Translations under genes and position numbers: made by a program
Assembly (NCBI RefSeq): GCF_000686525.1
Contig: NZ_JMKT01000012.1
Span: 124,001-188,000 of the forward strand
Source of the DNA: Desulfonatronovibrio hydrogenovorans DSM 9292
Lineage (GTDB): Bacteria; Desulfobacterota; Desulfovibrionia; Desulfovibrionales; Desulfonatronovibrionaceae
Direction: 5' to 3'
Length of the DNA stretch: 64,000 nucleotides
Shown: positions 1 through 64,000 of the stretch, piece by piece
How the letters are laid out: each line of letters opens with the position of its first letter
How positions within the stretch are numbered: the stretch's first letter is position 1
Notes under the pieces: model-generated
What the model saw: only the letters and a program-made list of their open reading frames with translations
What the model was told of the DNA's origin: nothing
The model's database searches: none

Positions 1-228
1 CATTTGAGCGGGCACGGCTGCTGCATTGCCGGGTACATAGATATCAGGGAGAGTCTGGCTGGAAATTTCATCCAAGGCCGGCCCATCAGGCACTACCTGG
101 ATCTGCCTGCAAAGGGTGAGTGCTTTATGCTGGCCTATGTGCGCAAGAGAAATGCCAGGCAGGAGATCAGGGCCTTTTTACAAGCCAGGGGATATGTTGA
201 AGGGATTGATTTTCTCCTGGCAGCCTGA
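1..228 (+). CDS. C-terminal part of an unrecognised protein (5' end outside window)
   Basis: The reading frame is open from base 1 and ends at TGA 226-228, so this is probably the last 75 or so codons of a gene that starts before the window. The visible segment is hydrophilic and ends in a charged, helical tail (ARQEIRAFLQARGYVEG) followed by a short hydrophobic end (IDFLLAA). An in-frame TTG at 4 has no Shine-Dalgarno context, which also argues for a truncated longer gene. I do not recognise the family and assign no function. It is followed by a 153 bp AT-rich gap before the next gene on the same strand. Confidence 0.5.
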   Translation, partial: HLSGHGCCIAGYIDIRESLAGNFIQGRPIRHYLDLPAKGECFMLAYVRKRNARQEIRAFLQARGYVEGIDFLLAA

Positions 229-381
229 TTTAATGATTAAGTTATAGTTACTATTTAATTTTTTAAAATTTATTGCCAAAATTCTGGAAAGATACTATGG
301 ACTGCAGAATTTTGTGTGATATTAAAATATGCAGTTCATCTGGGCTGAAATTATTGGATTTCTAATTATTCAGGAGGCGGC

Positions 382-1623
382 ATGAATTTCAAGACCTTAG
401 CGCTGGCATTGGTACTGGTTGTCTTTGTTCAGGTGGAGAGTGTAAATGCAGCAGGCTTTGCCCTTTATGAATGGGGGGCCAGGGGCACGGCCATGGGCGG
501 AACCATGATCGGCCGGGCTGACGATCCCTCGGCTGTGGCTTATAACCCAGCCGGCATAACTCAGCTGGAAGGGACCCAGACCATGGTCGGGTTTTCAGTG
601 GTGGCACCCCAGGGCAAGATTGATACTCCTGGTGAGACAACCAAAATCAAAAGTAACTACTGGATTCCGCCCCACGCCTTTCTGACCCACCAGCTGACAG
701 ATCAGGCCTGGCTGGGCCTGGGTCTGTACACCCGGTTCGGCCTGGGAACTGAGTTTCCAGATGACTGGGAAGGCCGGTACAACAATATATTCACCCGGGT
801 CAGGTCCTTTTCCTTTAATCCCAATATTGCCTATAAAGTGACTGATACCCTGTCCATTGCATTGGGCGCTGAGGTGATGTGGTTTGATTTTTATCAGAAA
901 AAAGATGTGCCTTTTATTGATGGAGATATAAGGGCAAGGTTGGATGGAGACAGTTACGGGGTTGGCGGAAACATTGCAATTCATTATAAACCCAATGATA
1001 TGTGGGCCTTTGGTTTGACTTACAAAAGCAGGGTCAAGCAGACAATTAAGGGAGATGCAAAGTTTAATCAGACTCCTTTTGCCAATATGCTTGGCCAGTT
1101 CGAAAACACATCCGCCAAAGGAGATATTACGTTACCTGATTCATTTGGACTTGGCATATTGTTCAGGCCTCATGAAAGATTGAGTCTGGAAGGGAATGCC
1201 ATTTATACTCTCTGGAGCACATACGATAAATTGAAAATTGATTATGGAAAGCCCTTGACCCCTGGACAGTCGAATGAAAGAAAAACAGTATCAACAGACA
1301 AGAAGTGGAAGGATGTGTGGCGGTTTCAGCTGGGTGCTGAGTACAACCTGAACGAGCTGATAGATCTTCGGCTGGGTTATGTTTACGACCAGATCCCGGA
1401 CCGGGACAAGTATGCTGATTACATGACTCCAACCAATGACCGGCATATCATCACCACTGGTGTTGGATTCAATTGGGACAAGGCCAGCCTGGATCTTTCA
1501 TATTCATACCTGTGGTTTGCAAACAGAAAGATAGATGGCAGGGCTGATGATGATGTCCTGGACAGTAAATTCAAAGACGGTCGGACCCATCTCATGGGTA
1601 TTAGCTTCAGTTACAGGTTCTAG
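382..1623 (+). CDS. FadL/OmpP1/TodX-family outer membrane transport protein
   Basis: A 413-residue outer membrane beta-barrel of the FadL family, which passes long-chain fatty acids or other hydrophobic compounds across the outer membrane. Residues 1-24 form a signal peptide ending in VNA. The mature N-terminus carries the family signature (GARGTAMGGTMIGRADDPSA, then YNPAGI), about residues 31-57. The chain has alternating aromatic/hydrophobic strands and ends in SFSYRF, the terminal Phe expected for Bam-dependent barrel insertion. The start is set by AGGAGG at 372-377. It stands alone: an AT-rich gap lies upstream and a strong terminator follows at 1650. Substrate cannot be told from sequence; a short-chain hydrocarbon or fatty acid is the usual role. 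Confidence 0.9.
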   Translation: MNFKTLALALVLVVFVQVESVNAAGFALYEWGARGTAMGGTMIGRADDPSAVAYNPAGITQLEGTQTMVGFSVVAPQGKIDTPGETTKIKSNYWIPPHAFLTHQLTDQAWLGLGLYTRFGLGTEFPDDWEGRYNNIFTRVRSFSFNPNIAYKVTDTLSIALGAEVMWFDFYQKKDVPFIDGDIRARLDGDSYGVGGNIAIHYKPNDMWAFGLTYKSRVKQTIKGDAKFNQTPFANMLGQFENTSAKGDITLPDSFGLGILFRPHERLSLEGNAIYTLWSTYDKLKIDYGKPLTPGQSNERKTVSTDKKWKDVWRFQLGAEYNLNELIDLRLGYVYDQIPDRDKYADYMTPTNDRHIITTGVGFNWDKASLDLSYSYLWFANRKIDGRADDDVLDSKFKDGRTHLMGISFSYRF

Positions 1624-1649
1624 TCTTTTCCGGCATATTTGCCTATATA

Positions 1650-1687
1650 AAAAGGGAACAGGCCCAGGGGGCTGTTCCCTTTTTATT
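1650..1687 (+). terminator. Rho-independent terminator after the FadL-type gene
   Basis: A 12-bp perfect stem (1650-1661 with 1672-1683, AAAAGGGAACAG / CTGTTCCCTTTT) with a 10-nt loop runs into a T-rich tract. It ends the porin transcript 27 bp past its stop and separates it from the DUF362 gene. Confidence 0.85.
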
Positions 1688-1712
1688 TTGCAAAACCTTT
1701 TAAGGAGCCGGT

Positions 1713-2816
1713 ATGAGCAAGGTGTATTTCTGGAATCTGAGGGCGTCACGCAAAATGCCCTATGATCTGCGGCTGAAAAAGCTTCTTAAAAAGCTGGAAC
1801 TGGGAGCCATGCTTGAACCGGGCATGCTCACAGCCATCAAGGTCCACTTTGGCGAGGGAGGGACCACAGGCTTTGTTTCCCCCTTGTGGATCAAGCCGGT
1901 GGTTGAATTCATCAAAAAGGCAGGGGCCAGGCCCTTTCTGACCGATACCAATACCCTGTATATCGGCAACCGGGGAGAGGCCGTATCCCACCACATGCAG
2001 GCTGTTGCCCATGGATTTGACCCGGCTGTGCTGGGAGCCCCGGTGATCATAGCTGACGGTCTTAAAAGCAGTAATGAGCGCAGGACTGACTATAATGGCA
2101 AAAAGCTTAAGGAGTTTTACCTGGCCGGGGACATTGTGGACAGCGATTTTCTGGTCAATGTCAGCCACTTTAAGGGACATGAACTGGCCGGGTTTGGCGG
2201 GGCCCTGAAGAATCTGGCCATGGGCTGTGCCACCAGGCAGGGCAAGATGCACCAGCACTGCGGTCTGGGACCCAAGGTGGAGGAAAAGCACTGCCAGGCC
2301 TGCGGAGCCTGTGTGGAGGTCTGTGCTCCTAAGGCCCTGACCCTGGAGAATAATGTCCTTGGGCTGGATCTGGAAAAATGCGTTGGCTGTGCCTCCTGTT
2401 TTCTGGTCTGCAAAACCGGAGCCCTGCAGATCAACTGGCAGACCGATGTCCGGGATTTTCTGGAGCGGATGATGGAGTATGCAGCAGCCGTACTCAGCCT
2501 GAAAAGAGGTCTGGCTGTCCATATCAATTTTATATTCAATGTCACTCCGGACTGCGACTGTCCGGGCTTCAGTGATGCACCGGTCTGCGCAGACATCGGG
2601 GTTCTGGCCTCCCAGGATCCAGTTGCCCTGGACCAGGCCTGTCTGGATCTGGTCAATGAGGCCCAGCCCCTTTTTCCCAGCAAGCTTCCTCAAGAGACCA
2701 GACCTGGAGATGACAAGTTCGGACTCATTCATCCCCGGACCGATGGCGGGTATGCCCTGGAATATGCAGAAGAACTGGGCCTTGGCACAAGGCATTATGA
2801 ACTGGTCATGATCTGA
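1713..2816 (+). CDS. DUF362 domain protein with two 4Fe-4S clusters
   Basis: A 367-residue DUF362-family protein with an inserted 2[4Fe-4S] ferredoxin domain. The first cluster motif uses Cys194, 197, 200 and 204 (CQACGACVEVC) and the second Cys223, 226, 229 and 233 (CVGCASCFLVC); each set donates one Cys to the other cluster in the usual bacterial ferredoxin way. N-terminal residues 40-55 (KVHFGEGGTTGF) and the segment around 152-170 (HFKGHELAGFGGALKN) are the DUF362 signatures. No signal peptide, so cytoplasmic. Such proteins are common in anaerobes and are presumed redox carriers or reductases; the exact reaction is unknown. AAGGAG lies 6-8 bp before the ATG. Single-gene transcript likely, since a terminator precedes it and about 100 bp of noncoding sequence follows. 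Confidence 0.88.
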   Translation: MSKVYFWNLRASRKMPYDLRLKKLLKKLELGAMLEPGMLTAIKVHFGEGGTTGFVSPLWIKPVVEFIKKAGARPFLTDTNTLYIGNRGEAVSHHMQAVAHGFDPAVLGAPVIIADGLKSSNERRTDYNGKKLKEFYLAGDIVDSDFLVNVSHFKGHELAGFGGALKNLAMGCATRQGKMHQHCGLGPKVEEKHCQACGACVEVCAPKALTLENNVLGLDLEKCVGCASCFLVCKTGALQINWQTDVRDFLERMMEYAAAVLSLKRGLAVHINFIFNVTPDCDCPGFSDAPVCADIGVLASQDPVALDQACLDLVNEAQPLFPSKLPQETRPGDDKFGLIHPRTDGGYALEYAEELGLGTRHYELVMI

Positions 2817-2913
2817 ACCGGGCCGGCTGATTCAGGCCAATAAATTTCTGGACAAAGAATAATCTTTGGGACTAATATTTTTATTTTGAGTTAAGACATA
2901 TCAAGGAGGATAT

Positions 2914-3030
2914 ATGGGAAGCCATAAAAAGATTGAGCGCCACAAGGAGATTGACCGTCGCAGAAGGCGCCGCAAAAAGAGAATGAAGCAGAGGATCAAG
3001 GAAGCCAAAAAGGCTGCAGGCAAGGAATAG
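2914..3030 (+). CDS. small highly basic protein (38 aa)
   Basis: A 38-codon ORF beginning MGSHKKIERHKEIDRR and followed by a run of Arg/Lys. It has an excellent Shine-Dalgarno (AAGGAGG at 2903-2909, 4 bp before ATG) and a TAG stop at 3028. Roughly half of the residues are Lys or Arg, and the heptad-like spacing suggests a single amphipathic, nucleic-acid-binding helix. I recall similar short basic proteins in Desulfovibrio-type genomes but cannot name a function; binding to RNA, ribosome or DNA is only inference from charge. It sits alone between the DUF362 and FmdB genes. Confidence 0.7.
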   Translation: MGSHKKIERHKEIDRRRRRRKKRMKQRIKEAKKAAGKE

Positions 3031-3119
3031 CCGATTGTTGGCTGCAGCTGGCCGGTCTGGGACTGGTTTTGGCCGGAACAGGCCGGGTCCTCAAGGCCTT
3101 TTGGGGCCGGAAAGGGTTG

Positions 3120-3147
3120 TTGACACAGCCGGATGCGGTATTAGATA
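3120..3147 (+). promoter_or_regulatory. putative sigma-70 promoter for the FmdB gene
   Basis: A consensus -35 TTGACA (3120-3125) is followed after 16 bp by TAGATA (3142-3147). It sits 46 bp before the FmdB start codon. The small-protein gene upstream ends at 3030, so an independent start here is plausible. Confidence 0.5.
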
Positions 3148-3192
3148 GAATTTTTCCAGTTTCTCAATGGAGCCTGTAAGGAGGAAACCAAC

Positions 3193-3495
3193 ATGCCCAT
3201 CTACGAGTACAGGTGCAGCGATTGCCAGCAGGTATTTGAGGAATGGCAGAAAGGCTTTGAGGACAGGGATATGGTCTGTCCAGTATGTGGAGGGGCCTCA
3301 TCCAGGCTTATTTCCAACTCAGCCTTTGTCCTCAAGGGCAGTGGCTGGTATGTGACAGACTACTGTAACCGCCAGTCCTCAGCCGGCAATGGCAATGGCC
3401 AGCCCAAGGCCCAGGAGGCCTCATCCGGTCCGGACACTGCTTCGGGTTCCGGGTCCGGCGGTTCTGGAGCCACAACAGATTCAAGCGCGGATTAA
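3193..3495 (+). CDS. FmdB-family zinc ribbon protein
   Basis: A 100-residue protein whose first 55 residues match the FmdB/CxxC_CxxC_SSSS regulatory zinc ribbon: MPIYEYRC start, Cys8/Cys11 and Cys29/Cys32 as the zinc ligands, followed by the usual hydrophobic stretch. Residues 58-100 are a low-complexity Gly/Ser/Ala/Asp tail that is probably disordered. The start is fixed by AAGGAGG 8 bp upstream. Family members were first noted near formamidase and methanol-use genes and are suspected regulators, but no molecular function is established. A terminator follows at 3502, so the gene seems to be transcribed alone. Confidence 0.85.
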   Translation: MPIYEYRCSDCQQVFEEWQKGFEDRDMVCPVCGGASSRLISNSAFVLKGSGWYVTDYCNRQSSAGNGNGQPKAQEASSGPDTASGSGSGGSGATTDSSAD

Positions 3496-3501
3496 TCCCG
3501 G

Positions 3502-3529
3502 AAAGGCAGCTCTAAAAGCTGCCTTTTTC
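3502..3529 (+). terminator. Rho-independent terminator after FmdB gene
   Basis: A 10-bp stem (AAAGGCAGCT at 3502-3511 with AGCTGCCTTT at 3517-3526), a 5-nt loop and a run of T. It separates the FmdB gene from purB. Confidence 0.8.
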
Positions 3530-3579
3530 GTATCAGTCTTATACCTTCACCTTTTCCCAAACACACCGAGAATTCTTCA

Positions 3580-4872
3580 ATGATTGAAAGATACACTAGA
3601 AAAGAAATGGGTGAGATGTGGAGCCTGGAAAACAGGTTCAGGGCCTGGCTGGAAGTTGAGCTGGCCGTTTGCGAGGCCTGGCATCGCCTGGGGATAATCC
3701 CCGGGAAAGACATGGAGAACATCAGATCCAGGGCTGACTTTGATCTGGAGCGAATCCTGGAGATCGAGGAGCAGACCAAGCACGATGTCATAGCTTTCCT
3801 TACTGCAGTGGAGGAAAAGGTTGGCCCGTCATCCAGATATATCCACCTGGGATGTACCTCGTCGGATATTGTGGACACATCCAATGCCCTTCTTTTGTTC
3901 CGGGCCGGGACCATGATCTCCAGGGGCCTGGACGATCTTCTCCAGACCCTGGCCGGACTGGCCGCAAAATTCAAAGGCCGGCTCATGATGGGCCGGACCC
4001 ACGGCATCCATGCAGAACCCACCAGCTTTGGCCTGAAAATGACCGGTTTTTACGCTGAATTCCAGAGGCATCGCCAGAGGTGGCAAAGGGCCCTGGAAAA
4101 TATAAGGATCGGAAAAATTTCCGGGGCAGTGGGCACCTATGCCCATCTGGAGCCTGAAGTGGAACGGATTACCTGCCAGATCCTGGGGCTTGAGCCGGAC
4201 CCGGTCTCCACCCAGATCATCCAGCGGGACCGTTATGCCGAGTACTTTACCAGCCTGGCCATTATGGCCGGGGGCATTGAAAGGATCTGCGTGGAACTTA
4301 GACACCTGCAGCGCACAGAGGTTCTGGAGGTGGAAGAGGGGTTCTCCAAGGGGCAGAAGGGTTCGTCTGCCATGCCCCACAAGAAGAATCCCATTTCAGC
4401 CGAGAACTTGACCGGCCTGTCCAGGCTGGTCCGTACCAATTCCTTGGCTGCCATGGAAAACATGGCCCTCTGGCATGAACGGGACATCAGCCACTCTTCA
4501 GTGGAACGGGTCATTATGCCTGATTCCACCATTCTTATCCATTATATGCTTTCCAGACTGAATAGTGTTCTGGCCAATTTAAGGGTGAATGACCAGAACA
4601 TGGACCGGAACCTGAATCTGTCCATGGGGCTGTTTTTTTCCCAGAGGGTTCTGCTGGGGCTCATAGAAAAGGGCATGCAGCGGCAGAAGGCTTATGAACT
4701 GGTCCAGAAAGAGGCCATGTACTGCTGGGAAAACAGGACCCAGTTTCCCGAGAGAATCAGGCAGAATGCCCAAATCAGCGAATTTTTCAGTCCGGAAGAA
4801 CTGGAAAAACTTTTTGATTCAGGTTATTATTTAAAACACGAGGAACTTATCATGACCAGGGTGCTTGGATGA
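3580..4872 (+). CDS. purB: adenylosuccinate lyase
   Basis: A 430-residue PurB of the shorter, Bacillus-like class. It cleaves SAICAR to AICAR and adenylosuccinate to AMP, both releasing fumarate, in purine synthesis. The fumarase/aspartase superfamily signature GSSAMPHKKNP lies near residues 261-270, TSSDIVDT near 93-100 and GRTHG with the catalytic His near 138-142. Length and N-terminus (MIERYTR..EMGEMWS) match the family. It is the first gene of an overlapping run: its TGA shares ATGA with pyrE, so purine and pyrimidine steps are translationally coupled. Cytoplasmic, homotetrameric by family. Confidence 0.96.
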   Translation: MIERYTRKEMGEMWSLENRFRAWLEVELAVCEAWHRLGIIPGKDMENIRSRADFDLERILEIEEQTKHDVIAFLTAVEEKVGPSSRYIHLGCTSSDIVDTSNALLLFRAGTMISRGLDDLLQTLAGLAAKFKGRLMMGRTHGIHAEPTSFGLKMTGFYAEFQRHRQRWQRALENIRIGKISGAVGTYAHLEPEVERITCQILGLEPDPVSTQIIQRDRYAEYFTSLAIMAGGIERICVELRHLQRTEVLEVEEGFSKGQKGSSAMPHKKNPISAENLTGLSRLVRTNSLAAMENMALWHERDISHSSVERVIMPDSTILIHYMLSRLNSVLANLRVNDQNMDRNLNLSMGLFFSQRVLLGLIEKGMQRQKAYELVQKEAMYCWENRTQFPERIRQNAQISEFFSPEELEKLFDSGYYLKHEELIMTRVLG

Positions 4873-5444
4873 CCGATCTGAACCGACTCAAGAAAAAGCT
4901 GGCCAGCCTCCTGTATGCCAAATCCTACCGGGAAGGTGACTTCACCCTGACCTCAGGCAAGAAAAGCGATTATTATTTTGACTGCAAGCAGACTGCACTG
5001 CACCCTGAAGGCGGCTACCTCATAGGCAGGATCTTCCTGGATATGATCAAGGATTCCTCCCTGGACATCCAGGGTGTGGGGGGCATGACCCTGGGTGCGG
5101 ACCCCCTGGTGTCCGCTGTTACTGTGCTTTCTCATCTGGATCAGACGCCCCTGCCGGGCTTCATTATCCGCAAGAAGGCCAAGGGCCATGGCACCAACGC
5201 CTATCTGGAGGGCATGGCCAACTTTGAGCCGGGATTCAGGGTCTGTCTGCTGGAGGATGTGGTAACTACCGGAGGAACCCTGATTACGGCCTGTGAGAGG
5301 GTCAGGGATGCAGGCCTTGACATCCGGGGGGTGATCTGCGTTCTGGACAGGGAGGAAGGGGGCAGGGAAAACCTGGCCCGGGCCGGGTATGATCTGATCT
5401 CAATTTTCACCAGGAAAGAACTGGTTCATGCGGCAAAAAATTAG
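4869..5444 (+). CDS. pyrE: orotate phosphoribosyltransferase
   Basis: A 191-residue PyrE, which joins orotate and PRPP to give OMP in pyrimidine synthesis. The PRPP-binding loop LLEDVVTTGGT is at about residues 127-137; TSGKKSDYYFDCKQT near residue 28 is the orotate-site N-terminal signature. The ATG overlaps the purB stop by 4 bp (ATGA), which fixes the start. Its 3' end overlaps the following lipoprotein gene by 17 bp. No further pyr genes are in the window. Confidence 0.95.
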   Translation: MTDLNRLKKKLASLLYAKSYREGDFTLTSGKKSDYYFDCKQTALHPEGGYLIGRIFLDMIKDSSLDIQGVGGMTLGADPLVSAVTVLSHLDQTPLPGFIIRKKAKGHGTNAYLEGMANFEPGFRVCLLEDVVTTGGTLITACERVRDAGLDIRGVICVLDREEGGRENLARAGYDLISIFTRKELVHAAKN

Positions 5445-6018
5445 TTTTTTGACTATTCTGGTTATCACTCTGGCAACGGTCTTCCTGATGGGATGCCGGG
5501 AGCACCAGGCAGTCCGTTTTTTATGGCCTGACCTGGATGATCCCTATATTGCCGCCACCCATCAGTGGACCAGAACCGGGTCCATCTATTCGGGGATTGA
5601 AACTGAAATTATTGTCCACGCCACCCTTAAGAGCAGGGAGTGGATGGATGCCTATGTCCTGAAAAGGGGCGAAGTTTTTGCCCTGAACCAGGCAGAGCAG
5701 GAAGAATTGCTGGAAAACATGGTCCGTTCTCTGGACACGGAGCTGGCGATATTTCTGTCCATTTACAGCCCCAGAATGGAGCAGAGCAGACTCAGATTCA
5801 ACGACCCCCTGTGGTCGGTCTTTATACTGAGTAATGATCAGAAAATTTATCCCCTGGAAATCAGACCGGTGCGAAAACCCCTGGCCAGACTCAGAACCTT
5901 TTATCCCTATGTCCATCAGTGGCACCAGAGCTATGTCCTCAGATTCCCTGCTCCTGCATCGGATTCTCTGCAGATGATCATGGCCGGCCCCCTGGGCAGG
6001 ATTGAACTTGAATGGTGA
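5428..6018 (+). CDS. predicted lipoprotein of unknown function
   Basis: A 196-residue protein with a lipoprotein signal: residues 1-22 are basic then hydrophobic, and the lipobox LMGC places the acylated Cys at 23. The rest is a soluble mixed alpha/beta domain with no motif I know; the middle (WMDAYVLKRGEVFALNQAEQ) and the last third (RTFYPYVHQWHQSYVLRFP) are the most distinctive parts. It overlaps pyrE by 17 bp and the L,D-transpeptidase gene by 7 bp, so it is probably made together with the transpeptidase and acts in the periplasm or at the outer membrane. A role in envelope assembly is inferred from the neighbour only. Confidence 0.75.
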   Translation: MRQKISFLTILVITLATVFLMGCREHQAVRFLWPDLDDPYIAATHQWTRTGSIYSGIETEIIVHATLKSREWMDAYVLKRGEVFALNQAEQEELLENMVRSLDTELAIFLSIYSPRMEQSRLRFNDPLWSVFILSNDQKIYPLEIRPVRKPLARLRTFYPYVHQWHQSYVLRFPAPASDSLQMIMAGPLGRIELEW

Positions 6019-7289
6019 GGTTAAGTAAGTTGCGCATATTTCTTGTCCTGATATTTTCCCTGATGGCAGCACCTCCTGCCCTGGCCTGGAGCCCGCATCT
6101 GACAGCAGACGCCTTTGCCCCGGAAACCCTGCTGGTGGTGGACAAGACTAATCAGAGCTTTCTGGTGTTTTCCAACAAGAGTCCCCTGCGCAAGGAAGAG
6201 GCCTGGCAGTGTACCACTGGTCAGGCCCATGGGGACAAAATGGTTGAAGGCGATCTCAAGACCCCGGAAGGTATATATTTTCTTGAGCGGAGACTGGCCA
6301 ACAACCTCCCGTATGAGCTCTACGGCGAACTGGCCTTTACCCTTAATTATCCCAATCCCATAGACCGGATCAAGAATAAGACGGGCCACAGCATCTGGAT
6401 CCATGGCCGGGGAAAAGAAGTGGTTCCCTATGATACTGAGGGTTGTGTGGCCATGGACATGGTGTACATGCTGGCCCTGGAAGATCTGGTCCAGCTGCGC
6501 AGGACCCCGGTGATAATCACTGAGGCAGTTTCCTGGGAACCTGCAGAGACAATTCCTGAATCCTCCAGGAAGATTGCTGATCTGAGCCGGGAATGGGCCA
6601 GAAACTGGCAGATGAAGTCTGACAATTATTTTGAACACTACGATTCCAGGCTCTTCCCCAGGAGCACCGGCCAGAGCTTCAGCCGGTTCAGAAATCACAA
6701 GCAAAGGCTTTTCAGACAGTATCCATGGATGGATGTGTATATTGAAGACCCTAAAGTGGTCAAAGGGCCGGGATATTGGGTCAGTTATTTTGGCCAGGTC
6801 TTCAAGGCCCCGGGATTTTATTCAACCGGCATAAAAAGGCTTTACTGGAAACAAGACGAGGCCAGAGACTTCAGAATAGTGGGCGAAGAGTGGCGGCCCT
6901 ATCCTGAGCCTTATCTTGAGCAGCAGTATCTGCTCAGCCGGGAAGGGGAGCTGGTCCTGGTCCTGGAAGAGTGGCGCAAAGCCTGGCTGGATGCCGACCT
7001 GGACAGGTACGGATCATTTTACCATGCCCGGGCAGTTCAGAACAACCTTCGGGGAATCAGAAGCATCATTAATCACAAGCAGGACCTGTGGGGCAGGGGC
7101 AATGTCCCGGAAACAATTCAGTTCAAGGACATTGAAGTTTCCCTTCTTGACCATGGATTCCAGGTTCAATTCATCCAGAGTTATGCAAGCGTGGAAGGAT
7201 ACTCCGACTTTGGCCGCAAAACCCTGGTCATGGCCCCATTCAAGGATGAATGGCTCATTACATCTGAAACCTGGAGCGAAATCAGGTGA
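6012..7289 (+). CDS. L,D-transpeptidase (YkuD) with C-terminal NTF2-like domain
   Basis: A 425-residue exported protein. Residues 1-25 form a signal peptide (PPALA cut). Residues about 30-180 are a YkuD L,D-transpeptidase domain: IHGRG with His131 and TEGCVAM with the catalytic Cys145. The enzyme forms 3-3 cross-links in peptidoglycan or anchors proteins to it. Residues about 310-425 look like the NTF2-like domain found at the C-terminus of Cds6-type L,D-transpeptidases. The gene overlaps the upstream lipoprotein and shares GTGA with the downstream membrane protein, so the three are coupled. The family call is firm; whether it cross-links or anchors is not visible. Confidence 0.88.
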   Translation: MVRLSKLRIFLVLIFSLMAAPPALAWSPHLTADAFAPETLLVVDKTNQSFLVFSNKSPLRKEEAWQCTTGQAHGDKMVEGDLKTPEGIYFLERRLANNLPYELYGELAFTLNYPNPIDRIKNKTGHSIWIHGRGKEVVPYDTEGCVAMDMVYMLALEDLVQLRRTPVIITEAVSWEPAETIPESSRKIADLSREWARNWQMKSDNYFEHYDSRLFPRSTGQSFSRFRNHKQRLFRQYPWMDVYIEDPKVVKGPGYWVSYFGQVFKAPGFYSTGIKRLYWKQDEARDFRIVGEEWRPYPEPYLEQQYLLSREGELVLVLEEWRKAWLDADLDRYGSFYHARAVQNNLRGIRSIINHKQDLWGRGNVPETIQFKDIEVSLLDHGFQVQFIQSYASVEGYSDFGRKTLVMAPFKDEWLITSETWSEIR

Positions 7290-7984
7290 AGGACAACAAG
7301 TACAATATCATTCTGATGCGGGATGATACCTCGGTCCGGCGATACCGGCTCAGACCATTCTGGCTTAAGTTTATGATATTGTTGTTTGTTCTTCTGTTTA
7401 TTGGATCAGGAGCCGGAGGGTATCTGAGTTTTGTCTTTTTTCAGGAAAAAAAGGAGACAGCAGGTCTTTACCAGCATCAGGTCCAGCTGCTTGATGACGC
7501 CCAGAGGGAGCTGAAAAGGCTGCGGAATGTCAAGGAAATCCTGGATGGTTACAATGAAGAGGAGCTGCGCTCGTTTTTGACCGGCAACCAGCAGCAGCGG
7601 CAGAGTCCTTCGCCCACGGTGGATCTGACCGATGTCTTTGAATTTCAGGACAGGAACATCGTCGGAGTTTCAAATGTCCAGGCCAGGTTCGTCCGGGGAA
7701 GGATGCGGGTCCAGCTGGAGGTCAACAACCTGGTCAGCGATCAGACTGTTTCCGGCAGGGTGTATCTTTTTCTGGTCAGACGGGACGGTCTTATGGTTGA
7801 TCTCAATCTCCAGGACAGTGATCTGGATTTTGCCATTGCCAGGTTCAAAAGGGTGGACACCACCTTTGACCTGCCCGACATCCTGGATCAGGATTCCATC
7901 TTTGCCCTGCGGGTCAAGGCCAATGATGACCAGGGAAACACCCTTTACAGTGAAACATTTCCCATGTCCCATATCCTTTTGTAG
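7286..7984 (+). CDS. membrane-anchored coiled-coil protein of unknown function
   Basis: A 232-residue protein starting at GTG 7286, whose start overlaps the transpeptidase TGA. Residues 1-24 are basic and presumably cytoplasmic; about 27-49 is one transmembrane helix; about 52-95 is a short coiled coil (KKETAGLYQHQVQLLDDAQR); then a periplasmic beta-rich domain from about 115 to 232 (VSNVQARFVRGRMRVQLEVN). The topology resembles M23-peptidase-associated or chain-length-like anchors but no catalytic motif is visible. It is coupled to the L,D-transpeptidase, so a scaffold or regulator of peptidoglycan remodelling is a reasonable guess. Confidence 0.7.
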   Translation: MKDNKYNIILMRDDTSVRRYRLRPFWLKFMILLFVLLFIGSGAGGYLSFVFFQEKKETAGLYQHQVQLLDDAQRELKRLRNVKEILDGYNEEELRSFLTGNQQQRQSPSPTVDLTDVFEFQDRNIVGVSNVQARFVRGRMRVQLEVNNLVSDQTVSGRVYLFLVRRDGLMVDLNLQDSDLDFAIARFKRVDTTFDLPDILDQDSIFALRVKANDDQGNTLYSETFPMSHILL

Positions 7985-7998
7985 CCACTGGATGATAA

Positions 7999-8844
7999 AT
8001 GACAGGTTTTTTTGTTAATCTCCCGCTGACCTATTTTGACAAGTTTCCTGAATACTCGGAGTATTTCCTGGAGAGCCGGATCTGTCCGGAGCTGGGTCTG
8101 GATGCGGACTGCATTGATTCCTGGGAGAAACAGGATAACTCTAAAAGGCTTGATTTTTTTAAGTCCAAGGACCTGAGGGTCGCTTTTCACTTGCCTTTTC
8201 TGGATCTGAAGCCGGGAAGCCTGGACAGTTTCATCTGCGGGGCAAGCGCCAGAAGGCTGGTCATGGCTGCTGAGCAGGCAGCCCGGTACAGCCCTGACCA
8301 TATGATAGTCCATTCAGGCTACCAGCCGGGAGTGTATGATGATGATTATTCCAGATGGCTGGACAATTCAGTATCCACCTGGGAAAAAGTCCTGGATGCG
8401 GCTGGTGATGTCCCGGTTTATCTGGAAAATGTTCATGAACAGGACCCCACCCATATCAAGGATGTCCTGACTGAGCTGGGCGGCAGAATGGGTTTTTGCC
8501 TTGATTTGGGACATTGGTTCAGCTTTGGCAGGGGCAAGAAGGATCAGGACCTCAACATCTGGCTTCAGACCCTGGCCCCTTATCTGAAACACCTCCACCT
8601 TCACGACAATGACGGTTCCTTTGATCAGCACCTGGGCATGGGTGCCGGGGAGATCCCTTTTGTGGAGCTCTTTGCCGGTCTGGAGTTTATGGATATATCC
8701 CCCACCTTTACCCTGGAGCCCCACACCACCCAGGATTTTTTCCAGTCGCTGGATTTTATGATCAGCCATCAATACTGGTTCACCCTGCTGGGACTGAAGA
8801 AAAAAGATTTTGAGAATCTTAAAGGGATGCCCGGTTTGGGCTGA
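7999..8844 (+). CDS. xylose isomerase-like TIM barrel protein, possibly CbiR
   Basis: A 281-residue protein of the AP endonuclease 2 / sugar phosphate isomerase TIM-barrel superfamily. Metal-ligand motifs are in place: FHLPF, IVHSGY, LENVHE, CLDLGHW, HLHDNDG, and a final TLEPH. No signal peptide. Desulfovibrio-type homologues of this shape are often assigned to CbiR, the cobamide-remodelling phosphodiesterase; I consider this plausible but unproven, and a sugar isomerase/epimerase or unknown phosphodiesterase remains possible. It is 14 bp downstream of the preceding membrane protein gene and its 3' end overlaps the convergent RluA gene by 26 bp. Confidence 0.65.
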   Translation: MTGFFVNLPLTYFDKFPEYSEYFLESRICPELGLDADCIDSWEKQDNSKRLDFFKSKDLRVAFHLPFLDLKPGSLDSFICGASARRLVMAAEQAARYSPDHMIVHSGYQPGVYDDDYSRWLDNSVSTWEKVLDAAGDVPVYLENVHEQDPTHIKDVLTELGGRMGFCLDLGHWFSFGRGKKDQDLNIWLQTLAPYLKHLHLHDNDGSFDQHLGMGAGEIPFVELFAGLEFMDISPTFTLEPHTTQDFFQSLDFMISHQYWFTLLGLKKKDFENLKGMPGLG

Positions 8845-9709
8845 TTTCTTTTATCCCGCTGGTACCGAACCTGCCTGTCCACCCCGGAGGAAGCCTGAAT
8901 TCATGCCCGGGCCAGGCCAGGTGAAAGCAGTGCAGATACATCACCCCTTCCTGGTTCCTGGGTCCGCCGTAGCGGACATCGCCCATGACCGGCATGCCCC
9001 TCTGGGCAAGCTGCACTCTGATCTGATGAGTCCGTCCTGTTTGCAGAGAGATGGCCAGAAGGGTCATTTTTCTGCGCTGGACAATGGGTCTGAACTTTGA
9101 CCTGGCCTCTTTTCCATGAGTGTCCGGTTTTACCCGGTGGGCTGTCCGGGTCAGGTTGTCCTCCATTCTGGTCCATCCTCCATCCACCACCCCTCTGACC
9201 CAGGCCAGATAAGTCTTGTGCATGTCAGCAGTGGTCCAGATGGAGTGGATGTACTCAAGCCACTGAAATGACCTGGCAAAAAGAACCAGGCCAGTGGTGG
9301 CCTTGTCCAGGCGGTGGGCCGGGGTTGGCGGAAAGCTTTGGTCAGAAAAGGCCTGGCGGACCCTGGCCACCAGGCTGTCTGAGTGACCTGTGCCTGAATG
9401 GACAGGAAGATTACCGGGTTTGTTTAAGACCAGAAAATCCGGGTGGGAAAAGTGGATATCCACTGGACCGCCAGGGGCGGGCAAAGCCGGTTCAGAATTG
9501 GTGTGGGGAGGAATACGGATGATATCGCCGGCCAGGACCCGGTCAAAGGGTTTGCAGCGGCGTTTATTGATCCGGACCTGGCCGGTCCGGATCAAACGCA
9601 TCAGGCCGGGATCTGGAAAGTCCCGGCCCATTTTTCTTTTGAGGTAGGAGAGGAGCTTCTGTCCGGACTCCTGGGGGGTTACCCGGCAATGCTCTACTCT
9701 TAATGCCAT
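8819..9709 (-). CDS. RluA-family 23S rRNA/tRNA pseudouridine synthase
   Basis: A 296-residue pseudouridine synthase. An S4 RNA-binding domain occupies about residues 15-70 (GLMRLIRTGQVRINKRRCK). The catalytic motif HRLDKATTG holds Asp135, followed by the TYLAWVRG and LQTGRTHQIRVQL motifs typical of RluC/RluD. It converts uridines in 23S rRNA to pseudouridine; which positions cannot be told (RluC type is most likely from the HRLD..TTG variant). It is transcribed against the TIM-barrel gene, overlapping its 3' end by 26 bp, and follows the exported TolB-like gene on the same strand. Confidence 0.9.
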   Translation of the reverse strand: MALRVEHCRVTPQESGQKLLSYLKRKMGRDFPDPGLMRLIRTGQVRINKRRCKPFDRVLAGDIIRIPPHTNSEPALPAPGGPVDIHFSHPDFLVLNKPGNLPVHSGTGHSDSLVARVRQAFSDQSFPPTPAHRLDKATTGLVLFARSFQWLEYIHSIWTTADMHKTYLAWVRGVVDGGWTRMEDNLTRTAHRVKPDTHGKEARSKFRPIVQRRKMTLLAISLQTGRTHQIRVQLAQRGMPVMGDVRYGGPRNQEGVMYLHCFHLAWPGHEFRLPPGWTGRFGTSGIKEISPNRASL

Positions 9710-9727
9710 GTTTTACAAAAAACCAGG

Positions 9728-11341
9728 TCAGTTGGTCCCTCCCATTCCTGCCTGGTCCATTTTATAGGCCAGGACAATGGTGCTTTTGTCCTGAAGCCCG
9801 GTTATACCGGGGTGGGTGTTCAGCAGAACCACCAGTTCTTTTTGCCCGTCTCCGTCAAAGTCGTATATTCCAAAGTCAACGATGCTGGCCCTGATTTTTC
9901 TGGTGTTCCAGTGGACGTTGAGTCCAATATCATCCCAGAACAGAGCCCTGATCTCGCCTTCGGGAAAGTTCCGGTATCGGGCGAATATTCTGGACAGGCC
10001 GGCATGATGTTTGTGAGCCAGAAGATGGTATCTGGTGCCTCCAGCGAACCGGTAGGGCAAAAGTCTGGTGGGGATATAGTAATAGTCCGGGTCGTGATCG
10101 CTGCCCCTGGCCAGGCCGGGCATGGTTCCGTAAACTTCCAGGCCAAGACCTGAGCCTGCGTACTCGTCAGAGGTTGTGTAACGCAGATTATGGCCGGCAG
10201 AGTAGACCTTGAGGACGTCGTTTTCAGCTATCACCACCAGGTGGCTGTCACCTTCGGGCAGATAGGCGAAGTTGAAGATGTTGGCATTGGGCGGCAGGGA
10301 CAGACCCGGACCCAGCTCAGGACCCTGGCTGGTCATCATCACTTCCTGGACTGAACCGGGATTGAACAGCCTGGTTCCTGTGGCCAGCCTCTGACCGACC
10401 AGGGCTGGTCTGTAGTTAGGGGGAAGGTTGACCACATTCATGAAAAAAGGAATCCGTTCATAAAGGGTCTTGAACTGATTGTCTTCAAAGCTGAGGATAA
10501 AGGTCCTGGCCCGTTCATCCTGCACCGCAGAGACGATTATCTCATCGTTGCCGTCCCGGTTGAGGTCATAGGTATTGATGTTCAGGCACTGGTAAGTGAG
10601 GGGGGCTTCATAGGTTGCCACCGGCAGCATCCGGCCCTGGTCCAGCCGATAGGCGTGAACCGCTCGGTCGCCCAGGATGAAAATGGTCTGTCCGTTGTCC
10701 TGAGCTGACTTGCCCAGGGCTATGCCTACGCTGGCAAAGGAAAGGGTCTGACTGCGCCACCTGCCGGCTGCGTAAGGATCGTCCTCAAACCTGAAGTGGG
10801 GACTGACAAAAACATCTGCCCCTGTTGGGGCCTGGGCAGCAGTCACTTCCTGTTGAATCACCTGCTCAGTTTCAGGGGCTGGCGCACTCCCGGGAACAGC
10901 CTGGGTCAGGAGATCGGCAGCCACCTGTTCCAGGGAAGGAATCAGGGCTGCAAGGGAAGGCTGTTTGAGAACCGGGTCAAAGGACCTGTCCGCTGCAATA
11001 GTATATACATCCAGGCTGGTCTCCCGGTCCATGACCGTGACAGTGCCGTAGACCAGAAAGTCCGCTCCCAGTTCGGAGCGGATGTCCCGGGCCTGATCAG
11101 TGGACTCGGGCAACTGGGTGACCCTGCGGTTCACCTCTCCGGGAGGAATGGAAGAAGTCTGACCGGCCCTGGTCAGCCTGGAGCTGAGCATGGACTGGAT
11201 CCCCTGGGACAGATACTGATATTCCTGGGGGCCATGGACCTCAAAAGGGAGGACCGCAAAGGTCTTGGTGGATTGGGCCTTGGCCTGGGGGCACAGGAAA
11301 AGCAGAAAAGTAATGAAAAACAAAAGTGGTTTAAAGCGCAT
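9728..11341 (-). CDS. exported TolB-like / FG-GAP (VCBS) repeat protein
   Basis: About 537 residues from ATG 11341, chosen over an upstream in-frame start because a strong GGAGGAA sits 5-6 bp before it and it begins with a clean signal peptide (MRFKPLLFFI...KAQ). Residues about 25-150 resemble the TolB N-terminal/FlgO-like fold (FAVLPFEV, YQYLSQGIQSML, LGADFLVYGTVT). The later part has FG-GAP/VCBS-type repeats with calcium-loop motifs (YDLNRDGNDEI and DFDGDGQKEL), suggesting a beta-propeller. Periplasmic or outer-membrane location is likely. No catalytic residues are visible; function unknown. Confidence 0.78.
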   Translation of the reverse strand: MRFKPLLFFITFLLFLCPQAKAQSTKTFAVLPFEVHGPQEYQYLSQGIQSMLSSRLTRAGQTSSIPPGEVNRRVTQLPESTDQARDIRSELGADFLVYGTVTVMDRETSLDVYTIAADRSFDPVLKQPSLAALIPSLEQVAADLLTQAVPGSAPAPETEQVIQQEVTAAQAPTGADVFVSPHFRFEDDPYAAGRWRSQTLSFASVGIALGKSAQDNGQTIFILGDRAVHAYRLDQGRMLPVATYEAPLTYQCLNINTYDLNRDGNDEIIVSAVQDERARTFILSFEDNQFKTLYERIPFFMNVVNLPPNYRPALVGQRLATGTRLFNPGSVQEVMMTSQGPELGPGLSLPPNANIFNFAYLPEGDSHLVVIAENDVLKVYSAGHNLRYTTSDEYAGSGLGLEVYGTMPGLARGSDHDPDYYYIPTRLLPYRFAGGTRYHLLAHKHHAGLSRIFARYRNFPEGEIRALFWDDIGLNVHWNTRKIRASIVDFGIYDFDGDGQKELVVLLNTHPGITGLQDKSTIVLAYKMDQAGMGGTN

Positions 11342-11495
11342 TATATTTCCTCCAGCCGCATTGCTTTTATTGATAATTTTCAAGGTCAAGACCATGTTTG
11401 TCAACATAATTATCCATGGTATCAATTATTTCTTTACTAGGCAAAACATTTTGGGCAAACAAAACCACTGGGCAGCCATCTGATGGCGGATCAAG

Positions 11496-12830
11496 ATGTC
11501 TGGAACTGCAGGCGGCCCGACTTCCAGCGATAACCGGAAATTACACCGGGACCTTATAAAGATGATGGAACAAACCATTCCAAGCAGTGTAACCCGTTTT
11601 TTCAGGCTGAACTGTTCCCAGCAGGACCAGGAACTGGTCCTGTCCCTGGTTCAGGAGGAAGGGTTCGAGTTTCAAGGGATTCCAGGGCGCCAGGACATAA
11701 AGACTCTCAAGACCAGCCCTTTTTCCATGGGCAACAGCCTGGCCAACTATTTCGGATATATTTATATCCAGGATATTTCATCCATGCTGCCGGTGATGCT
11801 CCTGGCTCCGGATGCTGGTTCCACTGTGCTGGATCTCTGTGCCAGCCCCGGGAGCAAAACCAGCCAGCTGGCAAACCTTGTCGGCCCTGGAGGCCTGATT
11901 GTGGCCAATGAACCCAATCCGTCCAGGCTGGCCACTTTACGGTCCAATCTCAGGCGGCTCAACCTGGTGAATGTGATTACTTCAGGCTATCAGGGTCAGG
12001 ACTTTCCTTGCAGCAAAGCAAGTTTTGACTATATTCTTCTGGATGCCCCGTGCAGCGGGTGGGGCACGGTTCTGAAGAATCCAAGGGTGCTGGACATCTG
12101 GACCCAGGACAGGCTGGGGGCATTAAAGGCTCTTCAGAAGTCCCTTATAACGTCTGCCTCCCGGCTTCTGGCTCCGGGCGGAAGACTGGTCTACTCAACC
12201 TGCACCACCAATGAGCAGGAAAATGAAGAACAGGTTCTCCTGGCGCTGGATGACCTGCCCCTGAAGGCGGTGGACCAGGAGGTCCCGTTTTCAGGTTCAG
12301 CCCTGGGACTGGAGGTCCAGAGGACCGGTCCGGGCATGATCAGGGTCAGGGGAAGCCGGACCGGGGGACAGGATTTTTTTATGGCCCTTCTTACTTCGGA
12401 CAGAAGTTCCGGATCCTGTTCAGACCAGGTCCCCCAGCAGGCCCTGTCCCGGCAGCCGGTTGCTTTTGATCTGGATATGCGGCACCCTGGCTCTGGAAAT
12501 TTTTACGATTTTTCAGGCAATGTCTATTTTGTCCCGGACCGGGCCTGGTCTTTTATCAAGGCCGGCTTGAAGGTGCAGGGCACCCACGTGGGCAGGAAAA
12601 AGGGCAAGGGTTATGCCCTGTCTCCCAGAATGAGGATATTTCTCCCCTCAGATGGGATAAAAACCGGTTTCTGTACTTCTGACCCCGGTCTGGTAAGAAG
12701 GCTGATCAACGGGCAGAGCCAGGCTGTGTCCGGCTCTGTTCAGGGTGGCCTTCAGGGATTTTACTGGAACGGGCTGGGGCTTGGATGGCTGAAGATTAAA
12801 GGACGCCGGCTGCTGTGGTCGGACAGATGA
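11496..12830 (+). CDS. RsmB/NOL1/NSUN-type RNA (cytosine-5) methyltransferase
   Basis: A 444-residue (or 422-residue, from Met23) SAM-dependent RNA m5C methyltransferase. The SAM site is LDLCASPGSKTSQL near residue 113; motif IV DAPCSG carries Cys186, used for product release, and motif VI STCTT carries the nucleophile Cys236. The C-terminal 120 residues (YFVPDRAWSFIKAGLKVQGTH region) resemble the RsmF C-terminal PUA-like domain. Substrate is rRNA or tRNA; RsmF-like is possible. The start is uncertain because neither Met1 nor Met23-24 (11562) has a good ribosome site. It runs divergently from the TolB-like gene. Confidence 0.85.
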   Translation: MSGTAGGPTSSDNRKLHRDLIKMMEQTIPSSVTRFFRLNCSQQDQELVLSLVQEEGFEFQGIPGRQDIKTLKTSPFSMGNSLANYFGYIYIQDISSMLPVMLLAPDAGSTVLDLCASPGSKTSQLANLVGPGGLIVANEPNPSRLATLRSNLRRLNLVNVITSGYQGQDFPCSKASFDYILLDAPCSGWGTVLKNPRVLDIWTQDRLGALKALQKSLITSASRLLAPGGRLVYSTCTTNEQENEEQVLLALDDLPLKAVDQEVPFSGSALGLEVQRTGPGMIRVRGSRTGGQDFFMALLTSDRSSGSCSDQVPQQALSRQPVAFDLDMRHPGSGNFYDFSGNVYFVPDRAWSFIKAGLKVQGTHVGRKKGKGYALSPRMRIFLPSDGIKTGFCTSDPGLVRRLINGQSQAVSGSVQGGLQGFYWNGLGLGWLKIKGRRLLWSDR

Positions 12831-12893
12831 CCTGGCCTGTCAGCCGGACACAAGGCAGTGGGCAAATCATTATAACCAACAGGCAGGTATGAT

Positions 12894-13676
12894 ATGATGG
12901 GATTTAAACGCAGGCTGGGCCGTTTTTTTGACCACCAGTGCAACAGGACCATGATTCTGCCCATGGATCACGGGGTCAGTGACGGCCTGGTTGCTGGACT
13001 TGACGATATGCCCGGGCTGATAAGACAGCTTGCAGAGACCAGGGTCCGGGGTGTTGTTCTGCACAAGGGCATGGCCTTGGAGCTTGGCGGACTGTTGAGG
13101 CCGGACCAGAACCTGGTGGTCCATCTGTCAGCCGGAACCAAACACGGTCTTCCTTCCTACGGCAAGACCCTGGTCTGTTCCATCCAGGAGGCCCTGCGTC
13201 TGGGAGCGGATGCTGTGTCAGTGCATATCAATATAGGCAATGATCTTGAGGACCGGATGCTTTCAGATCTGGGTATGGTAGTGGATGAGGCCCACCAGCT
13301 TGGATTGCCGGTTATGGCCATGATTTATGCCAGGGGCGGTCAGATAATCAATGAGCTTGATCCGCATCTCATAGCCCATTGTCTGCGCCTGGGAGCCGAG
13401 GTAGGGGCAGACCTGGTCAAGGTTCCCTTCAGTCCTGAGCAGAAGATCTTTTCCAGGGCCCTGAAGTCCTGCCCTGTTCCGGTAGTAGTGGCTGGAGGTC
13501 CAAAACAGGATGACTTCCAGGGATTTCTGGCCATGATCAGGTCTGCCATGGACTGCGGAGCTGCAGGAATTAGTATTGGCAGAAATATATTTCAGCATCC
13601 CAGGCCCATGGAAGCCCTGGATCAACTCTGGAATACCATTTCAGGACAGGGATGTAATGAAGCTGGGACCGGGTGA
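12894..13676 (+). CDS. 2-amino-3,7-dideoxy-D-threo-hept-6-ulosonate (ADH) synthase
   Basis: A 260-residue class I aldolase-like protein (DeoC/FbaB family) matching ADH synthase. It is the first step of the archaeal-type route to 3-dehydroquinate, used by methanogens and by Desulfovibrio-type bacteria instead of DAHP synthase. ILPMDHGVSDG near residues 21-31 and DLVKVPF with the Schiff-base Lys176 are the active-site motifs; VVVAGGPK and GAAGISIGRNIFQ bind phosphate. A class I fructose-bisphosphate aldolase is the alternative, but a class II aldolase (fba) is already present at 57.1 kb. The gene shares GTGA with moeA. The partner ADH-to-DHQ enzyme is not in the window. Confidence 0.8.
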   Translation: MMGFKRRLGRFFDHQCNRTMILPMDHGVSDGLVAGLDDMPGLIRQLAETRVRGVVLHKGMALELGGLLRPDQNLVVHLSAGTKHGLPSYGKTLVCSIQEALRLGADAVSVHINIGNDLEDRMLSDLGMVVDEAHQLGLPVMAMIYARGGQIINELDPHLIAHCLRLGAEVGADLVKVPFSPEQKIFSRALKSCPVPVVVAGGPKQDDFQGFLAMIRSAMDCGAAGISIGRNIFQHPRPMEALDQLWNTISGQGCNEAGTG

Positions 13677-14917
13677 TCAGTATGCAGGATTTTTTTGATG
13701 CCTTAAAGCTGGGTGAATTTTTTTCCATCATCCGCCAGACTCCTCTTCTTGAGTCCCAAAGGGTGGATCTTGAACTGGCCGGATCAAGGCTGGCGGCTGA
13801 GGATGTTTATTCACCTGAAGATCTGCCCGGAAGCCACAGATCGGCCATGGACGGATACGCTGTTCTGGCCAGGGACACCTTCGGGGCTGGCGAGTCCAAT
13901 CCGGTCTACCTGGAAAAAATTGTTGACCTGGCCATTGAGGATGTCCCTGAAATCGAGCTGGAGTCCGGGCAATGTGTTGGGATCGTCACTGGCGGGACCC
14001 TTCCCCCAGGGGCTGACAGCGTAGTCATGGTGGAGCATGTCCATGAAATGGGCCAGGGTACAGTTGAAATCAGGAGACCTGTGGCACCCTGGGAAAATGT
14101 CATGCTCAAGGGGGAGGACGTTGGTAAAGGGGAACTGATCCTCAGACAGGGGCAGGTCATAACCGGGCCAAGGACCGGGCTGCTGGCTGCTTTGGGGATT
14201 GGAAGGGTTCAGGTTTATAAAAGACCTGAGGTGGGAATAATTTCCACTGGCGATGAGCTGGTGGAGATAAACCAGGATCCTGGCCCTGGCCGGATAAGGG
14301 ATGTAAACACCCATGCCCTGGTCCAGATGGTCAGGGAGGCTGGTTGTCCGGCCCGGACATACGGCATAGTGCCTGATGCCAGGGACTCCCTGGCTAAAGT
14401 TCTGGCCAGGGCCATGGAGGATAATGATATTGTCCTTGTTTCCGGAGGAAGTTCGGTCGGCAACAGGGACTTCACCATCAAGGCCATGTCCGACTTGGAC
14501 GGAATTGAGATCCTGGCCCACGGCCTGGCCCTGAGTCCGGGAAAACCCACCATATTCGGCCGGTTGAACAGCAAATGTATCTGGGGATTGCCCGGCCAGG
14601 TCACCTCTGCCCAGGTGGTCATGCTGGTCCTGGTGCTTCCTTTTCTCAGGCATCTTCAGGGAGATCCGGATCCATTTACTTGGGATGAAAAATTCATGAT
14701 CCGGGCAGCCCTGTCCAGGAATCTGGCCTCTAAATACGGACGGGCTGATTATGTCCGGGTCAAGCTGGAAAGCAGAGAGCAGGGGGTGATAGCAGTCCCT
14801 GTAACCGGCAAGTCAGGTCTTCTGAAGACCATGCTTGGGGCTGACGGGTTGATCAGGATACCTGAAAACTGCGAAGGACTGTCCCAGGGCGACCAGGTCA
14901 TGGTCAGGCTGATATGA
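13673..14917 (+). CDS. moeA: molybdopterin molybdotransferase
   Basis: A MoeA of about 414 residues, which inserts molybdate (or tungstate) into molybdopterin. Motifs: SHRSAMDGYAV near residues 53-63, GGTLPPGAD near 103, STGDEL near 188, VSGGSSVG near 260, and LPGQVTSA near 306. The reported start is GTG 13673 overlapping the previous TGA; ATG 13682 (MQDFFDAL) is an equally good start. The gene fits with mobA and fdhE at 27-28.6 kb: the organism makes molybdo- or tungsto-enzymes such as formate dehydrogenase. Confidence 0.93.
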   Translation: MISMQDFFDALKLGEFFSIIRQTPLLESQRVDLELAGSRLAAEDVYSPEDLPGSHRSAMDGYAVLARDTFGAGESNPVYLEKIVDLAIEDVPEIELESGQCVGIVTGGTLPPGADSVVMVEHVHEMGQGTVEIRRPVAPWENVMLKGEDVGKGELILRQGQVITGPRTGLLAALGIGRVQVYKRPEVGIISTGDELVEINQDPGPGRIRDVNTHALVQMVREAGCPARTYGIVPDARDSLAKVLARAMEDNDIVLVSGGSSVGNRDFTIKAMSDLDGIEILAHGLALSPGKPTIFGRLNSKCIWGLPGQVTSAQVVMLVLVLPFLRHLQGDPDPFTWDEKFMIRAALSRNLASKYGRADYVRVKLESREQGVIAVPVTGKSGLLKTMLGADGLIRIPENCEGLSQGDQVMVRLI

Positions 14918-14988
14918 TCTTGCGTTTCAGCAGTACTTCCAGGGGTGTCTGGAGGGGATAGGGCCGCAGAGTCGAGTCCTCACCAGTT

Positions 14989-15726
14989 TTAACTGGCTCC
15001 GGCCTCTTTCTTCACGGCCATCAGTGGGGTCTTCAAAGGGGTCCTTTCAATCAGGTCCACGCGCATGCCGGAAAAAGCCCCTATCCCGGCAGGGAGGAAG
15101 AGCCTGTTGACCATCTTCAGAGGCCAGGGGCAGGTCCAGGTGGACTCAGGCCCGGGAAGGACCGATCTTGCGGATATCACCCTGGGTCCCAGCACATCAA
15201 AGAGCAGTTTTTTTACTTCCTTGACTGAAAACAGCCTGGCCTGTTTAAAAAACCCTGTATTGTTGCGGGTGGTCATTTTTTTGCCCAGACAATACAGGGA
15301 TTTTTTGTTGAGAAAGCAGAGCAGGATGCCCTTTTTGGTCACCCTGGCCGCTTCTCTGATGACCTTTTCCGGTTCATGACAAAACTCCAGCAAGGTGATG
15401 ATGGCGGAAAAATCAAACTCATTGTCATCAAAAGGCAGGTGCTGGGCCTTACCCAGGTGGAGGTCCGCCCGGTTGCCCATCTTCTCCCTGGCCCTGGCCA
15501 GCATTCCAGGGGAGGCATCAATACCATAGACATCAAAACCTGACTCCCAGAACAGCTCCAGAAAGGCTCCGGTACCGCAGCCTATGTCCAGAAGACTCTG
15601 CTTGCGCCTGGGCCAGGATGAAACCAGATGCTGAACAAGTCTTTTTTCCTGTTCCAGGGCGAATTTTCCTGGATGGGTGGAAAACCAGGCATCGTACTCC
15701 TGAGCGTGTTTTTCCCAGTGAAACAT
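14989..15726 (-). CDS. class I SAM-dependent methyltransferase
   Basis: A 245-residue methyltransferase of the UbiE/Methyltransf_11 type. Motif I LLDIGCGTGAFLEL lies near residues 45-58, motif II YGIDASPGML near 68, and FDFSAIITLLEFCHEP near 103-118 is the post-motif region. The C-terminal third is specific and holds no motif I can name. Substrate unknown. It lies 3 bp after ilvD on the same strand. Beyond its TAA, the +1 frame on the same strand stays open for about 28 more codons with protein-like composition (see findings), so the annotated C-terminus may be affected by a frameshift. Confidence 0.82.
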   Translation of the reverse strand: MFHWEKHAQEYDAWFSTHPGKFALEQEKRLVQHLVSSWPRRKQSLLDIGCGTGAFLELFWESGFDVYGIDASPGMLARAREKMGNRADLHLGKAQHLPFDDNEFDFSAIITLLEFCHEPEKVIREAARVTKKGILLCFLNKKSLYCLGKKMTTRNNTGFFKQARLFSVKEVKKLLFDVLGPRVISARSVLPGPESTWTCPWPLKMVNRLFLPAGIGAFSGMRVDLIERTPLKTPLMAVKKEAGAS

Positions 15727-15728
15727 GG

Positions 15729-17396
15729 CTATGATCTGTAGGCTGCCCCGTTGGCGGCAGATCCGGCCTGCCGGCTGTACCGCCGCAAAAAGGGTGAGTC
15801 GATCTTCTGATCACGGGGCTTGAACTCTTTTTTTCTCTTTTCTATTTCATCGTCAGGAACATTAAGGTTCAGGTCGCCCTTAAAGATGTCGATATTGATC
15901 TCATCACCCTCCCTGACCAGGGCGATCATTCCTCCTTCAGCAGCCTCAGGGGAAACATGCCCGATGGCCGCGCCCCTGGTCCCTCCGCTGAACCGGCCGT
16001 CAGTGATGAGAGCAACATGCCTGTCCAGGCCCATGCCGGCAATGGCCGAGGTGGGAGTGAGCATCTCCCTCATGCCAGGTCCCCCTTTTGGGCCTTCATT
16101 GCGGATGACAATTACGTCTCCCTTGTTGATCTGACCGGACAGGATGGCCTGCACAGCGTCTTCCTCGTTTTCAAACACCCTGGCCGGACCGGACCGGACC
16201 ATCATTTCCGGGGCCACGGCCGATTGTTTGACCACAGCACCCTGGGGAGCAAGGTTGCCCTTGAGGATGGCTATGCCACCCTCCCTGCTGTAAGGGTCAT
16301 TAATAGGCCTGATGACCTGATAGTCTTTGACCCCGGCCTTGAGCTGCTCCAGGTTTTCACCCCAGGACCGGCCAGTGACTGTTACAGCGTTTAGGTCAAA
16401 GATTTCTTCTTTGGCCAGTTCGGACACTATGGCTGGAATGCCGCCGGCCCTGTGCAGGTCCTGGAGGTGGTGGGTCCCGGCAGGAGAGAGTCTGCACAGG
16501 TTCGGGGTTTTCTTGCTCATGACGTCGAATATGTCCAGGTTCAGGTCCAGACCAGCCTCGGCAAAAATGGCCGGAAGATGGAGGACAGTATTGGTGGAAC
16601 AGCCCAGGGCCATATCCACGGCCACAGCATTGGCAACACTTTTGGGATTAATGATGTCCCTGGGTTTGATGTCTTTTTTTACCAGATCCATGACCCGCAT
16701 ACCTGCAGTTTTGGCCAGACGGATCCTGGCACTGGTTACAGCCGGGATGGTTCCGTTTCCAGGCAGAGCCAGGCCAATGGCTTCAGAAAGGCAGTTCATG
16801 GAATTTGCAGTGAACATGCCTGAACATGATCCGCATCCCGGACAGGCGTTTTCTTCCAGCTCAGCCAGGTCTTCAGGGTCCATCTGTCCGCTTCTGACCT
16901 TTCCCACGGCTTCGAAAACCGATATCAGGTCCACCTTTTCCCCTCTGAATTCACCGGCAAGCATGGGCCCGCCGCTGATGACCAGGGCCGGCACGTTGAT
17001 CCTGAGCATGGCCATGAGCATTCCCGGGACTACCTTGTCGCAGTTGGGTATTAATACCAGGCCGTCAAAGGGGTGAGCTGTAGCCATGATTTCAATGGAG
17101 TCAGCAATGAGTTCCCGGCTGGGCAGGCTGAAGCGCATCCCCTGGTGATTCATGGCCAGACCGTCACAGACTCCAATGGTTGAAAACTCCAGAGGTGTTC
17201 CACCGGCCATTCTTACTCCGGCCTTGACTGCAGCTGATATCTTATCAAGATTTATGTGCCCGGGCACAATTTCATTGGCTGAATTGACCACCCCGATCAG
17301 GGGCCTGTTAATTTCTTCGCGGGTCAAGCCCAGAGCGTGCATAAGAGATCGGTGGGGAGATTTTTCCAGTCCCTTGGTCATTTTGTGGCTTCGCAT
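15729..17396 (-). CDS. ilvD: dihydroxy-acid dehydratase
   Basis: About 555 residues from ATG 17396 ([18 protein letters not shown]), which matches the usual family start; the frame is open further upstream but that part is not conserved-looking. It dehydrates dihydroxy-isovalerate and dihydroxy-methylvalerate to the branched 2-oxoacids. Iron-sulfur cysteines are seen in NCDKVVPGM and [19 protein letters not shown], and GRFSGGTRG holds the late active-site motif. AGAGG precedes the start. It is followed by the methyltransferase gene and preceded, 110 bp away, by tsaD on the same strand. Confidence 0.96.
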
Positions 17397-17505
17397 GTGA
17401 ACCTCTTTTTTTATTGTATTATGAATCCAATTATTTTTCACAGGCCCGGGTTTTGACCCGGACAATGGACAGCTGGCATGGATCGGCCCGGGCAAAGCAG
17501 GCTTT

Positions 17506-18564
17506 TCAGTTCACCCGGTGGTAGTCCATGGGAATCTTCCTGCCCCTGGGGATGGCCTCAAGGTCCAGGGGATGAAAATATCCGTTTCTGATCAGTAAAC
17601 TTCCATGCCAGGCCACCATGGCTGCATTGTCAGTGCAGAGGGACAGGCTGGGCATGACCATTTCAAGGCCCTGTTCCCGGACCAGGTCAGTCAGGGTCTT
17701 TCTGATCATGGTATTGGCCGCCACCCCCCCGGCCAGAACAACGCTCTGGACCTTGTACCTGGCCAGGGCCCTGGCCAGCTTGACCTTTAGAGCCCCGGCC
17801 ACTGCCCAGTTAAAGGATGCACAGACCGTGGCCAGTTCAGGAGGCGGGATAAAGTCCTGGTCCACCATTTCCGGGTCGGCCAGCACCAGGCGGGGATTGT
17901 CCCGTACATGGTAGACCACGGCTGTCTTGATGCCGCTGAAGCTGAAGTCCAGGTTGGTATTGTCCAGATAGGGGCGGGGAAACATCTTCTGATCAGGCTC
18001 GGCAAATCCGGCGAACCGGTCAATATGGGCTCCTCCGGGATAGGGGATATTCAGGGTCTTGGCTGCCTTGTCAAAGGCCTCACCAGCTGCATCGTCCAGT
18101 GTTTTGCCCAACAGCTGGAAATCCAGGGGAGAATTGATGAGGTAGATACTGGTATGTCCTCCGGACACCAGAAGGCCCAGGGCTGGAAACTTTATCTTCC
18201 CTTCCAGGCCCGGGGCCATGAGGTGGGCATGAAGATGATTCACTCCCACCAGGGGGATGTCCAGGGCCAGACAGAGACCTTTGGCAAAACCCAGTCCCAC
18301 CAGAAGGCACCCCAGCAGTCCAGGCCCCCTGGTTACGGCAATGGCCTGGATCTCTTGAGGGTCGGTCCTGGTCCGGTCCAGAAGCTCATTATAAAGCACG
18401 CCCACTCTGTTCAGATGTTCTCTGGAAGCCATTTCCGGCACAACTCCGCCGAAAACTGAATGGATATCCACCTGGGAAAAGGTGACCTGATCCACAAGGA
18501 TGTTGTCCCGGACCAGGGCCAGGGAAGTTTCATCGCAGGATGTTTCAATTCCAAGACAAAGCAT
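17506..18564 (-). CDS. tsaD: tRNA N6-threonylcarbamoyladenosine transferase TsaD
   Basis: A 352-residue Kae1/TsaD protein. It transfers the threonylcarbamoyl group from TC-AMP to A37 of ANN-decoding tRNAs, working with TsaB and TsaE (not in this window). Metal ligands His110 and His114 lie in [19 protein letters not shown] at the N-terminus and GLLVSGGHT are the ATP-fold signatures. Its ATG overlaps the fbp stop by one base (TGATG), indicating translational coupling. Confidence 0.96.
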
Positions 18565-19568
18565 CAGTCGCCACCGTAAATTTCCCTGACCTTCTGGACA
18601 TCATTTTTGGAGCCGATAAACAGGGGTACCCTCTGGTGCAGCTCATGGGGCTCGATGTCCAGGATCCGGTTTTTCCCGTCTATGGCCAGACCTCCGGCCT
18701 GCTCCACAATAAAGGCCAGAGGATTGGCCTCGCATAAAAGCCTCAACTTGCCGGAAGCAAGCCTGGGATCTCTGGTGTCTCTGGGATAGAGAAATATACC
18801 ACCGTAAAAAAGATTGCGGTGAAAATCAGAAACCAGGGATCCGATATAGCGCATGGAATAGGGTTTTTTTCTCTGATTGGCCGGGGACTTGAAATAGGAT
18901 ACAATCTCCCTGGTGGGCTTGTCCCAGTAGTCCCAGTAACCTTCATTAACTGAATATATTTTGCCCTGTTCCGGAATTTTTATGTCCGGATGGGACAGCA
19001 GGAATTCACCCACGCTGGGATCAAGGGTGAATCCGTGGACCCCGTCACCTGTCGAGTAGACCATCATGGTGGATGTTCCGTACAAAAAGTATCCCGCAGC
19101 CACCTGCTCCGAGCCTTTCTGGAGTACTTCGTCCAGAGTGACCGGGCCGTTTTCTCCGGTTCGGCGCAGAATGGAAAAGATGGTCCCGATACTGACGTTG
19201 ACATCAATGTTGGATGATCCGTCCAGGGGATCAAAAATAAGGATATAGTCCCCTTGTTTGAGGTTGTCCGGAATTTCAATGAGGTCGGCATTTTCTTCTG
19301 AAGACATGGCGCAGAGCAGTCCGGACCTCTGGAGTCTGTGGATCAGGACGCTGTTGGCGAATTCGTCCAGTTTTTTGACCTTTTCCCCCTGGATATTGGT
19401 TTCGCCGGTGAAGCCCAGAACATTGACCAGCCCGGCCTTGTTCACCTCTCTGGAGATTATTTTGGCCGCCAGGATAAGTTCGTTCAACAGCCTGGTAAAG
19501 CGGCCTGTAGCCATGGGGCTGGCCTTTTGATGGATCAGCAGTTGTTCCGTGACTGTAACCTGGGGCAT
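18564..19568 (-). CDS. fbp: class I fructose-1,6-bisphosphatase
   Basis: A 334-residue class I FBPase, which hydrolyses fructose 1,6-bisphosphate to fructose 6-phosphate in gluconeogenesis. The metal-binding motif DPLDGSSN starts at Asp113, and SSEENAD near residue 90 supplies further acidic ligands. AAGGAGG lies just before the ATG. With fba and gap at 57-59 kb the window covers three gluconeogenic steps. It precedes tsaD in the same transcript and follows a lipoprotein gene by 10 bp. Confidence 0.96.
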
Positions 19569-19578
19569 TGAAACCTCC

Positions 19579-20319
19579 TTATCTGTCTTGGGTAAGATAA
19601 ATCAGCCAGTCTTCACCCACTGCCCGGGCAAACCAGAAAAAGCTGTCCGGGCCAAGCTTGACCTTGCCACTGACCCTCCTGGAAACCATTTGGTCCCAGT
19701 CTATTTCTTCCAGATACGGGGTCACATCCTGATACTTTCCTGTCCAGACCACTTCCTGATCACTGATCAGGATGATTTCATCAGGATCTGTACTGTGGGA
19801 AATGAATGTCCTGGGATCAAAATTAACCACTATCATGCCGGTAAGATTGAAATCTTCATAAACCGAGCTGACCAGCAGGATTTCACTGCCCAGGGGCGAG
19901 TGTTCAATGGCCAGCATGACTCTGCCCTGGCCCAGGGATGTGGCCTGGGGAAAGATTGGTTCATAACTGAGTTGTTTGATTCCGGTTTCAGGGTACATGG
20001 ACAGAATCTGCCCGTCTTTATCCATGACGGTAATCCCGTTGAGCCAGGGAAATTCAGTCATGATCCTCTGGGACCACTCCACTGGAGGGTATGAGTCCCG
20101 GACGGACAGTGAGCGCAGAATCCTGCTCAGTCTGGTGTCCATGGGATAGATATTGGCGGCCAGACTGCGTTCCAGAGAATTGATGTCTGATCTGTCCATC
20201 CTGATTTCATATTCAGTGTTCCTGCCGTCCACCACCCTGTCCTTAAAGGCGGTGATGTTCTGACATCCAGTGATAAGTATGGTGATGAGAATAAGAAAAA
20301 CAAGATTGTTCAAGGGCAT
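19579..20319 (-). CDS. predicted lipoprotein with a Cache/PDC-like sensor domain
   Basis: About 246 residues from ATG 20319, selected because GGAGG precedes it and it opens with a lipoprotein signal (basic start, hydrophobic run, LITGC lipobox). The body resembles a single Cache/PDC fold: a long helix ([20 protein letters not shown]), then [20 protein letters not shown] and [18 protein letters not shown]. Such domains bind small ligands outside the membrane, but here there is no transmembrane helix or signalling output, so it may be a free binding or sensing lipoprotein. It is first in the run lipoprotein-fbp-tsaD-ilvD. Confidence 0.7.
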
Positions 20320-20671
20320 TTTTCCTCCATGGTCCGGTCTGAAGCTGATGTGCGGGATGATTCTGCGACCTTGCCGGGTCTGGCAAAACAATAGTTTTTT
20401 ACAGAGGGCATGTCTCAGTGTTTGATATTATTTCTTTTTTTCTATAAATAAATGTGTCCAAGGAAGCAATGTTAAAGTTCATCTTCCTGCACATCAGCCC
20501 GGAGCAGACAGCAGTCCTTGTGGACTCATGACTTTTCCGGACTTGCCTTGTTCGACCTGCTGGATTTATGGGGGTTGAATCTGGATGCTGGAACCGGAGT
20601 CCTGGCCTTGTTTTTCCTGGACAGGGATGCCTCCAAAAACACCCGGAAAAAGGACCGGAAAGGATTTTTGC
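20320..20671. other. 352-bp intergenic region between divergent genes
   Basis: Lies between the Cache-like lipoprotein (-) and a coiled-coil membrane protein (+). On the + strand a weak promoter-like pair is visible (TTGATA at 20422, TATAAA at 20443, spacing only 15 bp). A 20-codon ORF starts at ATG 20469 after AAGGAAG with tight spacing and ends at 20531; a longer frame from TTG 20518 overlaps the next gene and has no ribosome site. I regard neither as established. Confidence 0.4.
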
Positions 20672-21142
20672 ATGGATTCTATGAGTCTGCTGGGGTACCT
20701 GCTGATCTTTCTGCTCATATCCGTGGGAAACGCCCTGGCATATACCCGTCTTAAGGAGTGGAAGGCCCGCAGGGATAAGGAGCTGGATCAGAAACTGGCA
20801 GACACCGAAGAAAAGTATAAGGAACTTATGGTCCAGGTCAAGGAAGCCCGGGCAGGCGAAGCCAGGCTCAGGGGCGAACTGGCTGAGCTGAAAAAAACCG
20901 TGGCCAGAAGTGAGTCCAGGAAAAAAGAAAGCTCTTCATCCAAACAGACAGACTTTAAAAACCCTGTCCAGCTTCTGGAAGAAAAAGGGGTACTGACCCG
21001 GGAAAAAGTGGCCAAGGCTCGTAATTATGTTGAAAGGAGCGATAATCCCGGACTGACTCTTGAGGACGCCCTGGTTCTGCTGGGGCTTGTCAGCTGTGAG
21101 CAACTAAAAAAAGCCAGGCAGGAATCCGGAGGACAGAGATGA
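20672..21142 (+). CDS. small membrane-anchored coiled-coil protein
   Basis: About 156 residues from ATG 20672, chosen because GGAAAGGA lies 7 bp upstream and the protein then opens with one transmembrane helix (LLGYLLIFLLISVGNALAY). Residues about 27-85 are a long charged coiled coil, about 85-100 a Ser/Lys linker, and about 100-156 a small helical domain (NPVQLLEEKGVLTREKVAKA). The C-terminal helices resemble the small domain seen before type II/IV pilus ATPases (MshEN-like), but I cannot confirm this. It shares ATGA with the next small membrane protein, so the two are made together. Confidence 0.65.
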   Translation: MDSMSLLGYLLIFLLISVGNALAYTRLKEWKARRDKELDQKLADTEEKYKELMVQVKEARAGEARLRGELAELKKTVARSESRKKESSSSKQTDFKNPVQLLEEKGVLTREKVAKARNYVERSDNPGLTLEDALVLLGLVSCEQLKKARQESGGQR

Positions 21143-21378
21143 ATCTTCTTTTGTGGGCAGCCCTGCTGATCATTTTGTCTTTCTGGGTTCTCGGATACGT
21201 GTATGTGAAGCTTTGCGGGGACATTGCGGCCAAGGAACACAAGGTCTCCATGACCAGGACCAAGCTTAAGCACCAGATTGCAGGTCTGGAACGGGAGAAA
21301 GCCAAGCTTGACGAGAAGATTCAGGAACTCATCCAGGAAATGGATGAAACACGGAACAAGCTGGAGGACACAGCCTGA
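21139..21378 (+). CDS. small membrane protein with coiled coil (79 aa)
   Basis: A 79-residue protein with one N-terminal transmembrane helix (residues 2-25) and a charged coiled coil from about 30 to 76 (LKHQIAGLEREKAKLDEKIQ). Its ATG overlaps the TGA of the preceding gene, indicating coupled translation, and its topology repeats that of its neighbour. The two may form a hetero-oligomeric membrane scaffold. The family is not recognised. Confidence 0.65.
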   Translation: MNLLLWAALLIILSFWVLGYVYVKLCGDIAAKEHKVSMTRTKLKHQIAGLEREKAKLDEKIQELIQEMDETRNKLEDTA

Positions 21379-21480
21379 GGATCAGGGATATTTCTGAATT
21401 CGCCAGGATCCGGCCCCCTGCTGAACAGCGGGCCCAAGACGTTGTTGGTTTCTGGACACTTGCTGCGGTTGACTCTATCT

Positions 21481-22500
21481 TCAGCCGGATCTGGCTTCCA
21501 GCCTGTCAGCCAGCGTGTTCAGGAAACTGATGGAATCTTGTTTACGGTCGATATTATCCTGATCCTGCTGGGTGTTCGAGTCAGAGATGGTTTCAGGTTC
21601 ATCCGGGCTTTTTTCTTCCAGGGCGGACCTGGTCTTGGCCATGACTTCCTCAAGTTCTTTTCTTTCCGCACCAGGCAGTGATTTTCTCCACAGCTCCTCA
21701 TAGATTTCCAGGGCCTTGGCATATTCTTCCTGGCTGAACAGAATATCGGCCATGGATCTGGTCCTGGCCTCACCGTCAATGTCAAAATCATTGAGTTCTT
21801 CAGGTTCTTCGAATTCCTCCGGGCCTTGATCCTCTGGAGCAGATTCTTCCAGGACCAGGTCTGATCCCTTGTCTGCCTGATCCCTGCCCGGGGCTTGGAC
21901 CTTTTTTCCCTGTTCTGTCTGAACTGATCCTGGACCCTGGTGAGGGCTGTCCCAGGGCTGTTCAGCCCCGGCCTGAAATTCCCGGGACTCTGATGGATCT
22001 GACTGGTTTTGGGGGCCCGGGTCATTATCCAGGGTTTTTATCGGGAGTTCATCAGTTGCTGACCGCGATTCATCCTGGTCGCGGGCCGGTCCGGATTGAA
22101 GCTGGTCCATCCCGGATTGCAGAACATCAACCCAGGCAAGGGGCTTGCCGGAACCTGCAAAGACAAAAAAATCCGCAGCCAGGGCCAGATCCTTTTGTCC
22201 ATTCCGGGACAGGGACCTGGACACACACTGCCAGAAGTCCTTGTTTTCCTTAAGCAGGTCAAAAATATCCCTGCAGATATCCCAGGCCTGCTCTTCCTTG
22301 CCCTTTCTTTTCAGGATGGTGGCCAGCAGCAGCCTGGCTTCAAAATGTTCCGGATGTCTTTCCAGGCCGCTCTCCAGAACTCTCCGGGCATTTTCCAGGT
22401 CATTATTGTCATGGTACAGGCGGGCCAGGGGGAAAAAAAGTTTTGACCCGGGCTCCAGTTCCAGTACCTGCCGGTAAAAGGCTATCTTGTCTTCACTCAT
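21481..22500 (-). CDS. tetratricopeptide repeat protein with acidic linker
   Basis: About 339 residues from ATG 22500 (MSEDKIAFYRQVLELEPGS), preceded by CGGAGC; an upstream in-frame GTG at 22533 has no ribosome site. Residues about 5-110 hold TPR-type helices (FYRQVLELEPGSKLFFPLAR, ENARRVLESGLERHPEHFEA). A long Glu/Asp/Gln/Pro-rich linker follows (about 130-240), then a last TPR pair (SQEEYAKALEIYEELWRKSL). No signal peptide. It is the last gene of the pilus-ATPase operon, so it may be a scaffold for polar or pilus machinery; this is context only. Confidence 0.75.
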   Translation of the reverse strand: MSEDKIAFYRQVLELEPGSKLFFPLARLYHDNNDLENARRVLESGLERHPEHFEARLLLATILKRKGKEEQAWDICRDIFDLLKENKDFWQCVSRSLSRNGQKDLALAADFFVFAGSGKPLAWVDVLQSGMDQLQSGPARDQDESRSATDELPIKTLDNDPGPQNQSDPSESREFQAGAEQPWDSPHQGPGSVQTEQGKKVQAPGRDQADKGSDLVLEESAPEDQGPEEFEEPEELNDFDIDGEARTRSMADILFSQEEYAKALEIYEELWRKSLPGAERKELEEVMAKTRSALEEKSPDEPETISDSNTQQDQDNIDRKQDSISFLNTLADRLEARSG

Positions 22501-22538
22501 GTTCAGCTCCGGTATGCTTTGCCCACGGTCCACCCGGA

Positions 22539-22823
22539 TCAGGGGGTCTGGTCCTGGGAAAAAAAGTAGATCACTTCGTTTTCTTTAACATAGCGCATTT
22601 CCCTGCGGATCGCTTCCAGGATATATTCCTCATCATTTCTAAGGGCCATGATCTCCCGGCTCAGTCTTTTGTTCTCTTCCACCAGCTTCTGATTTTCCCT
22701 TTCCAGTTCTTCATGGACAGCTCTTATTTCCTGAAGGTGAAACAGTCCGCTGTCAGTCCAGAACAGACTATGGACCATGAAGGCGTTGAGCAGGAGCAGA
22801 AGAACAATGGCAAATCTGAGCAT
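22539..22823 (-). CDS. FtsB/DivIC-family septum formation initiator
   Basis: A 94-residue bitopic protein: transmembrane helix at residues 4-22, then a leucine-zipper coiled coil (about 28-65) and a short C-terminal segment (EAIRREMRYVKENEVIYFF) that matches the FtsB/DivIC family. FtsB joins FtsL and FtsQ to activate septal peptidoglycan synthesis. Here it sits inside an operon with pilus ATPases and pgsA rather than next to eno as in enterics. Length and architecture fit well. Confidence 0.82.
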   Translation of the reverse strand: MLRFAIVLLLLLNAFMVHSLFWTDSGLFHLQEIRAVHEELERENQKLVEENKRLSREIMALRNDEEYILEAIRREMRYVKENEVIYFFSQDQTP

Positions 22824-22860
22824 GATTTAAGATCCTGGTCCGGCTGCTTAACAGTCCGGA

Positions 22861-23130
22861 CTACTGGAGGCTCCGGTCATCTTTGCCCCGGAGAGAGGAC
22901 AGGGGGAGCTCCAGTTCTTTGAGAAACAGGGTTGTTGCGTTCTCAATCCGGTCAACTTCGTCAGTGGACAATTCAAGCTGGGATACCTTGGAAATTATTT
23001 CTTTGAGGTGTTTGAATTCGCTGAGAAGCTCTGAGTGAATGGTCAGCTTGCTCAAAAGAGGTTCCAGCTCGACAATGGTCAACAGGCAGTTTTTGAGTCT
23101 TGCCTGGAGGATGTTGGATTCAGTTTCCAT
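22861..23130 (-). CDS. small helical protein of unknown function
   Basis: 89 residues from ATG 23130, preceded by GGAGG with good spacing; the longer frame upstream lacks one. It starts METESNILQARLKN and is entirely helical, with regularly spaced Leu (LEPLLSKLTIHSELLSEFKH), suggesting a coiled-coil dimer. It overlaps the preceding receiver-like gene by 11 bp, so the two products are likely partners. No known family or motif recognised. Confidence 0.65.
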   Translation of the reverse strand: METESNILQARLKNCLLTIVELEPLLSKLTIHSELLSEFKHLKEIISKVSQLELSTDEVDRIENATTLFLKELELPLSSLRGKDDRSLQ

Positions 23131-23596
23131 TTGTGGCCTCCCTGGCCAGTTTCCATGGCTGATAATATTCATCATACCCCGCAATGACCTGTTTGATCAA
23201 GTCCTGCATTCTGGGCATGTCTTTTTTGTTCAGATAGTAATTCACGCCCAGGACAAAGGCCATTTGCTGATGCAGGCTGGCAGACCGGTCTCCCAGGGCT
23301 ATGAGATTGACATCCCTCCTGTCCCGGCCGGACCATCGGCCTGTCTCCTGAAAGACCGGTCTGAACCGGGCCTGATCTTCAATGACCACTACCTGGTACC
23401 GATTGAGCCTGAGTCTCTGAACAGCCACCTGGACATTGCTGCTGCCTGTGACCAGGTAGCCGGCCTGCTCAAACAGGTCCTGGAAGGACTGGAAAAGGAC
23501 CTGGTCCTCCAGGCATAAAAAAGAGACCTTTGAACCCGGCGGGTAATAATCCGGTTCAACCTCAGGGCTTACGGGCTGGTCGTGGTCATGTTTCAT
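23120..23596 (-). CDS. degenerate response-regulator receiver-like protein
   Basis: About 158 residues from ATG 23596. Residues about 22-140 follow the receiver-domain pattern: VSFLCLEDQ (beta1), FQDLFEQAGYLVTGSSN (alpha1-beta2), YQVVVIEDQ (beta3), VNLIALGD (beta4), VNYYLNKKD (beta5 with Lys). At beta3 a Glu occupies the place of the phosphoacceptor Asp, and the usual Thr/Ser after beta4 is Gly. It therefore probably does not accept phosphate and may be locked in one state. No output domain. Context with PilT-family motors suggests control of pili or polarity. Confidence 0.6.
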   Translation of the reverse strand: MKHDHDQPVSPEVEPDYYPPGSKVSFLCLEDQVLFQSFQDLFEQAGYLVTGSSNVQVAVQRLRLNRYQVVVIEDQARFRPVFQETGRWSGRDRRDVNLIALGDRSASLHQQMAFVLGVNYYLNKKDMPRMQDLIKQVIAGYDEYYQPWKLAREATNGN

Positions 23597-23638
23597 GGCT
23601 AACCTTTTCTGTGGCACCAAGATCGGTCTGACCCGGGC

Positions 23639-24811
23639 TCAGACCTTACGTCCGTAGTCAGCATCCAGTTCAAGCCCGCTGATATCGGTGACCTTTTCCC
23701 CGCGCAGGGTTTTTATCCGGTCAACCATCTGCTTGAGACTGGATTTGTCAGAGGCGTTGAGCATGGCCATTTCTTCGGTGATGACTTCATCCTGATAAAG
23801 CTTTAGCAGGCTCTGGTCAAATGTGGTCATTTGGAAGGCCTGGCCCTGAGATATGATGTTGTAAAAAGTTTTGTCCCCGGTTTCTCCATTGATGATCAGG
23901 TCCTTGATCCGGAGGTTGTTGCGCATGATTTCAAAGGCAGCCACCATGCCCTGGCCGATCCTGGGCATCAGCCTCTGGGAAACAACGTATTTCAGGCTTT
24001 CCGAGAGTCTGGCCCGGATCAGCCTCTCTTCGCTCAGTTCAAACATGCCAATGATCCTGTTTACAGTCTGGCCGGCATCGCTGGTATGCAGGGTGCCCAG
24101 GACCAGGTGGCCGGTTTCAGCGGCTTCCAGAGCAATGGTGATGGTTTCCCTGTCCCGGATTTCGCCTACCAGGATGACCTTGGGGGCCTGGCGCAGGGCA
24201 GCCCTGAGCCCGGAGGCGAAGGTGTTGAAATCAATCCCCATCTCCCTCTGGTTGATGACGGATTTCTTGTGGCTGTGCCTGAATTCAACTGGATCTTCAA
24301 GGGTGACGATGTGTTTGGATTCAAGTTCGTTTATTTCATTGATAAGGGCGGCCAGGGAGGTGGATTTTCCTGTGCCCGTTCCTCCGGTGACCAGAATGAG
24401 CCCGTATTTTTCCCTGGCCATTTCATGAAAAACCTCAGGCAGCTTTAACTGGTCCAGGGTGGGTACTTCCATGGATAGCTTGCGCATGACAATGGCCAGA
24501 GAGCCTTTTTGGCCGAATATGTTCACCCGGAATCTGGCCTGACCGGGCAGCTCAAAGGACAGGTCGCAGGATCCGGTCAGGACCTGGTCCCGGTAAAGCC
24601 TCATGTTTGATCCCATCATGGACATGGCCGCAGCCTCCACCTGGAAGGGCAGAAGAGATCCCAGGGCCGGATCGGTCTGTACATCCACCAGGGTCCCGTG
24701 GACTTCGGCCTGGATGGGCTTGCCCACAGTCAGGATTATATCGGACAGATCCGGTTTGGCCGCGATTATCTGTCTGATCAGGTCATCCAGTTGAGAGCGC
24801 AACATCATCAA
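23639..24811 (-). CDS. PilT/PilU-family pilus retraction ATPase (second paralogue)
   Basis: A 390-residue AAA-type secretion ATPase of the PilT/PilU branch. Walker A is GGTGTGKS (about residues 143-150); the Walker B region is KVILVGEIRDRETI; HTSDAGQTVNRI is the His box. The N-terminal PAS-like half lacks the exact ASDLHL motif found in the neighbour (here SDIILTVGKPI), and the C-terminus is longer, so this is the more divergent, PilU-like copy. It follows the first pilT by 5 bp. Two motors in tandem match the PilT-PilU pairs that work together on type IVa pili. Confidence 0.9.
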   Translation of the reverse strand: MMMLRSQLDDLIRQIIAAKPDLSDIILTVGKPIQAEVHGTLVDVQTDPALGSLLPFQVEAAAMSMMGSNMRLYRDQVLTGSCDLSFELPGQARFRVNIFGQKGSLAIVMRKLSMEVPTLDQLKLPEVFHEMAREKYGLILVTGGTGTGKSTSLAALINEINELESKHIVTLEDPVEFRHSHKKSVINQREMGIDFNTFASGLRAALRQAPKVILVGEIRDRETITIALEAAETGHLVLGTLHTSDAGQTVNRIIGMFELSEERLIRARLSESLKYVVSQRLMPRIGQGMVAAFEIMRNNLRIKDLIINGETGDKTFYNIISQGQAFQMTTFDQSLLKLYQDEVITEEMAMLNASDKSSLKQMVDRIKTLRGEKVTDISGLELDADYGRKV

Positions 24812-24816
24812 AACTC

Positions 24817-25899
24817 CTAAACCTCGGTGAAATCCTGGGGAGGTTCGGACAGGAAGTCCCGGAATTTGGCCTTGTTAACCGCCTTGTTATAAGCATCCTC
24901 AGGATCGATGATCCTCTGCTTGAGGAACTGGAGAATGGCGTCGTCCAGAGGCTGCATACCGTACTTCTTGCCGGTTTCAATTACTGAATTGATCTGGAAG
25001 TTTTTGTTCTCCCGGATCAGGTTGCGCACGGCCGGGGTGGCTATGAGCACTTCCAGGGCTGCTACCCGGCCTGGTTTGTCCGTCCGTTTGAACAGGGTCT
25101 GGGCGATGATGGCCCGCAGGGATTCAGACAGGCTGGATCTGATCTGACCCTGGGTCTCCCCGGGAAAAACCTCGATGATCCTGTCTATGGTCTTGGATGC
25201 GGATATGGTATGCAGAGTGCCAAATACCAGATGTCCGGTTTCAGCAGCCTCCAGGGCCAGCTCTATTGTTTCCAGATCCCTTAGCTCACCCACTAGGATT
25301 ATGTCGGGATCTTCGCGCAGGGCTCCCCGCAGGGCGGCTTTAAAGCTTGCTGTATCCCGGCCCACTTCACGCTGGTTGATGAGGCAGTGCACAGGCTCGT
25401 GCACGAATTCTATAGGGTCTTCAATGGTCAGAATGTGGTCTTTGCGGGTCCTGTTGGCATAGTCGATGATGGCGGCCAGGGTGGTGGATTTTCCGCTTCC
25501 AGTGGGTCCGGTGACCAGGACCAGGCCTTTGGGGAGCATGGCCAGGCGTTTCATTATGGACGGAAGCCCCAGGTCGTCAATGCTCATGATTTTCTGGGGG
25601 ATTTCCCTGAAAACTGCGGCTACACCACGTCTTTGCAGGAAAAAATTTACCCGGTACCTGGCCAGGTTGGGAACTTCATAGGAAAAATCCACATCCCCGG
25701 ATTCTTCAAAGACCTTGACCTTGCTTTCCGGGGTGATCTCGTAGAGCATTTTTTTCAGTTCTTCGTGTTCCAGAGACTTGAACTTGATCCTCTGCAGGTC
25801 GCCGTGAAGCCTGATAATCGGCTGTGATCCAGTGGAAAGGTGGAGGTCCGACGCACCCAGTTCGTGCATCATTTTGAAAAAGGCGTCGATTTGGGCCAC
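24817..25899 (-). CDS. pilT: type IV pilus twitching motility ATPase PilT
   Basis: A 360-residue PilT: ASDLHLSTGSQPIIRLHG at residues 16-33, Walker A GPTGSGKST at 131-139, Asp-box/Walker B DIILVGELRDLETIE, and His box HTISASKTIDRI. It powers depolymerisation of type IV pili for twitching motility. A GGAGG-type site precedes the ATG. It is in a tight operon after pgsA and before the PilU-like copy. Prepilin peptidase (pilD) lies 3.6 kb upstream on the same strand; pilin and assembly genes are not in the window. Confidence 0.93.
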   Translation of the reverse strand: MAQIDAFFKMMHELGASDLHLSTGSQPIIRLHGDLQRIKFKSLEHEELKKMLYEITPESKVKVFEESGDVDFSYEVPNLARYRVNFFLQRRGVAAVFREIPQKIMSIDDLGLPSIMKRLAMLPKGLVLVTGPTGSGKSTTLAAIIDYANRTRKDHILTIEDPIEFVHEPVHCLINQREVGRDTASFKAALRGALREDPDIILVGELRDLETIELALEAAETGHLVFGTLHTISASKTIDRIIEVFPGETQGQIRSSLSESLRAIIAQTLFKRTDKPGRVAALEVLIATPAVRNLIRENKNFQINSVIETGKKYGMQPLDDAILQFLKQRIIDPEDAYNKAVNKAKFRDFLSEPPQDFTEV

Positions 25900-25934
25900 T
25901 CAAACCTCCTTGGTTTCTTTGGCTGGGGATCGGC

Positions 25935-26477
25935 TTAGTTTTCTCTGGCCTGGGAGTAAAATCTCCGCAAGTAGTTTACTCCTGAAAAAACAGCCAGGAC
26001 CAGGGCGATGTGGATGAGTATCTGCCCCATGAGGTTGGGATCAAACCCCCACCATGGATAGTGAAGTATCAGAGGGCACAGGGCCACCACCTGAAAAATG
26101 GTCTTGAGCTTGCCGTAACTGTCAGCAGCAATGACGATATTCTGGTCGGCGGCTATGGCCCGCAGGCCGGTAACCGTAATTTCCCGGCCGATGATGACTA
26201 TGGCTATCCAGGCCTGGAGCCATCCATTGGCCACCAGCATGATCATGACCGAAGTGATGAGCAGTTTGTCGGCCAGAGGATCAAGGAACTTTCCCATATT
26301 GGTGACCATATTGTACTTTCTGGCCACCATTCCGTCCACCAGGTCGGTCAGGGAGGCAGCAATAAACACGAGCATGGCCAGGGCTGAAGTGAGCTTACCC
26401 GGAAAATAGAGCAGCACAACGATAAGAGGGATGCTGGCAATGCGGGCAAAGGTCAGACTGTTGGGCAGATTAAACAT
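25935..26477 (-). CDS. pgsA: CDP-diacylglycerol--glycerol-3-phosphate 3-phosphatidyltransferase
   Basis: A 180-residue integral membrane CDP-alcohol phosphatidyltransferase. The active-site motif D-x2-D-G-x2-A-R-x8-G-x3-D-x3-D is complete (LTDLVDGMVARKY, then GKFLDPLADK). Size and N-terminus (MFNLPNSLTFARIASIP) match PgsA, which makes phosphatidylglycerophosphate for phosphatidylglycerol and cardiolipin. Four to five hydrophobic helices. Its start lies 4 bp after the lytic transglycosylase stop. Confidence 0.94.
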   Translation of the reverse strand: MFNLPNSLTFARIASIPLIVVLLYFPGKLTSALAMLVFIAASLTDLVDGMVARKYNMVTNMGKFLDPLADKLLITSVMIMLVANGWLQAWIAIVIIGREITVTGLRAIAADQNIVIAADSYGKLKTIFQVVALCPLILHYPWWGFDPNLMGQILIHIALVLAVFSGVNYLRRFYSQAREN

Positions 26478-26480
26478 GTC

Positions 26481-27065
26481 TTATTGGATTTGTTGATTGT
26501 TTTCAAATAATTCCAGAACCTTCCGAACATACTCCCGGGTCTCGGGAAAAGGAGGCACGCCCTGATAGCGTTCCACCCTGGAAGGACCGGCATTGTATGC
26601 GGCCAGGGCCAGGGGCAGGTCGTCAAACCTGTCCAGCAGGTATCTGAAATACCTGGTTCCGGCCTCGATGTTTGAACCCGGCACAAAGGGTTCGGTCAAC
26701 CCCAGTTCCTTCTGGGTCTGGGGCATGATCTGCATCAGTCCCTGGGCTCCGACCGGGGATACGGCATTGGGGTCAAAGCCGGACTCAACCTGAATCATAG
26801 CCAGAATGAGTCCCGGGTCAACCGAATACCTTTCTCCGTAATGGTGAATGAGCTGGCTCAGGTTCTCAGAATGGATCTCTCTGGACCTGAATGTTTCAAA
26901 CGGACGGTACATATCAGATGTGGGCAGATCCGTAAAATGAAAGGTTCCCCTGTCGTCCTGATAAAAATATATGGTCCCTGATCCTGCCTGGACCTGAGCT
27001 GGACCACCAGTCATTCCAAAGAGCATGAACAACCATGCCAGAACCTGAATCAATAAAGGTTTCAT
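26481..27065 (-). CDS. Slt-type lytic transglycosylase with N-terminal DUF4124
   Basis: A 194-residue exported protein. Residues 1-27 form a signal peptide; 31-60 match the DUF4124 segment (YFYQDDRGTFHFTDLPTS); 70-194 are a soluble lytic transglycosylase domain with catalytic Glu94 in QVESGFDPNAVSPVGAQGLM, then YNAGPSRVERYQG. It cuts the MurNAc-GlcNAc bond of peptidoglycan. Position as first gene of the pgsA-pilT-pilU run suggests a role in opening the wall for the pilus machine, though general turnover is equally possible. Confidence 0.9.
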   Translation of the reverse strand: MKPLLIQVLAWLFMLFGMTGGPAQVQAGSGTIYFYQDDRGTFHFTDLPTSDMYRPFETFRSREIHSENLSQLIHHYGERYSVDPGLILAMIQVESGFDPNAVSPVGAQGLMQIMPQTQKELGLTEPFVPGSNIEAGTRYFRYLLDRFDDLPLALAAYNAGPSRVERYQGVPPFPETREYVRKVLELFENNQQIQ

Positions 27066-27129
27066 TGCCTGAAATCCTCAAAGCAGGGCCCTTAAAACGG
27101 GTTAGACATGTCCACTGGCAATCAGCAGG

Positions 27130-27738
27130 TTAATCGTCTGTTATGTTCAGTTTTTCAAGGTCATGGGGATAGTTGACATTGAAAAAGAACTCTCTTTGGT
27201 CGGCTCCGTAAGGGATGTGCCGACGCAGCTCCGGCGGGATTGCCTGACTCAGCTTGTAGCACCCCTGTTTTAAAGAGGCAAGGAGCAAGTCCCGGCATGA
27301 GGGCTCATATATGGACACCAGGGATTCGATATATCCGGTTTCTTTCTGAAGATATGTTGTCATGCACTTGCCAGGCCCCCTTGAGCTCCTCTCCAGCACC
27401 AGTCTGGCAATGATGTCCCTTTTCATCAAAGGCAGATCACAGGCCAGGACCAGACAGGGTTTGTCAAGGTTTTCAAGGGCAGTGATGATACCTCCCATGG
27501 GGCCGATGCCAGGGGTTTTATCAAGCATCCATTCCGCTTTCAGGCCGTGTAGTCCAGGATTCCGGCCCACCACAAAGGTCCTGGAGCAGAATTCCCCGGC
27601 CAGGTCCAGCATTTTCTGGAGAAGAGTCCTGCCCTGGACCAGGACCCTGGCCTTGTCCCGGCCCAGCCTGGTGCTCCTGCCTCCGGCCAGGACTACTCCG
27701 CAGAGATGGTTACGGTCTCTATCTTGATCTTGGGGCAT
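27130..27738 (-). CDS. mobA: molybdenum cofactor guanylyltransferase
   Basis: A 202-residue MobA, which adds GMP to Mo-molybdopterin to form the bis-MGD cofactor used by formate dehydrogenases. The nucleotide-binding signature GVVLAGGRSTRLGRDKA is at residues 14-30 and VLACDLPL near residue 97 is the metal site. It starts 16 bp after fdhE ends, which supports a shared job in formate dehydrogenase maturation. Confidence 0.93.
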   Translation of the reverse strand: MPQDQDRDRNHLCGVVLAGGRSTRLGRDKARVLVQGRTLLQKMLDLAGEFCSRTFVVGRNPGLHGLKAEWMLDKTPGIGPMGGIITALENLDKPCLVLACDLPLMKRDIIARLVLERSSRGPGKCMTTYLQKETGYIESLVSIYEPSCRDLLLASLKQGCYKLSQAIPPELRRHIPYGADQREFFFNVNYPHDLEKLNITDD

Positions 27739-27753
27739 GTCTTAAAAAATCTG

Positions 27754-28641
27754 CTAAAAGCCCCAGGCTGACAGGGTCGGGCGCATATAGCCCTGGTTCC
27801 GGGCCATGATGTCCAGGGGAAGGGATTCAAGGTCGTCCAGGACCGGCAGTTCCTTCCGGTCCATGTCCCTGAAGTCGCAGGTCTTGATGTACATCTTGCA
27901 GCTTTTGCAGACATCCACCCTGAATCCGGGATGCTCTTTGACTGTGAAGTACTCAAAGTTTTCGCTCTTGTTTTCGTGGCAGAAAGGGCAGATCATTCGT
28001 TTGAAGCGGTAGTCAGTGTGACAGAAACTGCAGTGCATGTGCCGGGATCCCTGTTTGCCCCTGAGTACCGAGATAAAGGGCAGGCTGCCGCAGACCGGAC
28101 AGTGGCCAGAGGTCCAGGTCTGGTCTTTGGGGAGGGCCAGCGAGACATCCCGGGCGGTTCTGGCTATGGACGGAGTCATGGATGTCTGGACCAGAAAGTT
28201 CAGGGCCCTGGGTCCGGAGGGGGTTTTTTCTCCAAAGGTTCTGAAAAAAAGGTCATCACCTTTAAGGTGGTTCAGGAAAGCCGTTTTAATGAGATCTGGA
28301 TCGGATGACACCTGGTCAGCGATGATCCTGGCAGCCTGACTAAGGTGGCTGGAAGAGTTTATGAGGTGATCCAGCAGAAAGTTGAACAGACTTTTGGAAG
28401 CCTCAAAGTCATATTCAAAAGATTCCCTGGCCAAAAGGGGTTTTCCTGAAGCCACCTGACTGACCGGGGTCAGGGATGTGCCCGGTTTCAGTGATGATTC
28501 CAGGCCCTCATAAGTCCTGAGCTGTTCCTGAAAAACCGTGCTGATCAGTTCAATGAGTTCCAGGGGGAGAATGTTTTGTCCCTGGAGGACTTTTTTTCTT
28601 TTTTCCATCAGGACCAGTGATTTGTCAGGGTTTTGATACAT
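27754..28641 (-). CDS. fdhE: formate dehydrogenase accessory protein FdhE
   Basis: A 295-residue FdhE-family protein with the four CxxC motifs of the iron-binding C-terminal half: CPVCGS, CSFCHT, CPFCHE and CKSCKMYIKTCD. FdhE binds formate dehydrogenase and helps its assembly or export. Length matches the family. Coupled with mobA downstream, it points to periplasmic or membrane formate dehydrogenase elsewhere in the genome. Cytoplasmic: no signal peptide. Confidence 0.93.
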   Translation of the reverse strand: MYQNPDKSLVLMEKRKKVLQGQNILPLELIELISTVFQEQLRTYEGLESSLKPGTSLTPVSQVASGKPLLARESFEYDFEASKSLFNFLLDHLINSSSHLSQAARIIADQVSSDPDLIKTAFLNHLKGDDLFFRTFGEKTPSGPRALNFLVQTSMTPSIARTARDVSLALPKDQTWTSGHCPVCGSLPFISVLRGKQGSRHMHCSFCHTDYRFKRMICPFCHENKSENFEYFTVKEHPGFRVDVCKSCKMYIKTCDFRDMDRKELPVLDDLESLPLDIMARNQGYMRPTLSAWGF

Positions 28642-28739
28642 GTCTCTTTCCTTTGGCTTTTTGCAGGGTTTCTTTTTGGTGAGTGATAAATATAAAGCCC
28701 GGGAAAGGCAACATTAAATCCGCCGGGGAAACAGGGCTG

Positions 28740-29513
28740 TTAACCAAGATACCACATCCAGATGGTCTCTCCCCACAGGATATAGATGATTCCGCCCATT
28801 GCCAGAAATGGTCCAAAAGGGATTGGTGTCTGCAGGGCTTTGGAGTCTTTGGCCCTGCCCATGAAGAACAGGGAGGCTCCAAGTCCCAGGACGGCCGAGG
28901 AAAAGACCACTATGGGCAGGCCCTGCCAGCCGGTCAGGGCACCCAGCATGAGCATGAGCTTGATATCGCCGGTTCCCAGTCCCTCCTGTTTTTTGATGAC
29001 CCGGTAGGACCACTGGATCAAAAGGAAAAGCCCGGCACCCAGCAGTCCCCCGGCCAGGGCGTCCTGCCAGGGGATGGGCAGGATAAATGATGCTCCAAAA
29101 GCCAGCAGGGCACCTGGGATGGTGATGATGTCCGGAAGGATGAAGCTCTCCAGGTCAATGAATGAGGCAATGGTCAGCAGGCCGAAAAAAAACAGGAAAA
29201 TGAAAAAGTCCGGCCCAGGGCCGAAACGGATGGCCAGAAGCAGGGCCAGGATTCCGGAGATGGCCTCCACCAGGGGATATCTGAAGCTGATGGGGCTGGA
29301 ACATGATCTGCATTTGCCCCTTAGGATAATGTAGCTGATAAGGGGGATGTTTTCCCGCCAGGACAGGGGGGTCCTGCATCCGGGACAATGGGAGCCGGGC
29401 CAGACAATGGATTCTCCAGTCAGGTAACGGTGGATGCAGACATTATAGAAGCTTCCCAGACAGAGGCCCAGGATCAGGGCAGCCAGATAAAAAAGGCTGA
29501 AGAATGTTTCCAT
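28740..29513 (-). CDS. pilD: prepilin peptidase / N-methyltransferase (A24 family)
   Basis: A 257-residue polytopic membrane protein. The cytoplasmic zinc ribbon uses Cys43/Cys46 (CPGC) and Cys68/Cys71 (CRSC); the catalytic aspartates are expected in DLESFILPD (residues 120-128) and TGDIKL (Asp183). It cleaves and N-methylates type IV prepilins and pseudopilins. Full-length, with both domains. It lies on the same strand as, but 98 bp before, fdhE; pilT and pilU are further downstream. Confidence 0.93.
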   Translation of the reverse strand: METFFSLFYLAALILGLCLGSFYNVCIHRYLTGESIVWPGSHCPGCRTPLSWRENIPLISYIILRGKCRSCSSPISFRYPLVEAISGILALLLAIRFGPGPDFFIFLFFFGLLTIASFIDLESFILPDIITIPGALLAFGASFILPIPWQDALAGGLLGAGLFLLIQWSYRVIKKQEGLGTGDIKLMLMLGALTGWQGLPIVVFSSAVLGLGASLFFMGRAKDSKALQTPIPFGPFLAMGGIIYILWGETIWMWYLG

Positions 29514-29818
29514 GAGCTGGTCTTCCAGGGGGCTTTACTGTTTCAGGTTGAAAAAGCCTTTTTTCAGATTAAGGTTTTGAAAAAGGCATTTACTCAGGCA
29601 GGTTTAATGCGGACAGTCCTGGTTCCGCACTGGCCACGGATTTGATCAAACAGCAGCCTGCTCGGCCGGTGCTTCTGTGGTTATCTGGTATCAGGGCCTA
29701 AAGTCAATACATGTCAGGGCTGGGGAGGTGTTTATTTATGCTTGATTTTCATGTGAAAGCTGTTTAAAAATATAATTTTTATATATGGTGAAAGTATCCT
29801 GAAAGGAGGATTTACATA
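29514..29818. other. 305-bp divergent intergenic region
   Basis: Separates pilD (-) from the acyl-CoA ligase gene (+). The right 70 bp are AT-rich with a TATAAT at 29771-29776 but no convincing -35. A weak inverted repeat (GCCTTTTTTC at 29556 with GAAAAAGGC ending 29587) lies near pilD. No ORF that I would support. Confidence 0.4.
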
Positions 29819-31084
29819 ATGACCAGAAAGGACCGCACCGAGGGCATTCTGACCCGCAAGGAAGTTCTGGACCAGTCAGAAAGACAGAAGTTTTATCAGA
29901 TACAGCTTAAAGATCTTTTGACATATGCCTACAGATATTCCGAGGACGTGAAAAAACGTTTTGACCGGGCCCAGTTCAATGTGGACAAGTTCAAGACCCT
30001 GAATGATCTGAAACACATCCCCATCTTAAAAAAGAAAGAGTTGATTTTTCTTCAGTCCATGGGCCCCAGGCTGGGAGGTCTACTGACCAAGGACCTGGGC
30101 GAGCTGCGGCGCATCTTTTTGTCTCCGGGTCCCATATTTGACCCAGAGGACAAGAGCGATGACTACTGGGGCTGGACCGAAGGTTTTTACGCAGCAGGCT
30201 ACAGGACCGGGGACATTGTCCAGGTCACCTTTAACTATCACCTGACTCCGGCCGGGCTGATGTTTGAAGAACCCCTCAGGAACATAGGGTGTTCGGTTGT
30301 TCCGGCTGGTCCGGGCAATACCAACACCCAGCTGGAGATCATGCAGAAGCTCAGGGTGACCGGTTTTGTGGGCACTCCCAGCTATCTGATGCATCTGGCC
30401 CAGAAGGGTGAGGAAAAGGGTCTGAATCTGCGCAAGGATCTTTTTCTGGAAGTGGCCTTTGTAACCGGCGAGAAATTTTCCGAAAAAATGCGCTCCACCC
30501 TGGAAAAGAAGTTCGATTTGATCATGCGCCAGGGTTATGGAACGGCTGATGTGGGTTGTATCGGATACGAATGCTTCCATAAAAACGGACTGCACGTGGC
30601 CAACAGGGCCTTTGTGGAGATCTGCCATCCAGATACCGGGATATCCCTCAAAGAGGGGGAAGTTGGTGAAATCGTGGTCACCACCTTTAACAAGACCTAT
30701 CCTTTGATCAGGCTGGCCACCGGTGATCTTTCCTATATTGATTATTCCCCCTGCTCCTGCGGACGGACCTCTCCTAGGCTTGGAAACATAGTCGGCAGAG
30801 TGGACACCACAGCCAGGATCAAGGGCATGTTTGTCTATCCCCACCAGGTGGAGCAGGTCATGAGCGGTTTTGAGGAGGTCAAGAGGTGGCAGATAGAGGT
30901 GACCAACCCCGGAGGCATTGATGAGATGATTCTTTATGTTGAGGCCTCCAGCTTCAAGCGGGAGTCAGAGCTTCTGCACTCCTTCAGGGAGAAGATCAAA
31001 ATCAGGCCTGTACTCAAGGTCCTGGCTCCAGGCACTCTGCCTCCCCAGATCAGGCCCATTGAAGACAAGCGGACCTGGGAATGA
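29819..31084 (+). CDS. phenylacetate-CoA ligase family (PaaK-like) AMP-forming ligase
   Basis: A 421-residue adenylate-forming enzyme of the PaaK family. Recognisable parts are the ligase body (YRTGDIVQVTFNYHLTPAG), the adenylation-site motif RQGYGTADVGCIGYEC near residues 238-253, the late Asp motif RLATGDLSYIDYSPCSCGRT, and the C-terminal Lys-bearing domain (VGRVDTTARIKGMFVYPHQV). It activates a carboxylic acid, typically phenylacetate or another aryl acid, to its CoA ester. AAAGGAGG precedes the ATG. Its stop overlaps the ChaN-PDZ gene by 4 bp. The substrate is uncertain; no other paa genes are nearby. Confidence 0.87.
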   Translation: MTRKDRTEGILTRKEVLDQSERQKFYQIQLKDLLTYAYRYSEDVKKRFDRAQFNVDKFKTLNDLKHIPILKKKELIFLQSMGPRLGGLLTKDLGELRRIFLSPGPIFDPEDKSDDYWGWTEGFYAAGYRTGDIVQVTFNYHLTPAGLMFEEPLRNIGCSVVPAGPGNTNTQLEIMQKLRVTGFVGTPSYLMHLAQKGEEKGLNLRKDLFLEVAFVTGEKFSEKMRSTLEKKFDLIMRQGYGTADVGCIGYECFHKNGLHVANRAFVEICHPDTGISLKEGEVGEIVVTTFNKTYPLIRLATGDLSYIDYSPCSCGRTSPRLGNIVGRVDTTARIKGMFVYPHQVEQVMSGFEEVKRWQIEVTNPGGIDEMILYVEASSFKRESELLHSFREKIKIRPVLKVLAPGTLPPQIRPIEDKRTWE

Positions 31085-32205
31085 TCAAGGGACTGCTCCT
31101 GATTCTTACTGTCCTTGTTTTAACCGGCTGCGCACCCAAACACCCGGTAATGGTTCCTTTGGAAGAACCCTTGCCGGGTTCATTTTTTACGGATAAAAAA
31201 AAGATCCTTGAGGATGAAGATTTGGCAGCTGTCCTCAGGGCCAAGGATTTTATCCTGGTGGGGGAGTCCCACAACAATGCCTGCGACCACCTGGCCCAGT
31301 CCGGGCTGATCAAAACCCTGGCTGCTGCAGGTCACGAATTTGCAGTAGGCCTGGAAATGATCAGCGTGGAACGTCAGCATGTCCTGGACGAGTTCAATGC
31401 CCGCCGGACCGGGGTGGACCAGCTTCCTGAGAAGCTGGACTGGGCCGGTACCTGGGGCTATGATTTTGAGCTGTACAGGCCCATATTTGACCAGACCTTC
31501 CGCTACTCCATTCCTGTTTTTGCCCTAAACCTGCCTGGATCCATCACCAGGACCATAAGCCGGGAAGGCCTGGATGCCCTGTCCCTGGACGAAAAAAGTT
31601 TTCTGCCCTCCAGCATCATTGAGCCTCCAGAGGGTCAGATGGAAATGCTCAAGAAACAGTTCAGCCTGCACCAGGACATGATTCAGGCTGATGAGGCTGT
31701 TTTGCAGCGTTTTGTCACGGCCCAGTCGGTCTGGGACACCAAGATGGCTGAGGAAGCCGTCAGGATAAGAGAAGAGCTGGGCAGGCCTGTGCTGATCCTG
31801 GCCGGGACCGGTCATGTTAATCGCGGGTACGGGATTGAGCACCGGCTGGAACTGCTCAGCCCGGGAGCCAGAATTACCAGCTTTGTCCCGGCCAGGTCCT
31901 TGGAGGGGATGACCAAGGACAACCCGTTTTATTACTTCTGCCCTCCTGTCCAGGAGCGGATGCGGCTGGGAATTGTTGCCAGGGTTGAGGATGAAATGGT
32001 TATGGTCAGGGCGGTGATCAGGGAAAGCCTGGCTGATGAGGCCGGAATCCAGTCCGGAGACAGGATAGTCAGGGCCGGAGCACAGACAGTGACTTCCCTG
32101 GCTGACCTCCATGCTGCAGCTGTGGAGGCGGTAAGCAGCAATGGGGAGCTGGAGCTGGAGATACTCAGGGACCAGGAAACCGAGATTTTTCTTATTTCAT
32201 TTTAG
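31081..32205 (+). CDS. ChaN-family lipoprotein fused to a PDZ domain
   Basis: A 374-residue protein. The signal ends in a lipobox LTGC (Cys near residue 17). Residues about 45-260 match ChaN/Tiki-like (DUF399) heme-binding lipoproteins: ILVGESHNNACDH, FAVGLEMISVERQHVLDEF, then LILAGTGHVNRGYG. Residues about 285-374 form a PDZ domain (GIVARVEDEM, ADEAGIQSGDRIVRAGAQTV). ChaN binds iron porphyrin in Campylobacter; PDZ suggests protein tethering. The start overlaps the ligase stop as ATGA. Outer-membrane or periplasmic lipoprotein. Confidence 0.85.
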   Translation: MIKGLLLILTVLVLTGCAPKHPVMVPLEEPLPGSFFTDKKKILEDEDLAAVLRAKDFILVGESHNNACDHLAQSGLIKTLAAAGHEFAVGLEMISVERQHVLDEFNARRTGVDQLPEKLDWAGTWGYDFELYRPIFDQTFRYSIPVFALNLPGSITRTISREGLDALSLDEKSFLPSSIIEPPEGQMEMLKKQFSLHQDMIQADEAVLQRFVTAQSVWDTKMAEEAVRIREELGRPVLILAGTGHVNRGYGIEHRLELLSPGARITSFVPARSLEGMTKDNPFYYFCPPVQERMRLGIVARVEDEMVMVRAVIRESLADEAGIQSGDRIVRAGAQTVTSLADLHAAAVEAVSSNGELELEILRDQETEIFLISF

Positions 32206-32278
32206 AGGGCTGCCGGGTGGGAATGTCCATCCGAGTCAGTCCGCTTTGGACCCTTGTGACTTGAAAAGGAGATCAGGC

Positions 32279-33109
32279 GTGCCCGAACTGCCTGAAGTGG
32301 AAACCATTGCCAGGGGCCTGGCTCCTCTGGTGGTCCACCGGACCATTGCCAGCCTTGACCTGCGCTATACCCCCATTGTCAAGGATGATCCGGACAGGTT
32401 TGCCAGGAAGGTCCCTGGCCATGTCATCACCAGGGTCTGGAGAAGAGCCAAGCTGCTTATCCTGGATCTGGGAGTTGACTTTCATCTGGTTTTCCACCTG
32501 AAAATGACCGGTAAGGTCTGGGTCCCGGGGCAGGGGATCCAGCCGGACAAGCACACCCACCTCATCTTTGACCTGAATGACGGATTCAGGATTTTTTTTC
32601 AGGATCAGCGCAAGTTCGGGTACTGTGCCCTTTTTGATGAACCAGGTTTGAAGAACTGGAGTTTTTTTGCCGATCTCGGGCCGGAGCCCCTGGAGATGCC
32701 GACAGCCGACTTCATTGAGATCTTTCAGCAGAAAAAAGGCAGGATCAAGGCCCTTCTTCTGGATCAGAAGAATATTGCCGGAATCGGCAATATCTATGCT
32801 GATGAATCACTGTTCATGGCCGGGATCCACCCGGAAACCCCGGGCTGGAGCCTGGGCAGACAGGAACTGGCCCGGCTGCACAGCTGTCTGCAGGAGGTTC
32901 TTTGCCAGGCCATAGATGCTGGAGGGAGTTCTTTCCGGGATTACAAAAACGCCCTTGGCTATGCAGGGATGTTTCAGGAAAAATTCCTTGTTTACGGTAA
33001 AAAAGGATGTTCATGCCCCAGATGCAAGACCGGAATTGAAACCCGCAAGGTTGCGGGCAGGACAACATGCTTTTGTCCTGAATGCCAGAAACTGCCAAAT
33101 CCAAGGTAA
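32279..33109 (+). CDS. mutM: formamidopyrimidine-DNA glycosylase
   Basis: A 276-residue Fpg starting at GTG 32279, chosen because Pro2-Glu3 must follow the initiator (PELPEVETIARGL) and AAGGAG lies 10 bp upstream; a longer in-frame ORF into the previous gene is not real. It removes 8-oxoguanine and FaPy lesions and nicks the backbone. HLKMTG carries the catalytic Lys, and the C-terminal zinc finger is CSCPRC...CFCPEC. Cytoplasmic DNA repair enzyme. Confidence 0.95.
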   Translation: MPELPEVETIARGLAPLVVHRTIASLDLRYTPIVKDDPDRFARKVPGHVITRVWRRAKLLILDLGVDFHLVFHLKMTGKVWVPGQGIQPDKHTHLIFDLNDGFRIFFQDQRKFGYCALFDEPGLKNWSFFADLGPEPLEMPTADFIEIFQQKKGRIKALLLDQKNIAGIGNIYADESLFMAGIHPETPGWSLGRQELARLHSCLQEVLCQAIDAGGSSFRDYKNALGYAGMFQEKFLVYGKKGCSCPRCKTGIETRKVAGRTTCFCPECQKLPNPR

Positions 33110-33117
33110 CAGGTCTG

Positions 33118-34179
33118 ATGAAGAATAACATCTCTCCTTTGACCTATGAACAGTTGAATGAAACCCTGAAGCGCCTGGGGATCGGGGAGCACCCGGAATG
33201 GCTGGGAGTGATTCTGTTTGTGCGGAATCTTCTGGCCAGGATGGACCAGGTGGGCGAAGATCAGAAATTCAGCCTGCAGCAGGCTGTGATCAGGGCTCTG
33301 GAGAAAAAGGATTTTTCCGGGGAGAGCCTGGACAGGATTATCAGGATGATCCAGGATAGCCTCGTGGACCGGAGCCGGGCCGATCTGGAGAAGATGAAGC
33401 ACGAACTGAGTACGGAAAAGGACTTTACCACCAATTTGATAACTCAGATCCAGTCCCTGGCCGGAGAGTTTAAGGATTCGGTCTCCCGGCAGAGTTCAGA
33501 GCTGAATGAGTTCGGGGAAAAGACCATCTCGGCCATTGAATTGAAAAAGGACCCCGCCCAGATAACCGGTTATATCAAAAACACCATAGAAAGGATTGTG
33601 GTCCAGTCCAGAAAAGAGGCCCTGAACTGGGAAGCCAGAGCCAGGTCCCTGGAAAAAATGGCCCAGTATGACAATTTATTGAAGAATCTGCATAACAGAG
33701 GGTTCCTGGACGATTATCTGACCTCGGCTGTTCAAAGGTGCCACGCCAAGGAACAGCCCCTGTCCCTGCTCATGATTGATGTTGACCATTTTAAAAAGAT
33801 CAATGATGTATGGGGACATGTCATTGGCGATGATGTGCTCAAGGCCCTGGCCAAGCTGGTCCGGATTCATTCTGATGCAGGAGGTGGAATTCCCTGCCGT
33901 TACGGTGGAGAGGAATTGTGCGTGATCTTTGAAGGCAGTGATGAAGAGCTGGCCGGAGTCAGGGCTGAGGAATTGAGAAAAGACGTAGCCCGATACAATT
34001 TTGTGCCCAGGGATAAGTCCGGAAGTCTGGGTGAGGCCATCCATTTCACCATAAGCATCGGGGTGGCCAGGCTGATGCCCGGGCAGGACCCGGGCGGTCT
34101 GATCAGTGCGGCGGACAAGGCCATGTACCGGGCCAAGGAGCTGGGCAGAAACAAGGTCTTTATGTACTCCAGGATCTGA
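33118..34179 (+). CDS. diguanylate cyclase (GGDEF domain)
   Basis: About 353 residues from ATG 33118; an upstream in-frame ATG at 33082 would overlap mutM and lacks a ribosome site. Residues 1-185 are a helical, cytoplasmic input region (LTYEQLNETLKRLGIGEHPE; coiled coil near 90-120) without a known sensor motif. Residues about 188-353 form the GGDEF domain: LMIDVDHFKKINDVWGH and the active motif RYGGEEL at 262-268. The GGEEL form is usually active and makes c-di-GMP. I see no RxxD inhibitory site at the normal distance. Nearby type IV pilus genes are a plausible downstream target. Confidence 0.92.
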   Translation: MKNNISPLTYEQLNETLKRLGIGEHPEWLGVILFVRNLLARMDQVGEDQKFSLQQAVIRALEKKDFSGESLDRIIRMIQDSLVDRSRADLEKMKHELSTEKDFTTNLITQIQSLAGEFKDSVSRQSSELNEFGEKTISAIELKKDPAQITGYIKNTIERIVVQSRKEALNWEARARSLEKMAQYDNLLKNLHNRGFLDDYLTSAVQRCHAKEQPLSLLMIDVDHFKKINDVWGHVIGDDVLKALAKLVRIHSDAGGGIPCRYGGEELCVIFEGSDEELAGVRAEELRKDVARYNFVPRDKSGSLGEAIHFTISIGVARLMPGQDPGGLISAADKAMYRAKELGRNKVFMYSRI

Positions 34180-34207
34180 CCTGGCAGTAAGTCAGCCGGG
34201 CTGTGGC

Positions 34208-34459
34208 TCATTTTTGTTTCAACAAAGCCCTGGCAATATCCTGGTCATAGAGCTCCAAGGGGTTCTGACCCTTTTTTTCGTACATTCCAGCCGCCCTTTT
34301 AACAATATCCATATCCAGCCAGCCGTGCTTATCCCAGATCTGGGGATGATCCTGATGCCAGAGCCTGAACTCGATGGATCCATCGTTTTCCCGGACATAC
34401 ATCCGCTCTTTCTTGTTCTTGGGGTTGGGGTAATAATATGGCCCCTGGGGTACTTTCAT
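34208..34459 (-). CDS. small conserved-looking protein of unknown function (83 aa)
   Basis: Starts at ATG 34459 (MKVPQGPYYYPNPKNKKERM) with GGAG 7 bp upstream; a GTG at 34483 in frame has none. It is polar, rich in aromatic and charged residues (EFRLWHQDHPQIWDKHGWLD) and ends in a helical tail. No signal peptide or membrane helix. I recall no named family. It faces the diguanylate cyclase gene tail to tail. Confidence 0.6.
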   Translation of the reverse strand: MKVPQGPYYYPNPKNKKERMYVRENDGSIEFRLWHQDHPQIWDKHGWLDMDIVKRAAGMYEKKGQNPLELYDQDIARALLKQK

Positions 34460-34606
34460 ACGGGTTCTCCAATCCTGGTTCACGGGTTAATAAAAAATGC
34501 CCCTGATAAAAGGGTCGGCTGATTCCTGTTTCCAGGCAGGAACCGCTGCCTGAAAAGTATGCCGCTAATGCTGACAGCTCCATCAGCTGTTTGATCTCTG
34601 CTGTTC

Positions 34607-34640
34607 AGCCGGTCCCGGGCAGCCCGGACCGGCTTTTTTT
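34607..34640 (+). terminator. strong + strand terminator with no upstream + gene
   Basis: A 9-bp stem AGCCGGTCC (34607-34615) with GGACCGGCT (34626-34634), extendable by a GGGC/GCCC core, followed by seven T. The nearest + strand gene ends 430 bp upstream, with a - strand gene between, so this may end a small RNA (see findings). Confidence 0.75.
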
Positions 34641-34672
34641 GTTTTATTGCACGGTCCTTTTCAAGTCCTGGC

Positions 34673-35608
34673 TCAGAAGATCCGGAAATCCAGGGTCCAG
34701 CGGGCCAGGCTGATGAGAACCAGCACTGCTCCTTCCATGCGGGTTATCCTGAACCCGGTCCGCATGAAAAACATCACCAGGACCACCATTCCCAGGAGGG
34801 TCAGCATGCTGGGAATGGCTGAAGCGGACATGGTGATGGGATTCAAAAGACAGGTCAAGCCCAGGACCCCGGCAAAATTGAAAATATCGCTGCCGATCAG
34901 GTTGCCTAGAAGCATGTCGTTTTTGCCCCGGATGGCCGCAACCAGGCAGGTGACAAGCTCAGGCAGGGAAGTGCCGGCAGCCACAATGGTCGCTCCGATG
35001 GCCCACTGGCTTATTCCCATGAGACCGGCCAGGCTGGAGGCCCCTTCAACCATGAAATGCCCTCCAGCCGCAATCATGGCGAACCCAAGACATATTTTCC
35101 AGTAATCCCGGGCCGCAGCCTTTCTCTGTCCCGGGACTTCCAGATCCATGCCCAGTCTGGCTCCCCGGAAAAAGATCAGGGCGTTGTAGGAGACAAAGAC
35201 AAAAATCAGAAAGAATCCGGCCCACCTGCCCAGGCGAAGGTCGAGCATCATGATCAAAACAGAAATAGTCAGAAAGAGCAAAAACAGTGCATCCCGGCGG
35301 ATCAGGGTTTTACTGGCAGTTATGGGACCGATAAGGGCGGCGATTCCCAGGATGATGCCCAGGTTGAAGATGTTGGAGCCGATGATGTTGGAAAGGGAGA
35401 TGTCGCCCAAACCCCTGAAGGCGGCTGTGACTGTGACCAGGAATTCGGGCAGGGAGGTTCCCAGGGCCACAATGGTCAGCCCGATGGTCAGCTCTGAGAG
35501 CCTGAACCTTCTGGCTATGGCTGAGGCGCTGTCCACTATCCAGACCGCCCCGAACCAGAGCAGTCCGGCACTGGCCAGGATGTATGCCAGGTTAATGATC
35601 AGTTCCAT
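34673..35608 (-). CDS. calcium/sodium antiporter (CaCA family, YrbG-like)
   Basis: About 311 residues from ATG 35608 (MELIINLAYILASAGLLWFG). Ten hydrophobic helices and the two inverted alpha-repeat motifs of K+-dependent Na/Ca exchangers: GTSLPEFLVTVTAAF near residue 47 and GTSLPELVTCLVAA near residue 210, plus NIIGSNIFNLGIILG and NLIGSDIFNFAGVLG. It exchanges Ca2+ for Na+ (or H+) across the inner membrane. The start codon lies inside the 3' end of the PP-loop gene (17 bp overlap), which rules out the much longer open frame. Confidence 0.93.
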   Translation of the reverse strand: MELIINLAYILASAGLLWFGAVWIVDSASAIARRFRLSELTIGLTIVALGTSLPEFLVTVTAAFRGLGDISLSNIIGSNIFNLGIILGIAALIGPITASKTLIRRDALFLLFLTISVLIMMLDLRLGRWAGFFLIFVFVSYNALIFFRGARLGMDLEVPGQRKAAARDYWKICLGFAMIAAGGHFMVEGASSLAGLMGISQWAIGATIVAAGTSLPELVTCLVAAIRGKNDMLLGNLIGSDIFNFAGVLGLTCLLNPITMSASAIPSMLTLLGMVVLVMFFMRTGFRITRMEGAVLVLISLARWTLDFRIF

Positions 35609-36695
35609 CTTGGGTGTCCGCTGGGGGCGATTTCTCCTGGATTGTTTTGAAGGTTTGGACCAGGTCCTGGTCCCAGATCGGTTCAGTCCACACCAGATCA
35701 GGATCTGGCTGGTCCGGCCCAACCTGGATTTCCCGGGTCTGGTCACCCTGCCTGATCAGGACCTGAACCGGCAGGCCTGACTGCCTGGCCTTGGGGGAAA
35801 AACCGCTCATTAACCGGCAGGCACTTTCCAGGACCTGTTCCGGCCAGGGAGTGCTGTCCAGGGGCCTGGCCAGGCCAAGGGGGCCGGGAAAAGATTTAAG
35901 CTTTATCAGGTAGTCGCTCTGGTCTGCCAGGCTGGCAAGGCGGGCGTTGTCATCCTGGTTGCGGCCGATGCAGAGCCAGTGGTTTTTATGCCAGAGCTGT
36001 CTTCCAGTATTAGCCAGGTGCAGATCAGCTGGTCCGGGCATTTTTTTGGATATGAGAACAGGAAGGTAGCGCTTGGCTGACTCTTTTTCAGTCAGCAGAC
36101 AGCCCCCGGCCGGTGTTGGGATGGGAGATATCCCGAATTTCCGGGCCATACGGAGCTGTTCCTTTCTTCCCCGGCCAGAGACGGCTCCGAGTTTTTCCCG
36201 GTCAATGAGCCCGGACTGCTCTGGTCCTGTCGGAGGAAGGAGTCTGGCTGAAAGGGCCCGGACAAGGACATCCTTAACATCAGCATCCCGCTTGATTATA
36301 TCCAGGGCGTCCCTGCGCTGGGACATGGGCCGCTGACCAATGACCTCGCCGGAAATAATGAAGTCAGCCCCGAAATCCTTGAGCAGCTGTCTGGCCCTGG
36401 TGAGCATGAGGATCTTGCAGTCAATGCAGGGATTCAGGGTTTTGCCCAGGCCATGGGCCGGACCCTGGCAGAGCATGTTCACAAACTCACTGGAGACATC
36501 CACCATCTTCAGCGGGATTTGATAAAGATCCTCCCATTCCCTGATTTTTCCGGGATGACCGAAAAAGGGGGAGACAAAGTGGAGCCCCAGGACCCGCAGC
36601 CCCTGCTCCTGGATTATTCTGGCCGCCAGGATGGAGTCCAGCCCGCCTGAAAACAGGGCCAGCCCGTCATAGCTGCTGGTAGAGTTCTTTTTCAT
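35592..36695 (-). CDS. PP-loop ATPase related to tRNA 2-thiouridylase MnmA
   Basis: A 367-residue protein. The N-terminal PP-loop is FSGGLDSILAARII (residues 15-28) and is followed by NPCIDCKILMLTRARQLL, a CxxC-bearing segment also found in MnmA-like proteins. Residues about 190-210 (ISPIPTPAGGCLLTEKESAK) give a third Cys. The C-terminal 130 residues are specific to this type. It probably activates a tRNA or small-molecule carbonyl with ATP before sulfur or nitrogen transfer; it is not standard MnmA, which lacks this tail. Coupled by 17-bp overlap with the Ca/Na antiporter, probably without functional meaning. Confidence 0.78.
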   Translation of the reverse strand: MKKNSTSSYDGLALFSGGLDSILAARIIQEQGLRVLGLHFVSPFFGHPGKIREWEDLYQIPLKMVDVSSEFVNMLCQGPAHGLGKTLNPCIDCKILMLTRARQLLKDFGADFIISGEVIGQRPMSQRRDALDIIKRDADVKDVLVRALSARLLPPTGPEQSGLIDREKLGAVSGRGRKEQLRMARKFGISPIPTPAGGCLLTEKESAKRYLPVLISKKMPGPADLHLANTGRQLWHKNHWLCIGRNQDDNARLASLADQSDYLIKLKSFPGPLGLARPLDSTPWPEQVLESACRLMSGFSPKARQSGLPVQVLIRQGDQTREIQVGPDQPDPDLVWTEPIWDQDLVQTFKTIQEKSPPADTQDGTDH

Positions 36696-36741
36696 TGTTT
36701 AAAATCCTGATTTTTCCATGCAGAATTAACTGCATCGTTTC

Positions 36742-36771
36742 TTGACAGATATATTTGGCATGCTGTAAAAA
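36742..36771 (+). promoter_or_regulatory. promoter of the tRNA-Ser gene
   Basis: Perfect -35 TTGACA (36742-36747), then TGTAAA at 36764 (16 bp) or TAAAAA at 36766 (18 bp) as -10, about 65-70 bp before the tRNA 5' end. Confidence 0.65.
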
Positions 36772-36835
36772 GTAAAGTTTGGGCCGCAACGGGCCAGTCC
36801 TTTTGAGGACAGCCTTGCGACACCAGGTATTGTGT

Positions 36836-36923
36836 GGAGGGATGGCCGAGTGGTTTAAGGCGGCGGTCTTGAAAACCGTTGACCCTCGCGGGTCCGGGAG
36901 TTCGAATCTCTCTCCCTCCGCCA
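36836..36923 (+). tRNA. tRNA-Ser (anticodon TGA)
   Basis: An 88-nt class II tRNA. Acceptor stem GGAGGGA (36836-36842) pairs with TCCCTCC (36913-36919), discriminator G and encoded CCA (36921-36923). The anticodon loop CTTGAAA between GCGGT and ACCGT stems gives TGA, decoding UCA and related Ser codons. A long variable arm (GACCCTCGCGGGTC) confirms the serine class; the T loop TTCGAATC is intact. Confidence 0.95.
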
Positions 36924-37133
36924 CCTGCTCCCATGCGGCCGGACCATCTTTTCCTTTATTTCCTGCCCATTATTGTCCTGATGGGGATTCCCGTTATCCA
37001 GGACCACAACCACCAGAGATGCTGCTTTTTACGACCTGTCTGACTGCAGTCAGGCGGACTCCGGGCATTCTTGTGGATCAGTGAGCAGGACAAGAACCGG
37101 GAACAACGCGCAACCAGCAGCAGGGTGATCATT

Positions 37134-37949
37134 ATGGAAGAATCTATGGGCACGGTGTCGCCGGTCAGGGCCAGGGTCAGGAGTCTGGTGGAGGGACGCC
37201 GGTTTCAGAATCTGGTTATGGCTGTAATCATAATCAATGGCGTGGTGCTGGGTCTTGAAACGTCTGAAGCGGCCATGGAGCTGGCCGGGCCTGCTTTGCT
37301 GAAGATTGATTCCCTGTGCCTGAGTTTTTTCATCATTGAGATTTTGCTGAAGATATATGCCCTGCGCAGCCGTTTTTTCCGGGATGGGTGGAACATATTT
37401 GATTTCCTGGTGGTGGGCATCTCCCTGGTTCCCCATCAGGCCGGTCTTTCAGTCTTGCGTTCCCTCAGGGTGCTGCGGGTGATGCGCATGATTTCAATCC
37501 TCCCCACCATGCGCAGGGTGGTGGCAGCCATGCTGCACGCCCTGCCCGGAGTCGGTTCTGTAGCCGGGATTGTGGGAATCCTGTTTTACGTGGGTTCGGT
37601 GATCTGCACCAAGCTCTTTGGCCAGGCCCATCCGGAATGGTTCGGCTCTGTGGGGGCCTCTCTTTACACCCTGTTTCAGATCATGACCCTGGAGAGCTGG
37701 TCCATGGGCATAGTCCGTCCGGTCATGGAGACCCATCCCCAGGCCTGGCTCTTTTTTGTCCCCTTTATCCTGGTCACCACCTACACGGTCATCAACCTGG
37801 TTGTAGGTATTATTGTCAGCGCCATGGAAGAGAGATCCATTGAAGACGGCACAAAGCAGGACCCGGCTGTGGTCCTTGGCCGACTGGAAAAGCGCCTGGA
37901 CAGCCTGGATGAAAAGCTGACCATCCTGACCCGGGACCGCCGGGATTGA
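37134..37949 (+). CDS. bacterial voltage-gated sodium channel (NaChBac/NavAb family)
   Basis: About 271 residues from ATG 37134. Six membrane helices: S1 (FQNLVMAVIIINGVVLGLET), S2 (SLCLSFFIIEILLKIY), S3 (NIFDFLVVGISLV), S4 with Arg109, 112, 115 and 118 every third residue (RSLRVLRVMRMI), S5, pore helix, S6 (TYTVINLVVGIIVSAME). The selectivity filter is TLESW at residues 185-189 followed by SM, identical to NavAb, so sodium selectivity is well supported. The C-terminus ends in a coiled coil (LGRLEKRLDSLDEKLTIL) that would tetramerise the channel, as in BacNav. In alkaliphiles such channels serve pH homeostasis, chemotaxis and Na-driven motility. Start could also be ATG 37146. Confidence 0.92.
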   Translation: MEESMGTVSPVRARVRSLVEGRRFQNLVMAVIIINGVVLGLETSEAAMELAGPALLKIDSLCLSFFIIEILLKIYALRSRFFRDGWNIFDFLVVGISLVPHQAGLSVLRSLRVLRVMRMISILPTMRRVVAAMLHALPGVGSVAGIVGILFYVGSVICTKLFGQAHPEWFGSVGASLYTLFQIMTLESWSMGIVRPVMETHPQAWLFFVPFILVTTYTVINLVVGIIVSAMEERSIEDGTKQDPAVVLGRLEKRLDSLDEKLTILTRDRRD

Positions 37950-38203
37950 TCAGCAAACTAGACCCCACTTTACTATCATTAAAGACCCTGGGCAGTTTCT
38001 GATCATCAGTTCCTGCCCTGGTCCGGTCCTTTGACAGGCATCATCCCCAGGCACTGCCCATCTATTTAAAAAAACCGTTTTTTCTCCTCAGGCCCGGTCT
38101 GTCCTGCTTTCAGAGTTCAAATTCAGTTATTGCCCGGACCAAAAAAGCCTGCACCATTCCTGGTCATTTTGCAGGCCGGGACAGGCTGCCATTAAAAAAA
38201 ATA
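37950..38203. other. intergenic region with a minus-strand terminator
   Basis: Between the sodium channel and the DauR-like regulator. It contains an imperfect dyad (GGGCAG...CTGCCC around 37990-38018, with CTGAT/ATCAG inside) and a strong minus-strand terminator at 38141-38176 listed separately. No supported ORF. Confidence 0.4.
38141..38176 (-). terminator. minus-strand terminator with no known upstream gene
   Basis: Read on the - strand: GCCTGCA, 16-nt loop, TGCAGGC, then six T (38146-38141). Genes to its right are all on the + strand, so it does not end any annotated gene. Confidence 0.6.
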
Positions 38204-38232
38204 TCGACAGGTTATACAAATTTTCTTATAAT
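38204..38232 (+). promoter_or_regulatory. sigma-70 promoter of the DauR-like regulator gene
   Basis: TCGACA (38204-38209), exactly 17 bp, then TATAAT (38227-38232); the start codon is 29 bp downstream of the -10. The short repeat GACAG (38206-38210) recurs inverted as CTGTC just past the -10 (about 38240), so the promoter is bracketed by a possible operator. Confidence 0.65.
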
Positions 38233-38260
38233 AAAAAACTGTCAGTTAATTAAGCAGGGT

Positions 38261-38932
38261 ATGAATATGATGGATGAGAAAGAGCATATCTTCAGGCTGC
38301 TGGAGCAGGTGGCTCAGGCCTTGTCAGCCATGTTTCCCAAAAATATGGAAGTGGTGGTGCACGACGTATCCCGGCCCAACAGTTCCATCCGGCATATTTC
38401 AGGCAATGTCACCGGCCGCAGCAAAGGGGGGCCGGTGACTGATCTGGTGGTCAGGTCTCTGCATGTGGAAGGAAACAAATGCAGGGATAGTCACAATTAC
38501 AGGACCACCAGCAGTGACGGCCGGGCCCTTAAGTCCAGCACGGTCTTTATCCGGGACAGGGAGGGAGAGGTTTTTGCGGTATTCTGCATCAACCTGGACC
38601 TGACCGACTATCTTAATGCCTCCAGGGCCCTGGAAATGTTTACTGCCGTGACCTCTGACTTCAATGGCCAGGGCCGGGTGGAGACCTTTTCCAGTTCCAT
38701 CTCTGAAACCATAGAATCCCTGATAGACCAGGCTGTGGCCAAGACAGGCCGGGAACCATCCACCATGTCCATGGACGAGCGGATCAGGACCGTGGCTGAA
38801 CTGGGCAACAGCGGGGTGTTCAAGATCAAGGGGGGTATTGATCTGGTGGCCCTGCGCCTGGGCGTTTCCAAGTGTACCATATATAATTATTTGAAAAAAA
38901 TAGAAACTGATCAAATGGCTGGTCGGATTTAA
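38261..38932 (+). CDS. YheO/DauR-like PAS-HTH transcriptional regulator
   Basis: A 223-residue regulator. Residues about 8-125 form the YheO-like PAS domain (MFPKNMEVVVHDVSRPNSSI, TDLVVRSLHVEG, AVFCINLDLTDY) and residues about 170-220 the helix-turn-helix (GIDLVALRLGVSKCTIYNYL). DauR of Pseudomonas, the best-known relative, represses D-amino-acid catabolism. Here it sits directly upstream of RidA, a PLP beta-lyase, an aspartate racemase and an amino/dicarboxylic acid symporter, so it probably controls that set. The ATG at 38261 and ATG 38267 or 38270 are all possible starts. Confidence 0.85.
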   Translation: MNMMDEKEHIFRLLEQVAQALSAMFPKNMEVVVHDVSRPNSSIRHISGNVTGRSKGGPVTDLVVRSLHVEGNKCRDSHNYRTTSSDGRALKSSTVFIRDREGEVFAVFCINLDLTDYLNASRALEMFTAVTSDFNGQGRVETFSSSISETIESLIDQAVAKTGREPSTMSMDERIRTVAELGNSGVFKIKGGIDLVALRLGVSKCTIYNYLKKIETDQMAGRI

Positions 38933-38961
38933 CAGTCCTGTCCGGCTGAGGAGAAAAGAAA

Positions 38962-39354
38962 ATGAAGAGTGTCAAGTCCCTGATTCCTGTGGCAACAGAT
39001 CAGGCCCCATCAGCCATAGGCCCTTATTCCCAGGGTGTGGTGGCTGGAGATCTGCTTTTTGTGTCCGGCCAGCTGCCTATTGACCCGGCAACAGGCGACC
39101 TTGTAAAGGGAGACATCGCAGCCCAGGCCGCACAATGTCTGGATAATGTCTCAGCCATTGCTGCTGAAGCTGGAACTGATCTGAACCGGGCTGTGAAATT
39201 TTCCATCTTTTTAACGGACATGGCTGACTTTGCAGCAGTCAATGAAGTTTACGCCAGTTATTTCCAGGACATATTTCCTGCCAGATCCGCATTCCAGGTC
39301 TCGGCCCTGCCCAAAAATGCAGCCATAGAAATGGAAGCTGTGCTGGCCCTTTAA
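38962..39354 (+). CDS. RidA family enamine/imine deaminase
   Basis: A 130-residue RidA (YjgF/YER057c) protein. It hydrolyses 2-aminoacrylate and other enamines, released by PLP beta-eliminating enzymes, to keto acids and ammonia. Signatures: AIGPYSQGVVAGDLLFVSGQ near residues 20-40 and the substrate-binding Arg in FPARSAFQVSALPKNA near 105-120, with the late IEMEAV Glu. It starts 29 bp after the regulator and is followed by a beta-lyase that would generate its substrate. Confidence 0.93.
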   Translation: MKSVKSLIPVATDQAPSAIGPYSQGVVAGDLLFVSGQLPIDPATGDLVKGDIAAQAAQCLDNVSAIAAEAGTDLNRAVKFSIFLTDMADFAAVNEVYASYFQDIFPARSAFQVSALPKNAAIEMEAVLAL

Positions 39355-39388
39355 TTTTTCTGCCAATAATAATTTTCTTGAGGAGGTA

Positions 39389-40408
39389 GTGATGAATTTA
39401 GCCAGGTTTCCCCGGCGCAGGTACACTGAGGGCCGGACCCCCATTGAGTTTCTGCCCAGGTTTACTTCAGCTGTCGGCGGACCGGACATCTATATCAAAA
39501 GGGACGATCTGCTGGGTCTTACAGCAGGAGGGAACAAGACCAGGAAGCTGGAGTTTCTCGTGGCCGATGCCCTGGAGCAGGGTGCGGACACCCTGATTAC
39601 CTGCGGAGCGGTCCAGTCCAACCATTGCCGTCTGACCCTGGCTGCTGCGGTCAAGGAAGGACTCAAGTGCAGGCTGGTCCTGGAAGAGAGGGTCCCAGGG
39701 AGCTACAAGCAGGATGCTTCAGGTAACAACTTTCTGTTCAACCTGTTGGGCGTGGAAAAAATTACCGTTGTTCCGGCTGGTTCGGACATGGCCGGAGAAA
39801 TGGCCAAAGTGGCTGATGAACTGGCTGCAGAAGGCAGGCAGGGCTATGTCATTCCAGGCGGAGGTTCCAATCCCATCGGCGCTACCGGTTATGTGGCCTG
39901 CGCCCAGGAGATTCAGGACCAGCTGTTTGAAAGGGCATTGGTCATAGACAGGCTTTGCGTGGCCTCGGGCTCGGCCGGTACCCATGCCGGTCTGGTTACC
40001 GGTTTTATTGGATGCAATATGAATATCCCGGTGGTGGGCATCGGGGTGAGCAGGGATCCGGAAGATCAGGACCCCCTGGTCCATGAGCTGGCGGTCAAGA
40101 CCGCTGCCAGGGTGGGGATCAGTCAGGACATTCCCGGGGAGGCAGTGGTGACCTTTGGGGATTACTGGCGGCCCAAGTATTCAGTCCCCAACAAAAAGAT
40201 GGTGGAAGCGGTGAATCTCCTGGCCAAAACAGAAGGAATCCTTTTGGACCCGGTTTATACCGGCAAGGCTGTGGCCGGGCTCATTGACCTGTGCCGCAAG
40301 GGGTACTTTAAAAAAGGGGAAAAGATCCTCTACGTGCACACCGGAGGTTCTCCAGCCCTTTATGCCTATATGGGGCCGGTGCTGGGCCGGGAGGAAGTTG
40401 CTGATTAG
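39389..40408 (+). CDS. D-cysteine desulfhydrase / L-cysteate sulfo-lyase family PLP enzyme
   Basis: A 339-residue fold-type II PLP enzyme of the ACC deaminase/D-cysteine desulfhydrase family. The Schiff-base Lys49 lies in TAGGNKTRKLEF; QSNHCRLT follows; VIPGGGSNPIGATGY and SGSAGTHAGL bind the cofactor phosphate; DPVYTGKA is near the C-terminus. It eliminates the beta-substituent of a cysteine-like amino acid, giving 2-aminoacrylate (then pyruvate and ammonia) plus sulfide (D-cysteine) or sulfite (cysteate, CuyA type). Sequence alone does not decide. GAGGAGG precedes the ATG. A strong terminator follows immediately. Confidence 0.87.
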   Translation: MMNLARFPRRRYTEGRTPIEFLPRFTSAVGGPDIYIKRDDLLGLTAGGNKTRKLEFLVADALEQGADTLITCGAVQSNHCRLTLAAAVKEGLKCRLVLEERVPGSYKQDASGNNFLFNLLGVEKITVVPAGSDMAGEMAKVADELAAEGRQGYVIPGGGSNPIGATGYVACAQEIQDQLFERALVIDRLCVASGSAGTHAGLVTGFIGCNMNIPVVGIGVSRDPEDQDPLVHELAVKTAARVGISQDIPGEAVVTFGDYWRPKYSVPNKKMVEAVNLLAKTEGILLDPVYTGKAVAGLIDLCRKGYFKKGEKILYVHTGGSPALYAYMGPVLGREEVAD

Positions 40409-40410
40409 GG

Positions 40411-40450
40411 CCGTTGCCCTGGACCAGGATCCAGGGCAACGGTTTTTTTT
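40411..40450 (+). terminator. strong Rho-independent terminator inside the gene cluster
   Basis: A 12-bp perfect stem (CCGTTGCCCTGG at 40411-40422 with CCAGGGCAACGG at 40431-40442), 8-nt loop and eight T. It lies only 2 bp after the beta-lyase stop and 24 bp before the racemase start, so racemase expression needs read-through or its own start. Confidence 0.92.
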
Positions 40451-40473
40451 GGATTTTTTGCACACAAGGACTT

Positions 40474-41172
40474 ATGATGATTGAAAAAGTGGTTGGAATC
40501 CTGGGCGGAATGGGTCCTGAGGCCACCGTGGATCTGATGAACAGGGTCATCCGGGCCACCCCGGCCAAAGATGATCTGGATCACATCCGGATGGTGGTGG
40601 ACAATAATCCCAAGGTCCCCTCCCGGATCAAGGCCCTGATTGAAGGCACCGGTCCCAGTCCTGGTCCCTGCCTGCAGGAGATGGCCCGCAAGCTCGAGCA
40701 GTGGGGAGTGGACTTTCTGGCCATGCCCTGCAATACCGCTCATTTTTACCACAGGGAAGTCCAGGAGGCAGTTTCCATCCCGGTCCTGGACATGATCAGC
40801 CTGAGTGTTGAAGCCGTGACCAGGGCTGTACCGGGAATAGACAGGTTCGGCCTTGTTGCATCCACAGCAGTGGTCAATCTGAAAATTTACGAGAATGCCT
40901 TTGCCCGGAAAGGGGTTGCCCAGGTCGTGCCTGAGGCTGAGTTTCAGAACGGACTCATGGCGGCCATCCGGACCATCAAGACCGGCAAGCACGGTTCTGA
41001 GGTTATCCAGGCCACCCAGAGGGCCGGGGAGAATCTGGAAAAAAACGGAGCCCAGGCCCTGCTCATAGCCTGCACTGAACTTTCCATCATCAGCAGGGAT
41101 ATCCGGGCCCGGATCCCGGTCTTTGACGCAGCCCAGATCCTGGCTGAAACCATAGTCAAGGAGGCCCGTTAA
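40474..41172 (+). CDS. aspartate/glutamate racemase family protein
   Basis: About 232 residues from ATG 40474, preceded by AAGGA; the longer frame would run back through the terminator. It has the two catalytic Cys of cofactor-independent racemases: Cys86 in MPCNTAHF and Cys200 in ACTELS, with GILGGMGPEATVDLM at the N-terminus typical of aspartate racemase. It interconverts D- and L-forms, probably of aspartate or a related acidic amino acid such as cysteate. Cytoplasmic. Confidence 0.9.
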   Translation: MMIEKVVGILGGMGPEATVDLMNRVIRATPAKDDLDHIRMVVDNNPKVPSRIKALIEGTGPSPGPCLQEMARKLEQWGVDFLAMPCNTAHFYHREVQEAVSIPVLDMISLSVEAVTRAVPGIDRFGLVASTAVVNLKIYENAFARKGVAQVVPEAEFQNGLMAAIRTIKTGKHGSEVIQATQRAGENLEKNGAQALLIACTELSIISRDIRARIPVFDAAQILAETIVKEAR

Positions 41173-41317
41173 CAGGACATTGAAATCCCCCGGCTGATGG
41201 GTGTACCGGGTTTTTTCAACGCCCTGCATAATAAGGGATTATCACTAATTGGGACCAGAAGACTGCTGATTCCGGCAGTCATTGCTGTTCCCGCTTAAAC
41301 AACAGGAGGTAGGGAGT

Positions 41318-42547
41318 GTGCGGTTAGCTACAAAAATTTTGATCGGTCTGGTTGCAGGTATTATTGTCGGCCTGCTCATGCAGGGCATGCAGGACTTTGC
41401 AGTCAATTACATCCGGCCCTTTGGGGACATGTTCATCCGTTTGATTATGATGATCATTGTTCCTTTGGTTCTGTCCACCCTGGTGGTGGGTGCGGCCACC
41501 ACCGGTGATGTGCGCAAGCTGGGCAGAATGGGCGGCAAGACAGTGGCTTTTTACCTGGCCACTACAGCCTTTGCCGTGTCCATAGGCATTCTTCTGGCCA
41601 ATATTTTCAGGCCGGGCCGGGGTCTGGACCTTCCGGTGGACGCCCAGTACGCAGGCCGGGAAGCACCGCCCCTTATTGATGTGATCATCAATGTTATTCC
41701 CAGAAACCCGATCCAGGCCATGTCCGACGGAGCCATGCTCCAGATAATTGTCTTTGCCCTGTTTTTGGGAGTGGCCATCTCCCTGGTGGGCAAAAAGGCC
41801 GAGCCGGTCAAGAACTTTTTTGACGGCTTTGCCGAGGTCATGTATAAGATCACCGGAATAGTGATGCAGGTCGCTCCCTACGGTGTCTTTGCCCTTATCG
41901 TGCCTGTGGTGGCCACCAATGGCCCGGCCGTACTTCTGCCCCTGGGCAAGGTCATCGGAGTCATGTATCTGGCGGTCATCATCCATGCCCTGATCGTTTA
42001 CACCCTGGTCATAAAAGGGTTTACCAAGATCACCCTGCCTGAGTTCTACAAGGGCATACTGCCGGCCCAGCTCATTGCCTTTTCCACCTGCAGCAGCGGA
42101 GCCACCCTGCCGGCAACCATCAAGTGTACCCAGGAAAACCTGGGCGTTTCCAGAGGCACGGCCAGCTTTGTCCTTCCCCTGGGCGCCACCATCAATATGG
42201 ACGGCTCAGCCATCTACCAGGGCGTTGCAGCCCTGTTCGTGGCCCAGGTCTATGCCCTGGATCTGACCCTGGGACAGCAGCTGACCGTTGTCCTGACCGG
42301 AACCCTGGCCTCCATTGGTGCGGCCGGAGTACCTGGAGCCGGTCTGATCATCCTGACCATGGTCCTGACCTCAGTAGGCCTGCCCATGGAGGGCATAGCC
42401 CTGATTGCAGGTATTGACCGGATTCTGGACATGGCCAGGACCACCCTGAACATTACCGGTGACGCTGCAGCTGCAGCATTTGTGGACTCCACCGAGCAGA
42501 AGCACGATTTAGCCGCATCAGCCAAGGCTGATGCATCTTCTGCCTGA
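41318..42547 (+). CDS. dicarboxylate/amino acid:cation symporter (DAACS family)
   Basis: About 409 residues from GTG 41318, 7 bp after AGGAGGT; a TTG further upstream is less likely. A GltP/GltPh-type transporter with eight helices and two hairpins: STCSSGATLP (HP1), NMDGSAIYQGVAALF (TM7), AAGVPGAGLIILTMVLT (HP2) and the substrate-binding TM8 DRILDMARTTLNITGD (Asp and Arg typical of acidic amino-acid carriers). It imports aspartate, glutamate, C4-dicarboxylate or a similar anion with Na+ or H+. Context with the racemase and beta-lyase suggests it supplies their substrate. Confidence 0.93.
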   Translation: MRLATKILIGLVAGIIVGLLMQGMQDFAVNYIRPFGDMFIRLIMMIIVPLVLSTLVVGAATTGDVRKLGRMGGKTVAFYLATTAFAVSIGILLANIFRPGRGLDLPVDAQYAGREAPPLIDVIINVIPRNPIQAMSDGAMLQIIVFALFLGVAISLVGKKAEPVKNFFDGFAEVMYKITGIVMQVAPYGVFALIVPVVATNGPAVLLPLGKVIGVMYLAVIIHALIVYTLVIKGFTKITLPEFYKGILPAQLIAFSTCSSGATLPATIKCTQENLGVSRGTASFVLPLGATINMDGSAIYQGVAALFVAQVYALDLTLGQQLTVVLTGTLASIGAAGVPGAGLIILTMVLTSVGLPMEGIALIAGIDRILDMARTTLNITGDAAAAAFVDSTEQKHDLAASAKADASSA

Positions 42548-42573
42548 CAGATCCGGTCCACCTAGCCGAACCA

Positions 42574-42611
42574 AAAAGCCCCGGCCTGAGATCAATCAGG
42601 CCGGGGCTTTT
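42574..42611. terminator. bidirectional terminator between symporter and ycjF
   Basis: A 16-bp perfect stem (AAAAGCCCCGGCCTGA at 42574-42589 with its complement at 42596-42611) and 6-nt loop, with A on the left and T on the right. It can end the symporter transcript (+) and, with the 5-A tract, that of ycjF (-). Confidence 0.9.
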
Positions 42612-42757
42612 GTCTGGACGGATCCGGCTGGAAATATTCCCGGGTTTTCAGGTCCAAGGGCTGATTTACTGTCCAAAAGCATCCTCCAGCCGGTTGAACT
42701 TACCTGGCTCGGGGATGGATAAAAGCCCGGGCAGGAGAGTGCTGAAATCCGGGACAG

Positions 42758-43987
42758 CTAAAGGGGGCGCAGCATTTTTCGGGCCTGCCGGGCCAGTCGC
42801 CAGATCAGAAAACTGTTCAGGGCCCCTTCCCCCATCTTGGGCATGATCTTGCGGGCTGCTTCGGATGCAGCTGAGATTCCGGATACAGTGGTCACTTCTC
42901 CGTAAATCTCTTCGTAATAATCAGAAAAGGCTTCAAATCCGGCTTCAGCCTGTTCTCCAATGACCCCGCCCAGGTAGGCCTGGATGATGGCCCGGGCCAG
43001 GATGGTGGCTGACTGACCAGGGGCTGGTTTGAGATTGTAGATGACCATGAGTTCACTTATAAGTCTTAAAGAGGCGTAAAGGACAATGAACTGGTCAATG
43101 AACTTGACCGGAGAGGCAGCAGTGCCCAGCCCAACGGTCCGGATATAGGTCCTGGTCCTTTTCCGGGCTGCGTTATCCAGGATTCGGGCAAAGGTTTCAT
43201 CCATTTTTTTCAGCCATTGGTCGGCCTCCATCCAGCCCTGGTCCTCCAGGAGCTGTTTTTTATGGGCCCTGAGCCTGTCTACTGCTTCCCGGTCCAGGCC
43301 GGGAATGGTCTTCTGAACATCGTCTGCCGGGTATTCCCTGAGATATTCTTTTAATACCTCCCTGGCCTCTTCCTTTTTCTTTTCAGCCAGATACCTGAAT
43401 CTCCTTCTTCTGGCCAGGGCATTCAGGGTCTTCAGGTCTATTTTCGAGTGTTTTTTCAGAACCAGAAAGCCTTTCAAGGCCTTGGCCCCAGCCATGATTA
43501 TCAGGGATAAGAAAAAAAGAGCCCCCAGAGCTGTCAGCAAGTTCCAGGGAAAGGCAAGGACTGAGATCTGGGAGGCCAGCCTGATGCCCTGACTGAGCAG
43601 CAAGAGGCCGATAAGGGAGCCAGCAAAAATCAGGCTCCAGAGCATAAAGCTGTAAAAGAACCTGGGAATCCTGATGCCGGTCTTTTCCAGTTCCAGGATC
43701 TTTTCTTCAAACTGTCTCTGAAATTCTTCCTGCTCCTGGCGGAGCTGGTTTATTTCCTCCCTGGAAACCGGGTCAATCCTTTTGACCTGTTCAGAATCCG
43801 GCTCAAAGTCCGGACTGCCCAGGCCGGAATCATTTCTTCTTTCCTTATCTTGCAAAGGTTTGTCTGAGGCCTGGTTGCTGTCCAAAGCTTCTTCCGGATG
43901 ATCCCGGGCATGTTCCAGCCCGGAGTCCGGACCTGGATGGTCAAAAGGGTCTCCCAGGGCAGGGGGGTATTCTTTTTTTTCGCTCAC
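42758..43987 (-). CDS. ycjF: YcjF-like DUF697 membrane protein
   Basis: A 409-residue inner-membrane protein. Residues 1-95 are hydrophilic and acidic, then two transmembrane helices near 115-160 (FFYSFMLWSLIFAGSLIGLL; LLTALGALFFLSLIIM), a long cytoplasmic helical part, and the DUF697 domain from about 270 to 400 (VKFIDQFIVLYASLRLISEL, ARAIIQAYLGGVIGEQAEAG). It pairs with the GTPase-like YcjX, encoded 23 bp upstream on the same strand. In enterics the pair belongs to the phage-shock regulon; no psp genes are seen here. Confidence 0.85.
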   Translation of the reverse strand: MSEKKEYPPALGDPFDHPGPDSGLEHARDHPEEALDSNQASDKPLQDKERRNDSGLGSPDFEPDSEQVKRIDPVSREEINQLRQEQEEFQRQFEEKILELEKTGIRIPRFFYSFMLWSLIFAGSLIGLLLLSQGIRLASQISVLAFPWNLLTALGALFFLSLIIMAGAKALKGFLVLKKHSKIDLKTLNALARRRRFRYLAEKKKEEAREVLKEYLREYPADDVQKTIPGLDREAVDRLRAHKKQLLEDQGWMEADQWLKKMDETFARILDNAARKRTRTYIRTVGLGTAASPVKFIDQFIVLYASLRLISELMVIYNLKPAPGQSATILARAIIQAYLGGVIGEQAEAGFEAFSDYYEEIYGEVTTVSGISAASEAARKIMPKMGEGALNSFLIWRLARQARKMLRPL

Positions 43988-44010
43988 CTGAAACCTCGCT
44001 CAACAATGGG

Positions 44011-45342
44011 TTATCTGGAGATGAATTCAAAGATCCGGTCAAGACCAAGGTGTCTGGGCGGGATGAGATGGTTTTCCGGAGCATCCGGGTAGACCCTGTA
44101 AAAAGGGAATTCACCGGGTTTCCAGGTTTCCGGCCAGGCCGGGGGCAGCTCAGGCACGTCAAACTCCCTGAATTCCTTTTCCGGATTGTTGTAAACCAGC
44201 CTGCCTTTGAGCCGACGGACCCCCTGGACCGGAAAGGTGGACCGGCATGCACTGCACACAAACCATTCATGTTCAATTCCGGGCAGCATCCTTCTGGCCC
44301 GGTCAGCCAGCAGTTTAAGCAGGGACACCAGTCTCTTGTTTTCAATGTCCATGGGGTGAACCAGGTCTGCCTTGGCTGCCACAAAGGCCACCCGGTCAAG
44401 GCTTTTTTCCCAGAATCTCAAGTGTTTCAAAAGCTGGGAACCAATGCTTGAACCGGGCCTGAGCATTTCAAAAAGGTCAATGAGGATCTGGCGGTTGTCA
44501 TTATACCGGCCCACGCCTCCGGCCAAAAGAGACGGGATGTCCACCAGCACCACCAGGGTCCCGGTCCGGGATATCCTTTCAAAGACAGGCAGGGCTACTT
44601 CCTTTCTGTACCTGGTATAGGCAGAGGCCATTTCCTGAACCAGCCCGGGGTTCTTCCGGCGGAGCCTGGCAGGCAGGGGAGCAAACTGGCTGGCCCTGGA
44701 CAGCCCTGATACCCGGGCCTGGGCAATTTCCCTGGCAGAGCCCGGAGAAGCAGCCCGGCCCTTTCTGTCCAGGAGAAAGGTGGACGGTGAAATCAGGGGT
44801 TTGTAGGCCAGGATCAGCCGGGCCAGGGTCTCCCGGTAGCTGGTCAGAAGGGTGTCCCGGGAGATGCTGTCCTGCTGGACCTGTTCCAGATAGGACCGTG
44901 CAGCCCGGGCATAGTCATGGTGCCGGGCAAAGTGAGCCAGGATGTGCTCGGACCAGTCTGCAAAACTGCTGAAGGCGGCAATGGCTGCGTCTGCCACTCG
45001 TTCTCCTGGAAAATCAAAAAAGGTCATTTTCTGGGAAAAGAGTTTCCAGTCGGACCGCTGGAACTGGCAGACATACTGTGAACAATCAGTGGTCTTTTCC
45101 GGCCATCTCCCCCTGGCCAGGTCCTGGCGGTGATTGGAAAATAAAAAGGGAGCAGGCCATGAGCCCCGGTCCGGCAGTCTTCTAAAGCCGGTTATGTCAG
45201 CCCCTTTGCCAATATGAAATCCGCCCTGGCCGAATTCAGCCAGATGGGAAAGAAGGGAAGTCAGAAACACGGTCTTTCCGCCTCCAGCAATGCCGGTTAC
45301 AGCTATTTTGTTGTGCTGCCTGAGGTTCATCAGATTTTTCAT
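44011..45342 (-). CDS. ycjX: YcjX-family GTP-binding protein (DUF463)
   Basis: A 443-residue P-loop protein: GIAGGGKTVFLTSLLSHL (residues 18-35) is Walker A; FFDFPGERVADAA near residue 108 is the Asp/Gly motif; AFVAAKADLVHP near residue 330 is the base-specificity motif (xKAD). This matches YcjX, a stress-linked GTPase of unknown substrate that works with YcjF at the membrane. The start follows a possible - strand promoter (TTGTTT at 45456-45461, TATATT at 45434-45439). Confidence 0.9.
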   Translation of the reverse strand: MKNLMNLRQHNKIAVTGIAGGGKTVFLTSLLSHLAEFGQGGFHIGKGADITGFRRLPDRGSWPAPFLFSNHRQDLARGRWPEKTTDCSQYVCQFQRSDWKLFSQKMTFFDFPGERVADAAIAAFSSFADWSEHILAHFARHHDYARAARSYLEQVQQDSISRDTLLTSYRETLARLILAYKPLISPSTFLLDRKGRAASPGSAREIAQARVSGLSRASQFAPLPARLRRKNPGLVQEMASAYTRYRKEVALPVFERISRTGTLVVLVDIPSLLAGGVGRYNDNRQILIDLFEMLRPGSSIGSQLLKHLRFWEKSLDRVAFVAAKADLVHPMDIENKRLVSLLKLLADRARRMLPGIEHEWFVCSACRSTFPVQGVRRLKGRLVYNNPEKEFREFDVPELPPAWPETWKPGEFPFYRVYPDAPENHLIPPRHLGLDRIFEFISR

Positions 45343-45848
45343 GGATTCAAAGGGGTTCTGGGTTGGAAAGAATATTTGGCTGAACAGGCCCTGGCTGCAG
45401 CCTGGAAGGCCCCAAGCCAGATAATTTCAGGACAATATAATTGAGATCAGTGCTGAAAACAAGTCAGGCTTTGTCCGGATTAGAAGTCCTGACAGCAGGA
45501 GAGGTGGTCCGGGGAACAGCCTGCACCGGGGCAGATATGCTTTTTTGCTGTTTAAGGTCAGGCACTTTTCCTGAAGTTGCCGGACCAGATCCGCTCTGAC
45601 CTTGGCTGGGTCGGAAGCATGGATCTGTCCTGGGACTGCTGTGTAGAACTGACTTCGATACTAAGCAAAAAGCTGACCCGGCTGAAGGATAAATGGCTCA
45701 GCCATTCTAATATGTTGGAAACATATGATTTCATTAAGGTGCTGAGTTGACAGTAAATTCAAGGAATTGCTACTCAATTTTTTGGGAAATATGAGAAGTG
45801 TTTTTTTGAATTCCGGATAATAACATTGTGCGCTTGCTGAAATCACTA
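45343..45848. other. about 500-bp noncoding stretch at the edge of the accessory patch
   Basis: The left part holds the probable ycjX promoter (45434-45461, - strand). From about 45690 the sequence turns markedly AT-richer, marking the left edge of the accessory segment. Several short frames exist but none has a ribosome site or protein-like composition that I would support. Confidence 0.4.
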
Positions 45849-45881
45849 TTGACGTCATAACGTTTTGGATCTATAACGTCA
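45849..45881 (+). promoter_or_regulatory. toxin-antitoxin promoter embedded in an inverted-repeat operator
   Basis: -35 TTGACG (45849-45854), 16 bp, -10 CTATAA (45871-45876). The same bases form an inverted repeat: TGACGTCATA (45850-45859) against TATAACGTCA (45872-45881), 9 of 10 matching. One half-site covers the -35 and the other the -10. The antitoxin start is 20 bp downstream, with GGAGGTG between. This is the usual layout for autorepression by an RHH antitoxin. Confidence 0.75.
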
Positions 45882-45901
45882 CAACCATTGGAGGTGACAT
45901 C

Positions 45902-46135
45902 ATGGCAACACCAGCAAAAAGAGCGACCGTGTATTTCGATCCTTCCATACACAAAGCCCTGAAATTAAAATCAATAGAAACATCGAAATCAATTTCAGAA
46001 CTTGTCAATGAGGCAGTCAAGGCGGCACTTGCAGAGGATGCTGAGGATGTAGCTGCATTCGAGGAAAGGGCGAATGAGCCGTTGATCAGTTTTTCCGAAA
46101 TGCTTAAAAGGCTGAAAAAAGATGGGAGCATATGA
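45902..46135 (+). CDS. ribbon-helix-helix antitoxin
   Basis: A 77-residue antitoxin. The N-terminal strand RATVYFDPSIHKALKLKS and helices through SISELVNEAVKAALAED form a ribbon-helix-helix DNA-binding domain; the acidic C-terminal half (EERANEPLISFSEMLKRLKK) would wrap the toxin. It overlaps the RelE gene by 14 bp. An operator-promoter lies just upstream, so it probably represses its own operon. Confidence 0.88.
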   Translation: MATPAKRATVYFDPSIHKALKLKSIETSKSISELVNEAVKAALAEDAEDVAAFEERANEPLISFSEMLKRLKKDGSI

Positions 46136-46379
46136 ACTATTTTTCAGGGAATCGGTTTGGAAAGAACTCAAAAAGATACCCAAATCCGATCTGAAAAAAA
46201 TCCTTTCCCGAATTGAGCAACTTGGAAATGATCCTCGGCCTATGGGGTGCGAAAAACTCACAGGCCATGAACTGTACAGAATTCGTCAAGGGAATTATCG
46301 GATCGTGTATTCGATTCAGGATAACGAGCTTACGGTATGGGTGGTTAAGGTCGGCCATCGCAAAAATGTATATCGCTGA
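46122..46379 (+). CDS. RelE/ParE-superfamily toxin
   Basis: An 85-residue RelE-type toxin: FRESVWKELKKIPKSDLKKI, LTGHELYRIRQGNYRIVYSI, VVKVGHRKNVYR. The Arg residues in the middle (YRIRQGNYR) and the final HRKNVY are the catalytic set of RelE mRNA interferases. It is translationally coupled to the antitoxin by a 14-bp overlap. Complete and apparently intact. Confidence 0.92.
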   Translation: MGAYELFFRESVWKELKKIPKSDLKKILSRIEQLGNDPRPMGCEKLTGHELYRIRQGNYRIVYSIQDNELTVWVVKVGHRKNVYR

Positions 46380-46463
46380 GTGAGCAGGCGCCTGCTGGCG
46401 GACTCGCAGAAGTTCGCCGGTCAGCCGTAATGTTGGCGCGGCGCCAAGAAAGGAAATGACCCA

Positions 46464-47216
46464 ATGGATGACTACAAACTTTTGATCGACCTGCACAAAC
46501 AAGGTTATCGGCAGGCACCCGGTGGAGATGCCCAGACCGAATTTGCCATAAAACTTGCCATGATTGACCAGACCGCACCTCTGAAGATTGCTGATATCGG
46601 ATGCGGTACTGGTGCATCCACCCTCGTGCTTGCCAGGCTCTTGAATGCCCAGATCACGGCGGTGGACTTCCTTCAGGATTTCTTGGACCTTCTGAATCAA
46701 AAAGCCGAAAACGCAGGGGTTGCAGACCGGATATCTACCCTTGCATGCTCCATGGACGACCTGCCATTCGCTGATGAGGAATTGGACGTCATCTGGTCCG
46801 AGGGGGCTATCTACAACATCGGGTTTGAAAAAGGCCTGGCCGAGTGGCGGCGCTTCCTTAAACCGGGTGGTCTGCTGGTTGTCTCTGAGGTCACATGGCT
46901 GACGGATTCTCGACCAGCGGAACTCCAGGAACACTGGGATAGTGAGTATCCCGAGATCAATCTGGCTTCGGCCAAGATCAGGGTTTTGGAGAAACAAGGC
47001 TATTCGCCCATCGGGTACTTTGTTTTGCCGGAGCATTGCTGGCTGGACGAATACTACCGGCCTATGCAGGCGAGATTTGATGACTTCCTGAACCGAAACA
47101 AAAACAGCGAAGAAGCACGTGAGATTGTGGACGCAGAGCAGCAGGAAATTGACCTCTACGAAAGATACAAAAACCACATCAGCTATGGAATGTATCTTGC
47201 AAGAAAATTGAAATAG
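46464..47216 (+). CDS. class I SAM-dependent methyltransferase
   Basis: A 250-residue methyltransferase of the Methyltransf_11/25 type. Motif I ADIGCGTGASTLVLAR near residues 37-52, motif II ITAVDFLQDFLDLL, post-motif LPFADEELDVIWSEGAIYNI and FLKPGGLLVVSEVTW. AAGGAA precedes the ATG. Substrate unknown; it is a small-molecule type rather than DNA methylase. It lies in the accessory patch between two noncoding spacers with dyads and may be a mobile cassette gene. Confidence 0.83.
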   Translation: MDDYKLLIDLHKQGYRQAPGGDAQTEFAIKLAMIDQTAPLKIADIGCGTGASTLVLARLLNAQITAVDFLQDFLDLLNQKAENAGVADRISTLACSMDDLPFADEELDVIWSEGAIYNIGFEKGLAEWRRFLKPGGLLVVSEVTWLTDSRPAELQEHWDSEYPEINLASAKIRVLEKQGYSPIGYFVLPEHCWLDEYYRPMQARFDDFLNRNKNSEEAREIVDAEQQEIDLYERYKNHISYGMYLARKLK

Positions 47217-47324
47217 GGGGCGAACAACAGCCTGCTTTGTTCGTGCTGCTGTGCGCTGCAGAGCCTGGGTGTCAGGCAAGCCCTGCAGGCGTAAGAACAA
47301 TCAATATTTTCAAAGGAATTTTAT

Positions 47325-47702
47325 ATGGATGCAAACATAGAACCCAGGCAGTACCTTGTAATTCAAGACCACACCAGTGAGTATCCTGAACCCATCACCT
47401 TTGAAAAAGGCGCTCCTTTGACTGTGGGGGAGAAATATGAAGGTCCGGAAGACTGGGATAACTGGTTTTTCTGTGAAACACCCGGACAAAAAGGGGGCTG
47501 GGTTCCAGCCCAGATTATTGAGACCCTTAAGGACAAGACTGCCCGGGCTAGTCAAAGCTATACAGCAAAAGAACTGAATGTCCGCCAGGGGGACTTGCTT
47601 GTTGGCTCAAAAATTCTAAACGGCTGGGTCTGGTGTAACAGATCCGGCCGTTCAGAGTCAGGCTGGGTTCCTCTGGCATGCCTTCAGGAATCTGGGCAGT
47701 GA
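47325..47702 (+). CDS. small protein with two SH3-like domains
   Basis: A 125-residue protein with two tandem bacterial SH3-variant units: residues about 8-65 (ISF-type start PITFEKGAPLTVGEKYEGPE, then FFCETPGQKGGWVPAQIIE) and about 68-122 (YTAKELNVRQGDLLVGSKIL, WCNRSGRSESGWVPLACL). Each ends in GWVP, the mark of the fold. No signal peptide, so a cytoplasmic peptide- or protein-binding role is more likely than wall binding. AAAGGAA precedes the start. Similar proteins are often found as lone genes. Confidence 0.78.
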   Translation: MDANIEPRQYLVIQDHTSEYPEPITFEKGAPLTVGEKYEGPEDWDNWFFCETPGQKGGWVPAQIIETLKDKTARASQSYTAKELNVRQGDLLVGSKILNGWVWCNRSGRSESGWVPLACLQESGQ

Positions 47703-47727
47703 TTTCCCGCTGTGCTGCGCAGCTTAA

Positions 47728-48038
<311 letters not shown>

Positions 48039-48062
48039 TACCCACCCAGCCGGCAGGTATGA

Positions 48063-48185
48063 ACAACAAGCATCCTGCTGCTGGAAAGATTTTTCAATTT
48101 CAGCCACCCACAAGGGATTTGCGGTGTGTTCAGCCCGGCGGAGATCAACGAAATCTTACAGCTCATTGAACGGTTGGCGGTTTGA
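48063..48185 (+). pseudogene. orphan coding remnant without start codon
   Basis: A 40-codon frame between two TGA codons with protein-like content (TSILLLERFFNFSHPQGICG, then VFSPAEINEILQLIERLAV) and no ATG/GTG near its beginning. It looks like the C-terminal end of a lost gene. Family not recognised. Confidence is low because it rests on composition only. Confidence 0.3.
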
Positions 48186-48259
48186 TGATATGAACCGCGA
48201 AAGACATGACAAAGGAAAGATGATCATTTTTGTGGCGTCACGAAAATGATTCTGAAGTT

Positions 48260-48285
48260 TAAACCCATCGAATTCGATGGGTTTA
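48260..48285. repeat. perfect 26-bp palindrome
   Basis: TAAACCCATCGAA followed by its exact complement TTCGATGGGTTTA, no loop. A second inverted repeat follows at 48294-48317 and ends in TTTT. Could be a cruciform-prone operator or part of a composite terminator. Confidence 0.8.
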
Positions 48286-48391
48286 GGTTGGCGAAAGGGG
48301 TCGAGATCGACCCTTTTGAAAACGAACGCCAGAATGAACCCTCAGGTTCCAATTATGGCGAAAGTGCCACAATAAGCAGGATGGTCCAATC

Positions 48392-49207
48392 ATGACAACC
48401 GGCAAGGAAATTGTCGTCCTCACTGAGACTGTGCGCGTCCAGCAGGATGATTACATCTCATTGACGGATATCGCCAGATACCGAAATGCCGACGATCCCC
48501 GGTTTGTCATTCAGAACTGGATGCGTACCCGTTTTACCCTGGAATTTTTGGGAATTTGGGAGCAGCTGAACAACCCTGATTTTAACCGTGTCGAATTCGA
48601 GGCGGTTAAAAATGAGTCCGGCAGCAACGCCTTTGTCATGACACCAACCAAGTGGGTCAGCCTCACCGGAGCCATAGGCGTTATCTCCAAATCAGGGCGC
48701 TATGGGGGAACCTACGCCCACAAAGACATCGCCTTTGAGTTCGCCTCCTGGGTGTCGGTAGAGTTCAAGCTCTACCTGATCAAGGAGTTCCAGCGCCTCA
48801 AAGAGCAGGAATTCCAGCAGCTCGGCTGGGATATCCGCCGCAACCTGGCCAAAATCAATTACCGCATCCACACCGACGCCATCAAGACGAACCTGATCCC
48901 GCCCGAGCTGTCGCCCCAACAAATCAATTTCATCTACGCCAGCGAAGCAGACCTGCTGAACATGGCCTTGTTTGGAAAAACCGCTAAACAGTGGCGGGAC
49001 GAGTATCCTGACCACAAAGGCAATATTCGCGACCAAGCCAATGTCTCTCAGCTTGTCTGCCTGGCCAATCTCGAAACCCTGAACGCCCACTTCATTCATC
49101 AGGGTCTGCCCCAGGCCGAGCGGCTGAAGATTTTGAATCAGACCGCCATTCATCAAATGAAGCTTCTGCTTGCTGACAGAAAGATCGAGCAGTTGGAAGG
49201 AAAATAG
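48392..49207 (+). CDS. KilA-N domain-containing protein
   Basis: A 271-residue protein with an N-terminal KilA-N DNA-binding domain (residues about 15-130: YISLTDIARYRNADDPRFVI, WMRTRFTLEFLGIWEQLNNP, WVSLTGAIGVISKSGRYGGT, FEFASWVSVEFKLYLIKEFQ) and a C-terminal helical region (about 140-271). KilA-N proteins come from phages and mobile elements and also sit inside type I restriction loci. Here it is directly before a stub of hsdM. Intact reading frame. Confidence 0.88.
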   Translation: MTTGKEIVVLTETVRVQQDDYISLTDIARYRNADDPRFVIQNWMRTRFTLEFLGIWEQLNNPDFNRVEFEAVKNESGSNAFVMTPTKWVSLTGAIGVISKSGRYGGTYAHKDIAFEFASWVSVEFKLYLIKEFQRLKEQEFQQLGWDIRRNLAKINYRIHTDAIKTNLIPPELSPQQINFIYASEADLLNMALFGKTAKQWRDEYPDHKGNIRDQANVSQLVCLANLETLNAHFIHQGLPQAERLKILNQTAIHQMKLLLADRKIEQLEGK

Positions 49208-49209
49208 CA

Positions 49210-49356
49210 ATGCTGCAGAACAACCCCGAACTCAAAGGCAAGATCGACCAGCTCTGGAACAAGTGCTGGTCCGGCGGGGTCTCCAACCCGTCCACCGCAT
49301 CCGGCGCAGGATCGAAGTGGATGAAAGCCAGATCCCTGCCAGGCAGCCGGGCATAG
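49210..49356 (+). pseudogene. N-terminal stub of a type I restriction methylase (hsdM)
   Basis: A 48-codon ORF beginning MLQNNPELKGKIDQLWNKCW and continuing SGGVSNPSTA, which is the conserved N-terminus of HsdM subunits. Homology ends after about 27 codons; the rest of the frame (to TAG 49354) is unrelated. The remaining 450 or so codons of hsdM are absent, as are hsdS and hsdR. The deletion end point near 49290 also marks the right border of the accessory patch. Confidence 0.65.
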
Positions 49357-49414
49357 TTTTGTCAGGCCGGTAATATAATTCCCAGGGTTGAACCGAACAC
49401 CAAAGGAGGTTGTC

Positions 49415-49639
49415 ATGGCCAGGGAGTATCTGGTGGTTTTGTTTTCCAGTAAACGGCGGGTCAAGATCAATGGTCAGTTCATGGGGTATACCAATACCAA
49501 ACTTGAACTGGAAGGGGGCAGATATGAGGTCACCCTTGGTCCGCCTGCCAACTTCAGTCCTGAGGCCCAGGCCATCGACCTGAAACAGACCGCTTCCCTG
49601 CAACCCATGACCATAGAATTTAAAAAGGTGGAGCAATGA
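49415..49639 (+). CDS. small PEGA-like protein
   Basis: 74 residues from ATG 49415 (MAREYLVVLFSSKRRVKING), preceded by AAAGGAGG at 49401-49408; the longer frame from 49388 has no ribosome site. The pattern RRVKINGQFMGYTNTKLELE followed by GGRYEVTLGP is that of a PEGA domain, a small beta fold that usually contacts the cell surface, but no signal peptide is present. Its stop overlaps the patatin start by 4 bp, so the two are coupled. Confidence 0.75.
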   Translation: MAREYLVVLFSSKRRVKINGQFMGYTNTKLELEGGRYEVTLGPPANFSPEAQAIDLKQTASLQPMTIEFKKVEQ

Positions 49640-51096
49640 ACAGATCCATTTTGCTGAGCTTTGCCTGCCTGCTGGTCCTGGTCCTGTCCAGCGGGTGCGC
49701 CCATTACCAGGTAAATGAGCAGAGCAGGGAGTTTGACCAGGAATCAGGCTACAGGTTTGATGCCTTAGAGTCCGGTCCGGACAATACTGATTCTTTGTTT
49801 GTCTGCTTGATGTTCTCTGGAGGCGGGACCAGGGCTGCAGCCCTGTCCTACGGAGTGATGCAGGCCTTGCATGAGACCCGGATCGTTGTTGACGGCCGGG
49901 AAAAGAGTCTTCTGGATGAGGTGGACTGTATTTCCTCGGTGTCTGGGGGGTCTTTTACAGCTGCTTATTACGGCCTGTTCAGGGAGGATCTGTTTCAGGA
50001 CTTCCGGCCTCAGTTTCTGGAGCGGAACATCCAGGCCAATCTGGCTGCCGGGCTGTTTAATCCGGTCAACTGGTTCAGACTGGCTTCACCCTATTTCAGC
50101 CGGATTGACATGGCTGCAGAACTCTATAACCGGGAGATATTCAAAGATGCCCGGTTCAGCAGCCTAAAGGACAATGGCCGGCCTTTGATTATTCTCAATG
50201 CCACCAATCTTGGCAGTGAACGCCGCTTTGAATTCACCCAGGAATACTTTGATGCCATGGGCTCGCGCCTGGACTCCTATCCTGTATCCAGGGCTGTGGC
50301 TGCTTCTTCAGCCTTTCCTTATCTTCTGACCCCCATCAGTCTGAAGAACTACCCGGTGGCTGCAAACTATACTGAACCCTGGTGGTACCAGGGAGCTCTG
50401 GACCCGGAAAACTGGACTTCCAGCCGGTATAATGCCGCCCGGAATCTGGGGGTATATCTGGATGAAGACAACAAATACGTCCATCTCATGGACGGCGGCC
50501 TGTCCGACAATGTCGGGGCCAGGGCGGTCCTGGACGCATATGACCGGGGTTTTATCCGGACCCGGATCAACCAGGGCCGGATTGATCAGCTGGTCCTGAT
50601 CGTGGTCAATGCCCGGACCAAGGGAGAGGACACTTTGAGCACCAGACCCAAGCCGCCTGGTCTTTTTACGGTAGCAGCCAAGACCGCCACAGTGGCCATG
50701 GACAATTACAGCCATGAAAGTGTGGCCAGTCTGCGGGAGGAACTGTATGCCCGGGTCCAGACCCAGAAGGATGAGCAGGCCTGTATTGACCTGCTGGCTG
50801 AGCACTGTCCGGACGCGCCCAGACCCTTTGCCCTGGCTGCAGAGGTGGACCCGTATGTTATTGAGATCAATTTTGAGGCTGCAGACCTGCTTCCGGACGA
50901 AGATCCGCGCTACTATCTTGATCTGCCCACTTCATTCAAGCTCAGTACCCAGCAGGTGGAAAAGCTGGTCAACATCGGTCCCAGGCTTTTGCAGGCATCA
51001 CCCCAATTCCAATGCCTGCTCAAGGTACTGGAAGCTGAAAGCCAGGGCCTGGACAGGCCTGAGGAATGTCCCATGGGGGCCGGCATTTTTCCCTGA
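49636..51096 (+). CDS. patatin-like phospholipase lipoprotein
   Basis: A 486-residue lipoprotein (lipobox LSSGC, Cys21). Residues about 55-320 form a patatin fold: oxyanion motif FSGGGTRAAALSYG near 60-73, nucleophile Ser103 in SVSGGS, and the catalytic Asp286 in MDGGLSDN. It should hydrolyse phospholipid or acyl esters outside the cytoplasm. The C-terminal 150 residues (after about 330) are unassigned. Coupled with the PEGA-like gene upstream; a terminator palindrome follows at 51125. Confidence 0.9.
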   Translation: MNRSILLSFACLLVLVLSSGCAHYQVNEQSREFDQESGYRFDALESGPDNTDSLFVCLMFSGGGTRAAALSYGVMQALHETRIVVDGREKSLLDEVDCISSVSGGSFTAAYYGLFREDLFQDFRPQFLERNIQANLAAGLFNPVNWFRLASPYFSRIDMAAELYNREIFKDARFSSLKDNGRPLIILNATNLGSERRFEFTQEYFDAMGSRLDSYPVSRAVAASSAFPYLLTPISLKNYPVAANYTEPWWYQGALDPENWTSSRYNAARNLGVYLDEDNKYVHLMDGGLSDNVGARAVLDAYDRGFIRTRINQGRIDQLVLIVVNARTKGEDTLSTRPKPPGLFTVAAKTATVAMDNYSHESVASLREELYARVQTQKDEQACIDLLAEHCPDAPRPFALAAEVDPYVIEINFEAADLLPDEDPRYYLDLPTSFKLSTQQVEKLVNIGPRLLQASPQFQCLLKVLEAESQGLDRPEECPMGAGIFP

Positions 51097-51121
51097 TGCA
51101 TCGGCCTGGATTGTTTGCCAC

Positions 51122-51154
51122 AAAAAAGCCCGGATGCATATGCATCCGGGCTTT
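51122..51154. terminator. bidirectional terminator between patatin gene and tRNA-Asp
   Basis: A perfect 30-bp palindrome (51125-51154, arms AAAGCCCGGATGCAT and complement) flanked by six A on the left. Reading the - strand it ends the tRNA-Val/tRNA-Asp transcript with a T6 tail; reading + it can end the patatin transcript. Confidence 0.9.
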
Positions 51155-51164
51155 GATTTTGCTG

Positions 51165-51241
<77 letters not shown>

Positions 51242-51257
51242 GCATTATATAATCACA

Positions 51258-51333
51258 TGGTGGGCGGAACAGGGCTCGAACCTGTGACCCTCGGCTTGTA
51301 AGGCCGATGCTCTCCCAGCTGAGCTACCCGCCC
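51258..51333 (-). tRNA. tRNA-Val (anticodon TAC)
   Basis: 76 nt on the - strand. Acceptor GGGCGGG with TCCGCCC, discriminator A and encoded CCA (TGG at 51258-51260). Anticodon loop CTTACAA in TCGGC/GCCGA stems gives TAC. D arm TAGCTCAGCTGGGAGAGC and T loop are typical. Confidence 0.95.
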
Positions 51334-51351
51334 CACTGTGTGAGAGATAGA

Positions 51352-51380
51352 CATTTAAAGATTGTCCCTGGGGTTGTCAA
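51352..51380 (-). promoter_or_regulatory. promoter of the tRNA-Val/tRNA-Asp operon
   Basis: On the - strand: TTGACA (51380-51375), 17 bp, TAAATG (51357-51352), 18 bp before the tRNA-Val 5' end. Spacing and position are standard for a stable RNA promoter. Confidence 0.7.
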
Positions 51381-51387
51381 TATGTTT

Positions 51388-52029
51388 TTATGATTTTTTC
51401 AAAAAATCAGACTCCAGCCTGGACCTGATGGTTTCAAAGATATCTTCCACACTGCCGGTGGCATCCACAATGAGAAATCTGTCCGGGTTCCGGCCGGCCC
51501 AGGCCAGGTAGCCCTGCCTGACCCTGTTGTGAAAATCAAGGCTTTCAGCTTCAAACCGGCCCTCGGACCTGGTCAGGTTTTGCTGGATGTTCCGGTCCAG
51601 GGCCCGTTTAAGACCGATTTCAGCGGGCAGATCCAGAAGAACGGTCAAGTCGGGCCAGATCCCGGTTGTGGCGATCTGGTTGAGGTGGTCCAGGGTTCCG
51701 GGGTCCATTCCCCGGGCATAGCCCTGGTAAACAATGGTTGAATCGGCAAACCGGTCAGAGATGACGGTGCTGCCGGCTTCCAGGGCCGGTCTGATGACAG
51801 TATGCACGTGCTGGGACCGGTCAGCCAGGTACAGAAAAAGCTCAGCCTCCATGGACAAGTCAGTGTTGTCCATGGATAGAAGTATCCGCCGAAGATCCAG
51901 ACCAAGCCTGCTCCCGCCCGGCTCCAGGGTCAGTACCACCTGACTGCCTTTTTCTTCCAGCCAGGACTTGAGCCGCCGGCACTGGGTTGACTTGCCGCAT
52001 CCTTCTATCCCTTCAAAGGTAATAAACAC
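51388..52029 (-). CDS. tmk: thymidylate kinase
   Basis: A 213-residue TMP kinase, phosphorylating dTMP to dTDP. P-loop [12 protein letters not shown] at residues 4-15, the DRF motif in [15 protein letters not shown] and the LID region near [17 protein letters not shown]. The LID lacks the extra Arg of enteric type II enzymes as far as I can see. Its ATG lies 25 bp inside the 3' end of the HD-nuclease gene. Confidence 0.95.
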
Positions 52030-53042
52030 CGGGCCTCCTTTGTGGCTGGTCCTTTCTTTTTCATCTCAGGCCGGGGGGTCCTGGCAGGACTGTACAGGAA
52101 CCTGGCCAGGGACCTCTGGTATTCAGACCAGTAGGGGCCTTGGTCATCCTTGGCATCCTGTCCTTTCAGGGCCTGGTCCAGGGTGTTCATCTTGGCGTCC
52201 AGATTGTCGGCAAAATGCAGGACAAAGGCCTCTTTGGTCTTGGGCCGTTTGGGAGAGCCGAATTCCAGTTCCCCGTGATGGCTGAGGATGATATGCTTCA
52301 GATGCAGGATCAGCTCCGGGGAAAGGTTTCTGGCCTTGTCCACAAAGGGCTGGATCATTTCCAGACCCAGGAAGATATGTCCCAGGAGCTTGCCCTGATC
52401 CGAGTAGTCCCGGCTGATGGAGGACGAGATCTCCCTGGATTTGCCCAGATCATGCAGGGCTGCCCCTACCAGAAGGACATCCTGGTCCAGATCCGGATAA
52501 AGTTCGCTTATGGCCAGACATATCCTGCAGACGTCCAGAGTATGTTCCAGCAGGCCGCCGATATAGGCGTGATGGATGGACTTGCCGCCCGGAGCATTGA
52601 TCAGACTGGTCCTGATCTCGTCCTGGCCCAGGATGTTTTTGGCCAGCTTGGCCCAGGGCGGAAAGGCAATGTTGCGGTGAAGCAGGTCCAGGAGCTGCCG
52701 GTGAAGTTCTTCCGGAGGAGTGGCAGACACTGGCAGGAAAAAGGCCAGGCTGGTCTCGTCAGCCGGGACAAACTCCAGGTCATCGATGTTTAACTGGAGC
52801 TGATCGCGGAAGCTCTGGGCCGTGGCCCGGACATTAACGATCTGCTCAGGACTGATTTTTTCAAATCCCTGGCTTGCCGGACTCCAGATCCTGGCCGGGA
52901 TGGTCCCGGTCCTGTCCTGGAGGGTCAGCTGCCAGTAGGGTCCGTTCTTGGCCTGATCCAGGCGGCTCTGGGTGACAATGAACATGTCATTGACCTGCAT
53001 GCCCTGGCTGATGTCCTGAATATAAGTTTTTTTGTGCTTCAT
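52005..53042 (-). CDS. YhaM-like 3'-5' exoribonuclease (OB fold + HD domain)
   Basis: About 345 residues from ATG 53042 ([20 protein letters not shown]). Residues about 8-95 form an OB-fold nucleic acid-binding domain ([20 protein letters not shown]) and about 150-290 an HD phosphohydrolase domain ([49 protein letters not shown]). This arrangement is YhaM/CvfD-like, a Mn-dependent 3'-5' exonuclease for RNA or ssDNA. The open frame continues 72 codons further upstream; ATG 53081 is an alternative start. The 3' end overlaps tmk. Confidence 0.82.
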
Positions 53043-53390
53043 GATGTTGTCAATTGCGCCGTCATAAAGTATTGCCTTCATGCAGCGAGGTGTTCTGTTT
53101 CGGGTTAAGTTCCAGGGAATCCATAGTTTTTTCCGGCGGGCCTTGGGAATTTTTTCCCGCTCTTGCCTGGACAGCTCAAAATATGATCTGGTGATGCTGT
53201 CCGTGATTTTCACAGGGTTCAGCCGGGCAGGACAGTCACCGAGGATTGACCCCTGCAATAATAAAGCTCATGGGTCTGTGCAAGTTGAATTTTCATCATA
53301 TCGGGCAAGACAAGGCTCCTGCCAGGGACTTGCCTTGCCGGGCAGTTTTTTCCAGATACTGAACAATACTCATATGTCAAAGGAAGGGCT

Positions 53391-53681
53391 ATGGCTAAAA
53401 AAAAGGGAGAGAGCAGCGTAAAAATCTATCAGGACTGGTGCAAGGGATGCGGAATCTGCGTGGCTTTCTGTCCGGCCAAGGTGCTGCGGTTGAGCAGCCG
53501 GGGCAAGGCAGAGGTGGTCAATGAAGACGAGTGTATCAACTGCGGCTTTTGTGAGGTCCACTGTCCGGATTTCGCCATCATGGTCTATCCCAGGAACAGC
53601 CGGTCCAGGGCTGATCAAAAGCCTGACGCCGGAGTTTCCGGGGCAGATGCAGTCCAGGAACCAGCCGGTCCGGAAAAATAA
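53391..53681 (+). CDS. korD: 2-oxoacid:ferredoxin oxidoreductase, ferredoxin (delta) subunit
   Basis: A 96-residue 2[4Fe-4S] ferredoxin-like subunit: CKGCGICVAFCP near residues 16-27 and CINCGFCEVHCPD near 46-58, with a Pro/Asp/Ala-rich tail. It passes electrons from the catalytic subunits to free ferredoxin. Followed at once by alpha, beta and gamma subunits, giving the order korD-A-B-C. AGGAAGGG precedes the ATG. Confidence 0.92.
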   Translation: MAKKKGESSVKIYQDWCKGCGICVAFCPAKVLRLSSRGKAEVVNEDECINCGFCEVHCPDFAIMVYPRNSRSRADQKPDAGVSGADAVQEPAGPEK

Positions 53682-53734
53682 CCTGCAGTTCACTGGCAGT
53701 TATCCGTTGAAATCAACAACCACCAGGATGAGAT

Positions 53735-54889
53735 ATGGCAACTAAATCAAAAAAGAAGAAACAGACGGAAAAATTCGCTCTGGGTAACGAAGCCGTGGTT
53801 GAAGGGGCTTTGCTGGCCGGATGTAATTTTTATGCCGGATATCCCATTACCCCGTCCACAGAGATCGCAGAAGAAATGGCCCGAAGGCTTCCACCCATGG
53901 AAGACGGGGTATTTATCCAGATGGAGGATGAAATTGCAGGCCTGGGAGCGGTCATCGGGGCTTCCCTGGCCGGTCGCAAGGCCATGACCGCCACATCCGG
54001 CCCCGGGTTTTCCCTGATGCAGGAGCATATCGGCTATGCCTGCATCACTGAGGTGCCTCTGGTGCTGGTCAATGTGATGCGGGCCGGTCCAAGTACGGGC
54101 ATGCCCACCAGCCCGGCCCAGGGAGATGTCCAGCAGGCCAGATGGGGGACCCACGGCGACCACCCCATTATCGTGCTCTCGGCCGGAGACGTTCAGGAGT
54201 GCCTGGAGATGACGGTTACGGCCTTTAACTTTTCAGAAAAGTACCGGACCCCGGTGATCCTGCTTTTGGATGAAGTTACTGCTCACACCCGGGAAAAGAT
54301 CACTCTGCCTGATCCTGAAGAGCTTTATGTCTATTCCAGGATGCTGCCCAGCATGCCTCCTGAATGGTACATGCCCTTTGAGGACAACATGCGAGGGGTT
54401 TCGGCCATGCCTCCCCTGGGTTCGGGCTACCGGTATCATGTAACCGGGCTGACCCACGATGATCACGGTTATCCCACTTCCAAACCCAAGGAAGTTGAAC
54501 ACTTCATGAACCGGCTGTTCCGGAAGATAGACCAGTTTTTTTATGATATCCAGATAGTGGATGAAATCAGGTGCGATGATGCTGAGGTGTGTATCATTGC
54601 CTACGGCTGCGTGGCCAGGTCTGCTGAACTGGCCGTGGACATGGCCAGGGAGCAGGGGGAAAAGGTGGGCCTGTTAAAGCTCAAGACCCTTTTTCCGTTT
54701 CCCAGGCCCATAGTTGAAAAGATGCTCAGACAGTGTTCTTCGGTCCTGGTTCCGGAAATGAACATGGGGCAGATCTCCCGGGAAGTGAAAAGGGTCAATA
54801 ACGGCTTGACCAAGGTCAACACCCTGAACCGCATCGACGGCCAGATCATCACTCCGGGCGAAATACTCAAAAAAATCCAGAAAGGTTAA
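53735..54889 (+). CDS. korA: 2-oxoacid:ferredoxin oxidoreductase alpha subunit
   Basis: A 384-residue alpha subunit: GNEAVVEGALLAGCNFYAGY, then PITPSTEIAEEM, TSGPGFSLMQEHIGYACITE and MRAGPSTGMPTSPAQGDVQQ are the pyrimidine-end TPP and CoA-linked motifs. KorABCD converts 2-oxoglutarate and CoA reversibly to succinyl-CoA, CO2 and reduced ferredoxin, part of an incomplete or reductive TCA route. A related substrate (branched 2-oxoacid) is possible, as these families are close. It is 54 bp after korD. Confidence 0.93.
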   Translation: MATKSKKKKQTEKFALGNEAVVEGALLAGCNFYAGYPITPSTEIAEEMARRLPPMEDGVFIQMEDEIAGLGAVIGASLAGRKAMTATSGPGFSLMQEHIGYACITEVPLVLVNVMRAGPSTGMPTSPAQGDVQQARWGTHGDHPIIVLSAGDVQECLEMTVTAFNFSEKYRTPVILLLDEVTAHTREKITLPDPEELYVYSRMLPSMPPEWYMPFEDNMRGVSAMPPLGSGYRYHVTGLTHDDHGYPTSKPKEVEHFMNRLFRKIDQFFYDIQIVDEIRCDDAEVCIIAYGCVARSAELAVDMAREQGEKVGLLKLKTLFPFPRPIVEKMLRQCSSVLVPEMNMGQISREVKRVNNGLTKVNTLNRIDGQIITPGEILKKIQKG

Positions 54890-54892
54890 GTT

Positions 54893-55726
54893 ATGGCACA
54901 AGTAACCCAGCTCATCCATGATTATTTGAGGCATTCCAAGAAGTTTCCCCATGTCTTCTGTCCGGGATGCGGGCACGGAATAGTGCTCGGCTCCCTGATC
55001 CGGAGCGTCCATTCCCTGGGCATACCCAAGGACGACATCGTTCTGGTGGCCGGCATCGGCTGCTCCGGCCGGATTCCGGTCTATGTGGACTTTAATACGG
55101 TCCACACCACCCACGGCCGGGCCCTGACCTTTGCCACAGGCATAAAGCTGGCCAATCCCCGGCTCAAGGTCATCGTGGTCATGGGGGACGGAGATGCCCT
55201 GTCCATCGGCGGAAATCACCTCATCCATGCGGCCAGACGCAATATCGGACTGACCACTCTGGTCCTGAACAACCATATCTACGGCATGACCGGAGGTCAG
55301 AGTTCGTCCACCACTCCTTTTGGCTGCTATTCCACCACCACTCCTTTTGGCCAGATGGAAAAGGAATTTGACATTGCTGAGGTGACCAAGGCCTGCGGAG
55401 CCAATTTTGTGGCCAGGGCCACGGTCATGCAGGCCAACCTCATGGACAGGATGATCTCCACTGCCCTGGAGCATCCCGGCTTCAACCTGGTGGAACTCAT
55501 CACCCCCTGCCATACCCAGTTCGGCCGCAAGAACAAGTACAAAAGCACTGTGGACATGTACAAGTGGCTGAAGAAAAACGCTGTGCCTGTTGAAAAGTAT
55601 CAGGACCTGAGCCCGGAAAAACAAAAGGAAAAGATCGCCACCGGCATTTTTGTGCAAAAGGATTGCATGGGCCTTGAACAGAGATATTCTGAAATCCGGC
55701 AAAAGATCATAGGGGAGGCCAAATGA
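54893..55726 (+). CDS. korB: 2-oxoacid:ferredoxin oxidoreductase beta subunit
   Basis: A 277-residue TPP-binding subunit. FCPGCGHGIVLG near residues 23-34 supplies Cys, VAGIGCSGRIPVYVDFNTVH follows, and GDGDALSIGGNHLIHAARRN is the Mg/TPP motif, with NHIYGMTGGQSSSTTPFG after it. Short KorB type without a ferredoxin domain. It begins 3 bp after korA and its stop overlaps korC as ATGA. Confidence 0.94.
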   Translation: MAQVTQLIHDYLRHSKKFPHVFCPGCGHGIVLGSLIRSVHSLGIPKDDIVLVAGIGCSGRIPVYVDFNTVHTTHGRALTFATGIKLANPRLKVIVVMGDGDALSIGGNHLIHAARRNIGLTTLVLNNHIYGMTGGQSSSTTPFGCYSTTTPFGQMEKEFDIAEVTKACGANFVARATVMQANLMDRMISTALEHPGFNLVELITPCHTQFGRKNKYKSTVDMYKWLKKNAVPVEKYQDLSPEKQKEKIATGIFVQKDCMGLEQRYSEIRQKIIGEAK

Positions 55727-56304
55727 ACAAGGACACCAAGCTGGACCGGTTTGAAATCAGGCTTTCAGGCCTGGGAGGCCAGGGAATCCTGACCCTGGGC
55801 AAGATCATGGGCCAGGCCCTGGCCCTGGATCATGGATATTTTGTCACCCAGACCCAGAGCTACGGCCCGGAGGCCAGGGGCGGAGCCAGCAGGTCGGATC
55901 TGGTCATCAGTTCCAAACCCATCAGCTACCCTAAGACCATCAGCCTGGATCTGCTGGTGGCCCTGAGTCAGGAGGCCTGCAATAAGTTCTTTTCCAATCT
56001 CAAGCCTGGCGGAGTTCTGGTGGTGGATACCTCCCTGGTGCCTCAGACCCCGACCAATATCTTCTGGGGCCTTCCCTTTACAGATATGGCCCGGAAAGTG
56101 GGACTGGTCCAGACCACCAACATCGTTACCCTGGGGGCATTGACCCATTTTCTGCCTTTTATGCGGGCCACTGCCGTGCGCAAGAGCCTGAAAAGCGTCC
56201 TGCCGTCCAAGATAATCGACATCAATATCAAGGCCTTTAACGCTGGATTCAACAGGGCCAAAAAAGACTACCCCACTGCTCCGGAAAAATGGAAATCCTC
56301 CTGA
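55723..56304 (+). CDS. korC: 2-oxoacid:ferredoxin oxidoreductase gamma subunit
   Basis: A 193-residue gamma subunit: LSGLGGQGILTLGKIMGQAL at residues 13-32, QTQSYGPEARGGASRSDLVI near 46-65, then DLLVALSQEACNKF. It binds CoA and completes the alpha-beta-gamma-delta enzyme. Its start overlaps korB and its end overlaps surE by 16 bp. Confidence 0.94.
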   Translation: MNKDTKLDRFEIRLSGLGGQGILTLGKIMGQALALDHGYFVTQTQSYGPEARGGASRSDLVISSKPISYPKTISLDLLVALSQEACNKFFSNLKPGGVLVVDTSLVPQTPTNIFWGLPFTDMARKVGLVQTTNIVTLGALTHFLPFMRATAVRKSLKSVLPSKIIDINIKAFNAGFNRAKKDYPTAPEKWKSS

Positions 56305-57062
56305 CCAATGACGACGGCATTCATGCGCCGGGCATCAAGAGCCTCTACCAGGCCCTGATCACGGCCGGTCACAGGGTCCGGGTCGTGGCTCCGCTGACCG
56401 AGCAGAGTGCAGTGGGCCATTCAGTGACCATCTTCTCCCCCATCCGGGTCAGGGAGATCCAGGAGCAGGGGCTGACCGGCCACGCCCTTTCAGGCACGCC
56501 AGTGGACTGCGTCAAATGGGCCATGAATTTTCTTCTGGGCACCAGGCCGGATCTGGTGGTTTCAGGGATTAACAACGGGGCCAATGTGGGGATTGATGTG
56601 CTTTATTCCGGCACGGTCTCAGCTGCCACCGAGGGAGCCCTGGCCGGAGTGCCGGCCCTGGCCGTGTCCATTGATGACTTCAACCCCCAGGACCTGAGGG
56701 GCCAGGCCCAATGGACAGCCGGGCTTATTGAGAGATTTCCCTGGGACAGGCTTCCGGAGCAGAATGTCCTTAACCTGAATTTTCCGGCCTGTTCCATGGA
56801 CCGGATCCAGGGAGTCAGGGTCTGCTCCCAGACCAATGTGGTGTATCAGGACAGGTATCACTGCCGGAAAGACCCCAGGGGCGGAGACTACTACTGGCTG
56901 GGGGGGGAAATCCCCATGCAGCTGGTTGATCCTGAGGCGGACAGAGCTCTTTTGAGCAGGAACTATGTAACCCTGACCCCTTTGAAGTTTGAATTGACCA
57001 ACTTTAATGTTCTGAATGAGTTGCAAGAGATTGTGCAATCAGCTAAGATGCAAGATAAGTAA
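56289..57062 (+). CDS. surE: 5'/3'-nucleotidase SurE
   Basis: A 257-residue SurE: MEILLTNDDGIHAPGIKSLY supplies the acidic metal pair, followed by VVAPLTEQSAVGHSVT, HALSGTPVDCVKWA and VVSGINNGANVGIDVLYSGT. It dephosphorylates nucleoside monophosphates and is linked to survival in stationary phase. The start lies inside korC (16-bp overlap), so it is in the kor operon, though a functional link is not obvious. Confidence 0.95.
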   Translation: MEILLTNDDGIHAPGIKSLYQALITAGHRVRVVAPLTEQSAVGHSVTIFSPIRVREIQEQGLTGHALSGTPVDCVKWAMNFLLGTRPDLVVSGINNGANVGIDVLYSGTVSAATEGALAGVPALAVSIDDFNPQDLRGQAQWTAGLIERFPWDRLPEQNVLNLNFPACSMDRIQGVRVCSQTNVVYQDRYHCRKDPRGGDYYWLGGEIPMQLVDPEADRALLSRNYVTLTPLKFELTNFNVLNELQEIVQSAKMQDK

Positions 57063-57097
57063 TAAACAGTTTTCTGAAAGACCTGCAAGGAGGACAT

Positions 57098-58021
57098 ATG
57101 CCTTTAACTTCACCCAAAGAGATGTTTAATGCGGCGTATCATGGCGGATACGCCATAGGCGCCTTCAACGTCAACAACATGGAAATCATCCAGGGTATAA
57201 TCCAGGCCGGCGAGGCGGAAAAATCCCCCCTTATCCTGCAGGTGTCGGCCGGAGCCCGGAAATACGCAGGCCAGAACTATATCTACAAGCTGATGGAGGC
57301 TGCCCTGGAAGAGGCGGATTTGCCCATGGTCCTGCACCTGGATCACGGTCAGACCTTTGAGATATGCCGGGACGTGATTGAGGGAGGGTTCACCTCGGTT
57401 ATGATCGACGGCTCCCATCTTCCCTTTGAAGAGAACATCGCCCTGACCAAACAGGTGGTGGAGTACGCCCATGACCGGGGAGTCTGGGTGGAGGCTGAAC
57501 TGGGCCGGCTGGCCGGAGTGGAGGACGAGGTAAGTTCTGAAGAGAACGTCTACACTGAACCGGACGAGGCTGTGGAGTTTGTGGAGCGGACCGGGTGCGA
57601 TTCCCTGGCCATTGCCATTGGAACCAGCCATGGCGCTTACAAATTCAAGGGCGAACCAAAGCTGGACTTTGAACGCCTGGACAAGATTACTGCCATGCTC
57701 CCCAATTTTCCCCTGGTACTGCACGGAGCTTCGTCGGTTTTGCCCGAGTTCGTGGACATGGCCAATCAGTACGGAGGAAAGGTGGCCGATGCCAAGGGAG
57801 TTCCCGAGGACTTTCTGCGTAAGGCTGCCAAGTCCGGAGTCTGCAAGATCAATATTGACACGGACATCCGGCTGGCCATGACTGCAGTCATCCGCAAGTT
57901 TTTCCAGGAAAATCCCCAGGAGTTTGACCCGCGCAAGTACCTTGGCCCGGCCCGGCAGGCGGTCAAAGACATGGTTCAGCACAAGATCAAGAATGTCCTG
58001 GGCTCTTCAAACAGAATCTAA
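57098..58021 (+). CDS. fba: class II fructose-1,6-bisphosphate aldolase
   Basis: A 307-residue class IIB aldolase. GAFNVNNMEIIQGIIQAGE near residue 20, HLDHGQTFE with the catalytic Asp and zinc His near residues 82-90, DGSHLPFEEN, and GTSHGAYK and LHGASSV with the later zinc His residues. It interconverts FBP with DHAP and G3P. AAGGAGG precedes the ATG. It lies 35 bp after surE and 28 bp before gap, making a glycolytic/gluconeogenic pair. Confidence 0.95.
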   Translation: MPLTSPKEMFNAAYHGGYAIGAFNVNNMEIIQGIIQAGEAEKSPLILQVSAGARKYAGQNYIYKLMEAALEEADLPMVLHLDHGQTFEICRDVIEGGFTSVMIDGSHLPFEENIALTKQVVEYAHDRGVWVEAELGRLAGVEDEVSSEENVYTEPDEAVEFVERTGCDSLAIAIGTSHGAYKFKGEPKLDFERLDKITAMLPNFPLVLHGASSVLPEFVDMANQYGGKVADAKGVPEDFLRKAAKSGVCKINIDTDIRLAMTAVIRKFFQENPQEFDPRKYLGPARQAVKDMVQHKIKNVLGSSNRI

Positions 58022-58049
58022 TTTAGACCTGCAAGATAAGGAGATATAA

Positions 58050-59048
58050 ATGGCCGTTAAGGTTGGAATGAATGGTTTTGGCAGGATCGGCAGATATATG
58101 GCCAGGCTCCTGGCCGGGCGCCAGGACATTGATCTGGTTGTGGTCAATGCCCGGGCTGACAATGAGCAGCTGGCCCATCTTCTGCAATACGATTCAGTGC
58201 ACGGGGTCTTTCCCGGTGAGGTGGAGCCCCATGACCAGGGTTTCAGGGTCAACGGCCAGCAGGTTACTGTCACTAGAAAGGCTCCGGGCGAGTGGACATG
58301 GGCTGATCATGGCGTGGATCTGGTCCTGGAGACTACAGGCAAGTTCACTGATCGCCAGAGCTGTGAAAAGCACCTCCAGTGCGGAGCTAAAAAGGTGCTT
58401 ATCAGTGCTCCGGGCAAGAATCCGGATGCCACCATTGTCATGGGCGTCAATGACTCAAGCCTTAAGCCGGAGCACAAAATAGTCTCCAATGCTTCCTGCA
58501 CCACCAACTGCCTGGCCCCGGTGGCCAGGGTGATTTTTGATAATTTCGGCTTCAAGCACGGTCTCATGACCACCATTCATGCCTACACCATGAGCCAGAG
58601 GATTCTGGACGGGACCCACAAAGACATCCGCAGGGCCAGGGCTGCAGCCATGTCCATGATTCCCACCACCACCGGAGCAGCCAAGGCAGTGACTCAGGTC
58701 ATTCCGGAGCTTGAAGGAAAGCTGGATGGCATGGCCGTCCGGGTCCCCACCCCCAATGTGTCCCTGGTGGATCTGGTGGTGGAAGTGGAAAAGGCCACCA
58801 GTCCGGAAGAAGTCAATGCATCCCTGAAGGCTGCGGCTGAAGGGGTCATGAAAGGCCCCTTGGGGTATACCGAAAGGCCTCTGGTTTCTGTGGATTTTAA
58901 CGGCAGTATACACGGAGGCGTGGTGGACGCTCTGTCCACTTCGGTCATGGGCGGGACAATGGTCAAGCTCATAGTCTGGTATGACAACGAGGCTGGATTC
59001 TGCAACCAGCTTCTCAGACTTCTGGACAAGGTCAGGACAGACCTTTAG
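58050..59048 (+). CDS. gap: type I glyceraldehyde-3-phosphate dehydrogenase
   Basis: A 332-residue GAPDH. Rossmann start VKVGMNGFGRIGRYMARLLA; catalytic Cys in SNASCTTNCLAPVARVI near residues 149-165; His in TIHAYTMSQRILDG; C-terminal WYDNEAGFCNQ. It interconverts G3P and 1,3-bisphosphoglycerate with NAD(P). AAGGAGA precedes the ATG. A clear terminator follows at 59106. Confidence 0.96.
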   Translation: MAVKVGMNGFGRIGRYMARLLAGRQDIDLVVVNARADNEQLAHLLQYDSVHGVFPGEVEPHDQGFRVNGQQVTVTRKAPGEWTWADHGVDLVLETTGKFTDRQSCEKHLQCGAKKVLISAPGKNPDATIVMGVNDSSLKPEHKIVSNASCTTNCLAPVARVIFDNFGFKHGLMTTIHAYTMSQRILDGTHKDIRRARAAAMSMIPTTTGAAKAVTQVIPELEGKLDGMAVRVPTPNVSLVDLVVEVEKATSPEEVNASLKAAAEGVMKGPLGYTERPLVSVDFNGSIHGGVVDALSTSVMGGTMVKLIVWYDNEAGFCNQLLRLLDKVRTDL

Positions 59049-59105
59049 TCTCGGCTTTGTTCCTGGCGGCCCTCGGTCCGGTACTGGATGACGGTCTGAA
59101 ACTTC

Positions 59106-59154
59106 AAGGCCCTTCCCGGGTATTTTTTATAAAGCCAGGGAAGGGCCTTTTATC
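59106..59154 (+). terminator. Rho-independent terminator after gap
   Basis: A 12-bp stem AAGGCCCTTCCC (59106-59117) with GGGAAGGGCCTT (59138-59149), 20-nt loop, short T tail. Confidence 0.75.
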
Positions 59155-59329
59155 AATTTCAGGCTCTGGCTGAACAAGCCTTTACCGGGTCATATGTCAG
59201 GAATTTTTGCCGGAACCATTCTGGATTATGGCTGCAGGTTTGCATTTACCTGAGTTATTATTCCGCTCACCAGAAGAAGTTGGACTTTTATCCCTATCTC
59301 TCTAGCCTTATATAAATATGAAAAATATC

Positions 59330-59360
59330 TTGACTTAAACCTGTTTTTCAGGGTTTAAAT
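59330..59360 (+). promoter_or_regulatory. candidate promoter of the TAXI-TRAP genes
   Basis: TTGACT (59330-59335), 18 bp, TTTAAA (59354-59359); an alternative -10 is TATAAG at 59371. About 56 bp before the start codon. Confidence 0.4.
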
Positions 59361-59415
59361 ATTCGGACAATATAAGGCTTGGACACTTAATTCAATCTGA
59401 CTTGAGGAGGTCAAC

Positions 59416-60411
59416 ATGAAGAGAGGGAGTGTAATTTTTTTGCTGGCCGGATTTCTGGCCGTGTTTTTCTGCCTGAGTTTTGATGATGAGGCCGATGCCC
59501 AGCGCCGGGCATTTCTGGCCTTTGGAGGAGGCCCCACAGGCGGCACGTTTAATTATTTTGCCAATGGCATGGCCATCTATCTGGGCAGGCATATTCCCAA
59601 CCTTGAGATGTCCTCTGAAGGTTCCGGCGGTTCAGGTGAGAACCTGAGAAGGCTCAATGCCGGTCAGATTGATTACGGTATTGTCTATTCCGGGGATGCC
59701 TTTCTCGGAAGGCTGGGCCTGCTTCCCAATGATGACCGGAAGTATGAGAATGTCAGGAGTGTGGGCTATCTTTACGGAGCACCGGCCCAGCTGGTGGTCC
59801 GGGCCAGGGATGAGATCGGTTCAGCCAAGGATCTGGTAGGCAAGAGAATTGCGGTGGGCAATGTCGGGTCAGGGGCTGCCCTTTCGGCTGAAAGATTTTT
59901 CCGGCACATTGGGATCTGGGATGACATCCGTCCCCAGTTTCTTGGTTATTCTCCAGCGGCATCAGCTTTTAGAGATGGCAACATTGATGCGTTCTGGGTC
60001 CTGGTGGGCTACCCCAATGCATCGGTAATCGAGGCAGCCACCCAGACAAATATCAATCTGGTCAACCTGCATAAGGATGCTCTTGAGACCGGATTTTACG
60101 ATGAATATCCCTTTTACACCAAGGTGACCATCCCAGGCGGGACCTATCGGGGCATGGAGCAGGAGGTGGATACTTTCCAGGATTCAACTTTCTGGTGTGC
60201 TTCAGCCGGTGTTGACGAGGAAATCGTATACCAGTCGGTCAAGACCATCTATTCTGAGGCCGGCCTACAGCACATGCGCACTGCGCACGGCGCTGCCAGG
60301 GAGATGAGCATTGAAAACGGAATCATGGGGGCATCAGTTCCCCTCCATCCCGGGGCCTACCGTTTCTGGAAGGAGCAGGGGCTGGAAATCCCTGATGATC
60401 TTAAACCGTAA
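59416..60411 (+). CDS. TAXI-family TRAP transporter solute-binding protein
   Basis: A 331-residue periplasmic binding protein. Residues 1-29 form the signal peptide (EADA cut). The mature N-terminus has the TAXI signature (LAFGGGPTGGTFNYFANGMA), followed by LEMSSEGSGGSGENLRRLNA and the ligand-site segments VGKRIAVGNVGSGAALSAER and WVLVGYPNASVIEAA. It delivers an organic acid or amino acid such as glutamate to the permease at 60.7 kb. A terminator lies between them, so the binding protein is probably made in excess. Confidence 0.93.
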   Translation: MKRGSVIFLLAGFLAVFFCLSFDDEADAQRRAFLAFGGGPTGGTFNYFANGMAIYLGRHIPNLEMSSEGSGGSGENLRRLNAGQIDYGIVYSGDAFLGRLGLLPNDDRKYENVRSVGYLYGAPAQLVVRARDEIGSAKDLVGKRIAVGNVGSGAALSAERFFRHIGIWDDIRPQFLGYSPAASAFRDGNIDAFWVLVGYPNASVIEAATQTNINLVNLHKDALETGFYDEYPFYTKVTIPGGTYRGMEQEVDTFQDSTFWCASAGVDEEIVYQSVKTIYSEAGLQHMRTAHGAAREMSIENGIMGASVPLHPGAYRFWKEQGLEIPDDLKP

Positions 60412-60416
60412 ATTCT

Positions 60417-60459
60417 AAAAAAGGAGAACCGGAATTCTTGATCCGGTTCTCCTTTTTTT
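60417..60459 (+). terminator. terminator/attenuator between binding protein and permease genes
   Basis: A 17-bp stem (AAAAAAGGAGAACCGGA at 60417-60433 with its complement at 60442-60458), 8-nt loop, ending in seven T. It lies 6 bp after the TAXI stop and likely sets the binding protein:permease ratio. Confidence 0.9.
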
Positions 60460-60675
60460 ATAATGTAACTCAATTTTTGGAACCTGAATTTAATTTTTTC
60501 CCGTAATTTTTTGGGTTGGCCAGGACATTATTGCTTTGTCTTCAGGCCATTTTTTATGCTTAGGGCATGAGAAAAATCGAAAATTTTACGAGGAAAAATT
60601 ACTTTTTTTTGGTCGCTGACTCTGAAATTTAAAATTATCTGGAAATTTTTTTAATAAAAAAAGGCGGTGGCACAG

Positions 60676-62631
60676 ATGTCCGTTGTGAAAGAAGTTGATA
60701 TTGAAAAAAATGAAGAGCTGAAAAAAATCCAGGCCAAGGACTCCAAATTCGGCCGGAGGCTTTCGCCTTTCTGGTTTACTTTTGTCTCCATCCTGGGCGT
60801 GGCCATGGTCCTTTTTTACATGTATTCGGCCGGGGTTCAGCCCTTCAGTGATCAATATCACCGCGGCGTCTACGTGCTGCTGACCTATGTGATGATCTTC
60901 ATCTCTTTTCCCTTCTGGTCCAGGTCCAATCATAGCCGACCCACTGTGGTCGATGTTGGTCTGGCTTTGACCTCGGTCTTTGTTGTGGGCTACTGGATAC
61001 TGGAGTTTGAAAACCTGGCTTACCGCATGGGGGCTGAAAACCAGATGGACATCTGGGTGAGTATGGTGGGCATTGCCATCTCGCTGGAGGTGAGCCGCAG
61101 AGTGCTGGGCTGGTCCATTACCATTGGTGGGCTGCTCTTTCTTGTCTACGGATATTTTGGTCCTTACATGCCCGGCATCATTGCCCACAGGGGATTTGAC
61201 ATTGAAAGGCTGGCCACCTTTCTCTACCTGACTCAGGACGGCGTGTTCGGAATCATGTGTAATGTTCTGGTCACCTACGTTATTATCTTTATTTTTTTCG
61301 GGGCCTTTCTTCAGCAGTCCGGTGTGGGCAGGTTCTTTATTGACTGGCCCCTGGCCCTGGCCGGGAAGAGCATCGGCGGTCCGGCCAAGGTTTCTGTTGT
61401 GGCCTCAGGCTTTTTTGGGTCGGTTTCCGGCTCAGCCATTGCCAATACCGTATCCACGGGGTCATTCACCATTCCGCTTATGAAAAGGGCCGGGTTCCGG
61501 CCTCATGTGGCCGGGGCCATTGAACCCGCTGCCTCCATCGGCGGCATGTTCATGCCCCCCATCATGGGGGCCGGCGGATTCTTGATGGCAGAAATGACCA
61601 ATACCCCGTATGTGACCATCATGGCCATAGCCATTTTTCCGGCTCTGCTGTATTTTCTGTCTGTTTTCGTCATGATCCACTTTGAGGCCAAGAAGCTGAA
61701 TATCCGGGGAATGGACCTGGAAGACCAGCCCAGGGCCATGGAGGTATTCAAGCAGCACTGGTTCAAGGCCATGCCCCTGGTGATCATCGTTATTTTAATG
61801 CTTTTCGGATATTCTCCTGGAATGGCCGCTTTCTGGGCAACCCTGTCCTGTATTGTGATCAGCTGGGTGGACAAGGAATACCGCATGGGGCCCAAGGAGA
61901 TCTGGAGGGCCATGGTGGTGGGTTCAAGAAACACCATGGTCATCGGGGCCACCGTGGGGGTTATCGGGATAATCGTGGGCACCATATCCCTGAGCGGAAT
62001 CGGGCTTAAGTTTTCCGACCTGATCATCTCCCTGTCCGGTGGAAACCTGCTCATAGCCATCATCCTCATTGCCTTTGCCTCCCTGGTCCTGGGCATGGGA
62101 GTGCCGGTCACAGCATCTTATCTTATTGTAGCAGTTCTGGCTGTTCCAGCCCTGCATGAGCTGGGGGTAAGTCTCATTGCCGCCCATATGATCGTTTACT
62201 GGTTCAGCCAGAATTCCAACGTCACTCCGCCGGTATGTGTTGCAGCCTATGCTGGAGCGGCCATTGCCGGATCTGATCCGTGGAAGACCGGGTGGACAGC
62301 CCTCAAATTCTCTAAGCTGATCTACGTAGTTCCCTTTTTGTTTGCCTATGAACCGGCCATGGTTCTGGACGGCTCCTTCCAGGAGATCGCCATGGTCTAT
62401 TTCGCCGCCACCATCGGGACCATAGCTTTTTCAGCCTGGTCCATGTTCTATCTGTTGCGCAAGACAACCATCATGGAATGGATAATTTTCGGGGTGGGCA
62501 CCTATCTGTGCTTCAGCCCGGATCTGGTCAAAGACATAGTGGGTATTTCCCTGGTCAGCCTGGTCATTCTGAACCAGTACAGGAAAAACAAGAGGGATCT
62601 GCAGAAAATCGCACCTTTTGCAGCTTCCTGA
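60676..62631 (+). CDS. TRAP transporter fused DctQM-type permease (TAXI-associated)
   Basis: About 651 residues from ATG 60676, with AAGGCGGTG 6 bp upstream; an in-frame GTG at 60667 is possible. The N-terminal part (about 30-190) has four helices standing in for DctQ; about 190-620 is the DctM part with many helices (SQNSNVTPPVCVAAYAGAAI near residue 515, PAASIGGMFMPPIMGAGGFL near 285). This 4TM/12TM fusion is normal for TAXI systems. Na+-driven uptake with the binding protein encoded upstream. C-terminus ends in a short basic tail. Confidence 0.93.
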   Translation: MSVVKEVDIEKNEELKKIQAKDSKFGRRLSPFWFTFVSILGVAMVLFYMYSAGVQPFSDQYHRGVYVLLTYVMIFISFPFWSRSNHSRPTVVDVGLALTSVFVVGYWILEFENLAYRMGAENQMDIWVSMVGIAISLEVSRRVLGWSITIGGLLFLVYGYFGPYMPGIIAHRGFDIERLATFLYLTQDGVFGIMCNVLVTYVIIFIFFGAFLQQSGVGRFFIDWPLALAGKSIGGPAKVSVVASGFFGSVSGSAIANTVSTGSFTIPLMKRAGFRPHVAGAIEPAASIGGMFMPPIMGAGGFLMAEMTNTPYVTIMAIAIFPALLYFLSVFVMIHFEAKKLNIRGMDLEDQPRAMEVFKQHWFKAMPLVIIVILMLFGYSPGMAAFWATLSCIVISWVDKEYRMGPKEIWRAMVVGSRNTMVIGATVGVIGIIVGTISLSGIGLKFSDLIISLSGGNLLIAIILIAFASLVLGMGVPVTASYLIVAVLAVPALHELGVSLIAAHMIVYWFSQNSNVTPPVCVAAYAGAAIAGSDPWKTGWTALKFSKLIYVVPFLFAYEPAMVLDGSFQEIAMVYFAATIGTIAFSAWSMFYLLRKTTIMEWIIFGVGTYLCFSPDLVKDIVGISLVSLVILNQYRKNKRDLQKIAPFAAS

Positions 62632-62639
62632 AAAAAGAA

Positions 62640-62697
62640 GCCGGGCCTGGCCGGACACTGCCAGATACAGGGAGCGTTCGGACAAGGCCCGGCCTTT
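62640..62697 (+). terminator. possible terminator hairpin after the TRAP permease
   Basis: GCCGGGCCT (62640-62648) pairs with AGGCCCGGC (62685-62693); the loop can add CCGGAC/GTTCGG. Only a short CTTT tail follows, so termination is likely but not certain. Confidence 0.45.
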
Positions 62698-62881
62698 ACA
62701 AAAAGTTGTTTTAGGAGTTAAATAAGCTGTACTTCAGACCCGGTCTGAAGGTTCTGAGATGCTGCATGTTAAAATCCAGCCGCGGCTGGGCCCGGTTAGT
62801 GCTGCCGGACCCGGATGTCCATTCCGGGCCTTTAACCGGCCTGGATCGGTTCAGTTGTCCAGATAACCCACCGGAGCAGGT

Positions 62882-63931
62882 ATGATTGCCTATACCATTT
62901 ATTTGCCCCAGATCAAAGGCTTGCTGAGGAAGTGGAGCCAGGAGTTTGAGATCCATGTGCCCACCAGGGCGGAAGGGGATTTTTTTGAATTCAGACCCTG
63001 GACCCAAGAGGTGGAAATAGCCTGGGATTATGATCTGGCTTATACGACCTTGAAGAAGTTTTTTCTGCCGCCAAAGGAAGATATCCTTTGTTTCAACATG
63101 AAGGACTATTCGGCCAACCCGGTGATCAACGCTCCCAGGCAGCTCCTGCTGGGGGTCCATCCTTACGATATCAAGGCTGTGAATCAGCTGGATCAGCTTA
63201 TGGATATGGACAGCCCTGATGTCAATTACAGGGCCAGAAGGGACAACACTCTGATCTTCGGACTTGAACCGGCCAATGTTGCAGACACGGCTTTCTGGTC
63301 CAGCATGGGAGCAGCCAGGGTGGATTTCGGGTTTGACCTCTACTGGACCCGGATCAGTCCCGGGGCCTTTTTTGTCCAGGTTGGTTCAGCCAAGGGCGAG
63401 GAAATGATCAAGCTGGACGGACCCATTGAAAAATCCAGCGTGGCCCAGAAGGAGGCGGCCAGGAGGGCCCATCTGAAGATCCTTGCCCAGGCCGAAAAAA
63501 GAACTTTGAAATATGACTGGAACCGGGTTCCGGATCAGGTCAATAAGTTTTTCAGCAACCGGACCTTCTGGATGGAAAGGGCCAAGACCTGCCTTTCGTG
63601 CGGGTCATGCAACCTGGTCTGTCCCACCTGTTACTGCTTTGATATCCAGGAGGAAGCCGATGACCTGCTCAAGCAGGGCAAAAGATACCGCCAGTGGGAC
63701 GGATGCATGCTGACCGGGTTTGCCGAGATAGCCGGGGGACATAATTTCCGGGCTTCTGCCTGGGAAAGATATCGGCATAGATATATGCGTAAGGGAAAGT
63801 ATATTTTTGACAAGCTTGGTGAGCTCGGATGCGTGGGCTGTGGACGGTGCGTCAGGGCCTGTACTGCCCGGATAGCCAATCCCAGGGAAGTTTACAATGA
63901 TATCTGGGAGGCCATAAAGAATGAAATCTGA
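62882..63931 (+). CDS. 4Fe-4S dicluster protein, AsrA / sulfhydrogenase beta-subunit type
   Basis: A 349-residue iron-sulfur protein matching AsrA/HydB-like subunits. Residues 1-230 form the family's N-terminal domain (FEFRPWTQEVEIAWDYDLAY, LLGVHPYDIKAVNQLDQLM, NTLIFGLEPANV). Two clusters follow: CLSCGSCNLVCPTCYCFD from Cys237 and CVGCGRCVRACTARI from Cys317. Such subunits carry electrons between a flavin partner and a catalytic unit (anaerobic sulfite reductase, or a cytoplasmic hydrogenase/heterodisulfide-type complex). The start codon of the next gene, a flavin/NAD subunit, lies inside its 3' end. Which terminal enzyme is served lies outside the window. Confidence 0.85.
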   Translation: MIAYTIYLPQIKGLLRKWSQEFEIHVPTRAEGDFFEFRPWTQEVEIAWDYDLAYTTLKKFFLPPKEDILCFNMKDYSANPVINAPRQLLLGVHPYDIKAVNQLDQLMDMDSPDVNYRARRDNTLIFGLEPANVADTAFWSSMGAARVDFGFDLYWTRISPGAFFVQVGSAKGEEMIKLDGPIEKSSVAQKEAARRAHLKILAQAEKRTLKYDWNRVPDQVNKFFSNRTFWMERAKTCLSCGSCNLVCPTCYCFDIQEEADDLLKQGKRYRQWDGCMLTGFAEIAGGHNFRASAWERYRHRYMRKGKYIFDKLGELGCVGCGRCVRACTARIANPREVYNDIWEAIKNEI

Positions 63932-64000
63932 TTTTTCCCCCTATGTGCCCAGGCCGGCCACCCTGGTGGCCAAAAAAGAACTCAATGAGTACGTCACCCT
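63921..64000 (+). CDS. start of an FAD/NAD(P)-binding oxidoreductase subunit (AsrB/HydG-like), cut by window end
   Basis: An ORF from ATG 63921, overlapping the previous gene by 11 bp, open to the window end: MKSDFSPYVPRPATLVAKKE then LNEYVTL. The PxPATL..K....E..TL pattern is the usual N-terminus of the ferredoxin-NADP reductase-like subunit that follows AsrA-type genes. Only 26 codons are visible, so the call leans on context. Confidence 0.6.
   Translation, partial: MKSDFSPYVPRPATLVAKKELNEYVT

Follow-up and report, generated by a model that had tools for sequence, protein, structure and literature searches.

The window (the whole stretch of 64,000 nucleotides analyzed here) from Desulfonatronovibrio hydrogenovorans DSM 9292 encodes an intact, ordinary-looking BacNav of the canonical NavAb-like group, a kind of channel that is already known. 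The product of the gene is quite probably a homotetrameric voltage-gated Na+-selective channel, by which Na+ would re-enter the cell in the service of Mrp-based pH homeostasis in Desulfonatronovibrio. The tetramer, the current, the Na+ selectivity, and the physiological role are what we infer, the tetramer from the channel family and the role from that of NaVBP of Bacillus pseudofirmus. Desulfonatronovibrio is one of three genera, with Desulfonatronum and Desulfonatronospira, to which a review assigns the soda-lake sulfate reducers that are lithotrophic and obligately haloalkaliphilic (PMC4158274). A loose literature search, which also covered Desulfonatronospira, found no report of a sodium channel in Desulfonatronovibrio.

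The channel gene is a single uninterrupted frame (Table 1), and its translation scores 141.6 bits for the Ion_trans domain of Pfam (PF00520; E = 3.1e-41), for which the cut-off is 25. Chance is no reasonable explanation for it. The frame begins with an ATG that has AGGGTG a few bases on its 5′ side; a second possible start, a TTG at 37071, would add 21 residues. Because the N-termini of homologues lie at or near the position of this ATG, the choice of start leaves S4 and the filter untouched. The genome, which is 98.9% complete and comprises 16 contigs totaling 2.94 Mb, encodes this single channel above the Ion_trans cut-off. The nearest named homologue, at 81% identity, is on PWNK01000087.1 from Desulfonatronovibrio sp. 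CSSed10_311R1.

Table 1. Position of the channel gene and of its parts in the window.
Feature	Coordinates	Strand	Description or basis
BacNav channel gene	37134..37949	+	271 aa, single 6-TM Ion_trans subunit
S1-S3, voltage sensor, residues 22-101	37197..37436	+	model helices; conserved N35, E69, W86-N87-x-F89-D90
S4 helix, residues 103-121, gating Arg 109, 112, 115, 118	37440..37496	+	alignment, model
S5, residues 137-162	37542..37619	+	model
Selectivity filter T185-L-E-S-W-S-M-G192	37686..37709	+	alignment
S6 and cytoplasmic extension, residues 202-237, invariant N221	37737..37844	+	alignment, model
C-terminal helix, residues 244-270, heptad Leu, likely four-helix coiled coil	37863..37943	+	sequence, monomer model

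The residues that mark the family are those described in the first-pass annotation. Its four arginines at every third position of S4 are exactly placed, and R109, R112, R115, and R118, together with E187, are invariant in an alignment of 25 sequences. The filter, which it had read as TLESW followed by SM as in NavAb, is exactly so (T185-L-E-S-W-S-M191-G), and TLESWSMG is invariant or nearly so among relatives, as are, or almost so, the columns of N35, E69, and W86-N87-x-F89-D90. The recognition of a BacNav in the genome of a sulfate reducer is thus upheld by the Ion_trans match and by these diagnostic residues, the genus being Desulfonatronovibrio. An AlphaFold model of the monomer (mean pLDDT 87.9) shows the six helices in the order of a channel, S6 being long, and a further helix at the C-terminus; it superposes on NavAb with a Z of 19.7 (2.3 Å over 223 residues) and on NavMs with a Z of about 17.9. 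The coiled coil predicted for the C-terminus agrees with both the heptad leucines and the helix of the monomer model: Leu occupies almost every a/d position of residues 244-270, and the C-terminal helices of the subunits likely form a four-helix coiled coil.

The epithet "NavAb-like," under which the channel was first described, is apt as the name of a group but not as a statement of nearest relative. NavMs of Magnetococcus marinus is the closest solved channel (E = 2e-88; 57.2% identity over 222 residues), and NavAb of Aliarcobacter butzleri is the second closest (48.9% identity over 219 residues). NavMs shares the domain plan, the TLESWSM filter, S4, and the C-terminal coiled coil, whereas the window channel falls in a separate, well-supported clade and differs in the S1-S2 loop. 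NavAb has an identical filter and is the best structural match, although it is 49% identical to the window channel. Membership in the Bacillus group of BacNavs is excluded, as the filter is TLESWSM rather than TLESWAS and the Halobacillus member (L082) is 42% identical; the channels of this alkaliphilic group (NaVBP and NaChBac) are nonetheless alike in proposed role, namely Na+ entry at high pH (PMC4225499). Membership in the AnclNav/CavMr group, defined by a filter whose fourth residue is Gly or Asp and whose seventh is acidic, is excluded by Ser188 and Met191 at these two positions, where CavMr of Meiothermus ruber (TLEGWVD) has Gly and an acid, respectively (PMC7041947).

BacNav-like matches were identified in 27 of 297 genomes of the order and, across the phylum, in 13 of 395 sampled genomes. 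Channels of the close clade (69-81% identical) occur within the order only in Desulfonatronovibrio (g1; 3 of 6 genomes), its sister genus (g2; 6 of 7), and g7 (6 of 8), and these 15 channels are united with a support of 100/99 in a tree built without the filter columns. Counted by clade and not by measured pH, carriers make up 15 of the 26 genomes in the two families of this clade vs. 12 of 271 elsewhere (Fisher p = 1.3e-11, kinship ignored), and all 12 carriers outside the two families have more distant channels. The absence of the channel from three of the six genomes of the window's genus (one of them 96% complete), and from two of the eight of g7, means that it is dispensable for the lifestyle. 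G+C content near the channel loci is about 51-53% in g2 and 56-61% in g7; compared with the 51% and 59-63% given in PMC4158274, these values make g2 probably Desulfonatronospira and g7 probably Desulfonatronum. Elsewhere in the order, one genome (G157) has two tandem BacNav genes (L134, 669-1412 and 1481-2227, minus strand). BacNav-like genes with TLDGWT-type filters are present in G239 and G259 (L114 and L115), the G259 copy having an in-frame TAA.

In alkaliphilic Bacillus, channels of this kind return Na+ for cation/proton antiporters, and a link to motility has also been made (PMC4225499). By the mechanism proposed here, the S4 arginines would sense the membrane voltage, leading to opening of the TLESW pore, and the open channel would let Na+ back into the cell down its steep gradient. 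The Na+ that re-enters would constitute the cytoplasmic supply for Mrp-type Na+/H+ antiporters, which would exchange it for protons and thereby keep the internal pH steady when that outside is high. Where flagella are present, the channel may in addition supply Na+ to the cycle that involves PomA-type stators and chemotaxis. Two Mrp-G genes are encoded in the D. hydrogenovorans genome. Among the 26 genomes of the two families, Mrp-G is present in all 15 carriers and falls below the cut-off in 5 of the 11 non-carriers, all of these in g3 and g4, which have neither the channel nor an above-cut-off Mrp-G. The association of channel and Mrp has p = 0.007, a value for 26 genomes that ignores kinship and reflects one or two independent events. 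The soda-lake genus, the Mrp genes, and the PomA-type stators together give good support to the sodium-based, alkaliphilic lifestyle at which the first-pass annotation had hinted.

The channel might instead serve mainly motility or chemotaxis, sitting with chemoreceptors and feeding or tuning a Na+ motor as proposed for NaVBP, which colocalizes with chemoreceptors (PMC4158274). PomA-type stators and flagellins are indeed encoded in the D. hydrogenovorans genome, but we regard this role as unlikely, in that the channel and flagellin are unassociated across the 26 genomes of the two families (11 with both, 4 with the channel only, 8 with flagellin only, 3 with neither; p = 1.0). The four flagellin-less genomes that keep the channel include some that are incomplete, as well as G012, which is 97% complete. 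Because the channel is retained without flagellin, and Mrp accompanies it in all carriers, a role in motility alone is less likely than one in pH homeostasis through the re-entry of Na+.

The genome encodes three MotA/MotB sets, and the stator type, which had been named as a point to check, is that of PomA: equivalents of PomA Thr158, Thr185, and Thr186 are present in two of the three MotA proteins (those of L123 and L124; GMIGT and ITT/LTT), and these three threonines are common to Na+ stators and in part missing from H+ stators (PMC10374538). The third, divergent MotB/MotA pair (L125, 1808-3293) lies beside iron-sulfur and oxidoreductase genes and has Ser, Ser, and Thr at the PomA Thr positions. 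At L123 (2524-4161), one MotA gene is followed by two different MotB genes, beside fli genes of the same genome. In the ATP synthase c-subunit (L122), examined as a possible sign of Na+ coupling, Gln and Glu-Ser match the Na+ site, but Leu takes the position at which Na+-type c-subunits have Thr.

The transporters adjoining the channel, taken to be Na+-coupled, had also been offered as evidence, and this argument is not supported: in none of the relatives examined do the SDF and CaCA genes stay next to the channel, and synteny does not link the channel to adjoining transporters. Of the window's neighbors, just YcjX and the gene adjacent to it recurred near the channel among 12 relatives, and this in G002, where the pair lies about 3 kb from the channel. 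The g7 channel adjoins MreB-like and peptidase-like genes, and the g2 channel adjoins NifU/NifS-like genes and a rubrerythrin-like gene (all named by eye from sequence). In the window, a CaCA exchanger gene and a tRNA-Ser lie upstream of the channel, with the tRNA ending 210 bp away. Downstream (38261-42547), genes for a YheO-like regulator, RidA, a PLP enzyme, an Asp/Glu racemase, and an SDF carrier stand in a row, likely as an operon for the uptake and use of D-amino acids. Recent lateral transfer beside the tRNA-Ser, with the channel as a passenger without a conserved role, would fit the closeness of that tRNA, the varying neighborhoods between genera, and the patchiness within the genus, but it is very improbable given that the 15-member clade tracks genera with high support, the third-position G+C of the channel (70.5%) is close to that of its neighbors (65-68%), the nearby YcjX gene pair stays linked to the channel in G002, and S4 and the filter are evidently constrained; tRNA-linked insertion is rejected, as no tRNA lies next to the channel at any other locus that was read.

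Four genomes of the sister genus (G006, G009, G015, and G016; L086, L090, L095, and L096) encode the filter TLEGWSED, its codons aligned to 37686-37709 of the window, while the other two g2 carriers (G012 and G017), 78-81% identical, retain TLESWSMG. In a tree built without the filter columns, the four channels group together (99/97) and their clade lies within that of TLESWSMG channels (98/96), which indicates a single change of filter. Common to them are five pore substitutions (W169M, S188G, M191E, G192D, and I193V) at positions that are otherwise nearly invariant. They resemble CavMr (TLEGWVD), a native bacterial Ca2+ channel, in that Gly occupies position 4 and an acidic residue position 7 (PMC7041947), but unlike it they belong to the NavAb-like clade of the window channel and not to the AnclNav group, CavMr itself being outside the tree. 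The authors of the CavMr study wrote that canonical BacNavs do not show Gly at position 4 together with a polar or acidic residue at position 7 (PMC7041947), and a non-exhaustive literature search found no record of a native channel that joins Gly at position 4 to a position-7 change and an extra Asp. In NavAb, S178G alone increases permeability to Li+ but not to Ca2+, and loss of Met181 increases Ca2+ permeability (PMC12919392). Because soda lakes are Ca2+-poor (PMC4158274), Ca2+ scavenging and faster Na+ entry are both conceivable for TLEGWSED. We tentatively propose that, within this soda-lake clade, the canonical Na+ filter was converted once to a CavMr-like one, which would give native Ca2+-permeable or non-selective channels of the NavAb-like group, or else channels whose additional acidic residues let Na+ in faster where the brine is poor in Ca2+. 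Isolated filters with Gly at position 4 are also present in L078, L079, and L080.

The window channel shows that a type of channel whose structure is well understood occurs in anaerobic, soda-lake sulfate reducers, among which the flagellin-less carriers allow roles in pH homeostasis and motility to be separated. The less ordinary part is the filter of the sister genus, the window channel itself being canonical. TLESWSMG and TLEGWSED channels constitute a natural pair, about 80% identical and differing at the filter, which makes it directly testable, outside the engineered CavAb, how a canonical Na+ filter might turn into one permeable to Ca2+.
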